This document shows positions 1-64,000 of a stretch of DNA of 64,000 bases, one piece after another. The DNA lies in the NCBI GenBank assembly GCA_020630775.1, contig JAHDIN010000003.1, positions 62,001 through 126,000 of the forward strand, written 5' to 3'. The position numbers and the translations under genes were made by a program. The stretch's first letter is position 1. Each line of letters begins with the position of its first letter. A model generated the notes under the pieces. The model worked only from the letters and a program-made list of their open reading frames with translations, did not search any database and had not been told where the DNA came from. Origin of the DNA: Saprospiraceae bacterium. GTDB taxonomy: Bacteria > Bacteroidota > Bacteroidia > Chitinophagales > Saprospiraceae.

Positions 1-2
1 TA

Positions 3-347
3 GGTTGGGGTTGGGTCCCGGAATACGGATCAAGTGATGATCCTGAACATTTTGAAAATTTATTGTCCTACTCACCATTACATAATTTGAAAGAAAACGT
101 AGAATACCCTGCGACAATGATTACGACTGCAGATCATGATGATAGGGTAGTTCCTGCCCATTCATTTAAATTCGGTGCAAGACTTCAAGAATGTCATTCT
201 GGAGATCAACCAGTCTTGTTAAGGATTGCCGTGGATGCAGGTCATGGGGCTGGAAAACCAACGTCGAAAATAATTGAGGAGGAAGCGGATCGCTGGTCGT
301 TTTTATTCTACAATACGAATAGTCCAGTAAAATATATAGAAGGGTAG
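3..347 (+). CDS. Prolyl oligopeptidase family serine peptidase, C-terminal fragment (5' end outside window)
   Basis: Open frame from base 3: GWGWVPEYGSSDDPEHFENLLSYSPLHNLK...ADHDDRVVPAHSFKF...DAGHGAGKPTSK; catalytic Asp (DHDDRVVP) and His (GHGAGKP) motifs of S9A peptidases. Confidence 0.9.
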   Translation, partial: GWGWVPEYGSSDDPEHFENLLSYSPLHNLKENVEYPATMITTADHDDRVVPAHSFKFGARLQECHSGDQPVLLRIAVDAGHGAGKPTSKIIEEEADRWSFLFYNTNSPVKYIEG

Positions 348-423
348 TTCATGGTTTTGAATATGATCGAAATCTGAAATTTATAAAACAAAACTAATTT
401 CCGATCTGCCGATTTCTAATAAC

Positions 424-457
424 AAAAAAAGGTGCTGAATTTCAGCACCTTTTTTTA
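424..457. terminator. Bidirectional intrinsic terminator between convergent genes
   Basis: aaaaaaaGGTGCTGAattTCAGCACCttttttt: 8-bp GC-rich stem, 3-nt loop, A-tract and T-tract on either side. Confidence 0.9.
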
Positions 458-460
458 TTT

Positions 461-1078
461 CTATTTTTTAAGGATTTGCATCCCGATATTCAATAAGTCG
501 TCCATCATATTTCCATCTCCATCTCTATCTAGTAATTTTCCGAAGATGCCTCCTAATTGGCCACCTCCTTGAGAAGCAGTACCTCTTGATTGACCTCCGC
601 CACCTAGAAGAATTTGTGCTAAGCCCCCTAGATCTAATCCAGATGATTTTTGTTTTTGACCGATTACACCCATAACAATAGGAGCCAATAGTTGCATTAA
701 CACACCTGACTTAAATATATCTAATCCACTGTGTTGTCCGATTACCTGAGCTGCTTCAAGTTGTTTAGCACCTAATAAGTGTCTAACAATGCCTTCTCCA
801 TTCATCGTCTTAGGATTATTCACTTGAGCTTTTCCCGTAAGAACACCCATTAAGTCACCTAATATTCCTCCATCATGATCTCTTTTTAAGGCACCAAATA
901 ATCCTTCACCGCCTCCAGGTGTTGAAGTACTTCTTGACATGGCATTTAATAAAAGCTCAGCTATTCCAAATCCTGCTTTCTTTACTGCATTTGGGTCACT
1001 TGCCCCAATTTGTCTAGTTAATTGCACGATTAAATCGTCTGATAAATGTCTAGTTACTTCGTTGATCAAATTTGTCAT
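461..1078 (-). CDS. DUF937 family protein
   Basis: 205 aa; Gly-rich repeats with QVIGQHSGLD, LLAPIVMGVIGQ, C-terminal LLDRDGDGNMMDDLL typical of DUF937/YidB-like proteins. Confidence 0.75.
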   Translation of the reverse strand: MTNLINEVTRHLSDDLIVQLTRQIGASDPNAVKKAGFGIAELLLNAMSRSTSTPGGGEGLFGALKRDHDGGILGDLMGVLTGKAQVNNPKTMNGEGIVRHLLGAKQLEAAQVIGQHSGLDIFKSGVLMQLLAPIVMGVIGQKQKSSGLDLGGLAQILLGGGGQSRGTASQGGGQLGGIFGKLLDRDGDGNMMDDLLNIGMQILKK

Positions 1079-1220
1079 TAATTAGTTTTTAAAATGTGAA
1101 ATTGCTCGAAAGAGCGATTATAAAATAGAAGTCGAATCATTTTAGGAATAGAATGCGCTCGAAATTAAGTATAATTTCAGCAAGATGAAAGGGGGTAGAG
1201 CGGCTTGAGTAAGAGGGGTG

Positions 1221-2333
1221 TTAAAGGTTCTTTAAGTATTGCGAAGGCGTTTGGTTAGTGATCTTTTTAAATACCCTGTTAAATGATGCTTTAGAATTAA
1301 AACCGGACTCTTGGGCTATTCCTAGAATACTAAGGTTTTTTGAATCACCATTTTTTAGTCGTCTCTTCACTTCTTCAACTCTATAGTTGTTTACAAAGTC
1401 ATAGAAACTTTGACTTAGATCCGCATTTAAAATTTTCGAAATTCTATACGTAGGAATGCCGCTTTCTGTCGATAGTTTGTTAATGGATAGCAATGGATCT
1501 AAATACAATTTCTTTTCAGCCATAGTTTTCTTTAACTGCTCTATATCAACATGATTGGTAGTGATGCTTTGTTCATTTGTTTGCTTAGGAAAGCTTATCT
1601 TTTTTGGCGTATTGTCTTCGGTCGCTACTCTGAAAATATCTGTTCTAGTAGCGGCAATGTAGGTCAATATGAATAAAAAGACGCCTAGAAAGGAAAGAAC
1701 ATAGTAATCGTATAGCCAAGTCTTATGTGTTGTATTAAACTCGTTGTAGATGAATCCAGAAAGAGCTAGTATCCAAAGTAGAATCGCTACAATAGTAATC
1801 CAGCTTAACCAAAGCAAATTGACTTTTTGCTCATAGGAATAAGCATTTAATAATTCCTCTCGATACTTTTTAAGCAACTGCAATGTCGCAAATAGATAAA
1901 AAGGTGTAATGAAAAGTTTAATAAAAGGATAGCCTACATGTTTTGAATCTAAAAGAACCCAACCAAATAAAATAGGTGAGACGAGTATTAAAAAGAAAAA
2001 CAAAAATGGGAGAAAGTGCCAGGATTCTTTAATGTCAAATTTAAAATTATCTCTAGTTAGAGATTTGGTATACAGATATAATAGCGGAGGGTAAAGTAAT
2101 GGGATAGCATAGTTCAACTCCGAAAAAAAAGCTTTGTAATAAAATGACTGACTATCAAAAAAATTGAAAACAAAAATGCTATTTATGGTAATTAATATGA
2201 AAATGGCGGCTAAAAATAAATGCTCATACTTTTTATCCTTTTTCCTTAAAAGTAGTAAGGATAATAAGGCAGAAAACGCACCTGATATGACAAATAAATA
2301 TTGCATTAGATTAACTAACATAGGTATAGTCAT
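1221..2333 (-). CDS. AraC-family transcriptional regulator with N-terminal multi-TM region
   Basis: Hydrophobic N-terminal half; C-terminal HTH IAQESGFNSKASFNRVFKKITNQTPSQYLKN. ORF track starts at 2387, but MTIPM at 2333 avoids overlap with the divergent gene and its -7 box. Confidence 0.88.
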   Translation of the reverse strand: MTIPMLVNLMQYLFVISGAFSALLSLLLLRKKDKKYEHLFLAAIFILITINSIFVFNFFDSQSFYYKAFFSELNYAIPLLYPPLLYLYTKSLTRDNFKFDIKESWHFLPFLFFFLILVSPILFGWVLLDSKHVGYPFIKLFITPFYLFATLQLLKKYREELLNAYSYEQKVNLLWLSWITIVAILLWILALSGFIYNEFNTTHKTWLYDYYVLSFLGVFLFILTYIAATRTDIFRVATEDNTPKKISFPKQTNEQSITTNHVDIEQLKKTMAEKKLYLDPLLSINKLSTESGIPTYRISKILNADLSQSFYDFVNNYRVEEVKRRLKNGDSKNLSILGIAQESGFNSKASFNRVFKKITNQTPSQYLKNL

Positions 2334-2374
2334 CTCAAATTTATAATTTATTAGTATAGAGTAGAGAAGTCTCT

Positions 2375-2382
2375 TAAATTTG
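2375..2382 (+). promoter_or_regulatory. Bacteroidota-type -7 box (TAAATTTG) for the M20 peptidase gene
   Basis: Matches TAnnTTTG, 20 nt upstream of ATG at 2403; overlaps the ORF-track GTG start. Confidence 0.45.
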
Positions 2383-2402
2383 TGCATTCAAAAATTAGAG
2401 AA

Positions 2403-3803
2403 ATGAAATCAGTTCACACATACATTACAAAGAATAAAAAGCGATTTCTCGATGAATTGCTTGATTTTTTAAAGATTCCGTCAATAAGCGCAGATCCTAA
2501 ATACAAAAAGGATGTTAAGAAAGCGGCTGATTTTCTAAAGATTAAAATGAAAGATGCTGGTTTGGATAAGGTGAAAATCTATGCAACCAAAGGACATCCT
2601 ATTGTGTATGGTGAAAAAATAATTGATAAGAAATTGCCTACTATTTTAGTGTACGGGCATTACGACGTTCAGCCACCTGATCCATTAGAATTATGGAATA
2701 GTGGTCCATTCGAACCTGTAATTAAAAAAACAAAGAAGCATCCTAAAGGCGCAATTTATGCCCGAGGAGCATGTGATGATAAAGGCCAACTTTATATGCA
2801 TGTAAAAGCTTTTGAAGCTATGCAAAAAGAAAATGCGCTTCCTTGTAATGTCAAATTTATGATTGAAGGTGAGGAAGAAGTTGGTTCTGATAATTTAGAG
2901 ACTTTCTGTAAAGCAAATAAGAATCTTTTAGCTTCAGATATGGTTTTGATTTCAGATACTTCAATAATTGATAATAAAACACCAAGTGTTACAGTCGGTT
3001 TGAGAGGACTTAGCTATGTCGAAGTAGAAGTGACAGGACCCAACAAAGATTTACATTCGGGTGTATATGGAGGAGGTGTGGCGAATCCAGTAAATGTTCT
3101 TTGCGAGATGATCGCATCAATGAAAGATAAGAATGGGAAAATCAATATTCCAGGATTTTATGAAGATGTAAAAAGGTTGTCTAAAAAAGAAAGAGTACAA
3201 ATTAATAAAGCACCTTTCAGTGTTACAAAGTATAAGAAGGAATTAGGTATTAAAGATATTCAAGGAGAGAAAGGCTATTCTACGATTGAAAGAACTTCTA
3301 CACGACCAACCTTAGATGTTAATGGTATTTGGGGAGGCTACATCGGTGAAGGTGCTAAAACGGTATTGCCTAGTAAGGCCTATGCAAAGATTAGTATGCG
3401 ATTGGTGCCCAACCAACACCCTGATAAAATCACTAAGTTATTCGAAAGACACTTTAAGAAGATTGCTCCTAAAAGTGTACAGGTAAAAGTGAGTCCACAC
3501 CATGGAGGATTTCCTGCCGTGACACCTACAAATACTGTCGAGTATCAAGCAGCTCATTTAGCTATGAAGGATACTTTTGGTAAAGCACCAATCCCTGTTA
3601 GAGGAGGTGGTAGTATTCCTATAGTAGCTATGTTTGAAAAAGTTTTTGGCGTAAAATCTGTATTGATGGGTTTTGGATTAGACTCAGATGACATACATTC
3701 TCCTAATGAACATTATGGATTATTTAACTATTACAAGGGTATAGAAACAATACCTTTATATTTTAAGTACTACGCAGAGTTAAAATCTAAATCAAAGAAA
3801 TAA
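2403..3803 (+). CDS. M20 family dipeptidase
   Basis: VYGHYDVQPPDPLELW, GACDDKGQ, EGEEEVGS metal-binding motifs; ORF track begins at GTG 2382, ATG 2403 preferred. Confidence 0.92.
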   Translation: MKSVHTYITKNKKRFLDELLDFLKIPSISADPKYKKDVKKAADFLKIKMKDAGLDKVKIYATKGHPIVYGEKIIDKKLPTILVYGHYDVQPPDPLELWNSGPFEPVIKKTKKHPKGAIYARGACDDKGQLYMHVKAFEAMQKENALPCNVKFMIEGEEEVGSDNLETFCKANKNLLASDMVLISDTSIIDNKTPSVTVGLRGLSYVEVEVTGPNKDLHSGVYGGGVANPVNVLCEMIASMKDKNGKINIPGFYEDVKRLSKKERVQINKAPFSVTKYKKELGIKDIQGEKGYSTIERTSTRPTLDVNGIWGGYIGEGAKTVLPSKAYAKISMRLVPNQHPDKITKLFERHFKKIAPKSVQVKVSPHHGGFPAVTPTNTVEYQAAHLAMKDTFGKAPIPVRGGGSIPIVAMFEKVFGVKSVLMGFGLDSDDIHSPNEHYGLFNYYKGIETIPLYFKYYAELKSKSKK

Positions 3804-4447
3804 TGAAACTTTTTTGTTTTTTAATCACCTTTTTATTTTCAATTAATATATTTTCCCAAATGGATTCAGTTAGTTACAGTGCAGGATTGATCATTGCAAA
3901 AAATTTAAAAACTCAAGGCTTTAAGGATCTTGATGCCCAGTCTTTTATGGATGCTATCAATGATATATATCAAGATAAGCCAGCTATAATAACAATGGAT
4001 CAAGCGAATAGAAACTTTAAAGAGCATATCGAAAAAGTTCAAAATGAAATGCACTATGAAAATAAAGCTAAAGGCGAGGAGTTTTTAACTCAAAATGCTA
4101 AACGCGCAGAGGTAAATGTTACTGATTCTGGATTACAATATGAAGTCTTAGAGTCTAGTGCAGAGACAGTGCATCCAACATTGATGGACAAAGTCCGAGT
4201 ACACTATCATGGTACTTTGATCGATGGTAAAGTTTTTGATTCTTCAGTGGATAGAGGCGAACCTATTTCCTTCCCGTTAAACGGTGTCATCAAGGGATGG
4301 CAAGAAGGGGTGCAGTTGATGACTGTAGGTTCCAAATATAGATTCTTCATCCCTTATGATTTAGCATATGGCGAAAGAGGTGCTGGAGGTTCTATAGGCC
4401 CATATTCAGCACTTATTTTTGATGTTACTTTATTGGCTATTGAATAA
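3803..4447 (+). CDS. FKBP-type peptidyl-prolyl cis-trans isomerase (Mip-like), secreted
   Basis: Signal peptide; N-terminal dimerisation region; VRVHYHGTLIDGKVFDSS...FFIPYDLAYGERGAGG. Confidence 0.93.
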   Translation: MKLFCFLITFLFSINIFSQMDSVSYSAGLIIAKNLKTQGFKDLDAQSFMDAINDIYQDKPAIITMDQANRNFKEHIEKVQNEMHYENKAKGEEFLTQNAKRAEVNVTDSGLQYEVLESSAETVHPTLMDKVRVHYHGTLIDGKVFDSSVDRGEPISFPLNGVIKGWQEGVQLMTVGSKYRFFIPYDLAYGERGAGGSIGPYSALIFDVTLLAIE

Positions 4448-4450
4448 TCG

Positions 4451-5134
4451 ATGGTTTTTGACATCATCTCAGCTGTTCCAGATTTATTAGAAAGTCCTTT
4501 TAGTCATTCAATATTAAAGCGAGCCGTTCAGGCGGGTCTTTTAGAGGTTAATGTTATTGATCTAAGACCATACGGTAAAGGTAAACATCAACAAATAGAT
4601 GATTACCAATATGGTGGGGGAGCGGGCATGGTAATGATGCCGGAGCCCTTAGATAATTGTATCGAGACACTCAAGCAAAAAAGAGATTATGATGAAATCA
4701 TTTTTTTGAGTCCTGATGGCACTACTTTTAATCAATCTATCGCTAATAAATTGTCTCTCAAGAATAACATAATGCTCATCCTGGGGCATTATAAAGGTAT
4801 CGATCAAAGGATAAGAGATATGCATGTGACGATGGAATTATCCATTGGGGATTATGTGCTTTCAGGAGGAGAATTGCCAGCTGCTGTAGTTGTTGATGCT
4901 GTGGCAAGACTCATTCCAGGTGTGTTAAATGACGGGACCTCGGCGCTTACTGACTCACATCAAGATAATTTATTAGCGCCACCTGTTTACACGAGGCCTG
5001 CTGAATTTAAAGGTCATAAGGTGCCAGAAATATTATTAAGCGGCAATGATAGGCTTATTGATGAATGGCGTAATGACCAAGCAGAAGAGAAAACAAGAGC
5101 AATAAGACCAGACTTACTCAGTGAGGAAGATTGA
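4451..5134 (+). CDS. trmD: tRNA (guanine(37)-N1)-methyltransferase
   Basis: DYQYGGGAGMVMMPEPL, LGHYKGIDQR, SIGDYVLSGGELPA. Confidence 0.96.
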   Translation: MVFDIISAVPDLLESPFSHSILKRAVQAGLLEVNVIDLRPYGKGKHQQIDDYQYGGGAGMVMMPEPLDNCIETLKQKRDYDEIIFLSPDGTTFNQSIANKLSLKNNIMLILGHYKGIDQRIRDMHVTMELSIGDYVLSGGELPAAVVVDAVARLIPGVLNDGTSALTDSHQDNLLAPPVYTRPAEFKGHKVPEILLSGNDRLIDEWRNDQAEEKTRAIRPDLLSEED

Positions 5135-5214
5135 TTCTAATTAAACTGGATAGATTTTTTAGAACGTTTATTAAATGACATCCAATTAGAATGCAATAAT
5201 ATCTTGAATGCTTT

Positions 5215-5982
5215 CTATTGAACCATCGCCAATAAAATAAAACCTAAAGACCTAATCAAAATAATACCATCCACACCACCAGAATAAAAGTAGTCAGATT
5301 TATGTTTCAAGCAGTAGCTAATAAGCAAAGCTGACAATGCAAGTATTAAAATTGCGCCTGTTAGAAAATTAGTAATAGGAACATATTCAATCATTCTGAT
5401 ATATGTCCAACATAAGGCACTCAAGAAAATTAGAAAATAAATCAGCCTTATACTAAGTTTTCGACCCAGAGAGTTGGGAATTGTTTTGACACCCATTTTA
5501 TGGTCGATATCTTGATCTCGAATATCGAAAGGTAGAGTAAGCGCGAGAATAAAAAGAAACCTTTCAATCAATATAATAGGTATAATATCTTTAGAAATGG
5601 CTTGGTCAACTAAAGTCCAAAGGCCTAAATATGACCATACAATTGCTATGAGGAATATTTTAATAAAATTTAAATCCCGTAATCTATTTTGTTTGGGTAA
5701 AATAGGCAGAATGTATAATATAGAAATCAAGCCCATTGGGATTAAGAACGTTATTAATGCTTTTCCCATAAGTACTGAAAATACAAGCGTACCCAATAGG
5801 CCAAAACAGCCATAGATTAGAATATGAGTTTTGTACTTCCTTATAACGGTGAATCGCCCCTCTTTGGCATTTTTTAATTTTTTGATCCCTACTATTCTAT
5901 GAATAGAATAAGTGAAAAGTGTAGCACAAAAAACCAAGAATAAGTACTTAATGTCTACATCAATCTGAAATATAAAATACAA
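5215..5982 (-). CDS. UbiA-like prenyltransferase family membrane protein (divergent)
   Basis: Multi-TM; second Asp-rich motif DIRDQDIDHKMGVKTIPNSLG present, first motif replaced by TYSIHRIVG. Confidence 0.7.
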   Translation of the reverse strand: MYFIFQIDVDIKYLFLVFCATLFTYSIHRIVGIKKLKNAKEGRFTVIRKYKTHILIYGCFGLLGTLVFSVLMGKALITFLIPMGLISILYILPILPKQNRLRDLNFIKIFLIAIVWSYLGLWTLVDQAISKDIIPIILIERFLFILALTLPFDIRDQDIDHKMGVKTIPNSLGRKLSIRLIYFLIFLSALCWTYIRMIEYVPITNFLTGAILILALSALLISYCLKHKSDYFYSGGVDGIILIRSLGFILLAMVQ

Positions 5983-6070
5983 CTCTGCAACGAATGCAGT
6001 TGCAACAAGAGAGATATGAAAACTTCCGTATAAATAAAGATTTAAAAGGTCTTTATATAAAGACCTTACC

Positions 6071-7156
6071 TTAGAAGTATTTGAAATTATGATTCTTTTT
6101 AATTGCTAATAATGAGTAGTAAATCAATCGTGTCACATTTTCAATATCATCATGGTGTGCCATCTCCACTGTCGTATGCATGTACTTTAATGGTAATGAA
6201 ATAAGCACAGACGGTACCCCTTGATTTGAATAGGCAAATGCATCCGTGTCAGTACCTGTGGTCCTCGAAGAAGCAGATCTTTGAAACGGTACCTTATTCT
6301 TATTCGCAGCGTCTATAACTAGTTGAAGCAACTTGTTATGCACAGCTGGAGCATATGTCAATACAGGGCCTAAACCACCTTTTAAGTCTCCTTGTTCTTT
6401 TGCTTTATAAAGTGGCGAGGAAGTGTCATGAGTAACATCGGTGATGATGGCAACATCAGGTTTGATGCGATGAGCGATCATTTCAGCACCTCTTAAACCA
6501 ATTTCCTCTTGAACCGCATTTACTATGTATAATGAAAAGGGGAGCTTCTTCTTATTTTTCTTAACTAATTTGGCCACCTCAGCAATACAAAACCCACCCA
6601 TCTTATTGTCAAGTGCTTTTCCTGCGTACCATCTGTTATTGAGTTTTGTTAATACATCATCGAATGTAACAACAGATCCAACATGCACACCCATAGATAG
6701 TACCTCCTTCTTGTCTTTAGCACCTACGTCAATAAAAATATTTTCTAGCTTAGGTGATAAGTTGGCGTCTTTGCCTCTTCTTACATGAATGGCAGGCCAT
6801 CCAAAGACCCCCTTGACAACGCCTTTTTCCGTGTGGATGTTCACCCTTTTTGATGGAGCAATTATATGGTCTGATCCTCCATTCCTAATAACACTTATAT
6901 AGCCATCCTCAGAGATGTAGTTTACATACCATGCAATCTCATCGGCATGCGCTTCTATGACCACCTTGTAATCTTGTCCAGGATTAATAACACCATACGC
7001 AGTGCCGTAATCATCCAAGTAAGATTCATCGACAAATGGATTGATATAATCTAACCACACTTTCTGACCTTCTGCTTCAAAACCAGTAGGAGATGTTGCA
7101 TTAAGGTAGTCGTAAAGAAAACTCTCAGAATTTTTATTAATAATTTTCATTGTCAA
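6071..7156 (-). CDS. M42 family metallopeptidase (glutamyl aminopeptidase/endoglucanase-like)
   Basis: ATSPTGFEAEGQ, EAHADEIAWYV, ALDNKMGGFC, VQEEIGLRGA, DVTHDTSSP. Confidence 0.93.
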   Translation of the reverse strand: MTMKIINKNSESFLYDYLNATSPTGFEAEGQKVWLDYINPFVDESYLDDYGTAYGVINPGQDYKVVIEAHADEIAWYVNYISEDGYISVIRNGGSDHIIAPSKRVNIHTEKGVVKGVFGWPAIHVRRGKDANLSPKLENIFIDVGAKDKKEVLSMGVHVGSVVTFDDVLTKLNNRWYAGKALDNKMGGFCIAEVAKLVKKNKKKLPFSLYIVNAVQEEIGLRGAEMIAHRIKPDVAIITDVTHDTSSPLYKAKEQGDLKGGLGPVLTYAPAVHNKLLQLVIDAANKNKVPFQRSASSRTTGTDTDAFAYSNQGVPSVLISLPLKYMHTTVEMAHHDDIENVTRLIYYSLLAIKKNHNFKYF

Positions 7157-7803
7157 ATTTCTTGTCTTGTATACACCTCAGACCATTGAACGGGGTCGTT
7201 GTTCCAAGAATCTAGGATTTGTTTTTCTTCTTCATTTATATAGCCAGAACTTAACGCTTCGGATAGCAATGACTCATAATTTGTTAATGTATCCATTGGT
7301 ATAGAACGATCAGTAAATATATCATAAGCTTTTTGAAATCCATAAGTGAAAATAGCCATAACGCCAATAACGTTACCGCCAGCTTCAATTAAGGCATCAC
7401 AAGCTGCAATGCTACTTTTTCCTGTCGAAATAAGGTCCTCAATTACTAAGATTTTAGAACCTGACTTCAGCTCACCTTCTATTTGGTTTTGTCGTCCGTG
7501 TCCTTTTGATTTTGACCTTACGTAAATAAAGGGTTTGTCTATCATATCCGCAAGTAAGGCGCCATGTGGTATTCCAGCGGTTGCAACACCAGCTACAACA
7601 TCAAATGCACCAAAAGCAAACAATTTGTCTTTCATGGCATTTTTGACTTCCTTCCTAATTTCTGGATAGGATAATAAAATTCTATTGTCACAATAAATCG
7701 GCGATTTTAACCCTGAGGCCCATGTGAATGGATTTTTAGGTTGTAACTTTACTGCCGATATTTGGAGTAATTTCTTAGCGATTCCAAGAGCTACAGTACT
7801 CAT
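7153..7803 (-). CDS. pyrE: Orotate phosphoribosyltransferase
   Basis: PFTWASGLKSPIYCDNR, GVATAGIPHGALLAD, VLVIEDLISTGKSS (PRPP motif). Confidence 0.95.
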   Translation of the reverse strand: MSTVALGIAKKLLQISAVKLQPKNPFTWASGLKSPIYCDNRILLSYPEIRKEVKNAMKDKLFAFGAFDVVAGVATAGIPHGALLADMIDKPFIYVRSKSKGHGRQNQIEGELKSGSKILVIEDLISTGKSSIAACDALIEAGGNVIGVMAIFTYGFQKAYDIFTDRSIPMDTLTNYESLLSEALSSGYINEEEKQILDSWNNDPVQWSEVYTRQEI

Positions 7804-7811
7804 TAAAATGT

Positions 7812-8459
7812 TTGAATCAAATGTACAAAATATACATCAACGATAATATCCTAATTCTTAAGGATACTCAAGATGTTCAGAAAAATGATTTTCCGGATGG
7901 CAGTTTGTTGGCGCCTTACAACGGTAAGGTTAAAACACTCTTTTCCTATATCGATATGCTTGAAAAAAGTGCGTCCTTTAGGACGGTTGTGTTGCATTTT
8001 AGCGACATCAAGCAGTTGTGGAAAGACTTTAAATCTCTTTTTAATATAATTAAGGCTAGTGGTGGAGTCGTAAGAAATGAAAATGAGCAATTGCTTTTTA
8101 TTTTTAGAAGAGGATTATGGGATTTACCAAAAGGAAAGATCGAAAAGAACGAAAAGAAGAAAGCTGCAGCATTGAGGGAAGTAGAGGAAGAGACTTCTGT
8201 CAAAAAATTAACTCTGGAAACCAATCTTACAAAAACTTGGCATGTCTACAGAACGAATTCTAAAAAACGTGTTTTGAAAAAGACATATTGGTACATCATG
8301 CAAGCGCCCAAGCAAAAATTAATACCTCAGGCAAAGGAGGATATCACTGAAGCAAAGTGGATGTCTCTTGAAAAATTCGAAAAGTCAAACCTACAAACAT
8401 ATGCTAGTATTTTAGAGGTCTTGAATGCCTATTCAAAACAAGGATCTTCAACTCTTTGA
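7812..8459 (+). CDS. NUDIX hydrolase
   Basis: Nudix box GLWDLPKGKIEKNEKKKAAALREVEEET. Confidence 0.94.
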   Translation: MNQMYKIYINDNILILKDTQDVQKNDFPDGSLLAPYNGKVKTLFSYIDMLEKSASFRTVVLHFSDIKQLWKDFKSLFNIIKASGGVVRNENEQLLFIFRRGLWDLPKGKIEKNEKKKAAALREVEEETSVKKLTLETNLTKTWHVYRTNSKKRVLKKTYWYIMQAPKQKLIPQAKEDITEAKWMSLEKFEKSNLQTYASILEVLNAYSKQGSSTL

Positions 8460-8619
8460 AAATAGATTCAGTCCATCTCTTTTAATCTTCGTTTTTATTT
8501 GCACGATTTTTAATGTTCGTGACTATTTATATATTACATTTGTAACAACTTACCTTTAAGCGGGTGTGTTTATTTGAAAATGTATAGATTTTTCTTTCAA
8601 TTAAAAATGTTTGCGTCAG

Positions 8620-9555
8620 ATGCTGAGTAGACGTAGTGTAAGAATCAAAGCGATGCAGTTGCTGTACTCAAAAGATAGAGACAGTGCCTTGAAAAAGAAA
8701 GACCTTATAAAAGGTTATGATGAAAGCATCAATAGTAGTTACGAATTGTTTTTGTACAATTTGTTCTTAATTAAAAACATCACTTCCGCTGCAACTAAGG
8801 ATCTTGAAAAGCGTAAATCAAAACACTTACCTTCAGATTACGATAAGTCATTTACGGATAAATTGTATACTAACGCGCTTATTGCAGATTTAGTAGACAA
8901 CGCTTTATTGATTAAACAATTCGAGAAGCTAAAGTTCGACGAGATTTACAATTCTGAGTATACCGCGAAGATTTATGACGAATTCCAGAAAAAAGAGGAG
9001 TATAGAGCATACATACAAAAAGAGAGTTCAAATGAAGAGACTCTAGAAATTTTGCTTGAATTGTATCGTTTTTGCCGCCAAAACGAATATTTCAATGAGA
9101 TGCTTGAGGATGCCTACTTTAATTGGTCCGACGATAAATCTTTAGTGGTAGGAGCCGTAAAAAAATATTTAAAAGCACTTCCGAATAATAATGCAAAGCT
9201 GTTTACCGAATTTTTACCTGAGGATGATACGGTTCAAGAGTTTGGTAAAAACCTGTTAGTCAATACATTAGACCAACAAGATGATCTTATGAAAATAATT
9301 ATTCCAGTGTTGGAAAACTGGGATCATGAGAGATTAGCCATTGTTGACACACTTTTATTGCAATTAGCCGTCTGTGAAATGCTCAATTTCAAAACTATTC
9401 CTGCTAAAGTATCGTTAAACGAATATGTAGAGTTAGGAAAGCAGTATAGCACAGAAAAAAGCAAAGAATTCATTAACGGTATTTTGGACAAAATCATGAA
9501 AGATTTAAGTGAAAAAGGCCAAATAGTTAAGGAAGGAAGGGGTCTAATGGACTAA
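8620..9555 (+). CDS. nusB: Transcription antitermination factor NusB (long Bacteroidota form)
   Basis: MLSRRSVRIKAMQLLY start; C-terminal LAIVDTLLLQLAVCEMLNFKTIPAKVSLNEYVELGKQYSTEKSKEFINGILDKI. ORF track uses TTG at 8611. Confidence 0.92.
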   Translation: MLSRRSVRIKAMQLLYSKDRDSALKKKDLIKGYDESINSSYELFLYNLFLIKNITSAATKDLEKRKSKHLPSDYDKSFTDKLYTNALIADLVDNALLIKQFEKLKFDEIYNSEYTAKIYDEFQKKEEYRAYIQKESSNEETLEILLELYRFCRQNEYFNEMLEDAYFNWSDDKSLVVGAVKKYLKALPNNNAKLFTEFLPEDDTVQEFGKNLLVNTLDQQDDLMKIIIPVLENWDHERLAIVDTLLLQLAVCEMLNFKTIPAKVSLNEYVELGKQYSTEKSKEFINGILDKIMKDLSEKGQIVKEGRGLMD

Positions 9556-9767
9556 TTTTGCCACTATTCTGTCACAAAACATAAGTTTTTCCCATATTCT
9601 CTATTAAACTATTGATTATAAATGCCATTTTATGGACATTTATGTCACTAAATGATAGACAAGCGCGTTAAAGAATAGATATTTAGAACAAATTATTGCA
9701 AATTAATACCCAAGCGAGTTAATAAAATACCTTTTTAAGTCAATTTTTTAATTCGAAAATTTTTCCC

Positions 9768-10340
9768 ATGAAAATCTTTAAAAATTGCTTGATTGCTGTT
9801 GCATGCCTTATGATGACATCTACAGCATATTCCCAGAAAGTCGTTTTGGTTAACGGTGAGGCTAAAAAAGTCAATATTGAAGATAATGCCGTCACTGAAA
9901 TTCAAAAAGACGTCCCCAATTACATGAATGGCTTTGAAGATACCAGTGCTGATCCTTATACTAAGGTTGAGCCTAGAATCGGTACTCAAGCTGTAGTTGC
10001 TTCTGATAGAAATATGGCAGAAGCTAAATTGTCTCCATTCACCACGGTTAAAAAGGATAAAACAGTCTCCTTTGGTGATGGATCATCTGTTTTATCAACA
10101 GAAGCTCAAGATTTTATTAAAAAAATCGCTGCTTCCGTAAAATCTGGTGAAGCAAAAACTGTATTACTCAAATCTTCTCACGTAAGCGATGATAGAGAGA
10201 ATTTATCCATCATGAGAAAAAGAGTAGAAGCATGTAAAAAGCTCCTTATAGAAAATGGAGTTGCACCGAATTTGATATTAACTTCTATGTTTTCGGCCAA
10301 AGAAGCTACAGATGTTGTAGGCATCTTACTGAAAAAGTAG
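9768..10340 (+). CDS. Secreted protein with degenerate OmpA-like C-terminal region
   Basis: Signal peptide MKIFKNCLIAVACLMMTSTAYSQ; VSFGDGSSVLSTEAQDFIKKIAASV...RVEACKKLLIENGVAPNLI resembles an OmpA-like fold without the peptidoglycan-binding motif. Confidence 0.55.
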   Translation: MKIFKNCLIAVACLMMTSTAYSQKVVLVNGEAKKVNIEDNAVTEIQKDVPNYMNGFEDTSADPYTKVEPRIGTQAVVASDRNMAEAKLSPFTTVKKDKTVSFGDGSSVLSTEAQDFIKKIAASVKSGEAKTVLLKSSHVSDDRENLSIMRKRVEACKKLLIENGVAPNLILTSMFSAKEATDVVGILLKK

Positions 10341-10363
10341 AAATAGATATATAGCTGAACTAG

Positions 10364-10397
10364 AGCCTTGTTTCTTAACAGATTCAAGGCTTTTTTC
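10364..10397 (+). terminator. Intrinsic terminator
   Basis: AGCCTTG-14 nt-CAAGGCT followed by TTTTTC TTTTT. Confidence 0.8.
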
Positions 10398-10452
10398 TTT
10401 TTACCTACAACATAAACCTCAATAAAAATTCATGAGCTTTTTTGATAATATC

Positions 10453-10460
10453 TATCTTTG
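10453..10460 (+). promoter_or_regulatory. -7 box TATCTTTG for guaA
   Basis: TAnnTTTG 6 nt before the ATG at 10467; leaderless candidate. Confidence 0.45.
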
Positions 10461-10466
10461 AAGGCC

Positions 10467-12005
10467 ATGGAAAAAATCATCATTCTTGATTTTGGTTCTC
10501 AATATACTCAACTCATAGCGAGGCGGTTGAGAGAATTAAAAGTCTATTCCGAGATTTTGCCTTATAACTCGGAAATCAATCTTTTAGACCCTAATCTAAA
10601 ATCGGTAATTCTTTCTGGCAGTCCATTCTCAGTAAATGATGAGAATGCTTTAAAATTAGATGTTAATACTATTCTTCAGCATAAACCTGTTTTGGGTATC
10701 TGTTATGGTGCTCAATTAACTGCTCAACAGTTTGGAGGCGATGTACAGAAATCTAATAAGCGAGAGTATGGTAAGGCCATCCTCCATCAAAATACGCAAG
10801 ATTTAATTTGTAATGGAATCGGTGAGGCTTCCCAAGTGTGGATGTCGCATGCCGATACTATTCTTGAATTACCTCAAGGATTCGAAATTTTGGCCCAAAC
10901 TGATTCAATTCCAATAGCAGCCTTCAAAGCTGAGGATGGAATGTTCAGTAATCCAATTTATGGATTTCAATTTCATCCAGAAGTGACGCATTCAGAGCAA
11001 GGGCTTACCTTCTTGGATAACTTCGTAACTAAAGTGGCGGGTTGTAGTAAAGATTGGACACCTGATTCGTTTATTGAATCCACAGTCGAAGAATTAAGAT
11101 CTCAACTTGGAGACGAAAAAGTTATTTTAGGTTTAAGCGGCGGTGTTGATTCTACCGTGGCAGGTATGTTATTACACAAGGCAATTGGCAGTAATCTTAC
11201 CTCGATTTTCGTAAATAATGGTTTACTGAGGAAAAACGAATTTGATGAAGTCCTAAGCTCTTATAAAGGCATGGGTTTAAATGTGATAGGTGTAGATGCT
11301 TCTGAAGAGTTTTTAAATGGTTTAGAAGATGTAAGTGATCCTGAGAAGAAACGAAAAGTCATAGGTAAAATATTCATTGATGTTTTTCAACGAGAGGCTA
11401 AAAAATTAGATGATACAAAATGGCTAGCACAGGGTACCATTTATCCAGATGTTATAGAATCTGTGAGTGTGAAGGGGCCTTCTGCAACGATCAAGTCTCA
11501 TCATAATGTTGGTGGTCTTCCAGAGAAATTGGATCTCAAAATTGTCGAACCATTAAATAAACTTTTCAAAGATGAGGTTCGTAAAGTAGGAGCAACGCTT
11601 GGCTTAGATCATAAATTTGTTGGGCGTCATCCATTTCCTGGTCCTGGAATGGCGATTAGAATTTTAGGTGCATTAACACATGAAAAACTGCGCCTCAACC
11701 AAGAAGCTGATCATATTTACATTAATAATCTCAAAGAATCGGGTTGGTATGATAAAGTTTGGCAGGCCGGCACAATATTGCTACCTGTTAAATCCGTTGG
11801 CGTAATGGGAGACGAGAGGACTTATGAATATACAGTAGCATTAAGAGCTGTCAACTCCTTAGATGGTATGACCGCCGAGTGGTCGCCATTGCCGTATGAG
11901 TTATTAGCAAAGATTTCTAATGAAATTATTAATCAGGTTCGTGGTATAAATCGAGTTGTATATGATATCTCAACTAAACCACCTGCCACCATTGAATGGG
12001 AATAA
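10467..12005 (+). CDS. guaA: GMP synthase (glutamine-hydrolysing)
   Basis: [47 protein letters not shown]-terminal [12 protein letters not shown] track starts 10458 (TTG). Confidence 0.97.
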
Positions 12006-12006
12006 T

Positions 12007-13341
12007 ATGAAAAGGATTTTATTTTTTATATCCGCTTGCTTTTTGATCGCTTGTGGGTCTTCGAAGAAAACGACGCGTTCTAATACACAAAAAGTCAGAC
12101 CTAGATTAGGCGGTGGCACAGCTCCGAGTAGTAATAAGGCCACGGGAAAAGTAGATACGATTCAATGGACAGAAATTGATAAATCAAAAGATTACTATGA
12201 TGCAATAGAAGATCTTGATTTAGAGAAGAAATCTAGTTATGATATAGCGCTGTTTTTTCCTTTTAATCTTGATCAAGATGATGCTGGTAAGTCGACAGAT
12301 ACAGAAACCAACATGGGAAGAAAGACAGAATATTATTCTGGGGTGCTCATGGCTCTGGATCAGCTGGAATCTGAAGGTATCAATTTAAATGTCAAGGTTT
12401 TCGATTCAGAATCCGGCACCTTTGGTAATAAACTCCAAGAGTGTAAAAATATGGATGTCATCATAGGCCCGTCATCAAAAGAGAAATTGCAAACGGTCGC
12501 TAATTTTGGATTGAATAATGACGTGACTGTTATTTCTCCTTGGTATACCAGTAAAGATATTGCTAAGAATAATCCAAATTTTGTACAGTTGGTTCCAAGT
12601 TTAAGAGAACACTTTAATAAAATTGTACTAGATGTAAAATCTAAATATAACGATGATCAAGTTTTTCTTTTAGGAAGAAAGAGCGGTGGAGATAGAGGAG
12701 AAATGAGTTACATTCAAAAAATCGCTAGTGCCATTAACAATGACGGTAATCCAAAACCTTTCCAAGAGTTTTATATGGAATATGATTCTTTAAGAATTGG
12801 AGAAACCGCTTTTGATAGCATTTTTTATGAAGACAAAACGACAGTGTTCATTATGCCCCATTGGTCATTTCAAAAGCATGAAGAAACAGTATATCATGCT
12901 GTGAGGAAAATGAGTGGCGAAAAAGGTATGTTAAATGTTGTTGTTTATGGAATGCCAATATTATATGAATCTGAACGTGTGAAGTTTGAGCATTATAAAA
13001 ATTTAAGAATGCGTATTGCCAGGTCTTCATATGTTGATAAGCAAAACGTTGAAGTAATTAACTTTAGAAAATCCTTTTATTCAAGATTCAATGGTTTACC
13101 ATCAGAAGAAGCATATAAAGGATTTGACATGATGTTGTTTGTAGGAAGGCACCTCTATAATTATGGAAGGAAATTTCAATACTATGTTGAAGATTATGAC
13201 GCCAACCTAATGCAAACAAAATATGATGTTCAAAAAGTATTTCCGCCTAATTCTGGTGATAAATTTGATGACTTGCAATACTTTCAAAATAAACATCTAT
13301 ACATTCTAACTTTCGAAGATGACAAATTCGTAGCGTATTAA
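12007..13341 (+). CDS. Lipoprotein with periplasmic-binding-protein type 1 (LpoA/ABC substrate-binding-like) fold
   Basis: Lipobox FLIACGSS; ALFFPFNLD...YYSGVLMALDQLESEGINLNVKVFDSES...DVIIGPSSKEKL. ORF track start 11956 lies inside guaA; ATG at 12007 preferred. Confidence 0.75.
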   Translation: MKRILFFISACFLIACGSSKKTTRSNTQKVRPRLGGGTAPSSNKATGKVDTIQWTEIDKSKDYYDAIEDLDLEKKSSYDIALFFPFNLDQDDAGKSTDTETNMGRKTEYYSGVLMALDQLESEGINLNVKVFDSESGTFGNKLQECKNMDVIIGPSSKEKLQTVANFGLNNDVTVISPWYTSKDIAKNNPNFVQLVPSLREHFNKIVLDVKSKYNDDQVFLLGRKSGGDRGEMSYIQKIASAINNDGNPKPFQEFYMEYDSLRIGETAFDSIFYEDKTTVFIMPHWSFQKHEETVYHAVRKMSGEKGMLNVVVYGMPILYESERVKFEHYKNLRMRIARSSYVDKQNVEVINFRKSFYSRFNGLPSEEAYKGFDMMLFVGRHLYNYGRKFQYYVEDYDANLMQTKYDVQKVFPPNSGDKFDDLQYFQNKHLYILTFEDDKFVAY

Positions 13342-13346
13342 TCGTT

Positions 13347-13970
13347 ATGATTATTTCCGAAAAAAGATGGGATAAGCTTCAAAGGACAGCAGCTTTGCGT
13401 CAGCAAATGACTGTAGTTTTAGAGAATGTCCATGATCCTCATAATATAGGAGCTGTTTTAAGATCTTGCGACGCTGTGGGTATTCAAGAGGTTTATGTGT
13501 TGTATACGGATGATCATTTAAAAGAGGCAAGACTGCATGATTTAAATACAACTTCGACAGGTGTCAAAAAATGGTTGCATATCAACTTCTTTCGCGATGT
13601 TGAAAAATGTTTTGAGCAAATCAAGCAAAAGTATGATGTAGTTTATGCTACACACATGGATCGTGAAAGTCAATCTGCCTACGACCTAGATCTTACTCAA
13701 AAAATTGCTTTTGTTTTTGGTAATGAACATGTTGGCGTTTCTCAAGAGTCACTAAGTTATTGCGATGGAAATTTGTTAATTCCACAAATGGGAATGGTTC
13801 AGTCACTCAATATTTCTGTGGCCTGTGCTGTGACAATTTTTGAAGCAATGCGCCAAAGAATTGAAAAAGGTATGTATCAAGAGGATGTCGAAGCTTCAGG
13901 TGATTACAATAGAAAAGTATTAGATCATTTTGTAAAAACGCACCAAGCATCGTATTTAAAGGATAAGTAG
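13347..13970 (+). CDS. TrmH/SpoU-family RNA 2'-O-methyltransferase
   Basis: VLENVHDPHNIGAVLRSCDAVGI, FVFGNEHVGVS, IPQMGMVQSLNISVACAV. Confidence 0.94.
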   Translation: MIISEKRWDKLQRTAALRQQMTVVLENVHDPHNIGAVLRSCDAVGIQEVYVLYTDDHLKEARLHDLNTTSTGVKKWLHINFFRDVEKCFEQIKQKYDVVYATHMDRESQSAYDLDLTQKIAFVFGNEHVGVSQESLSYCDGNLLIPQMGMVQSLNISVACAVTIFEAMRQRIEKGMYQEDVEASGDYNRKVLDHFVKTHQASYLKDK

Positions 13971-14002
13971 ACACACATCAATTATTACCATTTTATTAGT
14001 CC

Positions 14003-14362
14003 ATGGATATAGAAACATTCAGAGAATATTGTTTATCAAAAAAAGGTGTTGAAGAATCTTTTCCATTTGATGAGGTAACCTTAGTCTTTAAAGTCATGGG
14101 AAAGATGTTTGCCTTAACAGGTTTGGATAGGGAAGTGCCAACAGCGAATCTAAAAGCCGATCCTGATTGGTCAATAGAGTTAAGAGAACAGCATACACAA
14201 ATCTATGGTGGTTACCATATGAATAAAAAACACTGGAATACAGTTGAACTAGAAAACGGATTAGAAGATCGATTAATTGTTGAGATGATTGATCACTCTT
14301 ATGATTTAGTTGTAAGTAAATTAACAAAGAAGCTCAAAGCTGAACTGGCAAATTTAAATTGA
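14003..14362 (+). CDS. MmcQ/YjbR family DNA-binding protein
   Basis: FREYCLSKKGVEESFPFDEVTLVFKVMGKMFAL...GYHMNKKHWNTV...DHSYDLVVSKLTKK. Confidence 0.9.
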   Translation: MDIETFREYCLSKKGVEESFPFDEVTLVFKVMGKMFALTGLDREVPTANLKADPDWSIELREQHTQIYGGYHMNKKHWNTVELENGLEDRLIVEMIDHSYDLVVSKLTKKLKAELANLN

Positions 14363-15417
14363 TGCCACATTTAAACAACCAAATACTTATCGTTGGTCAA
14401 GGAATAGCAGGCACGGTGCTTTCCTTTAAAATGTGGCTTCAGGGGATACCACATATAATTATAGATAATAATCATCGGTTTGCCTCAACGCATGCTGCAG
14501 CAGGAATTATCAATCCGATCACCGGTAGGAGGTATGTCAAATCTTGGATGATTGATCAATTATTAATTGAAGCGAAATCAACGTACACTGAATTTTCAAA
14601 GAGTCTTAATCGAAGCTTTTTTAAGGAAACGACTATCATAAGAAGTTTACACAACATTAAAGAGGAGAATCTTTGGCATAGTGCTATTCGGCAAACAGGT
14701 TACGAAAAATATACAGATACGCATATTGGGCATTTTCCTTTTGAGCATTTGGTCAATCCGCCAATGTCCTACGGCTGTATAAAGAACGCTTTGTTAGTTG
14801 ATGTGTCTGCTCTTATTGAAAAATATGCATCTTGGGCTATTGATCAATCCATATTAATAAAACAGGAGTTTGATTACCAAAACATTGAATTCCATAAAGA
14901 AGGTTTAGTTTACGAAGAAGGCATTTATAACCATATAGTTTTTGCAGATGGTAATAAAGCAACTGATAATCCGTACTTCAAGGATTTGCCATTTCAATTG
15001 GCTAAAGGAGAATCTTTCATAATTAAGATTGATGCAGAAGCGCCTGATTGTATATTGAGGGATAATATTTTTCTGGTGCCTTTAGGTGATGGCTTTTATT
15101 GGACAGGAGGTGGATATGCATGGAACTTTGATGACCATCTGCCGACAACAGCATGGAAAGAGGAATGGATTCAAAAATTGAACACCTTGCTTAAAGTGGA
15201 TTATGAAATTTTAGAGCACAAAGCTGGCATCCGCCCCTCAGTTAAAGGAAGAAGACCTTTGATAGGCAGGTCAGATATTGATCCAAGATTGATTTTATTT
15301 AATGGTATGGGAACAAAAGGAACTTCACTAGTACCTTATTGGGCCACGCATCTAATTAATCACATTAACGGTAACCACGAGATTGATGAGTCTGTGAATA
15401 TTAAGCGTTTTGTTTGA
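14362..15417 (+). CDS. FAD-dependent oxidoreductase (DAO family)
   Basis: ILIVGQGIAGTVLSFKMW dinucleotide-binding motif; AGIRPSVKGRRPLIGR C-terminal motif. Confidence 0.85.
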   Translation: MPHLNNQILIVGQGIAGTVLSFKMWLQGIPHIIIDNNHRFASTHAAAGIINPITGRRYVKSWMIDQLLIEAKSTYTEFSKSLNRSFFKETTIIRSLHNIKEENLWHSAIRQTGYEKYTDTHIGHFPFEHLVNPPMSYGCIKNALLVDVSALIEKYASWAIDQSILIKQEFDYQNIEFHKEGLVYEEGIYNHIVFADGNKATDNPYFKDLPFQLAKGESFIIKIDAEAPDCILRDNIFLVPLGDGFYWTGGGYAWNFDDHLPTTAWKEEWIQKLNTLLKVDYEILEHKAGIRPSVKGRRPLIGRSDIDPRLILFNGMGTKGTSLVPYWATHLINHINGNHEIDESVNIKRFV

Positions 15418-15486
15418 ATGCTCTAAATTAAATTTTAAGTCTCGAATTCAGCAACTTTAAATCAATACCTTTGTTTTTTAGATAAT

Positions 15487-16377
15487 ATGACAGCAAAAAA
15501 TTGGATATCTGCCATGAGACTCAGAACGCTACCTTTAGCATTAGCTTGTATTGGAATGGGCGCGTTTCTGGCTGGGGCTGATGGTAAATTTAATTTTACA
15601 GTTTTTTCTTTGTCATTATTGACCACGCTCCTTCTCCAAATATTATCCAATTTGGCTAATGACTATGGAGATGCAGTGCATGGGGCTGATCATGATCAGC
15701 GTAAAGGACCACTGAGACAAGTGCAATCTGGGGCAATTTCAAAAGCACAGATGAAAAATGCGATTATTCTATTCGTGGTTTTAAGTTTGATATCGGGCTT
15801 GTCTCTGCTTTATTTATCCGGAATTAGTCTTAAGGTATTCATAGTTTTTCTTGGTTTGGGCCTATTGTCTATTGGAGCGGCCATCTTGTATACAAATGGA
15901 CAGTTGCCTTATGGATATATTGGATTAGGCGATTTATTTGTCTTCCTCTTTTTCGGTTTATTAGGCGTTATTGGAAGCTATTACTTACAGACGCTTGATT
16001 TTGAATGGCGTCTTATTTTGCCTGCAACTAGCTGCGGTTTATTGACTGTAGCTGTATTAAATATCAATAACATCAGAGATATAGAATCAGATATTACAGC
16101 TGGTAAAAGATCTATCCCTGTAATGCTTGGTAGATCAAAAGCTAATATATATCATGCGCTTCTGCTTTTAGGTGGCCTTGCTTGTGCTATCATCTATGTT
16201 TTAATGGACTTTCAAGGTCCAAAGCAATTTCTTTTTTTATTGGTCTTGCCTCTTATGCTAATCAATAGCAAAGCTATATTTACGAAGCCTTCCGAACTAT
16301 TAGATCCCTATCTCAAGCAAATGGCGATTACTAGTTTATTGTTTGTATTAACATTCGGAATTGGGCACATTCTCTGA
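15487..16377 (+). CDS. menA: 1,4-dihydroxy-2-naphthoate polyprenyltransferase (menaquinone biosynthesis)
   Basis: RLRTLPLALACIGMGAFLA, NLANDYGDAVHGADHDQRKGPLRQVQSGAIS, NINNIRDIESDITAGKRSIPV. Confidence 0.93.
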   Translation: MTAKNWISAMRLRTLPLALACIGMGAFLAGADGKFNFTVFSLSLLTTLLLQILSNLANDYGDAVHGADHDQRKGPLRQVQSGAISKAQMKNAIILFVVLSLISGLSLLYLSGISLKVFIVFLGLGLLSIGAAILYTNGQLPYGYIGLGDLFVFLFFGLLGVIGSYYLQTLDFEWRLILPATSCGLLTVAVLNINNIRDIESDITAGKRSIPVMLGRSKANIYHALLLLGGLACAIIYVLMDFQGPKQFLFLLVLPLMLINSKAIFTKPSELLDPYLKQMAITSLLFVLTFGIGHIL

Positions 16378-16481
16378 GTTTTTATAGCCCAAATCTAAAA
16401 CAGACTCACTTTTATCGAAAAATACTTATATCGGGAAACTAGTTTGAGTCTTAAATCCTTATTATAGTTATAAAATCAAAT

Positions 16482-17135
16482 ATGTCAGACAATAGCAATA
16501 ACGACGGTCGAACAGCTCATGCTAATTCAATTATTAAAAATCATATGATTTGGTCAATGGGGGCAGGTTTTATTCCAGTACCAATAGCAGACTTTTTTGC
16601 CGTAAGTGCCATCCAATTGGATATGATAAGGCAGTTGAGTAAGGTTTATGATTTAAACTTTAAAGAAGCCGAGGGAAAAGCAATTATCACATCATTAACA
16701 GGTACTGGATTAGCACGTCTGGGTGCTAGAGCTATAAAAATTATTCCAGGGGTAGGATCTGTATTGGGAGGTGTAACGCTTGCAGTATTAAGTGGAGCCT
16801 CTACTTATGCTTTGGGAGAGGTGTTTAAAAAGCATTTCGAAACGGGTGGAACATTTTTGGATTTCGATCCAAGTCGTTTGAAAAAATTCTACGACGAGAA
16901 ATTTGAAAAAGGGAAGCAAATGGCAAAGAGTATGGAAAAAGAGCAGCGCGAAAAGCATCAAAATGCAGAAGCTGTAACCGAAGAAACGTCAGAAGGAACT
17001 GAAGCTTCTGCAAGTAAGCCTAAAGATTTTGTCTCTCAACTAGAATCAATAACCAAAATGCGTAATGATGGTGCTCTAACTGAAGAGGAGTTTCAAACTT
17101 TAAAAAAGAAAATACTAGACGCTCAAGGCGAATAA
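16482..17135 (+). CDS. DUF697/YcjF-like protein with C-terminal SHOCT domain
   Basis: AGFIPVPIADFFAVSAIQLDMIRQL...; C-terminal QLESITKMRNDGALTEEEFQTLKKKIL (SHOCT). Confidence 0.8.
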   Translation: MSDNSNNDGRTAHANSIIKNHMIWSMGAGFIPVPIADFFAVSAIQLDMIRQLSKVYDLNFKEAEGKAIITSLTGTGLARLGARAIKIIPGVGSVLGGVTLAVLSGASTYALGEVFKKHFETGGTFLDFDPSRLKKFYDEKFEKGKQMAKSMEKEQREKHQNAEAVTEETSEGTEASASKPKDFVSQLESITKMRNDGALTEEEFQTLKKKILDAQGE

Positions 17136-17136
17136 T

Positions 17137-18138
17137 TTAAAATGTTAATCTGGCTTCTGCTTTTACATCAAGATCGCAGAAGTCATTTTTCAAATATTTG
17201 TAATATCCTGTGATCCCAATCATGGCGGCGTTATCTCTGCAGTATTGAAATTGAGGTATATAATAATTCCAATTTCTTTCTTCGCATTCTGTTTTAAGCC
17301 TTTCTCGGAGACCTTTGTTTGCAGAAACCCCTCCAGCAATAGCTAAGTGGGTAATGCCTTCTTGTTCTGCAGCTAACAAAAACTTTTGCATTAAGGTATT
17401 AATGATTGTTTCTTGGACCGATGCGCAAATATCTTCTATGTTGTTTTCTATAAAGTCAGCATCCGCTTTTTTGTTATCTCTGATGAAGTATAAGATAGCT
17501 GTCTTTAAACCAGAGAAACTAAAATCCAATCCTTTGATTTTTGCAATTGGAAAATCAAACTTGTGATCTCCTTTTTGAGCTAACTTATCTATTTCAGGGC
17601 CAGCTGGATAGGGTAGGCCTAACATTTTACCTGTCTTATCAAAAGCCTCTCCAGCAGCATCATCTAAGGTCTGACCAAGGATCTCCATATGGTCAGCAGC
17701 ATGGACTTTCACGATTTGTGTATGTCCTCCAGATACTGTTAGACATAAAAAAGGAAAAGGTGGATGGGGTTCGTCAGCAAAATGTGCCATGACGTGTGCA
17801 TGCATATGATGGACGTCAATAAGCGGAATATTTAAACCTAAGCTCAGAGATTTTGCAAAGCTGACACCCACAATAAGGCTCCCTAAGAGCCCAGGACCTC
17901 TTGTAAAAGCAATAGCACTCAATTCAGATAATGAAATACCAGATTCTTTTATGGCTTGATCAACCACCGGCACGATGTGAATTTGATGTTCTCTAGAGGC
18001 TAATTCAGGGACTACACCACCATAGGCGGCATGTGCTGTCTGAGTAGAGATGATATTACTGGCTACTTTCCCATCAATGATGACTGCAGCAGAAGTGTCA
18101 TCACATGAAGATTCTATGCTTAAAATGCTAATTCCCAT
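17137..18138 (-). CDS. tsaD: tRNA N6-threonylcarbamoyladenosine synthase subunit TsaD
   Basis: ILSIESSCDDTSAAVI, VHHMHAH, LTVSGGHTQIV, AGGVSANKGLRERL. Confidence 0.96.
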   Translation of the reverse strand: MGISILSIESSCDDTSAAVIIDGKVASNIISTQTAHAAYGGVVPELASREHQIHIVPVVDQAIKESGISLSELSAIAFTRGPGLLGSLIVGVSFAKSLSLGLNIPLIDVHHMHAHVMAHFADEPHPPFPFLCLTVSGGHTQIVKVHAADHMEILGQTLDDAAGEAFDKTGKMLGLPYPAGPEIDKLAQKGDHKFDFPIAKIKGLDFSFSGLKTAILYFIRDNKKADADFIENNIEDICASVQETIINTLMQKFLLAAEQEGITHLAIAGGVSANKGLRERLKTECEERNWNYYIPQFQYCRDNAAMIGITGYYKYLKNDFCDLDVKAEARLTF

Positions 18139-18306
18139 ACAAAAAGCATTAAAATTAATACGAAAATTAAACCTAAAACGCCAAAATTGGAGAAATCGGC
18201 ATCTTTGAATGAATAGGACGCTTCTATATTCAAATTTTTGGTGAAAAATTATTTACTTCACAACTTATAAAACGAATTTCAAACAAAGTTAAAATCAGTA
18301 ACTTAG

Positions 18307-18888
18307 ATGAAGACGATAATCAGCCTAGTTCTCTTTTTAGTCAGCCTTTTTTTGATGTATTTATTGTTTCTAAATATTCAAGAACCAATAAAATTCCAAG
18401 AGACTAAAAAGATTAGAAAAGATGCAGTTGTTGCTAAATTGGAAGATGTTAGAACTGCTCAAGAGTTTTATAGAGATATCAAGGGATATTTCGCTAAAAG
18501 TTTTGACAGTCTTCAATATGTCCTAAAGACAGATAGCTTCACGATAGTAAGGATTGAAGGAGATCCAGATGATCCTACAGGTGCTGAGTTTATCAGAACT
18601 GAAATTAGAAAATCAGCTATCGATTCAATTAATTCTATCGGACTTGACATTTCTGATTTGGCTAGTATCCCTTTTTCAGATAAGAAATTTTCAATTGATG
18701 CGGACACGATGACTTACCAATCCACTTTGGTAAACGTCACCGAAGTTGGCACACGTTGGAAAGACTTTATGGGTGACTATGCAGATAAGAAATTCAAAAA
18801 ATATGATAATGCGTATGATCCAGACGCTATGCTTAAGTTTGGAGATATGAATTCGCCTAACCTATCAGGAAATTGGAGAACAAGATAG
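18307..18888 (+). CDS. Conserved single-TM hypothetical protein
   Basis: 193 aa, N-terminal TM MKTIISLVLFLVSLFLMYLLFLNI, soluble remainder; overlaps next gene. Confidence 0.65.
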   Translation: MKTIISLVLFLVSLFLMYLLFLNIQEPIKFQETKKIRKDAVVAKLEDVRTAQEFYRDIKGYFAKSFDSLQYVLKTDSFTIVRIEGDPDDPTGAEFIRTEIRKSAIDSINSIGLDISDLASIPFSDKKFSIDADTMTYQSTLVNVTEVGTRWKDFMGDYADKKFKKYDNAYDPDAMLKFGDMNSPNLSGNWRTR

Positions 18889-19661
18889 ATATTGCTTTTG
18901 ATAGCATAGACAATATAAAACAAGTAAATGAACTGTCTGTAGTACTTTACCCAGACAGTTTTTTTTATGGTTTGTGGGATAACCAAGAGATTTTGGTTAA
19001 ATCAGATATTCATTCCATAAGTAATTTTAAGAAGTTGCTTAATATTTGGAAAAAGAACTTCGATCTTAATATTGTACGACTTCTATCAACTGTAAAGCCA
19101 TTTGTACATGTTCCTCAAGAGATGGCTGCTGGTAAAGGATTTAATTCAAAGTTCAAGAATGTTTATCCAGTAAAAAATCAAAATGGTCTAAAGGATGTCG
19201 ATGATTTCCTAAGAGAAGAAATTTCTACATTACATTATTTAGATGCTGGAATAGTCAAAGAATTAAATAAACAGAACATATCTTTCAAAACAGCACATAT
19301 TTCAACTGCGTTAGCTAACTATTCTTATTTGGCTGATACAGATTTAATGGCACATGTTCATGAAAACACCTTGCATATTTGTTTAACTCAAAATGGACAA
19401 TTTCAATTTTATAATCAGTTTCACTGCGAAGGAGCCCATGACTATTTGTACTACTTCTTGTGGGTGTTAGATTATTTTAAATTAAATCCTGCCGAAGCTA
19501 AAATAAATATAGGTGGCTTGATGAATGAGGATTCCTCTATATTAAGTTTACTTAGAACATACATTTCTGAGGTAAATTTGATTGATCGAAATCTGAGATT
19601 ACCTAGTGAGCATCCTAAGCATTATTATTACGACCTCTATCTCTGTAAGTCATGCGTATAA
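18873..19661 (+). CDS. DUF3822 family protein (ASKHA/actin-like fold suspected)
   Basis: LMAHVHENTLHICLTQNGQFQFYNQFHCEGAHDYLYYFLWVLDYFKLNP...INIGGLM; directly upstream of rsmD; probable TTG start coupled to upstream stop. Confidence 0.75.
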   Translation: MENKIDIAFDSIDNIKQVNELSVVLYPDSFFYGLWDNQEILVKSDIHSISNFKKLLNIWKKNFDLNIVRLLSTVKPFVHVPQEMAAGKGFNSKFKNVYPVKNQNGLKDVDDFLREEISTLHYLDAGIVKELNKQNISFKTAHISTALANYSYLADTDLMAHVHENTLHICLTQNGQFQFYNQFHCEGAHDYLYYFLWVLDYFKLNPAEAKINIGGLMNEDSSILSLLRTYISEVNLIDRNLRLPSEHPKHYYYDLYLCKSCV

Positions 19662-20194
19662 TTGGAGGTGATTTTAAGGGCTACAGATTTACCCCTCCAG
19701 CAAAGAAATGGCCAACAAGACCCACCACAGATATTTCAAAAGAAGGCCTCTACAATATTTTACAAAATCAAATTGATTTTTCTGAGATTAAGTTTTTAGA
19801 CTTATTTGGAGGTACAGGAAGTCACTGCTATGAATGCATTAGTCGTGGTTGCCCAGATGCTACTTATGTTGATAAGTTCGGTCCAGCAGTTCAATTTGTC
19901 AAATTGATGGCAGAAAAATTGGGTATTGAAGATGCACTAACGATTCATCAGATGAATGTTTTTTCGTTCATAAAAAAGTCTGAGAATAAATATGACTACA
20001 TATTTGCTGGTCCTCCTTATCCATTAAAGAATATCAAAGATTTACCTTCAATTATAATCGACGCTGGATTATTGTCCCCAAATGGTTTATTGGTCCTAGA
20101 ACATAACCCTCATGTTGATGTGTCTGATTATAAAACCTTAGTTCAACAAAGAAATTATGGAGAAACATTCTTTAGTTTCTTCCGCATATCTTAA
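19652..20194 (+). CDS. rsmD: 16S rRNA (guanine(966)-N(2))-methyltransferase
   Basis: MRIIGGDFKG...RPTTDISKEGLYNIL, LDLFGGTGS, FAGPPYP. Confidence 0.93.
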   Translation: MRIIGGDFKGYRFTPPAKKWPTRPTTDISKEGLYNILQNQIDFSEIKFLDLFGGTGSHCYECISRGCPDATYVDKFGPAVQFVKLMAEKLGIEDALTIHQMNVFSFIKKSENKYDYIFAGPPYPLKNIKDLPSIIIDAGLLSPNGLLVLEHNPHVDVSDYKTLVQQRNYGETFFSFFRIS

Positions 20195-20235
20195 GTGTAA
20201 TAGCCCTATTTTTGCGCTCTATTATAAAAATTTGA

Positions 20236-22074
20236 ATGGACATTAAGAATATTTTAGCCGAAGAGATAACAGCTGCCGTAAAATCAGTCTTTGATCATAA
20301 ATTAGATCCAAAGCACGCTTTAATATCTCCTACAAAAAAAGAATTCGAGGGAGCATATACTTTTGTTGTTTTTCCACTGGTTAAAGTTTTAAGGAATTCT
20401 CCAGAAAATATTGCTAATCAATTAGGGGAATATCTTGTTGAGAATAGTGAACATATAACAGCATTCAATGTCATCAAAGGTTTTTTAAATCTTTCGTTAG
20501 ACAATAAATTATGGAATGCCATATTGAAATCCATTTTAGAAAATAAAGACTTTGGACAACATCCCTCAAACGACAAAACTATTGTTGTAGAGTATTCTTC
20601 GCCCAACACTAATAAGCCTTTGCATCTTGGTCACCTTAGAAACATATTCTTGGGATGGTCAATCTCCAAGATTGCAAAAGCTGCAGGTTATAAAGTTGTC
20701 AAGACTAAAGTGGTTAATGACAGAGGTATAGCTATCTGTAAAAGTATGTTGTCTTGGCAAAAATTTGCTGAAGGTGTTACTCCAGAAAGTTCAAAGACGA
20801 AAGGCGATCATTTTGTAGGTGATTACTATGTGAAATTTGAACAAGCCTTTCGAGAAGAATATACGAACTGGCAAAATAATGAAGGAGAAGCCGTTTTTAA
20901 ATCCAATGCAAAAGATGGAGAAGACGCGGCTGCTTTTTATAAGCGTTATAAAAATACCTACTTCAATGAGCATAGTCAGCTAGGCGGTGAGGCTCGTAAA
21001 ATGTTATTAGATTGGGAATCAGGTGAGCCAAATACAATAGCATTATGGAAAAAAATGAATGGATGGGTGTATGATGGTTTTAATAAAACGTATGGGGCGT
21101 TAGGTGTTGACTTTAATGATATTGTCTATGAGTCCGATACTTATTTATTAGGGAAAGAGTATGTGCTTCAAGGACTTAAGGATAATGTATTTTATCAAAA
21201 ACCTGACAACTCTATTTGGGTCGATCTAGAGGAAGAAGGCATGGATCAGAAGATTGTCTTAAGAAGTGATGGTACTTCAGTTTATATAACTCAAGATATT
21301 GGAACTGCTAAAGTCAGACATGATAAGTTTAGTTTCGATAATATGGTTTATGTGGTCGCAGACGAACAAGATTACCATTTTCAAGTATTGAAGCAGGTGC
21401 TTAAAAAATTAGGTGAGCCCTATGCTGATAACTTGTTTCATTTGTCCTATGGTATGGTGGAGTTGACGACTGGAAAAATGAAATCTAGAGAAGGTACTGT
21501 TGTTGATGCTGATGATTTAATTGAAGAGGTGAAACAAATGGCACGGACCTCTGCAGATGAGAGGGGTGGGTTGAGTGAACTGTCAGAAGAAGAAAGACAA
21601 TCCATATTTGAGAAAATAGGTTTAGGGGCTTTGAAGTATTATATTTTGAAAATCAATCCTAGAAAGTGGATGACGTTTAATCCCGAAGATTCTGTAGATA
21701 TGCAAGGGGCAACAGCGCCTTATATTCAAAATGCTTTTGTAAGAATTCAATCGATTTTTAGAAAAGGCGGTGAAGTATCTACTGATTGGAATCGTGAAGT
21801 AGCTTTATCTAACCAAGAAAAGGAATTGATCGTTTTATTATCTTCTTTTCCTGAAGAGATCAGCGAAGCAATGCAAAAATATGATCCTTCTGTAATAGCT
21901 ACATATACATTCAACTTAGCTAAAGCTTACCACAAATTTTATCATGATCATAGAATTTTAGGTGCAGAAGACCCATCTGTCAAACAAATGAGATTGGCAC
22001 TTTCAAAGACTGTTGCAAACATTATTGAAAAGTCTTCAGATCTTTTAGGCATCGGTATGCCAAATTATATGTAA
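20236..22074 (+). CDS. argS: Arginyl-tRNA synthetase
   Basis: VEYSSPNTNKPLHLGHLRNIFLG (HIGH motif), VVNDRGI, DALR-type anticodon-binding C-terminus. Confidence 0.96.
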   Translation: MDIKNILAEEITAAVKSVFDHKLDPKHALISPTKKEFEGAYTFVVFPLVKVLRNSPENIANQLGEYLVENSEHITAFNVIKGFLNLSLDNKLWNAILKSILENKDFGQHPSNDKTIVVEYSSPNTNKPLHLGHLRNIFLGWSISKIAKAAGYKVVKTKVVNDRGIAICKSMLSWQKFAEGVTPESSKTKGDHFVGDYYVKFEQAFREEYTNWQNNEGEAVFKSNAKDGEDAAAFYKRYKNTYFNEHSQLGGEARKMLLDWESGEPNTIALWKKMNGWVYDGFNKTYGALGVDFNDIVYESDTYLLGKEYVLQGLKDNVFYQKPDNSIWVDLEEEGMDQKIVLRSDGTSVYITQDIGTAKVRHDKFSFDNMVYVVADEQDYHFQVLKQVLKKLGEPYADNLFHLSYGMVELTTGKMKSREGTVVDADDLIEEVKQMARTSADERGGLSELSEEERQSIFEKIGLGALKYYILKINPRKWMTFNPEDSVDMQGATAPYIQNAFVRIQSIFRKGGEVSTDWNREVALSNQEKELIVLLSSFPEEISEAMQKYDPSVIATYTFNLAKAYHKFYHDHRILGAEDPSVKQMRLALSKTVANIIEKSSDLLGIGMPNYM

Positions 22075-22103
22075 CCGATTAGACATTTTAAAGTCAAAAA
22101 AAC

Positions 22104-23777
22104 ATGAGCGAAGTATACGAATCAAAGAATTTTATTCAAGAGAAGATTGAAGCCGATATAGATAGCGGTAAACATGAAGGCAGAGTACATACGCGTTTTC
22201 CTCCAGAGCCAAATGGTTATCTCCATATTGGACACTGTAAAGCCATTTATATCAATTTTGAAACTGCGGCAAAGTATGGAGGTAAGACCAATCTTAGATT
22301 TGATGATACCAATCCAGTAACAGAGGATACCGAATATGTAGAATCTATCCAAAGAGATATCAAGTGGTTGGGTTATCAATGGGAAGGAGATCCGTTATTT
22401 ACATCAGACTATTTTGATCAACTCTTTGATTTTGCGGTAACTTTAATTAACAAAGGTTTGGCTTATGTAGATCCTTCCTCTTCTGATGAAATGGCTCAGC
22501 AAAAAGGGACACCTACTCAAGCTGGAACAAATAGTCCTTACAGAGATAGACCAGTTGAAGAAAACCTAAAGTTGTTTCATGAAATGCGAGAGGGTAAACA
22601 TCCTGATGGTGCTATGGTCCTTCGTGCAAAAATAGATATGTCTGCCCCAAATATGTTGATGCGTGATCCTATTATATATAGAATCAAGCATGCCCATCAC
22701 CATAGAACAGGCGATAAATGGTGTATATATCCTATGTATGATTTCGCTCATGGGCAATCTGATTCAATTGAAAAAATTACACATAGCCTTTGTTCGTTAG
22801 AATTTATGCACCATAGACCATTGTATGATTGGTTTATTGAAAATATTGGCATCTTTCCTTCAAAGCAAACTGAATTTGCAAGAATGAATGTGGCCTATAT
22901 GATTACGTCCAAAAGGAAGTTGCTCAAATTGGTCAATGAAAATTTTGTAGAAGGTTGGGATGATCCAAGGATGTCAACTTTGTCTGGGATGAGAAGACGT
23001 GGCTATCTACCTAAGAGTTTGAGACGATTTTGTGAAGTTACAGGTGTAGCCAAAAGAGATAATTTAATTGAATTTGAATTATTGGAATCAATTGTCAGAG
23101 AAGATCTCAACCAATCGGCAACTAGAGTGATGGTCGTTCAAGATCCTATAAAAGTGGTCATCACGAATTATGAGGAAGGTAAAAGCGAATTATTACCAGT
23201 AGCCAATAATCCTCAAGATGAAAGTGCAGGGCATCACGAAATGCAATTTTCAAGAGAAATTTATATTGAGCGCGGCGACTTTATGCTTGACCCACCTAAG
23301 AAGTATTTTAGATTGGCTCCAGAAAAGCACGTTAGACTAAAAGGGGCATATATCATAAAAGCAGATAGCTACAAGACAGATGAAAATGGAAATGTAACTG
23401 AAGTGCATTGTACTTATTTCCCAGAAAGTAAAAGTGGTCAAGATACTTCAGGTATAAAAGCTAAAGGCGTTTTACATTGGGTAGAGTGTGCTTCGGCGAT
23501 TGATGTAGAGCTGAAATTGTATGATCGCTTGTTTACGGATCCAACGCCCGATAAGCATGAAGGCAAAGATTATATAGATTTCTATAATAAAGATTCACTG
23601 ATTGTGGTGCCTAATGCTAAGGCTGAATCATACCTCGCTCATGTTGGTTCTGATGAGTCGCTACAATTTATGCGTAAGGGTTACTTTATTAAAGATCAAT
23701 CCTCATCTGATGATAAATTGGTTTTTAATCGAACCATTACCTTGAAAGATACTTGGGCTAAGATGCAGAAGAAATAG
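22104..23777 (+). CDS. glnS: Glutaminyl-tRNA synthetase
   Basis: TRFPPEPNGYLHIGHCKAI, LRFDDTNPVTEDTEYV, MITSKRKLLKLV (KMSKS region), WDDPRMSTLSGMRRRG. Confidence 0.97.
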   Translation: MSEVYESKNFIQEKIEADIDSGKHEGRVHTRFPPEPNGYLHIGHCKAIYINFETAAKYGGKTNLRFDDTNPVTEDTEYVESIQRDIKWLGYQWEGDPLFTSDYFDQLFDFAVTLINKGLAYVDPSSSDEMAQQKGTPTQAGTNSPYRDRPVEENLKLFHEMREGKHPDGAMVLRAKIDMSAPNMLMRDPIIYRIKHAHHHRTGDKWCIYPMYDFAHGQSDSIEKITHSLCSLEFMHHRPLYDWFIENIGIFPSKQTEFARMNVAYMITSKRKLLKLVNENFVEGWDDPRMSTLSGMRRRGYLPKSLRRFCEVTGVAKRDNLIEFELLESIVREDLNQSATRVMVVQDPIKVVITNYEEGKSELLPVANNPQDESAGHHEMQFSREIYIERGDFMLDPPKKYFRLAPEKHVRLKGAYIIKADSYKTDENGNVTEVHCTYFPESKSGQDTSGIKAKGVLHWVECASAIDVELKLYDRLFTDPTPDKHEGKDYIDFYNKDSLIVVPNAKAESYLAHVGSDESLQFMRKGYFIKDQSSSDDKLVFNRTITLKDTWAKMQKK

Positions 23778-23827
23778 TTGGGCAATACATAATCGCTTTT
23801 TTAATACATTAAGGCTATTTTAGTAAC

Positions 23828-25318
23828 GTGGGAATTATCAAAAGACAAGGCATAAAGACCACGCTCGTCAATTTATTGGGTTCTGCAATTGGGGCGTTTT
23901 CCGTTCTGTTTATATATCCTCTTGCTGATGATATATATGGTTATGCCCAATGGCTTTATAATACAGCATATTTATTAGTGCCATTTGCTACCCTCGGGAT
24001 TTTGTCACTAATCGTAAAGTTTTTTCCCAATTTCAATAATGAAAAGGCAAAAGCGTTTAATGGCTTTTTGAGTTTGATACTCATTTTATTGAGTCTAACA
24101 TTTCTATTATTTCTAGGACTATGGCAGTTTCTCAATCCTCAAGCCGTTAGACTCCTTAATTTCTTAGGGATGGAAGGCGATTTATTGCAGGATAATAGTC
24201 GATATATTTTAGGCTTGCTGGGCGCCTTAATTTTAATGCAATTCTTCATTAACCAATCGATGAACAGATTGAGAATTGTAATACCCAATTTGATATCTCA
24301 GTTAGGATACAAGATTTTCTTACCTATCCTTGTTTTAGTATACGTCTATTATGGCATTGATCAATCTGATTTTGCTTTAGCTATTATTTTATTCTTTGTC
24401 TTGGTGAATGTTTGCCTTTGCATGTATTTAATTACCATTAAAGGCTTGAAATTGGGGAAAATACAAAAGCCTAGTAATGGGTTCTCTTATAAGGAAATGA
24501 CCAAGTATTCCTTATTTGGAAGCCTTAATCAATTGAGTCAGGGGTTGGCATTTAGAGTAGATTCGGTGATGATACCTTTGTTTTTAGATATGTTGAAGAA
24601 TGGCGTTTACAATAAGGTGTTGTTTATTGGTAATGTGATTGAAATGCCGATGAGGGCGATCAATCAAATTTCAGCGCCTATTATTTCGAAAGCATGGAAA
24701 GACAATGATTTACTTGAAATAAAGAAGGTGTATCAAAAAGCCACAAACAATTTGTTTCTCATCGGGGCATTCATTTTTTTAATCATTTGGTATGTTTTAG
24801 ATGATCTCATACAATTAAGTTCTAATCCAGATAGTTTTCCAAATGCTAGAAATATATTTTTATTAATTGCACTTGGGAAATTAGTTGATATGCTCACCAG
24901 TATTAATGGTCAGATTATTATTTATTCAAAGAAGTATAAATACAATCTTATTTTTTTAATATTTCTTGCTGTTAGTAATGTGTCGCTAAACTTCATCTTA
25001 ATTCCTAAGTATGGGATTCTAGGAGCTGCTATGGCTACAGCGATTTCATTAACGGCTTATAATGTTATTAAATTAGTTTTCATTTATTTCAGTTATGGCT
25101 TGTTGCCATTCCAAAAATCTAACATAAAAACCTTTTTAGTATTGATAATGCTAGCTGGTCTATTTTACTTGATTGTACTACCGTTTGGTCCTATCGTCAA
25201 TATTATCATAAAGCTGGCCTTCTTGTCTTTGGTTTTTACCTCAATCGCTTATTTTTGGAAGATATCAGAAGATATGAATGGCCTAGCAAGAGAGGCCTTA
25301 GGATATTTTAAACGCTAA
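23828..25318 (+). CDS. Oligosaccharide flippase / polysaccharide biosynthesis membrane protein
   Basis: Multi-TM 496 aa, MATE/Wzx-like; GTG start IKRQGIKTTLVNLLGSAIGAFSVLFIYPLA. Confidence 0.88.
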   Translation: MGIIKRQGIKTTLVNLLGSAIGAFSVLFIYPLADDIYGYAQWLYNTAYLLVPFATLGILSLIVKFFPNFNNEKAKAFNGFLSLILILLSLTFLLFLGLWQFLNPQAVRLLNFLGMEGDLLQDNSRYILGLLGALILMQFFINQSMNRLRIVIPNLISQLGYKIFLPILVLVYVYYGIDQSDFALAIILFFVLVNVCLCMYLITIKGLKLGKIQKPSNGFSYKEMTKYSLFGSLNQLSQGLAFRVDSVMIPLFLDMLKNGVYNKVLFIGNVIEMPMRAINQISAPIISKAWKDNDLLEIKKVYQKATNNLFLIGAFIFLIIWYVLDDLIQLSSNPDSFPNARNIFLLIALGKLVDMLTSINGQIIIYSKKYKYNLIFLIFLAVSNVSLNFILIPKYGILGAAMATAISLTAYNVIKLVFIYFSYGLLPFQKSNIKTFLVLIMLAGLFYLIVLPFGPIVNIIIKLAFLSLVFTSIAYFWKISEDMNGLAREALGYFKR

Positions 25319-25328
25319 TAAAGTAATC

Positions 25329-26108
25329 ATGGATATACAAACACTTTCAGTAACGAATGAAGATAACATAGTCATTATCACGATCAATAGACCTGATGCA
25401 CTTAATGCCATTAATAGTCAGGTGATGGGAGAATTGAATTATGTTTTTTCAAATAGCATAGATAAGCAAAGTACCAAAGGTGTCATTATTACAGGTAGTG
25501 GCCAAAAGGCTTTTGTCGCAGGTGCAGATATAACTGAACTCCAAAATAAAAATGAACAAGAGGGATATAGTTTGGCTAAGAAAGGGCATGATACTTTTGG
25601 ACTGATTGAAAATTTTCCATTACCAGTTATTGCAGCTATTAACGGTTTTAGTTTAGGTGGCGGTAATGAATTAGCTATGGCATGCCATATAAGAATAGCT
25701 GCTCCAAATGCGAAATTTGGTCAGCCAGAGGTTAACCTAGGCTTGATTCCTGGTTTTGGAGGCACCCAAAGATTGATTCAGTATTTAGGAAAGGGTAGAG
25801 CCATGGAATTATTATTGACTGGCGATATGATTGATGCCAATCAAGCTTTAGAATATGGTTTGATAACTCATATTATCCCGCAGGAAGAGTTATTAGATAA
25901 AGCAAAATCTATGATCAATAAAATAGGACAGAAAGGTCCTTTAGCAATAGCTTCCACAATTCAGGCGGTGAATGCATTTTTTGATAAATCTGCAAATGGT
26001 TTCGTTAGAGAGTTAGTAGGCTTTTCAAAAACAATTGAATCTGAAGAAAGTACAGAAGGTGTTGCTGCTTTTCTAGAAAAGCGAAAACCTAATTTTAGAA
26101 AGTCTTAA
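25329..26108 (+). CDS. Enoyl-CoA hydratase/isomerase family protein
   Basis: INRPDALNAINSQVM, AFVAGADITEL, AINGFSLGGGNELAMACHIRIA, NLGLIPGFGGTQRL. Confidence 0.95.
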   Translation: MDIQTLSVTNEDNIVIITINRPDALNAINSQVMGELNYVFSNSIDKQSTKGVIITGSGQKAFVAGADITELQNKNEQEGYSLAKKGHDTFGLIENFPLPVIAAINGFSLGGGNELAMACHIRIAAPNAKFGQPEVNLGLIPGFGGTQRLIQYLGKGRAMELLLTGDMIDANQALEYGLITHIIPQEELLDKAKSMINKIGQKGPLAIASTIQAVNAFFDKSANGFVRELVGFSKTIESEESTEGVAAFLEKRKPNFRKS

Positions 26109-26109
26109 A

Positions 26110-26613
26110 ATGGCCTTGTTTAATTGTCTGTCTAGGTTGTTCGCTTTATTGATTTTACTTTGTCTGTTAGTATCATCTCAGACAAAAACTAATAGTAATT
26201 CTCCTTTAAATAATACAACAGAAGAGCGACTGGCGGTTTTGAAGGTATTAAACGATGAAACAAAATATGCCTTTGAAAGAGATTATAAACGGTGGTCTGA
26301 TTGCTGGGTTCAAAATCAGCACATCTCAAAAACATATATTAATCTAGCTGAAGGAAGTGCGTCTGAGTCTCTTGGTTGGAATGAGATCAGCGGTTTTGTT
26401 AAAGACTTTATGGATCAGAATCCTGAGCCAGAACCAGTACCTGAACCAATCACAAAAGCCAATGTAAAAGTTTACGGGAATGCGGCTTGGGTTACTTACA
26501 ATCAATTGGATTCAATTCGTGGTAGAAAACGAGAAACTAGGTTAATGGAAAAATCAGAAAACCGATGGAAGATCGCAGGTATGCACACTACAATTTACGG
26601 TTTTGAAGAATGA
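26110..26613 (+). CDS. NTF2/SnoaL-like protein, secreted
   Basis: Hydrophobic N-terminus; DETKYAFERDYKRWSDCWVQNQHIS...AAWVTYNQLDS...WKIAGMHTTIY. Confidence 0.65.
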   Translation: MALFNCLSRLFALLILLCLLVSSQTKTNSNSPLNNTTEERLAVLKVLNDETKYAFERDYKRWSDCWVQNQHISKTYINLAEGSASESLGWNEISGFVKDFMDQNPEPEPVPEPITKANVKVYGNAAWVTYNQLDSIRGRKRETRLMEKSENRWKIAGMHTTIYGFEE

Positions 26614-26617
26614 AGGC

Positions 26618-26995
26618 ATGGTTGTTAATTGTATTGATATCTTGGATCATCAAGCCGATCATAAGTTTTTGAAGCAATTAACCATTGCATTTGGTTCATA
26701 TGATCTAGAAACAGTTGGATTACATTTGTATGATGATTTTTCATGGACGCTAATCGGCGACCAACCCATATATGGTAAAGAAAATTTTCTTGAAGCGCTT
26801 TCAATAATGAAAACTAATCTGGCTGTTCAACTAGATATTAATAAAATTCTAATTGACCGTCCATACGCAGCCATACAAGGCGTCATGCATATGCAGAATG
26901 GCGATAAGTATAGCTTTTCAGACTTTTATGAAATGGATTTTGAACCATATTATATGGTGATTTCAATACAATCCTTTGTTCTTAAGATGGAATAG
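26618..26995 (+). CDS. NTF2/SnoaL-like small protein
   Basis: FLKQLTIAFGSYDLETVGLHLYDDFSWTLIGDQPIYGKENFLEAL; ATG 26618 within ORF-track frame beginning TTG 26603. Confidence 0.6.
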   Translation: MVVNCIDILDHQADHKFLKQLTIAFGSYDLETVGLHLYDDFSWTLIGDQPIYGKENFLEALSIMKTNLAVQLDINKILIDRPYAAIQGVMHMQNGDKYSFSDFYEMDFEPYYMVISIQSFVLKME

Positions 26996-27090
26996 TTTGT
27001 CATTTAAAAACAAATGGTTAAAAAAGTTAATATGAATGATTAGCATATTAAGCTTTTGTACTTTCGGTCTTTTAAAACAAAATTATAATT

Positions 27091-27477
27091 ATGAAAAAAT
27101 TATTTGGATTACTTCTAATTCTTCCTTTAATGTTTGTTGCATGTGGTGATGACGATGCATGTGAACTTGGGACTTTTGACGAGAATATTGTTGGTACTTG
27201 GGATACCCCAGCTATAGGTGATTCTGAAGCAGGTACAGTCACTTTTAATGCTGATGGTACTGGTGTAGGAAGTGATAATGGCTTATTTTATGCTGAACTT
27301 AATGGCGCAGGTAGCGGAGATTTTGATTGGACCTATGATGCTACTGAAAATGCAATGACTATAGGATGGAACTTTGGTGGTACAGGATCACTTGAAGTCG
27401 ATATGGGTGTTGTAGAATATGATTGCGATGAGACGACTCTGAATTTTATTTTAGACGTAACTATGACAAGAAGATAG
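27091..27477 (+). CDS. Small lipoprotein (lipocalin-like), likely surface exported
   Basis: Lipobox LMFVACGDDDACE with acidic residues after Cys (LES-like); IVGTWDTPAIGDSEAGTVTFNADGTG. Confidence 0.7.
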   Translation: MKKLFGLLLILPLMFVACGDDDACELGTFDENIVGTWDTPAIGDSEAGTVTFNADGTGVGSDNGLFYAELNGAGSGDFDWTYDATENAMTIGWNFGGTGSLEVDMGVVEYDCDETTLNFILDVTMTRR

Positions 27478-27498
27478 TTTGTCATTACATATAAAGAA

Positions 27499-27534
27499 AA
27501 AAGCCACTTGGATTTATTCAAGTGGCTTTTATTA
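27499..27534. terminator. Bidirectional intrinsic terminator
   Basis: AAAAGCCACTTG-gatttatt-CAAGTGGCTTTT, 12-bp perfect stem between convergent genes. Confidence 0.93.
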
Positions 27535-27554
27535 TTTTTCTTTTTTAAGAAGGA

Positions 27555-29339
27555 TTAGCCTTCTACTCGTAATATTTTAATTTCTACCCTTTGGTTTCTT
27601 TGACGACCTTGTTTGCTTTTATTTGATGCAATAGGATTTCTCTTACCATAGCCTTTGTATTTAATTCGATCTTTAGGCACGCCTCTTGTATATAAATAAT
27701 CTGCTACTGATTTGGCTCTTGAGGTAGAAAGACTATCGCAAAACTCATCTTGTGGTAGGTTATTAGTATGGCCACCAATTTCTATAAACACATTTTTGTT
27801 ATCATCCAAAAAGTCGTACACTTCGGAAAGTACTTCATTCGATTCTGGATTAATTTCTATACTATTTGAAGCAAAGTATAGATTATTAATTCTTAATGTT
27901 TGTCCAACTTCAATCTTCGTAATGTCAAGGTCTGGAAGTAATTTAGGTTTACTAATTGAAATGTTTGATACTAAGGTGCATCCTTTAGAGTCAGTGACAG
28001 TCAGTTCGTGATCACCATGACTGAGTTTTCTTGGCGTTAAGCCTCTCTCACTATTATCCCACAATACCTCATAAGGTGGGGTGCCTCCATTAAAACTAAC
28101 CTTTGCAGTTCCATCTTTTTTACCAGCTTTTGTAACGGCATTGGTTTCGATCACATTCATTGTTATAGGAAATGGGTCTTCTATATTTATAGATGCATAT
28201 TGTCTAGCACCGAAGAAGTCTTCAACGGTAACTTTATAATTGCCAGCTTTAAGATCTTTCGGATTTGTTTCTCCTTTAAGTCGCGCTCTTTCCCAAAAGT
28301 ATTTATATGGTTCTGCTCCCCCTTGTACTTCGACGACTATGCTTCCATCTGAACCACCGGGGCATGAAATTGGATTTTCTAAGAATGTAGTAATGACCAT
28401 TTGTTTGATTTCCATTTGGTCTTTATAGATTCTAAATAACCCTGCATCCTCTGTACCTAACCATAGAGCACCTTGGTCATCACTTGCCAGTGATAAACAC
28501 TTACTGGCTACAAGACCTAAATTCTCTCCGTATTTTTCGAGCTTATTTTTGTAAGGGTTATATCTAGTTAAAATATCTGAAGCTATGTAGAGATTGTCTT
28601 CATTATCTAGTGCCAAATCATTGACTTTACCTTCATATAGTCCTTTTCTCAATCCTTGCTCTTGCCATCTATCACGACCATAATCTTCATAAACCAACCA
28701 TAATTCTTTGTCACTAAGTAACCAAAGACCATCAATGTTTTGAGTAGCGGCTATGAATTTTTCTTTGGTATTACTCAGTTTCCATTTCTTATCGTCTTCA
28801 ACGACCATTATGCCTTGGTCTGTGCCGATCCAAAGTTTATCTAATGATTCAAATAAACGGATAAAACTGACGATATCAGATTTAAGCTTAGAGTTGTTAC
28901 TGTCATATTTAGTGATGTATTTTCCTGTCTTTATATTGAATGTATATATCCCTTGATTAGTAGCGACCCAAAGCTTAGTCTTATAAACTTCTAAGTCATT
29001 TATTTCAATGCCTTCTTTGTCAATGTGATAGAGGAACCGGTCATTCATATAAATTTTACCGTCCTTGAATGCGGAGAAAACATTTCCTTTCTTTGATACT
29101 TTGACTGCAACGGCATTATTGCTGACGATAATTTCTGTAAGAGAAGATGAGCTGTTGTTGATTGAACTTATACCTTTTTTTCCAGCAAAGAATACATTCG
29201 GACCATTTACCCTGATGTCTTCGATCCTGTCACTTGACGAAAATCCGTTTATTCGTTCTAAAACTAATTCTGTGCGTTCTTCCTGTGCCCAACAAAAAAT
29301 GCCCGTGAATAGGAGCGCTAAAAGAAAAAAGTATCTCAT
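27555..29339 (-). CDS. Two-component-regulator-type propeller + two SprB-like repeats + OmpA C-terminal domain protein
   Basis: DLEVYKTKLWVATNQGIYTFN, SLASDDQGALWLGTEDAGLFRI; ISCPGGSDGSIVVEVQGGAEPYKYFWE; KDGTAKVSFNGGTPPYEVLWD; FIEIGGHTNNLP...LSTSRAKSVADYLYTRGVPKDRIKYKGYGKRNPIASN. Confidence 0.88.
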   Translation of the reverse strand: MRYFFLLALLFTGIFCWAQEERTELVLERINGFSSSDRIEDIRVNGPNVFFAGKKGISSINNSSSSLTEIIVSNNAVAVKVSKKGNVFSAFKDGKIYMNDRFLYHIDKEGIEINDLEVYKTKLWVATNQGIYTFNIKTGKYITKYDSNNSKLKSDIVSFIRLFESLDKLWIGTDQGIMVVEDDKKWKLSNTKEKFIAATQNIDGLWLLSDKELWLVYEDYGRDRWQEQGLRKGLYEGKVNDLALDNEDNLYIASDILTRYNPYKNKLEKYGENLGLVASKCLSLASDDQGALWLGTEDAGLFRIYKDQMEIKQMVITTFLENPISCPGGSDGSIVVEVQGGAEPYKYFWERARLKGETNPKDLKAGNYKVTVEDFFGARQYASINIEDPFPITMNVIETNAVTKAGKKDGTAKVSFNGGTPPYEVLWDNSERGLTPRKLSHGDHELTVTDSKGCTLVSNISISKPKLLPDLDITKIEVGQTLRINNLYFASNSIEINPESNEVLSEVYDFLDDNKNVFIEIGGHTNNLPQDEFCDSLSTSRAKSVADYLYTRGVPKDRIKYKGYGKRNPIASNKSKQGRQRNQRVEIKILRVEG

Positions 29340-29509
29340 CTATTAACTGTTACCCTTTTAAAACTGATTTAATGAGAAGTTGGCTTGCATTTATAAGCAC
29401 TTTAAATTTACATTAACTATCTGAGTAAAATAAATTAATGTCTGAATTTGATGTGCAGAATCACGTCTATTTTGCAGTTAGGCTTTTTTTATCAAAAACC
29501 CCGCAATTA

Positions 29510-30889
29510 TTAAGTTATGGCACTTCTATAGCCGTATTTACTGCGTAAATGCTCAGATACGCTAATGGAGAGATCATCTAATTCATTTTTAACAAAGTGA
29601 TTGCGAATTCTTTGGAGATATTCTGAAGACTTAATTCCAATATGGTTTTCCATGTAATGATCCATAATAGATATATACATTTTCTTAACGGTTTTTGCAT
29701 ATCCATTTTCGCATAGAACAACATCATAGACCATTAACCAGTCCGCAGAATTTTTAGCTTTTAATTTTTCGATAAGATCATCATATTGCTCAGCTCTTAA
29801 TGCAATTTTACACTGTATCATGAATGGTAAAGCGTCTATCCATTTTTTTAATTTGCTGTATTCCTTTTTTAGGAATAATTCATCCAGATCCATTGCCAAT
29901 TCTTGTAAGCTTTCAAGATTTTGGATACCTGTACCAAGTTTTAATAAAGCAGACTTAAGGTTTTTGAAATCCTTTATTTGATTATAAAGAATAGCTTGCA
30001 GCATTTCTTTATTATAGTTGAAATTAAGTTCTGATGTATTTAATACATATTCGGCTGGCTTAATTTTACCTTGGAGTATTAAGTTTTTCAATGCAATGTA
30101 AATCTTATCCTGATTGACATCTAAAAGAAGCTCTTTGACTAATGCTACGAATGGAATAGCTAACTGTATCATCGTAGATGTTGCATCTATGTTTTCTAGA
30201 TTATTATTAACTTTTAATTTTAAATCTTCAATAAGTTTTTGTTTCTCTTCTTTGCTTAGAACATTGTTCTCATTCAGTACAGATATCAAATTATGTGACC
30301 TAGGAAAGAAGTAGGACTTATTGATGATATTTAAAAGCTCTCCTTCCATATTGTTTCTGAATGCAGGAGCTAAATCTTGTTGAAGAATAATATGGATACC
30401 TTCTAAAAAAGATTGCCGATACTGATCAAGTTTGTTGTCTTGCACTTCATATCTATTTTGAAGATAGGCTATCTTTTCAATTGATTGTGCAGCAATAGGG
30501 TAGGCCTCTCTAAAATCATCAGTTGATAGACAATCATGCATCTGCTGGATAAAATCCTCTAGTATGATAAAAATAGTCTTTTTGAGAGATGCGGTTAACT
30601 TCTTGTTTCTTGAAGAAACAGGTTTTATAAGCTCATCTAAAATCTGTTTGTATTTGATCCCACCATCTGCCAACTCTACTCTTGATAAGAAGTGAGATTT
30701 AAGAATTACTTCAAAAGACTTGTTCTTTTTAGCATATTGATTTATAAACGATTTAATATCATTCTCCTCGACCATATCAAGGATGGCGCTCATTTTTAGC
30801 TTTTGATATCTTACCTCTTTTTCCAAGTTAACTTGAGAAATACTTAATTTTTGGATTGAATACGCATGTAACTTCCAAAGATAAGTCAA
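29510..30889 (-). CDS. Hypothetical all-helical protein, 459 aa
   Basis: Long intact ORF with no recognised motif; N-terminal segment MVEENDIKSFINQYAKKNKSFEVILKSHFLSR faintly like helical tails of SWIM-finger proteins. Confidence 0.6.
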   Translation of the reverse strand: MTYLWKLHAYSIQKLSISQVNLEKEVRYQKLKMSAILDMVEENDIKSFINQYAKKNKSFEVILKSHFLSRVELADGGIKYKQILDELIKPVSSRNKKLTASLKKTIFIILEDFIQQMHDCLSTDDFREAYPIAAQSIEKIAYLQNRYEVQDNKLDQYRQSFLEGIHIILQQDLAPAFRNNMEGELLNIINKSYFFPRSHNLISVLNENNVLSKEEKQKLIEDLKLKVNNNLENIDATSTMIQLAIPFVALVKELLLDVNQDKIYIALKNLILQGKIKPAEYVLNTSELNFNYNKEMLQAILYNQIKDFKNLKSALLKLGTGIQNLESLQELAMDLDELFLKKEYSKLKKWIDALPFMIQCKIALRAEQYDDLIEKLKAKNSADWLMVYDVVLCENGYAKTVKKMYISIMDHYMENHIGIKSSEYLQRIRNHFVKNELDDLSISVSEHLRSKYGYRSAIT

Positions 30890-30968
30890 AAAGCTTGAAA
30901 TCGTGGCGAGAAAATCTAAATAGATATTAAAATCTACAGAAGTATAAGCTTGATTTACATCAGAAAGC

Positions 30969-31682
30969 CTACAATTGCTTAAATAGGCTAACTAGTTCAT
31001 CCTCAGTAAGGTATCGCCAATGGCCAACTCTCAAGTGGCCAATTTTAATATTCATGATTCTCATTCTATGTAGTGTGTTTACGCGATAGCCGAGGGCATT
31101 ACACATACGCCTAATTTGCCTATTTAGGCCTTGAGTCAAAATAATTGAAAAAGTAGAGGGGCCTATTTTTTTAACCTTACACTTAAGTGTTTTTCGTCCC
31201 ATAATCCGGACTCCAGAAGCCATCTTGGTAATGAATTCTGCTGTGATTTTTTCTTTGGTAGTGACTATGTATTCCTTTTCGTGCTCGTTTTCTTTTCTTA
31301 AGATTTTATTGACTATGTCTCCATCATTTGTCAATAATATTAAACCAGTCGAACTTTTATCTAATCTACCAATTGGAAAGATTCTCTTTTTATGATTGAT
31401 GAAGTCGATTATATTATCCTTCTCTTTTGGGTCTGTAGTACAAACAATGCCTTCTGGTTTGTTTAATGCTAGATAGATATGTTTTTGCTTCTTTTTAGCC
31501 TTATTGATGATTTCAAAATCGACCATGACCTCATCAGTATTATCCACTCTAGCCCCTTTCTCAGCTTCTTTGCCATTAATATGAACGCGTCCTTGCTCGA
31601 TTAATTTATCCGCCTCACGTCTTGAACAGTGGCCAGTATTACTAATAAATTTATTGATGCTAATTTTATGAGAATCACTCAT
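30969..31682 (-). CDS. RluF/RluB-family 23S rRNA pseudouridine synthase
   Basis: S4 domain NKFISNTGHCSRREADKLIEQGRV; ALNKPEGIVCTT; FPIGRLDKSSTGLILLTNDGD; GLNRQIRRMC. Confidence 0.92.
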   Translation of the reverse strand: MSDSHKISINKFISNTGHCSRREADKLIEQGRVHINGKEAEKGARVDNTDEVMVDFEIINKAKKKQKHIYLALNKPEGIVCTTDPKEKDNIIDFINHKKRIFPIGRLDKSSTGLILLTNDGDIVNKILRKENEHEKEYIVTTKEKITAEFITKMASGVRIMGRKTLKCKVKKIGPSTFSIILTQGLNRQIRRMCNALGYRVNTLHRMRIMNIKIGHLRVGHWRYLTEDELVSLFKQL

Positions 31683-31697
31683 TAAGGTACATTTTAA

Positions 31698-32309
31698 CTA
31701 AGCCTTTGTCATTACTTTGTGAATAACAGAAGTTCTATTAGGCACATCTAGTTTGGTAAATAGGTTTTTTAGATGTGTTTTAATCGTATTTACTGAAACA
31801 AATTGATCGGCGGCCATTTGTTTGTTCGTTTTTCCTTCTGCTAATTGCTGGATACATTTATATTCAGAAGGGGTAATATTGGTATTAAATAATTGATTTA
31901 TTTTTTCAATTGAAGGTAATACGACTTTGTTCTCAGAAGCATGTCTAAACAAAGCCATTTCCATAGTAGTTAGCAGGTCTTTCTCGTTAAAGGGCTTGAG
32001 AATGTATCCATAAGGTAAAGTGGCTTTAGCTTTATCGAGTGTCGCCTTGTCGCTATGAGAGGTAAGATATATGAAAGGGATATGATACTTTTCTCTTATG
32101 ATTTGAGCCACCTCAATGCCATCTTTATCGCCTTCGATATTAATATCTAACAAGGCGATATCAGGATGCGCATTTTCAATCATGTAAATTGCTTTCTCGC
32201 TATTATATGCAATGCCTACTGATACAAAGCCTAATTCTTCAACGAAATCGGAAATGTCTTCAGCTATAAGAGGTTCGTCTTCAACAATAAGTACCCTAAT
32301 ATCAGGCAT
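31698..32309 (-). CDS. Response regulator with LuxR-type HTH
   Basis: Receiver VLIVEDEPLIAEDI...ALLDINIEG...ILKPF; HTH LAEGKTNKQMAADQFVSVNTIKTHLKNLFTKL. Confidence 0.93.
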   Translation of the reverse strand: MPDIRVLIVEDEPLIAEDISDFVEELGFVSVGIAYNSEKAIYMIENAHPDIALLDINIEGDKDGIEVAQIIREKYHIPFIYLTSHSDKATLDKAKATLPYGYILKPFNEKDLLTTMEMALFRHASENKVVLPSIEKINQLFNTNITPSEYKCIQQLAEGKTNKQMAADQFVSVNTIKTHLKNLFTKLDVPNRTSVIHKVMTKA

Positions 32310-34392
32310 TTGTTGTTTTTTGATAGTTTTTAATAAGCATTGTTATTGTCGTCCCATTGGTGTTGTCAATGGAAAAGGTAGCTTTTAATTTTCTACTAAA
32401 AGCTTCAATAACTTTCTGTCCAAAGGTATCACTTACTGCATTATCTTTCAAATGTGAATGATGTGCATTGTCATTTATGCACAATTTTAATTGATCTTGA
32501 ACCTCACTTAAGGCTACATTGAGTTCGCCAGAGGACTGATCCTTAAAGCCAATTTTAAATGTATCTATAAGAATTTCATTTAATACAAGGCCAAGTGAAA
32601 TAAGTGTTTCAATGCTTAAGTCTATTTCTTCTATATCGAAGTTGAGATGTATGTTTTGGTGTGGTAGTCTATAAGTTCTAAAAAGAGACTGTGTCAGCTC
32701 TGTGAGATATGTTTTAGTCGTAAGTTCAGAGACATTATCATTTTTAAATATGCTATTGTGAATAAGCGCTATTGATTGGACTCTATCTCTTCCGTCAGCA
32801 AGTGCTTCCTTGGCGGCAGGATTTTCGATATTGCGCATCTGCATAGACAAAAGACTAGACACAATCTGAAGATTGTTTTTAACCCTATGGTGTACTTCCT
32901 TTATCAGAATATTTTTTTCTTCAAGATTAGATTTTATAATAGCATTTTGTTCGGCAATCTTTTTGTTTCTTTTTTTCAGTTGATAATAGGCGAGTAGTCC
33001 AAGCAAACTTAATCCTAATATGAAGCCTGCAAAAATTTTAGTTCTGAGCAATCTCATTTGACCAACTTGATCTCTATTTTCTTGTTCTAATCGTAAAAGT
33101 TCTTCTTGCCTTTTTAAGTCTTTTTGATTTAATGCACGGCTAATATTGAGCAACTTTTCTTTATTGTAAAGAATACTATCTTGTTTGCTGGCGATGATGG
33201 CGTTCTGGTAAGCTTTTTTATAATTGCCTTGTTCACCATAGACTTTTTGTAAGCATTTGCAGGGCGGACGTATGTACAGTGCGCTTTCTGTTCTTAAACC
33301 AATTTTCTTTCCTTCCTCACACCATTTAATAGCTTTTTCTAATTCTTGCTTTTTATAATACGCATAACCAATTTCAGTGTAGGCTAATCCGGTTGTCCAT
33401 TCTGGGGTAAAATCTTTCAAGCTATCTATAGAATTGATGACCTCTTGGTGTAGACCTTTGTTGTTGTAGACTTTAAAAATGTATTCCCAAGCATAGACAC
33501 CACGCTGCTGTACTTGCGAATTTTTAATAATTGGCAAAGCCAATTTCATAATCTTCAGAGAGCTATCTATTTGCCCTAGCTTATATAAGGCTCTGCCTTT
33601 TTCAATGCTGCAGGTAATATGTACGTTAGTTTCATTTTCTTTTTCTGCAGCAATTCTTCCTAGTTCAGCATACTCTAATTGCTTTTCATAATCTTCTAAT
33701 CGGGCATACAGTTTGGCGATATTAGAATAGGCATATGATTTTTTTACATTATCATATTCTAATGCTTTCAAATAATTATTGATAGCATCAAAATATTTAT
33801 CTTGATACCTTTGGCGCAGTGCTAACTCATTGTAAAGACCAGCTATGTAGTTGGGTTGATTGTTTTTCTCTGCTTCTTTTATTGCTTTACGGATAAAGGA
33901 TTCAGATAAAGCATATTCCTTAGTTTTAAAATAATAATTGGCATTGGCCCTATTGTAGAATACAGTGAGGTCTTTGACGTCATCAAGTTTGTTAGCCATA
34001 GAGTCAATTAAGGCAATAGCTTCCAGGTAATTGCTATCAAGCTGAAATTGTCTATTGAATCTGATGCTTTTGTAAAATGCGTTTCTACCTCTTTGATAAT
34101 ATAACTTATGGATTTTTGCTAACGAGTCATTTAGTTGAAGTAATTCCCATGCACGATCACTGGTGTATCGGTGGGCTCTAATCAACTTGAGTTGTTGATT
34201 AACACGTTCTTCAACGTTTAATTCTGGATTTAACAATAGTTGTTCAACAGAATCAAGCTTAGATGTTTTATCCTGAGCTGAAAGGCTAGTGGTAGCAATA
34301 AGGCTCAGCAAAAAAACTAGTCTTATTGAAAACGGTTTTATATACCTGTTTGTACTAATCTTTATCAATTGCCTACTAAGTAATTCACTCAT
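32302..34392 (-). CDS. TPR-containing HisKA_2-type sensor histidine kinase, degenerate ATPase domain
   Basis: TPR region, TM FAGFILGLSLLGLLAYYQL, H-box IKEVHHRVKNNLQIVSSLLSMQMRNI; N-box LNEILIDTFKIGF and G1 INDNAHHSHL deviate from consensus. Confidence 0.88.
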   Translation of the reverse strand: MSELLSRQLIKISTNRYIKPFSIRLVFLLSLIATTSLSAQDKTSKLDSVEQLLLNPELNVEERVNQQLKLIRAHRYTSDRAWELLQLNDSLAKIHKLYYQRGRNAFYKSIRFNRQFQLDSNYLEAIALIDSMANKLDDVKDLTVFYNRANANYYFKTKEYALSESFIRKAIKEAEKNNQPNYIAGLYNELALRQRYQDKYFDAINNYLKALEYDNVKKSYAYSNIAKLYARLEDYEKQLEYAELGRIAAEKENETNVHITCSIEKGRALYKLGQIDSSLKIMKLALPIIKNSQVQQRGVYAWEYIFKVYNNKGLHQEVINSIDSLKDFTPEWTTGLAYTEIGYAYYKKQELEKAIKWCEEGKKIGLRTESALYIRPPCKCLQKVYGEQGNYKKAYQNAIIASKQDSILYNKEKLLNISRALNQKDLKRQEELLRLEQENRDQVGQMRLLRTKIFAGFILGLSLLGLLAYYQLKKRNKKIAEQNAIIKSNLEEKNILIKEVHHRVKNNLQIVSSLLSMQMRNIENPAAKEALADGRDRVQSIALIHNSIFKNDNVSELTTKTYLTELTQSLFRTYRLPHQNIHLNFDIEEIDLSIETLISLGLVLNEILIDTFKIGFKDQSSGELNVALSEVQDQLKLCINDNAHHSHLKDNAVSDTFGQKVIEAFSRKLKATFSIDNTNGTTITMLIKNYQKTTNA

Positions 34393-34579
34393 TGAAATAA
34401 TGCAATGACTTAAGAATAACGAACGACAATGTATTCTTAAATCACTTCAAAAATCATCATAAATCAATGAATTTTGTAAAATGAACCTGACTTATTGCTT
34501 TCAGTTGGTATATAAAGTTGCGTTTTTTGATAACCAAGCTGTTCACCCATTTGGGTGATATTGATTTTTTAACTAGCAA

Positions 34580-36712
34580 CTAGGAGGCTTTTTTAAAGTT
34601 TCTTATCATTAAATTGATGATAGTGCCATTGTTTTTTTCAACCAAAAGATCGGCGCCCAATTTATTACTGAAGGCTTTAATTAGGCGATTGCCAAAGGAA
34701 TTTGATTGGATGAGTGTATCATGGTCGACACCTATGCCATTGTCCTGAATCGTCAATAATAGGCTATTGTTTTTTTCTTTCACTTTAATACCAATGATGC
34801 CTTCGCGATTGTCTGGAAATGCATGCTTAAGACAATTGCTAATTAGCTCATTAAGAATGAGGCCAAAGGGGACCATGGTGTCCACATCAAGATGGATATC
34901 GTCAATATCTAAATCTAGTGTGATTTTATCTTGATTTACATTGTACGAATTAAATAGTTCTTCGACTAATTTTTTCAGATATTCAGATATACTTACACCG
35001 GTTAGACTTTCTTGCATGTAAAGGTTTTGATGTATGAGTGCCATAGAGCGGACCCGACTTCTTCCTTCTTTAATGACTTTCTTTATATTGTCATCTTCAA
35101 TCTGTCTTGATTGAAGAGAAAGCAAACTGGAAATGACTTGAAGATTGTTTTTTACTCTGTGATGGATTTCCCTTAATAATATGTCTTTGTCCTTTAGTGC
35201 AGTAGATATAGTCTCGTTTTGCGCATACACTTTTTTATATAGTCTAAATATGAAAAATAACATGGTGAGAAATGCAAAGAGTAGCAGTCCACCAGCCTTG
35301 AGAAAAGTTTTTTGCTGTTGCAATTTAAATTTTTGTACTTCTGTTAAGTCACCTAGACTAGCGATTTGTTCTGACTGCACTTTTTGATTGTACTGAGCTT
35401 CTAAATCTTGGACGATATAATTTTGTTTTTCTTTTTCGAGTAGTTTTTTAAGTCTAAGATATTCTTCAAGTTTTTCATTGGCCTTTTTGTATTCTCCCTT
35501 GTCCTTTAAAAAGAAATATTCTATTTGAGCTAAATTTCGATTGAGTAGATCGTCATCGAGGTATGTGTTGGTGTTTTTATACTCGTTGAACTTATCATAG
35601 AATTGAGTTTTACTGACACCTTGAGTAGATAGATAATGAAGATGGACCAAGTCCACCTTGTGTTTTAAAAAGTTGTCAATATTTTCTGTGCGCATCGAAA
35701 TCAATTGATCTATTTCAGATTTTGGCACGACCTTATTCGCAAACAATTTCGCACTAATACGGCCAACCATATTAACTAATTTTGTTTTCTTGTTTTTCGA
35801 TTTAGTATTGATACTGTCGGATGTATTGTAATGTTTTAATGCTAGATCATAATTTTCTTTTTTACTTTCAACATCTCCCAAGGAGGCATATAATTTAGCC
35901 TTACTAGATGTCAGATCATAATTGTTTGCGTGTTCGATCGATTGAAGAATATACTTCTTTGCTCGATCTAGATTATTTGCGCTGATGAGTACCTCGGCTA
36001 TATTTAAGTGAAAGAATGCCTGCTTTACATAATTGTCTTTGGCTATATATGATTTTCCTTCTAGGTGTTTTTCCAATGCTTTATCATACTCTTCAAAGTG
36101 CTGATGGATCAAACCCATAATATTGCAAGTCTTAATCATGCTTACAGTATCCTTGAGTTTTACATCAATATCGTAGGCTATTTTAATAAAATGAAAGGCA
36201 CTATCTTTTTGATTATTTAGCGCTTTGAGGTGTGCATATTCCATGCAATAATTAGAATAATCGTCTTCCTCAATGTCGGTTAGTTTTAACCCTTCTTTTG
36301 TCAGTTTTTCGACTTTATCATAGCGTTGCTTAAACTGATAAATAGTATTAAGTGCCATAATACAATCAGATTGAAGTTGGTTGTACTGATTCGATTTAGC
36401 TAAGTTGTAACATGAGTGATAAACCTTCAGTGCTTCATCTGTTCGCCATTGGTGCATAATGCTTTTTGCGAGCAATAGTTTTATTTCAATCAAATCTTTG
36501 GTTCGACCTTCATTAGCCAATTTAGAAATGATCGTTTCAAGCTGAGGCTCCGCTTCCTTAAATTGTCGTGTATCTAATAGCGTTTTGACTTCTTTGTATT
36601 CTGGCCATTCAAGTACAATGTTGCCAGGTCTAAGATGATTGTTTTGGGAATAACAAAAATTATTTAGACTACAGCACCATATAAGTACTAAGAATTTAAT
36701 TGATCGTTGCAT
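34580..36712 (-). CDS. TPR-containing HisKA_2-type sensor histidine kinase (intact)
   Basis: TPRs, TM, EIHHRVKNNLQVISSLLSLQSRQI, N-box LNELISNCLKHAFPD, G1 IQDNGIGVD. Confidence 0.92.
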   Translation of the reverse strand: MQRSIKFLVLIWCCSLNNFCYSQNNHLRPGNIVLEWPEYKEVKTLLDTRQFKEAEPQLETIISKLANEGRTKDLIEIKLLLAKSIMHQWRTDEALKVYHSCYNLAKSNQYNQLQSDCIMALNTIYQFKQRYDKVEKLTKEGLKLTDIEEDDYSNYCMEYAHLKALNNQKDSAFHFIKIAYDIDVKLKDTVSMIKTCNIMGLIHQHFEEYDKALEKHLEGKSYIAKDNYVKQAFFHLNIAEVLISANNLDRAKKYILQSIEHANNYDLTSSKAKLYASLGDVESKKENYDLALKHYNTSDSINTKSKNKKTKLVNMVGRISAKLFANKVVPKSEIDQLISMRTENIDNFLKHKVDLVHLHYLSTQGVSKTQFYDKFNEYKNTNTYLDDDLLNRNLAQIEYFFLKDKGEYKKANEKLEEYLRLKKLLEKEKQNYIVQDLEAQYNQKVQSEQIASLGDLTEVQKFKLQQQKTFLKAGGLLLFAFLTMLFFIFRLYKKVYAQNETISTALKDKDILLREIHHRVKNNLQVISSLLSLQSRQIEDDNIKKVIKEGRSRVRSMALIHQNLYMQESLTGVSISEYLKKLVEELFNSYNVNQDKITLDLDIDDIHLDVDTMVPFGLILNELISNCLKHAFPDNREGIIGIKVKEKNNSLLLTIQDNGIGVDHDTLIQSNSFGNRLIKAFSNKLGADLLVEKNNGTIINLMIRNFKKAS

Positions 36713-36905
36713 ATTGATAATTGGGTACCGTTAAAATAGTTATTCTAAATGAACTAATGCTATCTTTTGACGCTTGAATTGATCATTTAGCTTGGTCGAA
36801 GGGAATTATGAAGCTTACATTAGAAATGAGATTTTTTATCATTTTTATACCTAGTTATGAAGACTTTGTTTTGTATATCTAATAAATTACAACTGAAAAT
36901 CAAGT

Positions 36906-37397
36906 ATGAAAAAGTTATTATTGGTTCGACACGCCAAGTCTTCATGGAAAGATCCTTCATTAACAGATAAAGAGCGCCCCTTAAATAATAGAGGTAAAAG
37001 AGATGCTCCATTTATGGCCAATTATGTAGAATCCCAAGGCATTACCGTTACTGATATTATTTCTAGTCCTGCAAAAAGAGCATATAAAACAGCTGTAGCT
37101 TTTCATGAAGTGTTCGAAGGATCTACCATACAGAAAGAAAGCGACTTATACTTTGGCTCAGAATCGGATTGGATGTACATTATTAATCAGCTTGATGAGT
37201 CCATATCTATACCCGCGTTTTTTAGCCATAACCCGACGATCACCTACTTTGCGAATAGCTTTCGAAACGGAAATTTTGATAATGTTCCTACTTGTGGAGT
37301 TATTTCACTTGAATCTTCTTCTGATAAATGGAAAGATTTGGATTATTTAAATACGCGTGTAGTTAATGCATGGTTTCCTAAATTGGTCAAAGCTTAA
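36906..37397 (+). CDS. SixA-like histidine phosphatase family protein
   Basis: KLLLVRHAKSSWKDPSLTDKERPLNNRGKRDAPFMA; SHNPTITYFAN. Confidence 0.92.
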   Translation: MKKLLLVRHAKSSWKDPSLTDKERPLNNRGKRDAPFMANYVESQGITVTDIISSPAKRAYKTAVAFHEVFEGSTIQKESDLYFGSESDWMYIINQLDESISIPAFFSHNPTITYFANSFRNGNFDNVPTCGVISLESSSDKWKDLDYLNTRVVNAWFPKLVKA

Positions 37398-37400
37398 TTT

Positions 37401-37763
37401 ATGTTCCAAAAATTAATTCCTTGCTTGATTTTATTAGCTATTTCTTGTGAGCAGAAAGTAGGTCCTGAAGGGCTTAATTATTCGGAGGATAAAATAGTAG
37501 CCGTAATGTTAGATATGTACATCGCATCCGAACTGGTCAATAATCGCGAAGAGCCTATTAAGGATAGTTTGCAACTCACTTACTCTGGTGAAATTGAAAA
37601 AATACATAATATAGAATTATCAGTCTTTGAAAGGGATATCAAGTATATCAAACAGGATATGGAATGGTACCGAGATCTACATAAAATAGTAAGTGATTCA
37701 TTAGATAAGCTGGACGAAATCTATTCAAAAAGAACCAAAGCCATAAAAAAAACCAAAAAATGA
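37401..37763 (+). CDS. DUF4296 domain lipoprotein
   Basis: Lipobox LLAISCEQK; LNYSEDKIVAVMLDMYIASELVNN...FERDIKYIKQDMEWYRDLHKIVSDSLDKL. Confidence 0.8.
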   Translation: MFQKLIPCLILLAISCEQKVGPEGLNYSEDKIVAVMLDMYIASELVNNREEPIKDSLQLTYSGEIEKIHNIELSVFERDIKYIKQDMEWYRDLHKIVSDSLDKLDEIYSKRTKAIKKTKK

Positions 37764-37792
37764 ACTGAATTTAGGGGCTAGGTGAACTTCAA

Positions 37793-37846
37793 GAATTAAT
37801 AATGAATTAATGTAATGTAAGGTCTTTTTTAATTTAATGTAAAGAC
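37793..37846 (+). promoter_or_regulatory. 11-bp-phased direct repeats upstream of the response regulator gene
   Basis: GAATTAAT at 37793 and 37804 (offset 11); AATGTAAGGTC at 37814 and AATGTAAAGAC at 37836 (offset 22). Confidence 0.4.
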
Positions 37847-37865
37847 ATTTGCTAACACTAAACGT

Positions 37866-38555
37866 TTGCCATTGGATAACAAGATCCTAATCGTGGAGGA
37901 TGAAACAGATATTGTAGAATTCCTCGAGTACAATTTAGCCAAAGAAGGATACATCATAGAAAAAGCCTATGATGGGGAAGAAGGGTACAATAAAGCAGTT
38001 GAATTTAATCCTGACCTTATCCTTATGGATATCATGATGCCCAAAATGGACGGCATAGAATTGTGCGAAAAATTGCGCAGCATGGAGCAGTTTTCAGATA
38101 CAATTATTGCATTTCTTACCGCGCGATCTGAATCATTTACTCAAATTTCAGCACTTGAAACTGGAGGCGATGATTACATAGCGAAACCCATAAAACCCAA
38201 TATTCTTAAAAGCAGAATCAAAGCGCTTTTGAGAAGGCATCCAAAAAATAAAGTTTCAAAAAATCAAGACGAAATTGTTTTTGACAACCTTGTTATCTAT
38301 CCTCAATCATTTAGCATATCAGTCAATAGTGAAAAACAAATTTCTTTAGCTAAGAAGGAATTTGAGTTGCTCGTTTTACTGGCTTCAAAACCTGGTAAGG
38401 TTTTTAAAAGAGAAGAGATTTTAAGTAAAGTTTGGGGAAAAGAAGTTTTAGTTGTAGATCGAACAATCGACGTTCATATAAGAAAACTGAGAGGTAAAAT
38501 TGGTAATCACTATATCACAACTATCAAAGGTGTTGGATATAAGTTTGAGCCATAG
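37866..38555 (+). CDS. OmpR/PhoB-family response regulator
   Basis: NKILIVEDETDIVEFLEYNL...LILMDIMMPKMDGIELC...; winged HTH VWGKEVLVVDRTIDVHIRKLRGKIG; non-ATG (TTG 37866 or 37872) start. Confidence 0.93.
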   Translation: MPLDNKILIVEDETDIVEFLEYNLAKEGYIIEKAYDGEEGYNKAVEFNPDLILMDIMMPKMDGIELCEKLRSMEQFSDTIIAFLTARSESFTQISALETGGDDYIAKPIKPNILKSRIKALLRRHPKNKVSKNQDEIVFDNLVIYPQSFSISVNSEKQISLAKKEFELLVLLASKPGKVFKREEILSKVWGKEVLVVDRTIDVHIRKLRGKIGNHYITTIKGVGYKFEP

Positions 38556-38578
38556 TATCTTACCTGCAAAATTTTTCT

Positions 38579-39628
38579 TTGTTTAAAAACCTTTCAATAA
38601 GACAGATCTCCATTATCATCTCTGTGATGGTCTGGTTTTTACATGTGGCTATATTATTTATTCTAGAATTAGTATATGGGCCACTGGATATTCCTATTGT
38701 TGGTAAACTGATTTATCTCATAATCACTTTGATTATGAGTTATATCATCATAACCTTATTGTTTGAGAAATTTGTGTTTCGGAAAATTAAACTGATTTAT
38801 AAATTTATTAGTGAGTCAAAGGACTCTTTGAAAAATGTCCAAAATTTTGGTGATCAAAGCACAAGTCTAGAACAAGTCAATCAAACTGTATTGGATTGGG
38901 CAACCAGCACGGAAAAGGAAATATCTACTTTAAAATCTTTAGCGCAGTATAGAAAGAAATACGTAGGAGACATTAGTCATGAGTTAAAAACACCATTGTT
39001 TGCTATTCAAGGTTACTTACATACACTCTTAGAAGGCGGCTTGTATGATGAGAATATTAATCGTAAGTATTTATCAAGCGCATTAAAAAATACGGATAGA
39101 TTACAGACCATAGTTGATGATCTGGAGTTGATCAGCCAAATGGAGTCTCAAGCGGAAGAATTAGAATTAGCAGATTTTAATATCAAGGATTTAGTTGATG
39201 AAGTTTTTTCGGATCTTGAACTAATGGCCAAAGAATCTGAGATTGACTTAATTTATAAGCAAGGTGCTGATAGGGGGTTCATGGTTAATGCTGACAAAGA
39301 AAAGATCAGACACGTTCTAATAAATTTAATAAATAACTCAATTAAATACGGACGCCGAGGAGGACTGACGAAAATCAGCTTCTATGATGTAGAAGAAGTG
39401 GTTTTAATTGAAATATCTGACAATGGCATAGGCATTCAGGTTGAAGATATGAAGCATGTTTTTGATCGATTCTACAGAGCAGATAAAAGCAGATCACAAA
39501 CGATTAAGGGCACCGGATTAGGCTTGTCAATAGTAAAGCATATTATCGAAGCGCATAAGCAAAAAATCACCATCAGAAGTACTTATGGGAAGGGGAGTAC
39601 TTTCGGATTTACCCTAAAAAAGGCTTAA
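38579..39628 (+). CDS. PhoR-like sensor histidine kinase
   Basis: Two TMs; YVGDISHELKTPLFAIQGYLHTLLEGG; NLINNSIKYG; ISDNGIGI; DRFYRADKSRSQTIKGTGLGLSIVKHI. Confidence 0.94.
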   Translation: MFKNLSIRQISIIISVMVWFLHVAILFILELVYGPLDIPIVGKLIYLIITLIMSYIIITLLFEKFVFRKIKLIYKFISESKDSLKNVQNFGDQSTSLEQVNQTVLDWATSTEKEISTLKSLAQYRKKYVGDISHELKTPLFAIQGYLHTLLEGGLYDENINRKYLSSALKNTDRLQTIVDDLELISQMESQAEELELADFNIKDLVDEVFSDLELMAKESEIDLIYKQGADRGFMVNADKEKIRHVLINLINNSIKYGRRGGLTKISFYDVEEVVLIEISDNGIGIQVEDMKHVFDRFYRADKSRSQTIKGTGLGLSIVKHIIEAHKQKITIRSTYGKGSTFGFTLKKA

Positions 39629-39649
39629 TTCCCAATTTAGTAAATCCGA

Positions 39650-40933
39650 TTATTCCGCTATTACAATACTTTGAATTGAGTCAACCGTCCCTTGGCTTGG
39701 AAAAGGAACCTTAGCTAATTTTCTCAAGAGGAAATCTCTTTGCTGAATAAAATCATCCATTTGATTTTCAGGAAGAGGATCTTTAGGTGGAAAATTTTCT
39801 CTTAGGTGATTGACTTGACGACCGTTTTTCCAGAATCTGAAACATACATGCGGTCCTGTTGCTAAACCTGTTTTACCTACTTGTCCTATGACTTGTCCTT
39901 GAGTTACTCGAGTACCTTTCTTGATACCTGGAGCGAACTTTTTCATGTGCAAGTACTGCGTCTGATAAACGTTGTCGTGACGGATTTTTACGTAGTATCC
40001 ATTATTTCTGGTAAAACTTGCCGCAGTTACAACACCATCTGCAACAGAGAAAATGGGCGTACCTTGAGGCGCAGCATAATCCGTACCTAAATGGGGTATG
40101 GTCCTTTTCTTTATCGGATGGAATCGTCTCAAATTATATCTAGAAGAGATCCTACTATGCTTTAGAGGCGCTCTCAAAAATGTTCTCTTAGTTGGATTGC
40201 CTTGAAGGTCATAGAAGCCGTCATAACGTTCATTCTCATAGTACACGGCATAATGTTCACCTCGTGCATCTTTGTATGACGCAGCTAAAATTTCACCATT
40301 GGCTACTGGTTCTCCATCCACATACTTTCTTTCAAATAGCAATTTAAACTCATCACCTTTTTCTACATGCCAAAAGTCAACACCTGATGCCATTGCATCT
40401 TCCATTTTGTCTATGATATCAATATCTAAGCCTGCATCCATCATGGCATTCCACAATGAAGTTTCTATGATACCTGTGGCAGATTCCTCTACAATTTCAA
40501 ACTCCTTTTCTATCATATCCACCTCGACTTTGTCTTTGATGTAATACTTTACATAAGACAGTTTGTTAGGCTCGTAAATAATACACATTGGTGAATCGCA
40601 AGAGTCTTCTCTTACTAAAGTGAAAGGCTTTTTTGCTCTAAAGTTTCTAATTGAAAAGGTTTCTTCAGAAATATTATCCAGCTTCAAAATGCTGTCCCAA
40701 GCTATGCCTTCGTAGAGTAGTATATCTCCTAGGTTCTGATTAAAACCTAATTTGTAAGTATCGAAATGAAATTTAGACTTATCAAATCCGAAAAGCTCTT
40801 CAACTTTCTCAACTTTTTCTGTTACTTGCTTCACTTGGTCGTCCAACCTGCAGTTTTCAAGTAGTAAAAACGCCCCAATAATTAGAGATGTACAAATACA
40901 AAAATTGAGAATCCTAGATTCTTGCTTCTTCAA
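39650..40933 (-). CDS. M23 family metallopeptidase (LytM domain), lipoprotein
   Basis: HLGTDYAAPQGTPIFSVADGVV; ATGPHVCFRFWKNGRQVNH; N-terminal LLLENCRLDD. Confidence 0.9.
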   Translation of the reverse strand: MKKQESRILNFCICTSLIIGAFLLLENCRLDDQVKQVTEKVEKVEELFGFDKSKFHFDTYKLGFNQNLGDILLYEGIAWDSILKLDNISEETFSIRNFRAKKPFTLVREDSCDSPMCIIYEPNKLSYVKYYIKDKVEVDMIEKEFEIVEESATGIIETSLWNAMMDAGLDIDIIDKMEDAMASGVDFWHVEKGDEFKLLFERKYVDGEPVANGEILAASYKDARGEHYAVYYENERYDGFYDLQGNPTKRTFLRAPLKHSRISSRYNLRRFHPIKKRTIPHLGTDYAAPQGTPIFSVADGVVTAASFTRNNGYYVKIRHDNVYQTQYLHMKKFAPGIKKGTRVTQGQVIGQVGKTGLATGPHVCFRFWKNGRQVNHLRENFPPKDPLPENQMDDFIQQRDFLLRKLAKVPFPSQGTVDSIQSIVIAE

Positions 40934-41150
40934 TTTAGTGTGGTTTTGTAAAATTCGTAAAATCCTGCGCTCTAAAATAAAACTTCATTCCGACTAAAAA
41001 AATAAATTATGGCTTTTTTAGACTGATTATCAGCGTTTTATTTCTTTCGCTCATGGTTTTATATTGTGATAATTATGCCACTTTCTTGATGTGGAACTAA
41101 AAAAATTAGTATTTATCCGCTTTTGTAAATTAATTGCCAATTTTGAAACT

Positions 41151-41984
41151 ATGACGATAAATGTAGGCGGACAGATTCTAGATTTTGCGGCACCAAAAAT
41201 CATGGGGATTCTCAATATAACGCCAGATTCATTTTATGACGGGGGTGCTTATAATTCTGTAGAAAAATCCCTAGCAAGAGCGGCTAAAATGATTGAAGAA
41301 GGCGCAGATATCATTGATATTGGTGCAGTTTCGACACGACCTAAAGCCAGTTTTGTCTCGGAGTCCGATGAATTAAATAGAATAATTCCTGTAGTCGAAG
41401 CTGTTAATGCTACATTTCCTGATGTTATCTTAAGTATTGATACCTATAGGTCAGGTGTGTTAAAAGCGATCAGCCAAATCACGCCTTTTATAATTAATGA
41501 TATTTCGGCAGGTACTTTAGATCCCAATTATATCGATACAGCTGCTGAACTTAATCTTCCATACATATTGACACATATGAGTGGCTCTCCAGAAAATATG
41601 CAGGATAAGCCAACTTACAGCCATGTAACTTTTGACATTTTAAATTTTTTAAAAACCAAACTTGCTCTTTTAGGAGCTAAGGGTTTGGAAGAAATTATAA
41701 TTGATCCAGGGTTTGGGTTTGGTAAGACTGTTGAGCATAATTATCAGATATTGAGAGAGTTAGATGTCTTTAAATTGTTACATTGCCCCATTCTGGCTGG
41801 TTTGAGTAGGAAATCTATGATCTATAAGCCATTGAGTCTATCTGCAAAAGAAGCTTTAAATGGCTCTACAGCTTTGCATATGGTGGCCTTATTAAATGGG
41901 GCCGATATCCTAAGAGTACATGATGTTAAGGAGGCCGTCGAAATTAGAATGCTTTGGGCAAAGCTTACCGATCTTAAAGGCTAA
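41151..41984 (+). CDS. folP: Dihydropteroate synthase
   Basis: PKIMGILNITPDSFYDGG, EEGADIIDIGAVSTRP, IIDPGFGFGKT, AGLSRKSM. ORF track starts at GTG 41091; ATG 41151 gives the usual N-terminus. Confidence 0.95.
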   Translation: MTINVGGQILDFAAPKIMGILNITPDSFYDGGAYNSVEKSLARAAKMIEEGADIIDIGAVSTRPKASFVSESDELNRIIPVVEAVNATFPDVILSIDTYRSGVLKAISQITPFIINDISAGTLDPNYIDTAAELNLPYILTHMSGSPENMQDKPTYSHVTFDILNFLKTKLALLGAKGLEEIIIDPGFGFGKTVEHNYQILRELDVFKLLHCPILAGLSRKSMIYKPLSLSAKEALNGSTALHMVALLNGADILRVHDVKEAVEIRMLWAKLTDLKG

Positions 41985-42204
41985 TTTGATACCTTTGTGT
42001 TGTTAGTTTGAAGTTTAAATCAAAAACAAAATCTCTTACCAGAGATTGAAAAGACACTCTATACATTCGCTATTCTATTTTGAGTATTCATAGCAGTATC
42101 GAAGAGGTTAAATATGCTTTAAACTTTTTGTCAAAAGGGTATTTGTCTCGTCTTAATAATATCTTATAGGTGATTTAAACAAGTGAATACCAGGCCGATT
42201 TTTA

Positions 42205-45200
42205 ATGAAAGAAACTGGAAAAGATATCAAGGCTTCAAAGTCATCAAAGAAGTCACCTCTCAGGTGGTTATGGAGACTCTTACTTGCACTCGTCCTTATT
42301 TTTCTACTTTTCATTTTATTGCTTGATGTATCAGCTGTACAAAATTGGTTAGCTCAGAAAATTACAGGTAGAATAGCGGGTAAAACTGCTTCTACAGTGA
42401 CACTTAAGAATATTGATTTTTCAATCTATGATGGGTTGGTTCTCAATGATTTATATATTTCATCCCCTGACCAACCCCAAGATACAATGGCTTTCATTGG
42501 AGAATTGTCAGGTTCTTTAACTGAAAATATTTTAAGTGTTTTTAGCAACAAGATATATTTGTCTGAGATCCAATTAAGAAAGGCATATCTAAATTTGAGT
42601 CAGTCTGAGCTTACAGGTTCTAATCTAAAATTATTTCTATCTCGACTACAGTCAAAAGAAAATACCAGCAAGTCTGAAGCTAAACCACTCGATTTAGATA
42701 TTAAAAAGGTGTCTTTAGATGATATTCGAATACGAATCAATAAAGCCGACCAAACGTCATTTACTAATGTGTCTTTAGCAAAGGCAGACCTGGACTTTGA
42801 TTTATTCTCTTTAGAGAATGATTCATTCTTATTAAATAATATCTACTTAGAAAGCCCTTTGCTTAATATTCAAAAGGGAAAGCGCTTTGATGTTCCTGAT
42901 AGCCGTGAAGAGATATCTATAAAAACTACAGATGATACTGGCTTTAGCATACCTATATATTTGCAATGTGAGAATATTACTTTAAAAAATGGAGGTTTTA
43001 AATTAGATGATTGGCATTTCAAACCTAGAAATGAAAATGATGCTTTAGATTATCATCATCTTGATCTACAGCAAATAAACTTTGGGGCAGATGGATTAGT
43101 CATCAAACCTGATTTTGACATTTCATGTAACTTGGATCATCTTTCATTGAAAGAGAAAAAAGGTTTTGAAATCAAAGGCTTAAATGTGGAAACTTTTGCT
43201 GTCAATGATAAAAGTATCATGCTTAAGGCTTTTGATCTTGAAACAAGCAATAGCCAATTGAGTAATTATCTAGAATTCGAATACGATCAAATCTCGGATT
43301 TAAGTGATTTCGTCAATAAGGTTAGTGTCGTTTCTGATATGAAATCTGCCACAATTGCATTCAGGGATTTAAGTTTTTTCTTTCCTGAATTAAAAAGAAA
43401 CGATTTTATAAAAAAGAATATTAATCGTTCGTTAGCTATTTCAGGTATTATCAATGGTAATATAAATGGACTTGAAGGAGAGCAGGTACGTCTTTCAATT
43501 GATAATTTAGTCAATCTTAAAGGTTCGATTAGTACTGAGAACTTGGTTAATTCTAGAGATGCACTACTCAATTTGTATATCGATGATCTGCAAACCTCAT
43601 TGAATAACTTGCAAAAACTGATTCCTGGTTTCACTCCTCCAGAGCAATTTTTAAAATTGGATCCCATTCAATTTACTGGAGATATCGAAGGCTTCTTCAA
43701 CGACTTGGTTTTTTATGGTGAAGTAACATCACCATTAGGCGCGGTCAATCTTGATATGCAATTGAATACGCGAGAAGGTATTAATAAAGCGAAATATTCG
43801 GGCGAGATTGCATTGATTGACTTTAATTTAAGGGAATGGACAGAAAATAATGATTTCGGTTTGGTAACCTTAAATGGTAGAATTATTGATGGGCAAGGAT
43901 TGGAATTTAGAAATGTAAAAACAGATCTTTTTGCAGAATTAAAGCGCTTTGAATTTAAGGGCTATTCCTATAAAGATGTGACGCTAGATGGCATATTAGA
44001 TAAGAATCAATTTAATGGAGACTTGCAAATTAATGATCCGAATGTGGCTCTATCCTTCAATGGTCAAATAGTAAAAAACGAAAATAAATTTGTATCTGAT
44101 TTTAAAGCGAGTATTGATAAAGTCAATTTAGCCAATTTAAACCTTTCAAAAGAAATTAAATCCGTTCAAGGAGAATTTGATTTGAAGTTAGATGGGACTT
44201 CAATTACTGATGTAGAGGGATATGCTAATGTCAGAAATCTAGCATTAAACTATAAGGAGAAAAATTTCGAGTTTGACAGCTTAGTTTTAAAGTCAGAACC
44301 CATGGTCAATAATACCAGAAGTGTGGTTTTGTATTCTGATCTTTTGAATGTTGTTTTAGACGGGAAATTTGATTTAGGTAAAATTGGACCAACCATTAAC
44401 AATGTGATTGTTAATCAACACCCTAAATGGGCAGAGAAACTTAACTTAAGAAGAGCAACAAGCCAAGTAAGCCGAGATCAAAAGTTTAGATATAGAATAA
44501 ATATCAAAAACACTAAAGATTACTTAGAACTTTTAAATATCGAAGATTTAAGATTGGCTTATGTGACAATTGAAGGAAATGCCGATCTGCAAAAAGATAA
44601 TCTCCAAACTTATGTTAATATAGATAGCGCTTTTTATAAGTCTACATCTTTTGAGCGATTTAATTTAAATTTTGATAATAACAACGATGTAGCTGAATTG
44701 GCATTAGGTATTCAAAAGACTATTGCCAATAATCGTCTTTACGAACCACTGGAAATCAATTCTACAATAGTAAATGATGTTATTGATATTAACATAAAAA
44801 CAGAGAATGTATTAGACAGCGTTGGGCAAGTTGATGTCAGTTTAAAAATCAGACCAGAAGGAGAAAATATCATTCTAAACTTGGCCAATGAAGAACTGAA
44901 TATGTTTAGTTCGCAATGGGATATTTCTGAAAAGAATGAGATTATATATAGAGATAATTACATTGAAATACATGATTTCAAATTATCAGATGGATATAGA
45001 GAAATAAAGTTCGCAGATTTAAATAGGAACGGCTTAATTGCCGAATTAAGGAATTTTGATTTTATCCTTTTAAATCCAATCATCGATTATGACAAAATTG
45101 ATTTTTCTGGTGAAGGTGATATTTTAGTTACTGTTGAAGATATATTTAATGTACCTATTATCAATGGTACGCTTGATATACCAGAGTTTGCCTTAAATGG

Positions 45201-47076
45201 AGAAGACTACGGCCATTTGATTCTATCTGCCAATGATCAAAATGACGGCCTAGCAGATATTGCCTTCAACTTGTATAGAGAAGAAGATGAAATGCAGATC
45301 AAAGTTGATGCGACTATCGAGAAAGAAACACAAGCCGTTAAAGGAAATCTTACCACCAGTAAACTGGCCATGGAATTGTTTGAGTTTATCATCGATGATG
45401 GTATCTCTGAAACTCAAGGTGACGCCAATATCAATGTAGAAATTTATGGGACACTCAATGATCCAAAAATTAATGGATCGGCTAACTTGATAGATTGTGC
45501 GACGGTTATTGATTACCTTGATCTTAACTTGTCCTTGGGTGAACAGTCCATTCCTATCACTAATGAAGTGATAGATTTTTCCAACGTCACGTTGCATGAT
45601 AAATTTGGTAATACGGCTATTATGGAAGGCGGTCTAAATCACAACTTCTTCGGAGATTTTACTACAGAATTATCAATGCGGTCTCCCTACTTTCTTGCCC
45701 TAGATACAGAAAAAGGTGATAACCCCATGTACTATGGCGTAGGTATTGGAGACTTTGAAGTAGATTTTAGCGGTCCTTTTAGCAGTACTGATATAGAAGT
45801 CACAGCTATTGCAGGTGCAGGCTCTGTGTTGAACATTCCCATTGAAGATAGTTATGAAGGATTCAATGAAAGTTTTATAAAATTTGTTGATCGTGACCAA
45901 GAAGGTGGTGATTCTTTACAAACATTAAAATTTAGAAGTGATCAGTTGGAAGGTGTAGATGTTCAAATGTTTTTGACAATTACCCCAGAGGCAGAAGTCA
46001 ATATAATATTTGACGAAAAAACAAATGATGTCATAAGAGGTAAAGGATTGGGTGATATGAGAATAGTTGTCTCGCGTGAGGGTGACTTTAATGTCTTTGG
46101 CGAATATGAAGTTTTTGAAGGTGAATATTTATTTACAGCTTGGGGTATCATAGCCAAACCTTTTCAAGTTAGAAGGGGAGGGTTGATAACTTGGACTGGC
46201 GATCCCATTAATGCAAACATTGAAATCCAAGCAGATTATGAAGATCTACGTGTGCCGACTAATGTATTTCTGCAAGAGTACCTGGCAGGCGCTCAAGAAA
46301 ATCTAAGACTAGAAGCTAGAAAGCGTACAGGTGTTGACTTGACCCTAGAACTTAGAGGTACGCTATATGAACCAGATGTTAATTTTGATATCAGATTTCC
46401 AGAGCTTCAAGGTGAGATTCGAACATTCGCTGAAGCCAAATTGAGAACGATTAAGGAAAATCCTGCTGAGCTTAATGAACAAGTAGCGGGACTTATCATA
46501 TTTAGAAGTTTTTTACCTTCAAATAGCTTTGGAAATACATTTACAACAGGAAATACTGTTGTACAAACAGGATACAATACCTTAAGTGAGTTTGTCTCCA
46601 ATCAATTATCCTATCTTTTTTCGGATCTCTTAAATCAAGCACTGGCTGAAAACGGTTTCGTTTCAGGAATTGATTTCGAAATTGGATTTAGTAAAAATGC
46701 AAATACGTTAGATGATAATCTAGCAAATACAGGTTACAATTACTTACCTGACGAAGTTGAAGTACATTTTAAACCACGATTTCAAGATGACAAGTGGGCT
46801 GTCGATTATGGGACAAGTTTTGTAAATGCTCAAAATTCTACTTTAGGTATCGCCAATTATATCATTCATGATATCGCACTAGAATACTTTTTAACGGAGG
46901 ATAGACGCCTTAAGCTACGAGCATATGGTACATGGGATAAAGATATTGTAGGGCAAAATGCACAGCGTTTTGGTATGGGCTTAAACTACAGAAAAGAGTT
47001 TGGCAACTTTACTGACTTTGCGGACGAGCTTAAAAGCCAAGTAGCTAAACTCAAAGAGTTGGAGGGTACTAAATAA
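42205..47076 (+). CDS. tamB: TamB-family translocation/assembly module (AsmA-like inner membrane protein)
   Basis: 1623 aa; N-terminal TM; C-terminal DUF490/TamB signature QVAGLIIFRSFLPSNSFGN...LLNQALAENGFVSGIDFEIGFS. Confidence 0.9.
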   Translation: MKETGKDIKASKSSKKSPLRWLWRLLLALVLIFLLFILLLDVSAVQNWLAQKITGRIAGKTASTVTLKNIDFSIYDGLVLNDLYISSPDQPQDTMAFIGELSGSLTENILSVFSNKIYLSEIQLRKAYLNLSQSELTGSNLKLFLSRLQSKENTSKSEAKPLDLDIKKVSLDDIRIRINKADQTSFTNVSLAKADLDFDLFSLENDSFLLNNIYLESPLLNIQKGKRFDVPDSREEISIKTTDDTGFSIPIYLQCENITLKNGGFKLDDWHFKPRNENDALDYHHLDLQQINFGADGLVIKPDFDISCNLDHLSLKEKKGFEIKGLNVETFAVNDKSIMLKAFDLETSNSQLSNYLEFEYDQISDLSDFVNKVSVVSDMKSATIAFRDLSFFFPELKRNDFIKKNINRSLAISGIINGNINGLEGEQVRLSIDNLVNLKGSISTENLVNSRDALLNLYIDDLQTSLNNLQKLIPGFTPPEQFLKLDPIQFTGDIEGFFNDLVFYGEVTSPLGAVNLDMQLNTREGINKAKYSGEIALIDFNLREWTENNDFGLVTLNGRIIDGQGLEFRNVKTDLFAELKRFEFKGYSYKDVTLDGILDKNQFNGDLQINDPNVALSFNGQIVKNENKFVSDFKASIDKVNLANLNLSKEIKSVQGEFDLKLDGTSITDVEGYANVRNLALNYKEKNFEFDSLVLKSEPMVNNTRSVVLYSDLLNVVLDGKFDLGKIGPTINNVIVNQHPKWAEKLNLRRATSQVSRDQKFRYRINIKNTKDYLELLNIEDLRLAYVTIEGNADLQKDNLQTYVNIDSAFYKSTSFERFNLNFDNNNDVAELALGIQKTIANNRLYEPLEINSTIVNDVIDINIKTENVLDSVGQVDVSLKIRPEGENIILNLANEELNMFSSQWDISEKNEIIYRDNYIEIHDFKLSDGYREIKFADLNRNGLIAELRNFDFILLNPIIDYDKIDFSGEGDILVTVEDIFNVPIINGTLDIPEFALNGEDYGHLILSANDQNDGLADIAFNLYREEDEMQIKVDATIEKETQAVKGNLTTSKLAMELFEFIIDDGISETQGDANINVEIYGTLNDPKINGSANLIDCATVIDYLDLNLSLGEQSIPITNEVIDFSNVTLHDKFGNTAIMEGGLNHNFFGDFTTELSMRSPYFLALDTEKGDNPMYYGVGIGDFEVDFSGPFSSTDIEVTAIAGAGSVLNIPIEDSYEGFNESFIKFVDRDQEGGDSLQTLKFRSDQLEGVDVQMFLTITPEAEVNIIFDEKTNDVIRGKGLGDMRIVVSREGDFNVFGEYEVFEGEYLFTAWGIIAKPFQVRRGGLITWTGDPINANIEIQADYEDLRVPTNVFLQEYLAGAQENLRLEARKRTGVDLTLELRGTLYEPDVNFDIRFPELQGEIRTFAEAKLRTIKENPAELNEQVAGLIIFRSFLPSNSFGNTFTTGNTVVQTGYNTLSEFVSNQLSYLFSDLLNQALAENGFVSGIDFEIGFSKNANTLDDNLANTGYNYLPDEVEVHFKPRFQDDKWAVDYGTSFVNAQNSTLGIANYIIHDIALEYFLTEDRRLKLRAYGTWDKDIVGQNAQRFGMGLNYRKEFGNFTDFADELKSQVAKLKELEGTK

Positions 47077-47158
47077 ATCCTAATGTATTTTTGAATTAAT
47101 CACTTGAGGTACACCCAAAAAGTGGTTGAAAATAAACATGAGACAAGGCGATGAAGGG

Positions 47159-47183
47159 ATGCGATTTGGCCTTTCGCATTTTA
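47159..47183 (+). terminator. Possible intrinsic terminator after tamB
   Basis: ATGCGA-tttggcctt-TCGCAT followed by TTTT. Confidence 0.45.
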
Positions 47184-47435
47184 GGCTGAACTAATTTACA
47201 TTCGTTCATCCGTTAAAAAATGCGTACAGCCTTGATTTTTGTTTGCCTTTGTATTAAGACAAAGGCAAGAATAATAATAATTAGGCTTGGAATTGTCAAC
47301 ATTTTAAGAATCAAACTAAGGGGCTTTTGTGATATCCAGATATTAGAGAAAAATTATTTAGAAACCTTAAGCAACATTCTTAAAATAACCAGAGTAATAC
47401 AAGCATAGAATAATTAATCATTTAAAATTTCAGTT

Positions 47436-47939
47436 ATGCTTTATACTCCTAGAATAGTTTACATCTCTCTTGTTTTATTTTCTTGTTTACTTTTTATCTC
47501 ATGTGGAAAAACAGTTTCATGTGATGAAGAAGTTTTGGGCCTGTATTCTTTCACGGTTTCTACTTCTTCGCCAAACTCACTTAATGTAAGGGGTGGGTCA
47601 ACTGAAGATGCGCGGATAGAAAAAATTGAAGAGATTTCTAATGATTTATACTTGTTAAAAGCATCCGCTACAGTAGTTGACGGCATAACATGTGTTTCAG
47701 AATTTACCTTTTCTTATGATTTAGAGGAAGATAACGTTAAGGAAATACGTGAGGTCGTATTCGGATGCGACACTTTGGACGTTTGGAGAAATAACGAGAT
47801 AGATGCAGATTTATTTATAGATAGAATTGGTACTAATGTTACTAACGTATCAGGTTCACTACAAGGAATTGTAACAAGTAACAATAGTCAGCAAAACATT
47901 AGCTTCGTTTTTGATGACATTCCAATTTGTCTTGAATAG
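47436..47939 (+). CDS. Hypothetical lipoprotein
   Basis: Signal/lipobox LLFISCGKTVSCDEE; 167 aa intact ORF. Confidence 0.65.
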   Translation: MLYTPRIVYISLVLFSCLLFISCGKTVSCDEEVLGLYSFTVSTSSPNSLNVRGGSTEDARIEKIEEISNDLYLLKASATVVDGITCVSEFTFSYDLEEDNVKEIREVVFGCDTLDVWRNNEIDADLFIDRIGTNVTNVSGSLQGIVTSNNSQQNISFVFDDIPICLE

Positions 47940-47953
47940 TCAATTGATTCATG

Positions 47954-47997
47954 CACCTTATCCTCAAAGAAAGTATTTAGGATAAGGTGTTTGTTTT
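47954..47997 (+). terminator. Hairpin terminator overlapping the 3' end of aroC
   Basis: CACCTTATCCT-14 nt-AGGATAAGGTG (11-bp perfect stem) followed by tttgtttt. Confidence 0.75.
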
Positions 47998-49059
47998 AGA
48001 TAACATTAAATAATCTACCAGAACTAATGCTGCCATTGCCTCTACGATTGGCACCGCTCTAGGGACGACACATGGATCATGACGTCCTTTTCCTTGAACA
48101 GTGGTCGCTTCTCCATCTTTATTGACGGATTCTTGATCATGCATTATAGTAGCCACAGGTTTAAAGGCAACATTAAAGTAGATGGGCATACCATTACTGA
48201 TGCCTCCTTGAATACCCCCGCTGAAATTAGTCTTTGTTTTAAGTGTACCATTATCTTCATACCATTCGTCATTATGGTCGCTGCCCATCATTTCGACACC
48301 TTCAAATCCAGATCCGTATTCAAATCCTTTGACAGCATTAATAGACAACATGGCCTTTCCTAATTCAGCATGGAGTTTATCAAATACAGGTTCACCTAAG
48401 CCAATGGGACATCCTTCAATGTAGCAGGTAACAACGCCGCCAATACTGTCTCCTTTTTTTCTAACATCCAAAATCAATGCTTCAAATGCTTTTGCTGTCT
48501 CTATGTCGGGGCATCTAACATCATTGGATTCAATTGTCGTCCAATCGATTTGATCAATTTTGGTATTTAATTTAAGAGAGCCTACTTGCGTAACACCTGC
48601 GGATATATGTATGCCCTCAGATTCTAAAATTTGTTTAGCGATAGCACCTGCAGCCACGCGTGCAGCAGTTTCCCTAGCAGATGAGCGCCCACCACCTCTA
48701 TAATCTCTATGACCATATTTTTTGTCATAAGTCATATCCGCGTGAGATGGTCTGTATGATTGCGCTATATGGCTATAATCTTTTGAGCGCTGGTCCTTAT
48801 TCTTTATGAATAAATTGATAGGCATACCTGTGGATTTTCCTTCAAATACACCTGAAAGGATTTCAAAGCCTTCATCTTCTTTCCTCTGAGTGGTTAATCT
48901 TGATTGACCTGGTTTGCGTCGTTGTAATTCAAGATTTATTTTTGATTCATCTATGTCTAGACCTGATGGACAGCCATCTATAACTACTCCAATGCCTGCT
49001 CCGTGTGATTCGCCATAAGTGGTTATTCTAAAAATACGCCCGAAACTATTGCCTGCCAT
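47977..49059 (-). CDS. aroC: Chorismate synthase
   Basis: [72 protein letters not shown]. Confidence 0.97.
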
Positions 49060-49133
49060 AAATAAATTATAAATCTCTTGAATTCAAAAATCAAACCTAA
49101 ACCTAAAGTAAACATATTTTTGACTTCTAGGTT

Positions 49134-49141
49134 TATCTTTG
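49134..49141 (+). promoter_or_regulatory. -7 box TATCTTTG for mutS2
   Basis: TAnnTTTG 4 nt before the ATG at 49146; leaderless candidate. Confidence 0.45.
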
Positions 49142-49145
49142 CGAC

Positions 49146-51524
49146 ATGCTTTTATATCCACAGGATTTATATCAGAAGTTAGAATTTGACAAGATTCAAG
49201 AGCAGTTGGCCACTTATTGTATGGGGGCTCCAGCGAAACGTATCTTGCAAAAAGTGCGGTTATTTACGCATAAAGATAAAGTTGAGATGCTTTTAGATGA
49301 GATTGTTGAAATGAAGCTCTGTAAGGATCTTCAAAAAGACTTTCCGTTAGCACACTACGAATCTGTCCTAGACCAGTTAGGCTTACTTAAAAAGGTTGAC
49401 TATGTTCTAGATGTTGAAGATTATTTAAAAATCTTTAGCCACCAATTAATCTTTTCAGAACTTAATGACTTCTTTAAGGAAAAGGAACACCAAGAAAAAT
49501 TTCCTTTACTCTATAAAATTCAAACGCAACTTGAATATAGGCCTGAATTACTCCAGTCATTTTTTAGAATATTTTCGGAAGACGGGAAAATTAAACCTAC
49601 TGCTTCTCCTGAGTTAAAGAAAATATTTGATGCGATAAGTTCTAAGGAAAGAGAATTAGAACGGGTTTTTAAAACGATAGCAGCCAAGTATAAAAAGCAG
49701 GGATTCCTTAGCGATAATGTTGAAAGTTTCAAAAATAGTCGTCGTGTTTTGAGTGTGAATGCTGAAAGCAAGCGAAAAGTACAAGGTATCCTTCATGATG
49801 AATCTTCGACTGGAAAAACAGTTTTTATAGAACCCGCTGAGGTTACCGAACTAAATAATGATTTATTTGAATTAGAAGCCAAGAAGCGAAACGAAGTTTA
49901 TAAAGTATTAAAATCTCTAAGTGCATTATTGCGGCCTTATATCGATGACTTATTATTGACTCAAAGAATTATTGTAAGGTTTGATATCATACAAGCCAAA
50001 GCACTTTTTGCAAATGCTTATAATGGTCAAAAGCCAAAATTTACGGATCAAAAGCATTTTGAAGTTAAAGAGATTTATCATCCCTATTTAAAAATCATCA
50101 ACGAAAGTCAGCAGAAGAAAACAATACCTTATGATTTAGCTTTAGATCAGGATCAACGACTTTTAGTGATTAGCGGACCTAATGCGGGTGGCAAGACAGT
50201 AGCCTTGAAAGCTTTGGGTTTATGCCAATTGATGTTGCAAGCAGGCATGCTGATTCCAGTTCAAAGCAATTCTGAAATGCGCCTTTTTAATAAGATTATG
50301 ATTGACATCGGTGATCAACAATCTATTGAGGGCGATTTGAGTACATACAGCTCTCGGTTGATGAATATGAAATTCTTTGTAGAGAAAGCCGACAAGAATA
50401 CTTTGGTATTGATAGATGAGTTTGGAAGTGGATCAGATCCCAAAGTAGGCGGTGCTATTGCAGAGGGCGTATTACATCAATTGATAAGACGCAAATGCAT
50501 GGGCATTATTACAACGCATTACTCCAATATTAAAAACTATGCTTATAAAGCGAAGAGTATCCTTAATGGTGCCATGTTATTTGATAAGGACGAGTTAAAG
50601 CCTACATATAAATTAAAATTGGGACAACCTGGAAGTTCTTTTGCTTTTGAAATTGCAAATAAAATAGGCATGCCTAAAGAAATTTTGAGCTATGCTAGAA
50701 AAAAGGCAGGTAAGAACAGTAAAACTATTGATCAACTATTAATCGACCTTCAGCATGAAAAGAAAGTTTTGGAAGATAAGCTATTGGAAAACTTTGATGA
50801 ATCGCATCGTCTAAATAGGTTGATTAAAAACTACGAGCAGATGAAGGATGATTTAGTGATAAAGAAAAAGCGTTTAAAGCTTGAGGCTAAAGAAAAGTCA
50901 TATCTAAATTTATCCGATTATGAAAAAGAACTTCAAAAAATTATAAAGGACCTTAAAAAGGAAAAAGATTTAGAAAGAGCAACAGCTAAGTTAAACGAGA
51001 TTAAAAGTAAACGTCAGGAAGAAAGGTCCACGATTAAAGAGATTTCTAATCAAGTTTTTGCAAAGGAAATAGAGCAAGTAAAAGACATAAAAGTTGGTCA
51101 ATTTGTAAAGTTAAGAGCTGGAGGAGATTCTGGTAAAGTAGTTTCCTTTGATGATAAAAAAGTAAAATTGCAAATTGGAATCATGTCTTTTGAGGTACCT
51201 AGAAATGAAATTATTCTAGCCGACCAACCAATAGAAACGAAATCTAGATCCATTCTAACTGATACTGCGACCAATCCTCAAACCTTCGAGTCTAAGTTAG
51301 ATATAAGGGGCTACAGTAAAATGGAAGCCATGGATTCAATACAGGAGTTTTTCGATAATGCCTTATTAGGTAGCGATAACCAATTGAAAATTCTACATGG
51401 GAAGGGTACAGGTGTTTTAAAGAAAGTTGTTTGGAAGAAAGCTAAGGAGTATAAAGATTTTGTGAAGATTTGGCATCCCGAAGAAGAGTTCGGAGGACAT
51501 GGCGTCACTTTGATTTCGCTTTGA
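49146..51524 (+). CDS. mutS2: Endonuclease MutS2
   Basis: ISGPNAGGKTVALKALGL Walker A; LVLIDEFGSGSDP; C-terminal Smr domain LDIRGYSKMEAMDSIQEFFDNALL...ILHGKGTGVLK. Confidence 0.95.
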   Translation: MLLYPQDLYQKLEFDKIQEQLATYCMGAPAKRILQKVRLFTHKDKVEMLLDEIVEMKLCKDLQKDFPLAHYESVLDQLGLLKKVDYVLDVEDYLKIFSHQLIFSELNDFFKEKEHQEKFPLLYKIQTQLEYRPELLQSFFRIFSEDGKIKPTASPELKKIFDAISSKERELERVFKTIAAKYKKQGFLSDNVESFKNSRRVLSVNAESKRKVQGILHDESSTGKTVFIEPAEVTELNNDLFELEAKKRNEVYKVLKSLSALLRPYIDDLLLTQRIIVRFDIIQAKALFANAYNGQKPKFTDQKHFEVKEIYHPYLKIINESQQKKTIPYDLALDQDQRLLVISGPNAGGKTVALKALGLCQLMLQAGMLIPVQSNSEMRLFNKIMIDIGDQQSIEGDLSTYSSRLMNMKFFVEKADKNTLVLIDEFGSGSDPKVGGAIAEGVLHQLIRRKCMGIITTHYSNIKNYAYKAKSILNGAMLFDKDELKPTYKLKLGQPGSSFAFEIANKIGMPKEILSYARKKAGKNSKTIDQLLIDLQHEKKVLEDKLLENFDESHRLNRLIKNYEQMKDDLVIKKKRLKLEAKEKSYLNLSDYEKELQKIIKDLKKEKDLERATAKLNEIKSKRQEERSTIKEISNQVFAKEIEQVKDIKVGQFVKLRAGGDSGKVVSFDDKKVKLQIGIMSFEVPRNEIILADQPIETKSRSILTDTATNPQTFESKLDIRGYSKMEAMDSIQEFFDNALLGSDNQLKILHGKGTGVLKKVVWKKAKEYKDFVKIWHPEEEFGGHGVTLISL

Positions 51525-51587
51525 TAGAAGGGGTAAAAGGTTTGATTAAAAGCTTTAAAGCGTTATAATTACTTTAAAATAAGTTCC

Positions 51588-51983
51588 ATGAAACTAGGCT
51601 ATACCATCGTATACGTTGAAGACGTTCAGAAAACATTAGACTTTTACGAAAAGGCTTTCGGATTTGAGCAAGCCTTTATCAGCGATGAAAAAGATTATGG
51701 TGAATTAAAGACAGGTGAAACGACCATTTCTTTTGCTTCAATTAAAATGGCTACTGACAATATTGGTGTAGGTATCACTAATGTCAAATCTTTAGATAAG
51801 CCAGCTGGTATGGAAATGGCGATGTTAACTGAAAATATTGACGAAGATTTTCAAAGAGCATTGGATGCTGGAGCAGTATTGCTTGAGCCAGTGAAACAAA
51901 AACCCTGGGGTCAACGTGTAGGTTATCTCAAAGATTTAAATGGTGTCTTAATTGAGATTTGTACGCCAGTTAATCAGGATTAA
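51588..51983 (+). CDS. VOC family protein (glyoxalase/bleomycin-resistance fold)
   Basis: GYTIVYVEDVQKTLDFYEKAFGFE; WGQRVGYLKDLNGVLIEICTP. Confidence 0.92.
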   Translation: MKLGYTIVYVEDVQKTLDFYEKAFGFEQAFISDEKDYGELKTGETTISFASIKMATDNIGVGITNVKSLDKPAGMEMAMLTENIDEDFQRALDAGAVLLEPVKQKPWGQRVGYLKDLNGVLIEICTPVNQD

Positions 51984-51990
51984 ACTTGTT

Positions 51991-52404
51991 ATGCCTAAAA
52001 AACCACTTGTCAATCAGCCGACCGAGAAAAGTGTAACGGACTTTATCGAAGCCGTTAAAAACAAAACTAGAAAATCAGATGCTAAAATCCTGTTGCAGCT
52101 TTTTAAAGAAGTTACGGGAAAGAAGCCAGTCATGTGGGGTAAAAGTATAATTGCTTACGGCAGGTACAATTACCAAAGGAAAAATGGCGAAACACATGAA
52201 TGGTTTAATGCAGGATTTTCTCCAGGATCTAAGCATATGAGTATTTATCTCATGTATGATATCAATGAAGAGCAAGATCTGTTAAATAAACTAGGACCGC
52301 ATTCTACTGGTAGGGGTTGTCTATATATCAAAAAAATTGAGGACATCAATACTGACATCCTCAAACAATTAATTTCTAAGAGTGATAGGTGGGAGACTAC
52401 ATAA
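51991..52404 (+). CDS. DUF1801 domain protein
   Basis: [35 protein letters not shown]...ISIYLMYD-like core, [22 protein letters not shown] 51991 preferred over 51952. Confidence 0.88.
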
Positions 52405-52816
52405 ACATCTCTGTACCACTAAAATGGAAATTTGCTTCTCTTAAAGCATTTTCATCGCTATCTGCACCATGAACAGCATTTTCACCAATGCTTGTTGCAT
52501 ATAATGCTCTGATTGTACCTTCAGCTGCCTCTGCAGGATTTGTAGCACCTATTAAAGTTCTAAAATCTTCAACAGCATTATCTTTTTGTAAAACGGCTGC
52601 GACAATAGGTCCTGAAGACATAAAATCGACTAATTCGCCATAAAAAGGTCTTTCTTTGTGTACCTCATAAAATTCTCCAGCCTTTTCTTTGCTCAATCTT
52701 GTGTATTTCATAGCCACAATTTTAAAGCCGCCTTCGTTCATTTTATTAAGGATTGCACCAATATGCCCGTTTCTTACTGCATCTGGCTTAATCATCGTAA
52801 ACGTTATATTGCTCAT
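52397..52816 (-). CDS. ndk: Nucleoside-diphosphate kinase
   Basis: [64 protein letters not shown] track extension to 52942 is spurious. Confidence 0.96.
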
Positions 52817-52966
52817 CTTATATAGTTTGTATGTTACTTTAAATAAAGGCTGCAAATGTATAAAATTGATAGTCAATATGTTCAATAATAGCGTTAAGAA
52901 ACAATTAGATTTGCAGTCTATTATATTACTTGACCTATTCATAAAAATTGTTCACCTTTGGCGCCA

Positions 52967-53968
52967 GTGTTTTTGTCAGAAAGAGATATTAAGGATATTA
53001 AAGAACTTATTGCATTTCCAAAGAATATTGCAATAATCACGCATAGAAACCCAGATGGAGATGCCTTAGGGTCAAGTCTAGGACTTAAAGGTTATCTGCA
53101 ACATTACAATCATAATGTGTCGGTAATCTTACCTAGTGAGTATCCCAATAATTTTCATTTTTTACATGGAGTAGAAGATTGTATTGTATATGACCTTACT
53201 CAAGAGAAAGCCGTTGATTGTCTAAAGAATGCTGATATCATCTTTTGTTTAGATTTTAATGGTCTTGACAGAGTAGATAAATTAGGCATCGTTATCGATG
53301 AATCAAATGCTAAGAAAATTCTAATCGATCACCATTTAGACCCTGAACCATTTCCCGATTATGTGATGTCAGATATTAAAGCCAGCTCTACTTGCGAATT
53401 GGTGCATAGGTTTATAAATGAGTTAGGAGATCTAGATAAAATTAATGCCCATATTGGACAAGCATTATTTACAGGTATCATAACAGATACAGGTTCTTTT
53501 AAGTACAGCACTAATGCTTCTACTTATAATGTAGCTTCTGATCTTAAAGAAAGAGGGGTTGATGATTATACTTTGCAAGATCAGATTTTTAATACCTTGA
53601 CAGAAAAACAATTACGATTATTAGGTCATGCGGTTACCAATCGATTGGAAGTAATACCTGAATATAAAGCTGGTATCATCGCTTTAACAAAACAAGACTA
53701 TTTCGATTTTGATATTCAAAGAGGAGATACTGAAGGTATCGTCAATTATATTTTAATGCTAGATGGTATCAAAGTGGGTGCATTTATCAGAGAACAACCA
53801 ACAATTGTAAAAATGTCTTTCCGTTCTAAAGGTGATATATCAGTGCAAGCACTTGCGAGAGATCACTTTAATGGTGGGGGACATAAGAATGCAAGCGGTG
53901 GTGCAGCTTATGCTAAATTGGAAGATGTTGTCAGTAGATTTAAAAAAGTGTTACCAAAGTATTTGTAA
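52967..53968 (+). CDS. DHH/DHHA1 phosphoesterase (NrnA-like oligoribonuclease/PAP phosphatase)
   Basis: THRNPDGDALGSSLGL, FCLDFNGLDRV, LIDHHLDPEPF, NGGGHKNASGG; GTG 52967 suggested, ORF track uses TTG 52958. Confidence 0.92.
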   Translation: MFLSERDIKDIKELIAFPKNIAIITHRNPDGDALGSSLGLKGYLQHYNHNVSVILPSEYPNNFHFLHGVEDCIVYDLTQEKAVDCLKNADIIFCLDFNGLDRVDKLGIVIDESNAKKILIDHHLDPEPFPDYVMSDIKASSTCELVHRFINELGDLDKINAHIGQALFTGIITDTGSFKYSTNASTYNVASDLKERGVDDYTLQDQIFNTLTEKQLRLLGHAVTNRLEVIPEYKAGIIALTKQDYFDFDIQRGDTEGIVNYILMLDGIKVGAFIREQPTIVKMSFRSKGDISVQALARDHFNGGGHKNASGGAAYAKLEDVVSRFKKVLPKYL

Positions 53969-54085
53969 GTAAATTGAAGTTGAAGTTGAGGCGGAAGCTG
54001 AAACTTCAATCTCCGACCGAAGTGTAACGAAGCGTCGGCATGTTAAATCTAAGACTAACTTTAAAATATTTATTTGTACTAATAC

Positions 54086-54123
54086 GAAACCGAGAAACCG
54101 AGAAACCGAGAAACCGTGAAACC
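54086..54123. repeat. 8-bp tandem repeat (GAAACCGA), about 4.75 copies
   Basis: gaaaccga gaaaccga gaaaccga gaaaccgt gaaacc read directly, ending 8 nt before the ATG at 54132. Confidence 0.95.
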
Positions 54124-54131
54124 TCCTAATT

Positions 54132-54986
54132 ATGTGGAAATACATTGTAATAATATCCCTTAGTCTTATCGCCTGTAAAGACGATTCAGCTTTTCCAGAA
54201 AAAGTTAATGGTTACAGATACATAAAATATACTGACACAGGAAATCCTTATCCTGAACCTGGGCAAGTAGTCGTGCTAGATTTAGAACTCATTAATGATA
54301 AAGGTGAAATATTAGATGATTCTAAAAATTCTAGACAAACACCTTCAGTTTTTATTCCAGAGAAAATGACGCCTGAGCTAAAATACAATCCTATACTTTG
54401 TTTGATCAGTAATATGGGGCAAGGCGATAGTGCGATGATTCACGTTCCTATTGATTCTTTGAAAACAGCTCCGGAGCATTTTAGAACAAGCGCTTATATA
54501 GACTATAGAATCAAGGTACATATGGTCGTTGAGGCAGATGAATACAAGCGAAATCTAGAGGATAGAAATCAAGCCATGGATGATAGGGGCTATGCATTAG
54601 CTGAGCCACTTTTCAATGCATATAAAGAGGGCGCACTTGATGTAGAACCTAAAAGCACGCCTTCGGGAGCTTTGGTTTATGTAACAACAGATACTGGTAA
54701 TCAAAAACCGCAAAGTGGAGATGCTGTTGAAGTAGACTATTATGGCTTTTTTAAGGATGGAAAATCTTTCGATAATTCATTCAAAGCAGGAAGACCATTT
54801 AAGTTTGTAATAAATCAAAGTGCAGTGATTAGGGGTTGGCATGAAGCCCTTCCTTTAATACCTAGAGGTGGAACGGCTATTGTAGAAATTCCTTACGAAT
54901 TAGCCTATGGTGCGGACGGCAGTCCGCCAGTAATTCCACCATATTCAGATCTTATTTTTTATATTAAATTACGAACGATTAATTAG
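54132..54986 (+). CDS. FKBP-type peptidyl-prolyl isomerase lipoprotein
   Basis: Lipobox SLSLIACKDD; VEVDYYGFFKDGKSFDNSFKAGRPFKF...VEIPYELAYGADGSPPVIPPYSDLIFYIKL. Confidence 0.88.
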   Translation: MWKYIVIISLSLIACKDDSAFPEKVNGYRYIKYTDTGNPYPEPGQVVVLDLELINDKGEILDDSKNSRQTPSVFIPEKMTPELKYNPILCLISNMGQGDSAMIHVPIDSLKTAPEHFRTSAYIDYRIKVHMVVEADEYKRNLEDRNQAMDDRGYALAEPLFNAYKEGALDVEPKSTPSGALVYVTTDTGNQKPQSGDAVEVDYYGFFKDGKSFDNSFKAGRPFKFVINQSAVIRGWHEALPLIPRGGTAIVEIPYELAYGADGSPPVIPPYSDLIFYIKLRTIN

Positions 54987-55007
54987 TTCGAAGTAAACCA
55001 AGGACAC

Positions 55008-56088
55008 ATGACTAAAGAGCAATTCAAAGAATTGACACGTCGTGCGGCGTCGTTAAGGAGCTATCTTTGACGTCGATAAACGACTTAATGAAATAGAAGA
55101 TAGAGAACAACAATCCGCAGATCCAAATTTCTGGAACGACCCTAAACGTGCAGAAGCCATAATGCGAGAGCTAAAAGGCCATAAGCTTTGGGTAGAAAAA
55201 TTTAAAGTTGTCGAAGATGCATTAGGCGAACTAGAAGTACTTGCTGAATTTCAAGATTTAGGAGAGACGACGGAGGAAGAAGTTAATGCACAATATCAGC
55301 AATCGTTAGATATTATAGAAGATGTCGAATTCCGATCTACTTTAGATCAAGAGGAAGACGAATTGTCTTGCCTGCTCGAAATCAACGCTGGAGCTGGAGG
55401 TACAGAAGCCTGTGATTGGGCAGAAATGCTTTACCGAATGTATGTCATGTACGGGGAGAAGACAGGATATAAAGTGAAAGAGTTAAATCGCGTTCACGGC
55501 GATGTCGCTGGCGTAAAATCTGTAGAGCTTGAATTGAAAGGCGATTACGCTTACGGTATGCTGAAAGGAGAAAATGGAGTGCATCGTTTGGTTCGTGTCA
55601 GTCCCTACAATGCTCAAGGTAAAAGAATGACGTCATTTGCTTCCGTTTTTGTGCATCCCGTTGTGGACTCAAGAATCGAGATTAATATTAACCCTGCCGA
55701 TTTAGATTGGGATACATTCAGAGCTTCTGGCGCCGGTGGTCAGCACGTCAATAAAACAGAGTCCGCTGTCCGTGTTCGCCACTTACCATCAGGTGTAGTC
55801 GTCGAATGTCAAGCCGAACGATCGCAGCATATGAACCGAGAAAAAGCTATAGAAATGCTTAAATCTCGTTTGTACGAAAGAGAGCTCGAAAAGAAACGTG
55901 CTGCCAAAAGTGAAACCGAAGCTGGTAAAATGAAAAACGAATGGGGTAGTCAAATCAGATCTTATGTACTTGATGATCGCCGTGTCAAAGACCACCGAAC
56001 CATGTATGAAAATCGTAATACAGATGCGGTGCTTAATGGAGATCTTGATGGTTTTTTGAAAGCCTTTTTAATGTGGGAAGGGAAGTAG
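55008..56088 (+). CDS. prfB: Peptide chain release factor 2, programmed +1 frameshift at 55065-55071
   Basis: ATG 55008 MTKEQFKELTRRAASLRSYL then CTT TGA C; +1 frame continues DVDKRLNEIEDREQQSADPNFWNDPKRAEAIMREL; downstream GAGGQHVNKTESAVRVRHLPSG. Confidence 0.95.
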
Positions 56089-56113
56089 CTAAGATGAAGT
56101 TGAAGCTTAAGTT

Positions 56114-56133
56114 GAAGCTGAAATTTTAGCTTC
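56114..56133. terminator. Palindrome at the convergent prfB / TonB-receptor junction, terminator-like
   Basis: GAAGCTGAAATTTTAGCTTC, near-perfect 20-bp palindrome overlapping the receptor stop codon. Confidence 0.45.
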
Positions 56134-58600
56134 TAAAACTTACCGTTATATAAAAATTACGGCCTTCCGATGGTATAATGCCAGGGCCAGGATATCCTGT
56201 AGCACGTCTTGTAAAGTAGCTGTGATCAAACAAGTTGTTTATTCCGGTTTTAATGCCGATCTTTTTGAAGTTATAACCCAATGTCCAGTCAGCAATTTGA
56301 TAAGCTGGAATCTCACCAATGATCCCACTTCGGGCACTAAAGTCAGGAGCAGCTCTCGAGTTTTGGACATCTGTATATTGTTCTGATAAATAAGTAAATT
56401 GAAGTTGGGTGTTGAAATTTTTAAAGCGAAAACCAATGCCAGATTTGATGTTTACAGACGGAATAAATTCTACTTTTTTACCTACGACATTGTTTTCCTC
56501 AGATTTTAGGTACTCGGAATAAGTGAAAGCAGCATTGACGAAAATATTCAAATCGAATGTTCTTTCATCTCCCTGGAGTGCCCGTCCTAAGTTTAAATTT
56601 ATGAGTGATTCCGTGCCTGTGATCATTGCTTGTCCAATATTCTTACGCACGCGATTAGCGCGGTTGTCTAAGATGATACCTATTCTGTCATTGTATAATA
56701 GGCCATATAATGTGGTATTGTATGAAAATACTTTTCCAAGTCGACCTCTAACTGTAAAATCTGCAGTCCAACCATTTTCATCATTGATGTCAGGGTCTAC
56801 AATAAAGGTAGGGTTGACCACTCGGATGTCACTAAAGGTTACAGATCTATAGTTTTGAGAAATGTTGAAAATATATTGTAATGCATCACTAGTGCTGTAG
56901 TTTATCCCTATTCCCGCTAAGGCAAATGTTCGGGTGAGTTGACGGTTGTCACTCAATTCTTGATTGTTGATAGGATTGCCAGCATTATCGAATACGACTC
57001 GATTGTAATTGCCTTTGGATTCTGTTTTTATATGTTCTATACGGATCCCTGGCGTAACAGATAATTTTTCATTTATATAGAAAATGTTTTCTGAGAATAA
57101 TGCAAGATTGAAATTGGGGAATTCAAAATTTGATTGATTGGGGTAGTCGCTGAAAGTATCACTTAGTAAATTGAAGTTGGCATCATTCGATAAAGAACCA
57201 GGACCTTGTAATGCGGTATTACTTGAGCGGAAGATTTTACTTCCTATTAGAAATACAGAACGCTTATCTTTTATTTGATAGCGATTGAGATAGCGGATTT
57301 CTGCGCCTATGTTTTTAAAATTACCAATGATTAGATCTCTTGGTGTGATGTATTGGCCATTTGTTGTTTGCTCGTCTAGTGCTGTGATAGGATTTTCGTT
57401 AAGTGCAATAGGATTGCCTCTAAAGCCCAACGATTTCCTTGAGGCACTTAAGCCGAATATATTAATGTTAAACGCCGATGTGTTATTAAGTGCATGGTCG
57501 ATTTTGACGTTGAATAAATTCCAGTTGACATCAAACCAGTTTCGGTCTCTTGTACTCTGCCTTGGATTTTCTTTGAACTGTTGGTCCGTTAATCCTCCTG
57601 CTTGCTTAGCTAAGTAATTGAAATTTGTCCATTCGAATGTAGCCTTGGTTTTATCTGAGAATTGATAAGCGACAGAAGTGTAAAGGTTGTTTAGTTCGTA
57701 CTCTGAATTGGCTCTAAAGCCATCACCTTTTCTGAAGTTATAGTAAATGTTTGCCGTTAGTTTTCCTTTATTTATGCCAAAAGAATTAAAGGAATTTAAA
57801 GTGTTGAAGCTCCCATATGTTTGGTTTGAGATAATCTCTGTCTTTTTAAAAGACGGTATTTTTCTTAATCTAAAATCTATTAAGCCCCCAAATTGAGTAC
57901 CGTATTGTAAGGAGCTTGCTCCTCTTAAAATTCTTATTTCTTCAATCGCCTCAGATGGGGGAGTGTAATAATTTTCTGGATAACCTAAGACATCCGCGCT
58001 TATGTCATAACCATTTTGTCTGGTGTTAAAATTTGAAGTACGATTGGGATCAAGACCTCGACCACCAATATTAAGTTGTAGACCACCGTCATTGCCTTCA
58101 TAGATGTTAAGTCCAGAAACTTGAGCATATACTTGCCTGCCATTATTGAGGGCTAGATTGCCTTTGACTTTATCCATAACAATAACTTCAGACTTTTTAC
58201 CTGCGAATATGGAAGTGCCTTCAACATCATTGAGAGGTTTAATAGCAAATAATTCTTCTCGATGTGCTGCGATTTCTATGGTGCCCATTTCTAAGTTTAA
58301 GGGCTCTAACGCAATGGTAATAAAAGAGTCTCTTATGGCATTTATTTCTACGAATAAGGTTTTGAAGTTTTCATTAAAGAAGGTGAAATGTTGTCTCCCA
58401 GATTCAATTTTTTCGAATTTGAAGTATCCCTCAACATTGGAGCTGCTCAAGGTTGATTTTTGATGATTAAAAATTTCTACTCCCGGTAATGCATGACCTG
58501 TTTCACTTGATTGTATAATGCCTTCAATTTTTACTTGACTAAAAATTGAATGGATCAAGAATAAAGCTAGAACTGTTAATATGAATCGAAAGCTATTCAT
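56126..58600 (-). CDS. TonB-dependent receptor, FecA-like, with carboxypeptidase-D-like N-terminal domain
   Basis: KIEGIIQSSETGHALPGVEIFNH; LQLNIGGRGLDPNRTSNFNTRQNGYDISADVLGYPENYYTPPSEAIEEIRILRGASSLQYGTQFGGLIDF; C-terminal beta-strand FYITVSFRS. Confidence 0.93.
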   Translation of the reverse strand: MNSFRFILTVLALFLIHSIFSQVKIEGIIQSSETGHALPGVEIFNHQKSTLSSSNVEGYFKFEKIESGRQHFTFFNENFKTLFVEINAIRDSFITIALEPLNLEMGTIEIAAHREELFAIKPLNDVEGTSIFAGKKSEVIVMDKVKGNLALNNGRQVYAQVSGLNIYEGNDGGLQLNIGGRGLDPNRTSNFNTRQNGYDISADVLGYPENYYTPPSEAIEEIRILRGASSLQYGTQFGGLIDFRLRKIPSFKKTEIISNQTYGSFNTLNSFNSFGINKGKLTANIYYNFRKGDGFRANSEYELNNLYTSVAYQFSDKTKATFEWTNFNYLAKQAGGLTDQQFKENPRQSTRDRNWFDVNWNLFNVKIDHALNNTSAFNINIFGLSASRKSLGFRGNPIALNENPITALDEQTTNGQYITPRDLIIGNFKNIGAEIRYLNRYQIKDKRSVFLIGSKIFRSSNTALQGPGSLSNDANFNLLSDTFSDYPNQSNFEFPNFNLALFSENIFYINEKLSVTPGIRIEHIKTESKGNYNRVVFDNAGNPINNQELSDNRQLTRTFALAGIGINYSTSDALQYIFNISQNYRSVTFSDIRVVNPTFIVDPDINDENGWTADFTVRGRLGKVFSYNTTLYGLLYNDRIGIILDNRANRVRKNIGQAMITGTESLINLNLGRALQGDERTFDLNIFVNAAFTYSEYLKSEENNVVGKKVEFIPSVNIKSGIGFRFKNFNTQLQFTYLSEQYTDVQNSRAAPDFSARSGIIGEIPAYQIADWTLGYNFKKIGIKTGINNLFDHSYFTRRATGYPGPGIIPSEGRNFYITVSFRS

Positions 58601-59960
58601 TGAAGGGGAGTATAAAGTTTTTTGGTTTAATTGAGTTTTTTACTTTCAACAAATCAACATTGGGATCAATGTATTGTTGGCTTGGACGACCATTCAATGC
58701 TACATAACTATCTACGTAAACTTCAACATGTTCATGTCCCTGAGATTCAAAGTGTCTACCTAAAAAATGTGCATACTCAATAATGAAGTCTGGTTGTGTG
58801 GCCATTTGCTTTTCTTGAAATGTAGTTAGGAAATCGTCATTTTGAACATAAAATCTTTTTCCAGTTTCACCATTAACAATTTTAAATTGGGCGTCTCCTG
58901 CCTTTTCCATCAGCATGACACGCCATGAAAAGCGATAGCCCTCCTCTGTCCAAAATACATTTCCTGGATACAACAAATAACGCCAAGGAAATAAAAGTTG
59001 GATAATTATGACAATACATAATACAGGCTTTGAATATTTAAATCGACGTCTCTTAAAGTAGGCGACACCATTTTTAAATGGATCTATGGCTATTTTAAAA
59101 AGCCTTGAGAATGCAGTGATTATTTTTTCATGTAATGAATCATCAAAAAAAATAAGCGTACTGATGATCATAATAAATGGAAACATACCTATCGGAAAAA
59201 GGAACCGGGTAAGAACATGAAAAAATAAAACGAAGAGGAATGCAATCGGCCTAGTTTTGCGCCACATTAAAAAGAAGACGATAAAAATATCATAAGCGGC
59301 ACCACCCCAACTAAATAAATAATGAACCCACGTGTCATTAAGTAAGCTACCAATCAAAGGCAGATGGGTTTTGCTTGATAACCAAATGCCTAATGGCAGT
59401 GCTTCTACCATCCAATCATAATTGAGTTTGGCTAATCCTGCATAGATATAGACGATGCTCAATATAATCTTCAAAACGTTGATATGCCATTTGTCGATAT
59501 ATTCTGATCTTAATTCGACGTTTTTGTAGGCATCTAAAGAAAAATAACAGTGGGCAGGTAGCCATATAAGCATGAAGGATATAACTGAAATAAAATAATA
59601 GTGATTTAAATAAGTCGTCTTATCCATCAACTCTATGTATACAAAAGTCAAAAAGAAGCTGGTGGTTGCTAGTGAATATTTATATCCAATAGCTATACAC
59701 AATGCTGAAAGTCCACATACGATAAATAAAAGATAGGTCCATACTCCAGGGACCTGAATAAAGTCAAAACCTAAATAATGAAAGTGAAACTTTGGTTCTA
59801 TATACAATGATTCAATCCAGCCATGATACCAAAATCGAATTAACGAATAGACCATCATGAAGCCAAATAAAATACGAAAGACTGCCAATGGAGCAGCCTT
59901 TGTTCTATCATTTGAAAAAATACCTTGTATTATCTTTTGAAAATTAATCGCCATCTGCAT
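58593..59960 (-). CDS. HTTM / vitamin-K-dependent gamma-carboxylase-like integral membrane protein
   Basis: TM-rich N-terminal half with TYLNHYYF and YAGLAKLNYDWMVEALPL; lumenal-type C-terminal YRFSWRVMLMEKAG...EVYVDSYVALNGRPSQQYIDPNVDL. Confidence 0.9.
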   Translation of the reverse strand: MQMAINFQKIIQGIFSNDRTKAAPLAVFRILFGFMMVYSLIRFWYHGWIESLYIEPKFHFHYLGFDFIQVPGVWTYLLFIVCGLSALCIAIGYKYSLATTSFFLTFVYIELMDKTTYLNHYYFISVISFMLIWLPAHCYFSLDAYKNVELRSEYIDKWHINVLKIILSIVYIYAGLAKLNYDWMVEALPLGIWLSSKTHLPLIGSLLNDTWVHYLFSWGGAAYDIFIVFFLMWRKTRPIAFLFVLFFHVLTRFLFPIGMFPFIMIISTLIFFDDSLHEKIITAFSRLFKIAIDPFKNGVAYFKRRRFKYSKPVLCIVIIIQLLFPWRYLLYPGNVFWTEEGYRFSWRVMLMEKAGDAQFKIVNGETGKRFYVQNDDFLTTFQEKQMATQPDFIIEYAHFLGRHFESQGHEHVEVYVDSYVALNGRPSQQYIDPNVDLLKVKNSIKPKNFILPFNE

Positions 59961-61053
59961 CGACGAAATCTACTTGGATACTTAGTGCTTGCAACATATC
60001 TACTTTAAGCAGAATAACCGCTTTTTGTAATTCATCGTAAGCTTCAAGCATTTTTGAATTGTCAAGTTCTACTTGATTTTTAAAACTATCATCTAAGGCA
60101 TTGATTTTTGTTCGCGCCACATCCCATTGAGATACGATTCTTGAAGATATGTTGGGTGTGTTATTTATATCGGTGATATAGTCTGTATAGTCCATTAGAC
60201 TTGGTCCGTTTACGGAACTGTCATGACTTTCACCTTTGAAAAAGCGTTCTACAGTTTCTAACCCCTCTAAGCAAAGTATTTTAGAAAATTGTGAAGAGTA
60301 GGGGGCTTCAACAGACTGACTTATCAGAGATCCTGAAAATACTCCAGCAGGAATGCCAATTTTACCTGCTCTCAAAAACCTCTCGTAATAAAAAATAAGA
60401 TCATTCACCATTTTGTCTACTGAGGCAGTCGCAGATGATCCGTTATTAGATATAAAATTATCTCTATAGCTATTTTCCCAATCAGTGAAGACAATATCTG
60501 TTAATGTATTAAGCCTTAGTATTAGCTCTATGAGGTATGTCTTATATTCATTATCTTTTAATACATCAATGATTTCTTGATCGGTATCGGCTAAACCATA
60601 TAATAGGTAGTCTAAAGCAGGAAAACCTTGAGCATCAAAATTTGATGGCAGCTCTAGATTGTATGTGCCGTTTTGAATATTCTCTTGAATCAATGACGCA
60701 TCTATTGGATAGATATTTGTATAATTTCTGAATCCTATTTCTTCTGCTTTCCCAATTTCAAACATTGATACTTTTTGCCAAGAAGCATAAGCTTCGAGAT
60801 ATTTATTCCTTAAATCAACCAATTCATTTATTGCTGGATTATTATAAAAAGTATTTCCAGCTTCAAGAAGAAGCTCCAGAGATCTACGGTACTCTTCATA
60901 AGATGGAATTATGATTTGGTCGGCCCAAAATTCTAGCATGCCCTTTCTGTCAAAATCATCTGCTAGTGGAGAAGGCCCTTCTCCTTCGTCAGAACATGAA
61001 GAGAAGCTAATTAGTATTGATAATGCTATAATTGAAGTTAAGTATCTCAACAT
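59944..61053 (-). CDS. Imelysin-family (M75-like) lipoprotein
   Basis: Lipobox ISFSSCSDEGEG; WADQIIIPSYEEYRRSLELL; GFPALDYLLYGL motif region; overall imelysin layout. Confidence 0.87.
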   Translation of the reverse strand: MLRYLTSIIALSILISFSSCSDEGEGPSPLADDFDRKGMLEFWADQIIIPSYEEYRRSLELLLEAGNTFYNNPAINELVDLRNKYLEAYASWQKVSMFEIGKAEEIGFRNYTNIYPIDASLIQENIQNGTYNLELPSNFDAQGFPALDYLLYGLADTDQEIIDVLKDNEYKTYLIELILRLNTLTDIVFTDWENSYRDNFISNNGSSATASVDKMVNDLIFYYERFLRAGKIGIPAGVFSGSLISQSVEAPYSSQFSKILCLEGLETVERFFKGESHDSSVNGPSLMDYTDYITDINNTPNISSRIVSQWDVARTKINALDDSFKNQVELDNSKMLEAYDELQKAVILLKVDMLQALSIQVDFVDADGD

Positions 61054-61067
61054 TGTATCAATTTATT

Positions 61068-62282
61068 TTATTCAGCAGCTTGTTCTATAGTGAAGCTAAA
61101 TTTGTTGGCTATAGCCTCAGATATTGCATTTAAAGTTTCGACTTCAACATCCCAAAATCCATTACCTTCAGTCAACATGTTTAAGAAATTATCTACTTCT
61201 TCTCTTGAGAAGTATGACTCGTTACTGTAAGCTTTTCGGCAAAACCTTAAGCTGTATATAAACCCAAAACCTTCTGATAAATCATGAAAGGCGGTTCCAG
61301 TTAATCCGTTTTCAAATGCCCTTTTACCTTGCTGCAGATAGTAAACTGCTCTAACACCTATAACCGTAGCAATTTTCTCTTTTATAATTTCTGCTTGTTC
61401 ATCTCTAGTATCGTAATCACCAGCAACAATAGCTGCTCGGCCCAGTTTAAATGCTTCAAATACATCTTGACTGATACCTGTAAAGTCAGAATCGTTATCG
61501 ACTCTAGCTAAATATTTATTTAAGAATGAATCGCTATTGCCAATAGCATCAACAGGGTTTGAACCGGCTGAAGCTGCTCCGAAGAGGTAGCCATAAGCTT
61601 CATCCCATTTATGCTCCATCGTTGTGTAATTTTGGCCTTCTTCCAAAATGCCATTGTCATTATTTGAGATATTATGGCCTTCGTCGAGAACCGATGTGCT
61701 CAAGTAATTATTGACCATTTGATCTATCATTAAGGCTCCGATAAGTGATTTGTTTACAGCTTGATTAAATTCAAGCCCCTTACTATTTACATACCTCGTA
61801 GCACTGCCATCTACAATTTGTCCTGCAATACCCTCGGATGCTAATTGGTTTTCATATGGAAAAACGTCTTTAACTTGAGCTGTTATCCATGCTTCGAAAT
61901 CTGCTCTTATTTGAGCTGTTTCTACTGTATTTGAAGAGAAAAAGTCTTTTGAAGCAGCTACCTTAGATTTGATGCTTTTTGTTGTTTCATTAAGCGCTGG
62001 ATTATTAAATGGACTAGCTTCTTGACCATTCGATTGTTGGTTCGCAAACATTTCTAATAATTGCTCTTCAGTCATTGAGAAATCCATCATAGCACTTATC
62101 AGTTCTTCTGACATTGCAATCCTTATCGATTGACCACCGTAATCGACCGTCGATTGACCGTTTCTTTCAAACGTGTAATCTATTGGATTATCAATCTCTG
62201 TTTCTGGCAAATTATCAGAACAAGAAGTAAAAATGGTTAACCCCGCGGTAACTAGTAAAAGAAGACAAATTATGCGGTTCAT
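61068..62282 (-). CDS. DUF4856 family lipoprotein
   Basis: Lipobox LTIFTSCSDN; YTFERNGQSTVDYGGQSIRIAMSEELISAMM; GLEFNQAVNKSLIGALMIDQMVNNYLS; HKWDEAYGYLFGA. Confidence 0.85.
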   Translation of the reverse strand: MNRIICLLLLVTAGLTIFTSCSDNLPETEIDNPIDYTFERNGQSTVDYGGQSIRIAMSEELISAMMDFSMTEEQLLEMFANQQSNGQEASPFNNPALNETTKSIKSKVAASKDFFSSNTVETAQIRADFEAWITAQVKDVFPYENQLASEGIAGQIVDGSATRYVNSKGLEFNQAVNKSLIGALMIDQMVNNYLSTSVLDEGHNISNNDNGILEEGQNYTTMEHKWDEAYGYLFGAASAGSNPVDAIGNSDSFLNKYLARVDNDSDFTGISQDVFEAFKLGRAAIVAGDYDTRDEQAEIIKEKIATVIGVRAVYYLQQGKRAFENGLTGTAFHDLSEGFGFIYSLRFCRKAYSNESYFSREEVDNFLNMLTEGNGFWDVEVETLNAISEAIANKFSFTIEQAAE

Positions 62283-62297
62283 CGAAGCTATTTTTAT

Positions 62298-62312
62298 TTA
62301 GATTAAGTCTAA
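62298..62312. promoter_or_regulatory. Palindrome upstream of the DUF4856-imelysin-VKGC-TonB operon, candidate metalloregulator box
   Basis: TTAGA-TTAAG-TCTAA, 5-bp perfect arms, 16 nt upstream of the start codon at 62282. Confidence 0.4.
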
Positions 62313-62516
62313 TTAAGAACAATATTAATACCTATTTCTGAAAATGTGTACTCAAGAATGTTCTTTTTTTGAGCTTTTAGGCGACATCTCTTTTTTTCTA
62401 AATTTTCGAAATCAGCTGATTGATACTAAACAGCTCTTTTGCAATGGATTAGGAATCTATTAACAAGGATGCTGATGGCACTTCCTTAAATTCAGCACAA
62501 CTAATTTTACATTGTC

Positions 62517-63092
62517 ATGATGAAAATTTTGATTGTCATAATGGGATTTTTGAGCCTTTGGAGCTGCCAATCGGATTCAATAAAGGAAAGAGAACAATTC
62601 CTTAACTTAGAAGAAGAGGTGCAATCCTTGGTTAATGATTCATTGAAAAATATATTCCTTTTCAAAATTTGGGATGATGATCAGAATCCACGAAGATTGG
62701 ACCTTGTTGTCAATGAGCAAAGGAATATCAAAGAAATGGATTCGCTCTATCAGCTCAATTTAAAGCGCGTTGATTTATATTTAAATTATTGGGGATATCC
62801 AGAGCCCACAATATTCGGTGAAATTCCAGGCAGTGCCCCCATCACTGTAGTGCACCACGCACCAGATATACCCACAAGAGAGAAGTATTTTCCTGTTTTT
62901 TACAAGGCTTTCAAGGAAGGTAAAATAAGAGGGACAGGATTCACTTTTTATTTACAGAGATGGCATAAGATGAAGTTTGGGAAGAGAGTAGAATTTGATC
63001 GGCCATTTACGGAAGAAGAAGAACTTGAACAATTATACAAAAATCTGGGGTTGGACATATTTACATTAAATATGCAATACGGATTTGATTAG
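62517..63092 (+). CDS. Lipoprotein, probable DUF6624-like
   Basis: Lipobox LSLWSCQSD; NYWGYPEPTIFGEIPGSAPITVVHHAPDIPTREKYFPVFYKAFKEGKIRGTGFTFYLQR resembles DUF6624. Confidence 0.6.
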   Translation: MMKILIVIMGFLSLWSCQSDSIKEREQFLNLEEEVQSLVNDSLKNIFLFKIWDDDQNPRRLDLVVNEQRNIKEMDSLYQLNLKRVDLYLNYWGYPEPTIFGEIPGSAPITVVHHAPDIPTREKYFPVFYKAFKEGKIRGTGFTFYLQRWHKMKFGKRVEFDRPFTEEEELEQLYKNLGLDIFTLNMQYGFD

Positions 63093-63128
63093 ACATTAAG
63101 TATCAACAATAAAAAAAAGTCAAGACCA

Positions 63129-63143
63129 TTCGCCAAAGGCGAA
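63129..63143. repeat. Perfect hairpin TTCGCC-AAA-GGCGAA
   Basis: Read directly; nested within the AAGTATCAA/TTGATACTT inverted repeat at 63098-63189. Confidence 0.8.
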
Positions 63144-63255
63144 CAGTCCTGAGCAACGCTATTCTATAACGACTTAATGTTTGATACTTTTGAGCGAGAA
63201 TATAATACACCTAAGTAGTGGGAAATTTTCTAAATCTAACCAATGCATTTTTTAG

Positions 63256-63291
63256 AAGATTTTATTGAATGGCTAAAAACAATAAAATCTT
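63256..63291. repeat. 12-bp perfect inverted repeat, 12-nt loop
   Basis: AAGATTTTATTG-aatggctaaaaa-CAATAAAATCTT. Confidence 0.9.
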
Positions 63292-63473
63292 GTTTCCCGT
63301 GTTCGAATAACGCTGCAAATTCGAATATGCTTTCATACTCGTTTTCCTAATGAGTTGCAGTCATTAATAAAATTTTGGGGAGAAGGTAAACAGCCTTGAT
63401 AAAAAATAGGCTTTGATTGTGTCGTACCTGAGTCGGCCTACTAAAGTTTCAAGAGGTATATTTGAATATAATT

Positions 63474-64000
63474 ATGGCTATGCGTATTGCTCAAAGATTT
63501 ATAGATCATATTGTTTATTGTGTGCCTGATTTAGAAAAGGCCAATGATTTTATTGAAAGCCATCTAGGTGTCCGACCTACAATAGGAGGAAAGCACAATA
63601 ATAAAGGAACAAAAAATTCAATATTGGATTTAGGTTTTGGGTGTTACTTGGAGGTCTTGGCCATTGATTCAGAAAATACATCTGTTAAGGCGCCGAGATG
63701 GATGGGGATTGATTTAATCCAAACATCCCAGGTGACAAGGTGGGCGCTAAAGTCTGATAATTTAGAAAATGATAAAGCGGTGCTTAGGAAGTATAATCCA
63801 GCTTTATCAAATGCTTTTGCTGGTCAAAGAGAAACACCCAGTGGTCAACTTATTAAGTGGGAAATGCTTTTGCCCTTAGCTGAACCCAAAGTAGAATTGC
63901 TTCCTTTTTTTGTTGACTGGTCAAATAGTGATATTCATCCAACAGATAATTTAGATGCTAAATGTCAAATTGAGAAAATTGAATTTCAAATGCAAGCATC
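63474..64000 (+). CDS. VOC/glyoxalase-like domain protein, 3' end outside window
   Basis: Manual translation: MAMRIAQRFIDHIVYCVPDLEKANDFIESHLGVRPTIGGKHNNKGTKNSILDLGFGCYLEVLAID...TPSGQLIKWEM; not in ORF track because it runs off the window. Confidence 0.85.
   Translation, partial: MAMRIAQRFIDHIVYCVPDLEKANDFIESHLGVRPTIGGKHNNKGTKNSILDLGFGCYLEVLAIDSENTSVKAPRWMGIDLIQTSQVTRWALKSDNLENDKAVLRKYNPALSNAFAGQRETPSGQLIKWEMLLPLAEPKVELLPFFVDWSNSDIHPTDNLDAKCQIEKIEFQMQA

Follow-up and report, generated by a model that had tools for sequence, protein, structure and literature searches.

A vitamin-K-dependent gamma-carboxylase homologue is linked to DUF4856, imelysin and TonB receptor genes in a probably iron-regulated operon of Bacteroidota

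GGCX uses reduced vitamin K, CO2 and O2 to carboxylate glutamate, with Lys218 as the base, and in animals VKOR recycles vitamin K epoxide. To our knowledge, nearly all work on Gla concerns animals, although the enzyme that makes it has many bacterial homologues; the one from Leptospira is reportedly an epoxidase that has no carboxylase activity and is changed at the Lys218 position. That a VKGC homologue exists in Leptospira is mentioned in published work (PMC4555120). In human GGCX, N159 and H160 contact the substrate Glu, and the H160A mutation compromises carboxylation (PMC12589487). Imelysins are known from classical Fur-regulated operons (P. aeruginosa PA4370-PA4373; Leptospira lruB), in which an imelysin with a GxHxxE motif accompanies a di-haem oxidoreductase (DHOR); iron regulation and a non-His imelysin of the IPPA type also belong to these operons (PMC3143127; PMC13066512). 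Outer-membrane vesicles of Tenacibaculum are rich in a FecA homologue and in the imelysin-like lipoproteins that go with it (PMC10288586). A closely similar gene set is RAYM_09779-09794 of Riemerella anatipestifer, consecutive genes for a TonB-dependent receptor (TBDR), a VKGC, an imelysin and a hypothetical protein that are induced by iron restriction and appear in that paper only in a table (PMC5609570). No other paper in the open literature joined 'vitamin K-dependent' with imelysin, and none joined imelysin with HTTM or DUF4856; subscription journals and preprints lay outside the scope of this search, so novelty is provisional. The original prediction that no function had been assigned to such a cluster stands for the open literature, except that the gene set had already been listed, unremarked, in the Riemerella Fur regulon (PMC5609570).

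We analysed a window of 64,000 nucleotides from a Saprospiraceae assembly (54% complete). Four contiguous minus-strand genes at 56126-62282 encode a DUF4856 lipoprotein, an imelysin lipoprotein, a carboxylase homologue and a TonB receptor. The open reading frames lie exactly where they had been predicted, with overlaps between imelysin and carboxylase (59944-59960) and between carboxylase and TonB receptor (58593-58600). The features of the locus are as follows.

61068..62282, minus strand: gene 1, DUF4856 lipoprotein, 404 aa (PF16148, E 4e-142; lipobox Cys21 invariant)
59944..61053, minus strand: gene 2, imelysin-like lipoprotein, 369 aa (PF09375, E 8e-24; variant motif G-F-P-x-x-D replaces GxHxxE)
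58593..59960, minus strand: gene 3, vitamin-K-dependent gamma-carboxylase homologue, 455 aa (PF05090 and PF22777; GGCX, E 8e-45; AF2 model)
59142..59906, minus strand: HTTM membrane domain, residues 19-273 of gene 3 (Pfam PF05090, E 2.8e-77)
58599..59024, minus strand: VKGC lumenal domain, residues 313-454 of gene 3 (Pfam PF22777, E 2.3e-59)
59601..59603, minus strand: His120 codon, aligned with GGCX His160 of the Glu pocket (H in 143/143 relatives)
59427..59429, minus strand: Lys178 codon, aligned with the catalytic base, GGCX Lys218 (K in 143/143 relatives)
56126..58600, minus strand: gene 4, TonB-dependent receptor with a CarboxypepD-regulatory-like N-terminal domain, 824 aa (PF07715 Plug, E 1e-6; PF13715; TIGR01783 below cut-off)
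62296..62314, no strand assigned: Fur-box-like palindrome AATTAGACTTAATCTAAAT, 13 bases upstream of gene 1 (16/19 to the Riemerella Fur box; position conserved)

Because the internal gaps are only 14 bases or overlaps, there is no room for a hidden small peptide gene, and we rejected a peptide substrate encoded inside the operon. Beside the operon, prfB (release factor 2, 55162-56088) has an apparent programmed-frameshift site, AAGGAGCTATCTTTGAC, upstream at 55020-55090, an ordinary prfB feature.

The 455-aa protein belongs to the VKGC/GGCX family. A single-sequence search of PDB chains matched only GGCX (E 8e-45) and paired residues 17-440 of the query with 56-491 of GGCX, with 28% identity to the human protein (116 of 414 aligned residues) across the membrane and lumenal domains, and Pfam joins HTTM (PF05090) to the VKGC lumenal domain (PF22777) in this one chain, both far above cut-offs. 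An AlphaFold model built on an alignment of 47 relatives (mean pLDDT 88.2, pTM 0.89) retrieved nothing but GGCX from the PDB at E<=0.001, in 16 chains. The query-normalised TM score (TMq) was 0.78-0.83 for 14 of these chains; the remaining two, which lack substrate, gave 0.69-0.74. Segment 337-348 of the model has a pLDDT <50, so the linker with the Y342/V348 positions is poorly modelled. The claim of a full-length GGCX homologue is upheld by this homology and by a fold that matches only GGCX in the PDB. Likeness to human GGCX (PDB 9l6s, 9wfc, 9bvk) covers residues 56-491, the fold (TMq of up to 0.83), the catalytic base, the vitamin-K pocket and the Glu-contact residues N159/H160. In contrast to the human enzyme, the window protein has no C-terminal lobe beyond ~491 and is encoded in an iron-uptake operon. 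The Pfam match and the reading frame both end near GGCX residue 491, bar a short tail, leaving out the PBD-2 propeptide lobe, and F60 and F399 occupy the positions of the C99-C450 disulfide. Two vertebrate-type features, the two-lobed propeptide-binding domain and this disulfide, are therefore absent from the window protein. A simple reading of hydrophobic helices and charge predicts nine helices with the N terminus inside, and the lumenal domain and active site are predicted to lie on the periplasmic side.

To compare active sites, we placed human GGCX in one alignment with 124 relatives from operons and 19 that stand alone, taking residue roles from cryo-EM (PMC12589487). N159, H160, K218, W223, F286, H287 and F299 (GGCX numbering) are invariant in all of them, and N159, H160 and K218 correspond to N119, H120 and K178 of the window protein. 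The proposed alignment of H120 and K178 with H160 and K218 was thereby borne out, both residues being invariant in 143/143 relatives. The fold also superposes on GGCX, as a proposed structural test had asked; since the fold search gave TM scores rather than coordinates, the match of K178/H120 to K218/H160 comes from sequence alignment. The lysine retained here would set the window protein apart from the Leptospira homologue. The relatives do not conserve K217, the C99-C450 disulfide or R436, and the window protein carries the substitutions K217->A, N158->L, N290->T, M401->V and R436->Q; the operon group has T at N290 and V at M401, whereas the stand-alone group keeps N and M like the human protein. 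That the homologue is catalytically complete in its residue set is well supported by this alignment. A protein that has kept the GGCX fold and lost its chemistry, and that serves the lipoproteins or receptor as a structural or chaperone-like partner in the membrane, would fit conserved gene linkage taken alone, but is highly improbable given that widely diverged sequences retain the full catalytic set and that none of the 143 has a change at K218 or H160.

Across Bacteroidota, this order of genes is met far more often than chance would allow. With profiles built from the window genes, all four genes were found in order at 74 of the 80 nearest loci, a sample that consists of the best carboxylase matches and is biased to orthologues. 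A separate survey covered 297 genomes from across the phylum, of which 70 had the lumenal domain, 50 had DUF4856 and 46 had both, and in 46/46 genomes with both the two families lay <=5 kb apart (Fisher p 2e-31, shared ancestry ignored), in agreement with the predicted co-occurrence. Many genomes without a recognised DUF4856 have a lipoprotein-sized gene in its place with the remaining order kept; one such stand-in (L171) is DUF4856 by Pfam and others match nothing. The order is often retained even where DUF4856 has diverged nearly past recognition. In a tree of 78 sequences, the operon-linked carboxylases form one group of 50 (support 100/99), comprising 49 operon members and L215, whose DUF4856-imelysin pair lies ~67 kb off on the same contig; human GGCX falls outside this clade on a long branch, so its position is not to be over-read. 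The arrangement varies in places: in two Roseivirga genomes the DUF4856-carboxylase and imelysin-TBDR pairs occupy separate loci, L149 has no adjacent imelysin, and a 94%-complete relative (G047) has DUF4856-imelysin-TBDR with no carboxylase detected. At L202, a relative has DUF4856-imelysin-TBDR with no carboxylase between them or detected elsewhere in its assembly, a natural test of carboxylase-independent function.

Homologues of the stand-alone type occur elsewhere. A second carboxylase paralogue with the full catalytic set is found in Flavobacteriaceae (L112-L115, L140-L143), often between genes that we take, from reading their sequences, to be ribF and serS. Plasmid homologues of Paracoccus and Bernardetia were set aside, being of the stand-alone type with iron neighbours absent. 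The Paracoccus homologue (L222, 5446-7314), outside Bacteroidota, adjoins a divergent DCC1-like thiol oxidoreductase gene.

At some loci the carboxylase clusters with the classical imelysin-DHOR-imelysin operon, which differs from that of the window in having a GxHxxE imelysin and DHOR where the window has DUF4856. The carboxylase-carrying intermediates are L223 from Persicobacter (2189-7302), with the order imelysin, DHOR, variant imelysin, carboxylase; L229 (3243-10877), where the imelysin-DHOR-imelysin-carboxylase set is followed by a TonB receptor; and L230, which carries both gene sets. Throughout, the variant imelysin and carboxylase side by side are the most constant pair. Since DHOR lies beside the carboxylase in L223, L229 and L146, redox chemistry belongs to this context, and the homologue might perform menaquinol epoxidase or quinol-oxidase chemistry only, as a redox step in iron uptake (for example oxidising or reducing iron on the lipoproteins), without carboxylation. 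The rarity of VKOR, absent as a recycling partner from 58/61 relatives, would fit as well. We consider this decidedly unlikely, because the carboxylase homologue shows no evident site for haem or metal and never varies at H160, a residue that matters for Glu carboxylation (PMC12589487).

In both lipoproteins the lipobox cysteine never varies. The six positions after it hold two or more acidic residues in 93/105 DUF4856 proteins and 79/108 imelysins, a pattern that we take to resemble the Bacteroidota surface-export signal. The window imelysin belongs to the imelysin superfamily (M75; PF09375, E 8e-24), and the operon-imelysin profile matches 3n8u and 3pf0. In place of GxHxxE it has G143-F-P145-A-L-D148, and the motif His is absent in 126 of the 133 imelysins compared, all operon ones included. 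By its motif, the window imelysin fits the IPPA-type GxxxxE group (PMC3143127). The DUF4856 protein is modelled with a pLDDT of 93.7, and its fold search of the PDB returned no relative at E<=0.001; we rejected its assignment as a FEA1-related lipoprotein on a weak match (NF038033, 24 bits vs a cut-off of 250). The best NCBIfam match of the receptor is the TonB-siderophore subfamily TIGR01783 (E 1e-36, below cut-off). The label 'FecA-like' was only loosely right, and a FecA ferric-citrate receptor was rejected, the NCBIfam FecA model scoring 85 bits vs a cut-off of 1100.

We next consider regulation. Of the 19 positions in the palindrome at 62296-62314, 16 agree with the Fur box published for Riemerella, a score equalled by 3/500 shuffles, and a Fur box of at least 15/19 precedes 70/78 first genes vs 21/780 other upstream regions in the same loci. 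The operon is very probably Fur-repressed and induced by iron starvation. A divergent gene for an apparent lipoprotein of 191 aa (62517-63092), with a DUF6624 match at best sub-threshold, has the Fur-box intergenic region in common with the operon. In Riemerella under iron restriction, rises of 2.11-fold for RAYM_09779 (TBDR), 2.64-fold for 09784 (VKGC), 3.07-fold for 09789 (imelysin) and 2.41-fold for 09794 (hypothetical) were reported, and the genes were listed consecutively as Fur-regulated (PMC5609570 Table 4). Induction was still seen in the fur mutant (2.70-3.07; PMC5609570 Table 4), so regulation there is not purely by Fur. From its position, RAYM_09794 would be the DUF4856 protein. The Fur box, the lipoprotein signals and the Riemerella induction agree with the prediction of a surface metal-acquisition module, as regards an iron-regulated surface operon. 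Stand-alone paralogues elsewhere in Flavobacteriaceae would suit a neighbour gene with no functional tie to iron uptake, but that view is largely refuted, and has hardly any probability left, in light of the 46/46 adjacency, the one clade of operon carboxylases, the overlapping genes, the conserved Fur box and the response of the Riemerella genes to iron.

We then asked which glutamate might be modified. A glutamate conserved only with the carboxylase was sought in the imelysin and DUF4856 proteins and none was found; no modified site stands out. E224 and E249 of the imelysin are near invariant, but IPPA (3pf0) also has E224 and most GxHxxE imelysins retain E249, and we know of no carboxylase accompanying the 3pf0 imelysin. 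E337 of DUF4856 is present in 104/104 linked proteins and changed in 2/4 unlinked ones, which are divergent at many conserved positions. Our literature search found no reports of Gla in these operon proteins. As for the cofactor, menA was confirmed in the window, as predicted (15487-16377, TIGR00751, E 2.6e-85), and together with the kept quinone pocket it would fit menaquinol use. Given the rarity of VKOR in relatives, menaquinone epoxide would need another reducing enzyme or tolerance at low flux. COX1 is uninformative on O2 dependence because it is present in 70/70 carboxylase genomes but also in 286/297 overall. The absence of an evident glutamate site, the missing PBD-2 lobe and the stand-alone relatives that have the same active site but unrelated neighbours (ribF and serS, for example) could instead point to a small molecule being carboxylated or oxidised, such as a ferric-chelating ligand made or modified for uptake by the TonB receptor. 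This is unlikely, since N159 and H160, the residues in contact with Glu, never vary, other biosynthetic genes are absent from the operon and the linkage is to two lipoproteins rather than metabolite genes.

There is good support for the operon, for its link to iron and for an enzyme homologue that is catalytically complete. The likeliest reading is a gamma-carboxylase making Gla on lipoproteins, to which we give about an even chance. Our best explanation, evenly poised in our judgement, is an iron-regulated surface iron-uptake operon with a menaquinol-dependent gamma-carboxylase modifying the co-encoded lipoproteins; we infer the carboxylase activity, the identity of the substrate and Gla as iron ligand. 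The operon would serve iron acquisition at the cell surface under regulation by iron, very probably through Fur repression. The carboxylase homologue would be an inner-membrane protein whose active site opens toward the periplasm, and would use reduced menaquinone, O2 and CO2 as cosubstrates, as GGCX does with vitamin K. Glutamates of a co-encoded lipoprotein would be gamma-carboxylated, the first candidate being the imelysin, because variant imelysin and carboxylase are the most constant pair, and the second DUF4856. The modified lipoprotein would be exported to the outer membrane, where Gla could act as a malonate-like ligand for ferric iron that is handed on to the TonB receptor.

Provisionally new here are the gene order across Bacteroidota, the 46/46 linkage, the single operon clade, the Fur box and the joining to the classical imelysin operon. 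They tie a whole clade of bacterial carboxylase homologues with intact active sites to one iron-regulated operon across Bacteroidota, many marine species included, among them Zobellia uliginosa and a Leeuwenhoekiella. With two candidate substrates and a growth condition (iron starvation) named, bacterial gamma-carboxylation becomes directly testable. That aerobic Bacteroidota make Gla surface lipoproteins on iron starvation for metal capture, with menaquinol as the vitamin K cofactor, has in our estimate a little under an even chance. The findings suggest that these bacteria may chemically modify proteins to capture iron, and a use for menaquinone-dependent carboxylation that is unrelated to blood clotting. 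If this is true, gamma-carboxylation would serve bacterial metal capture, rather than only the calcium-dependent functions of animals.
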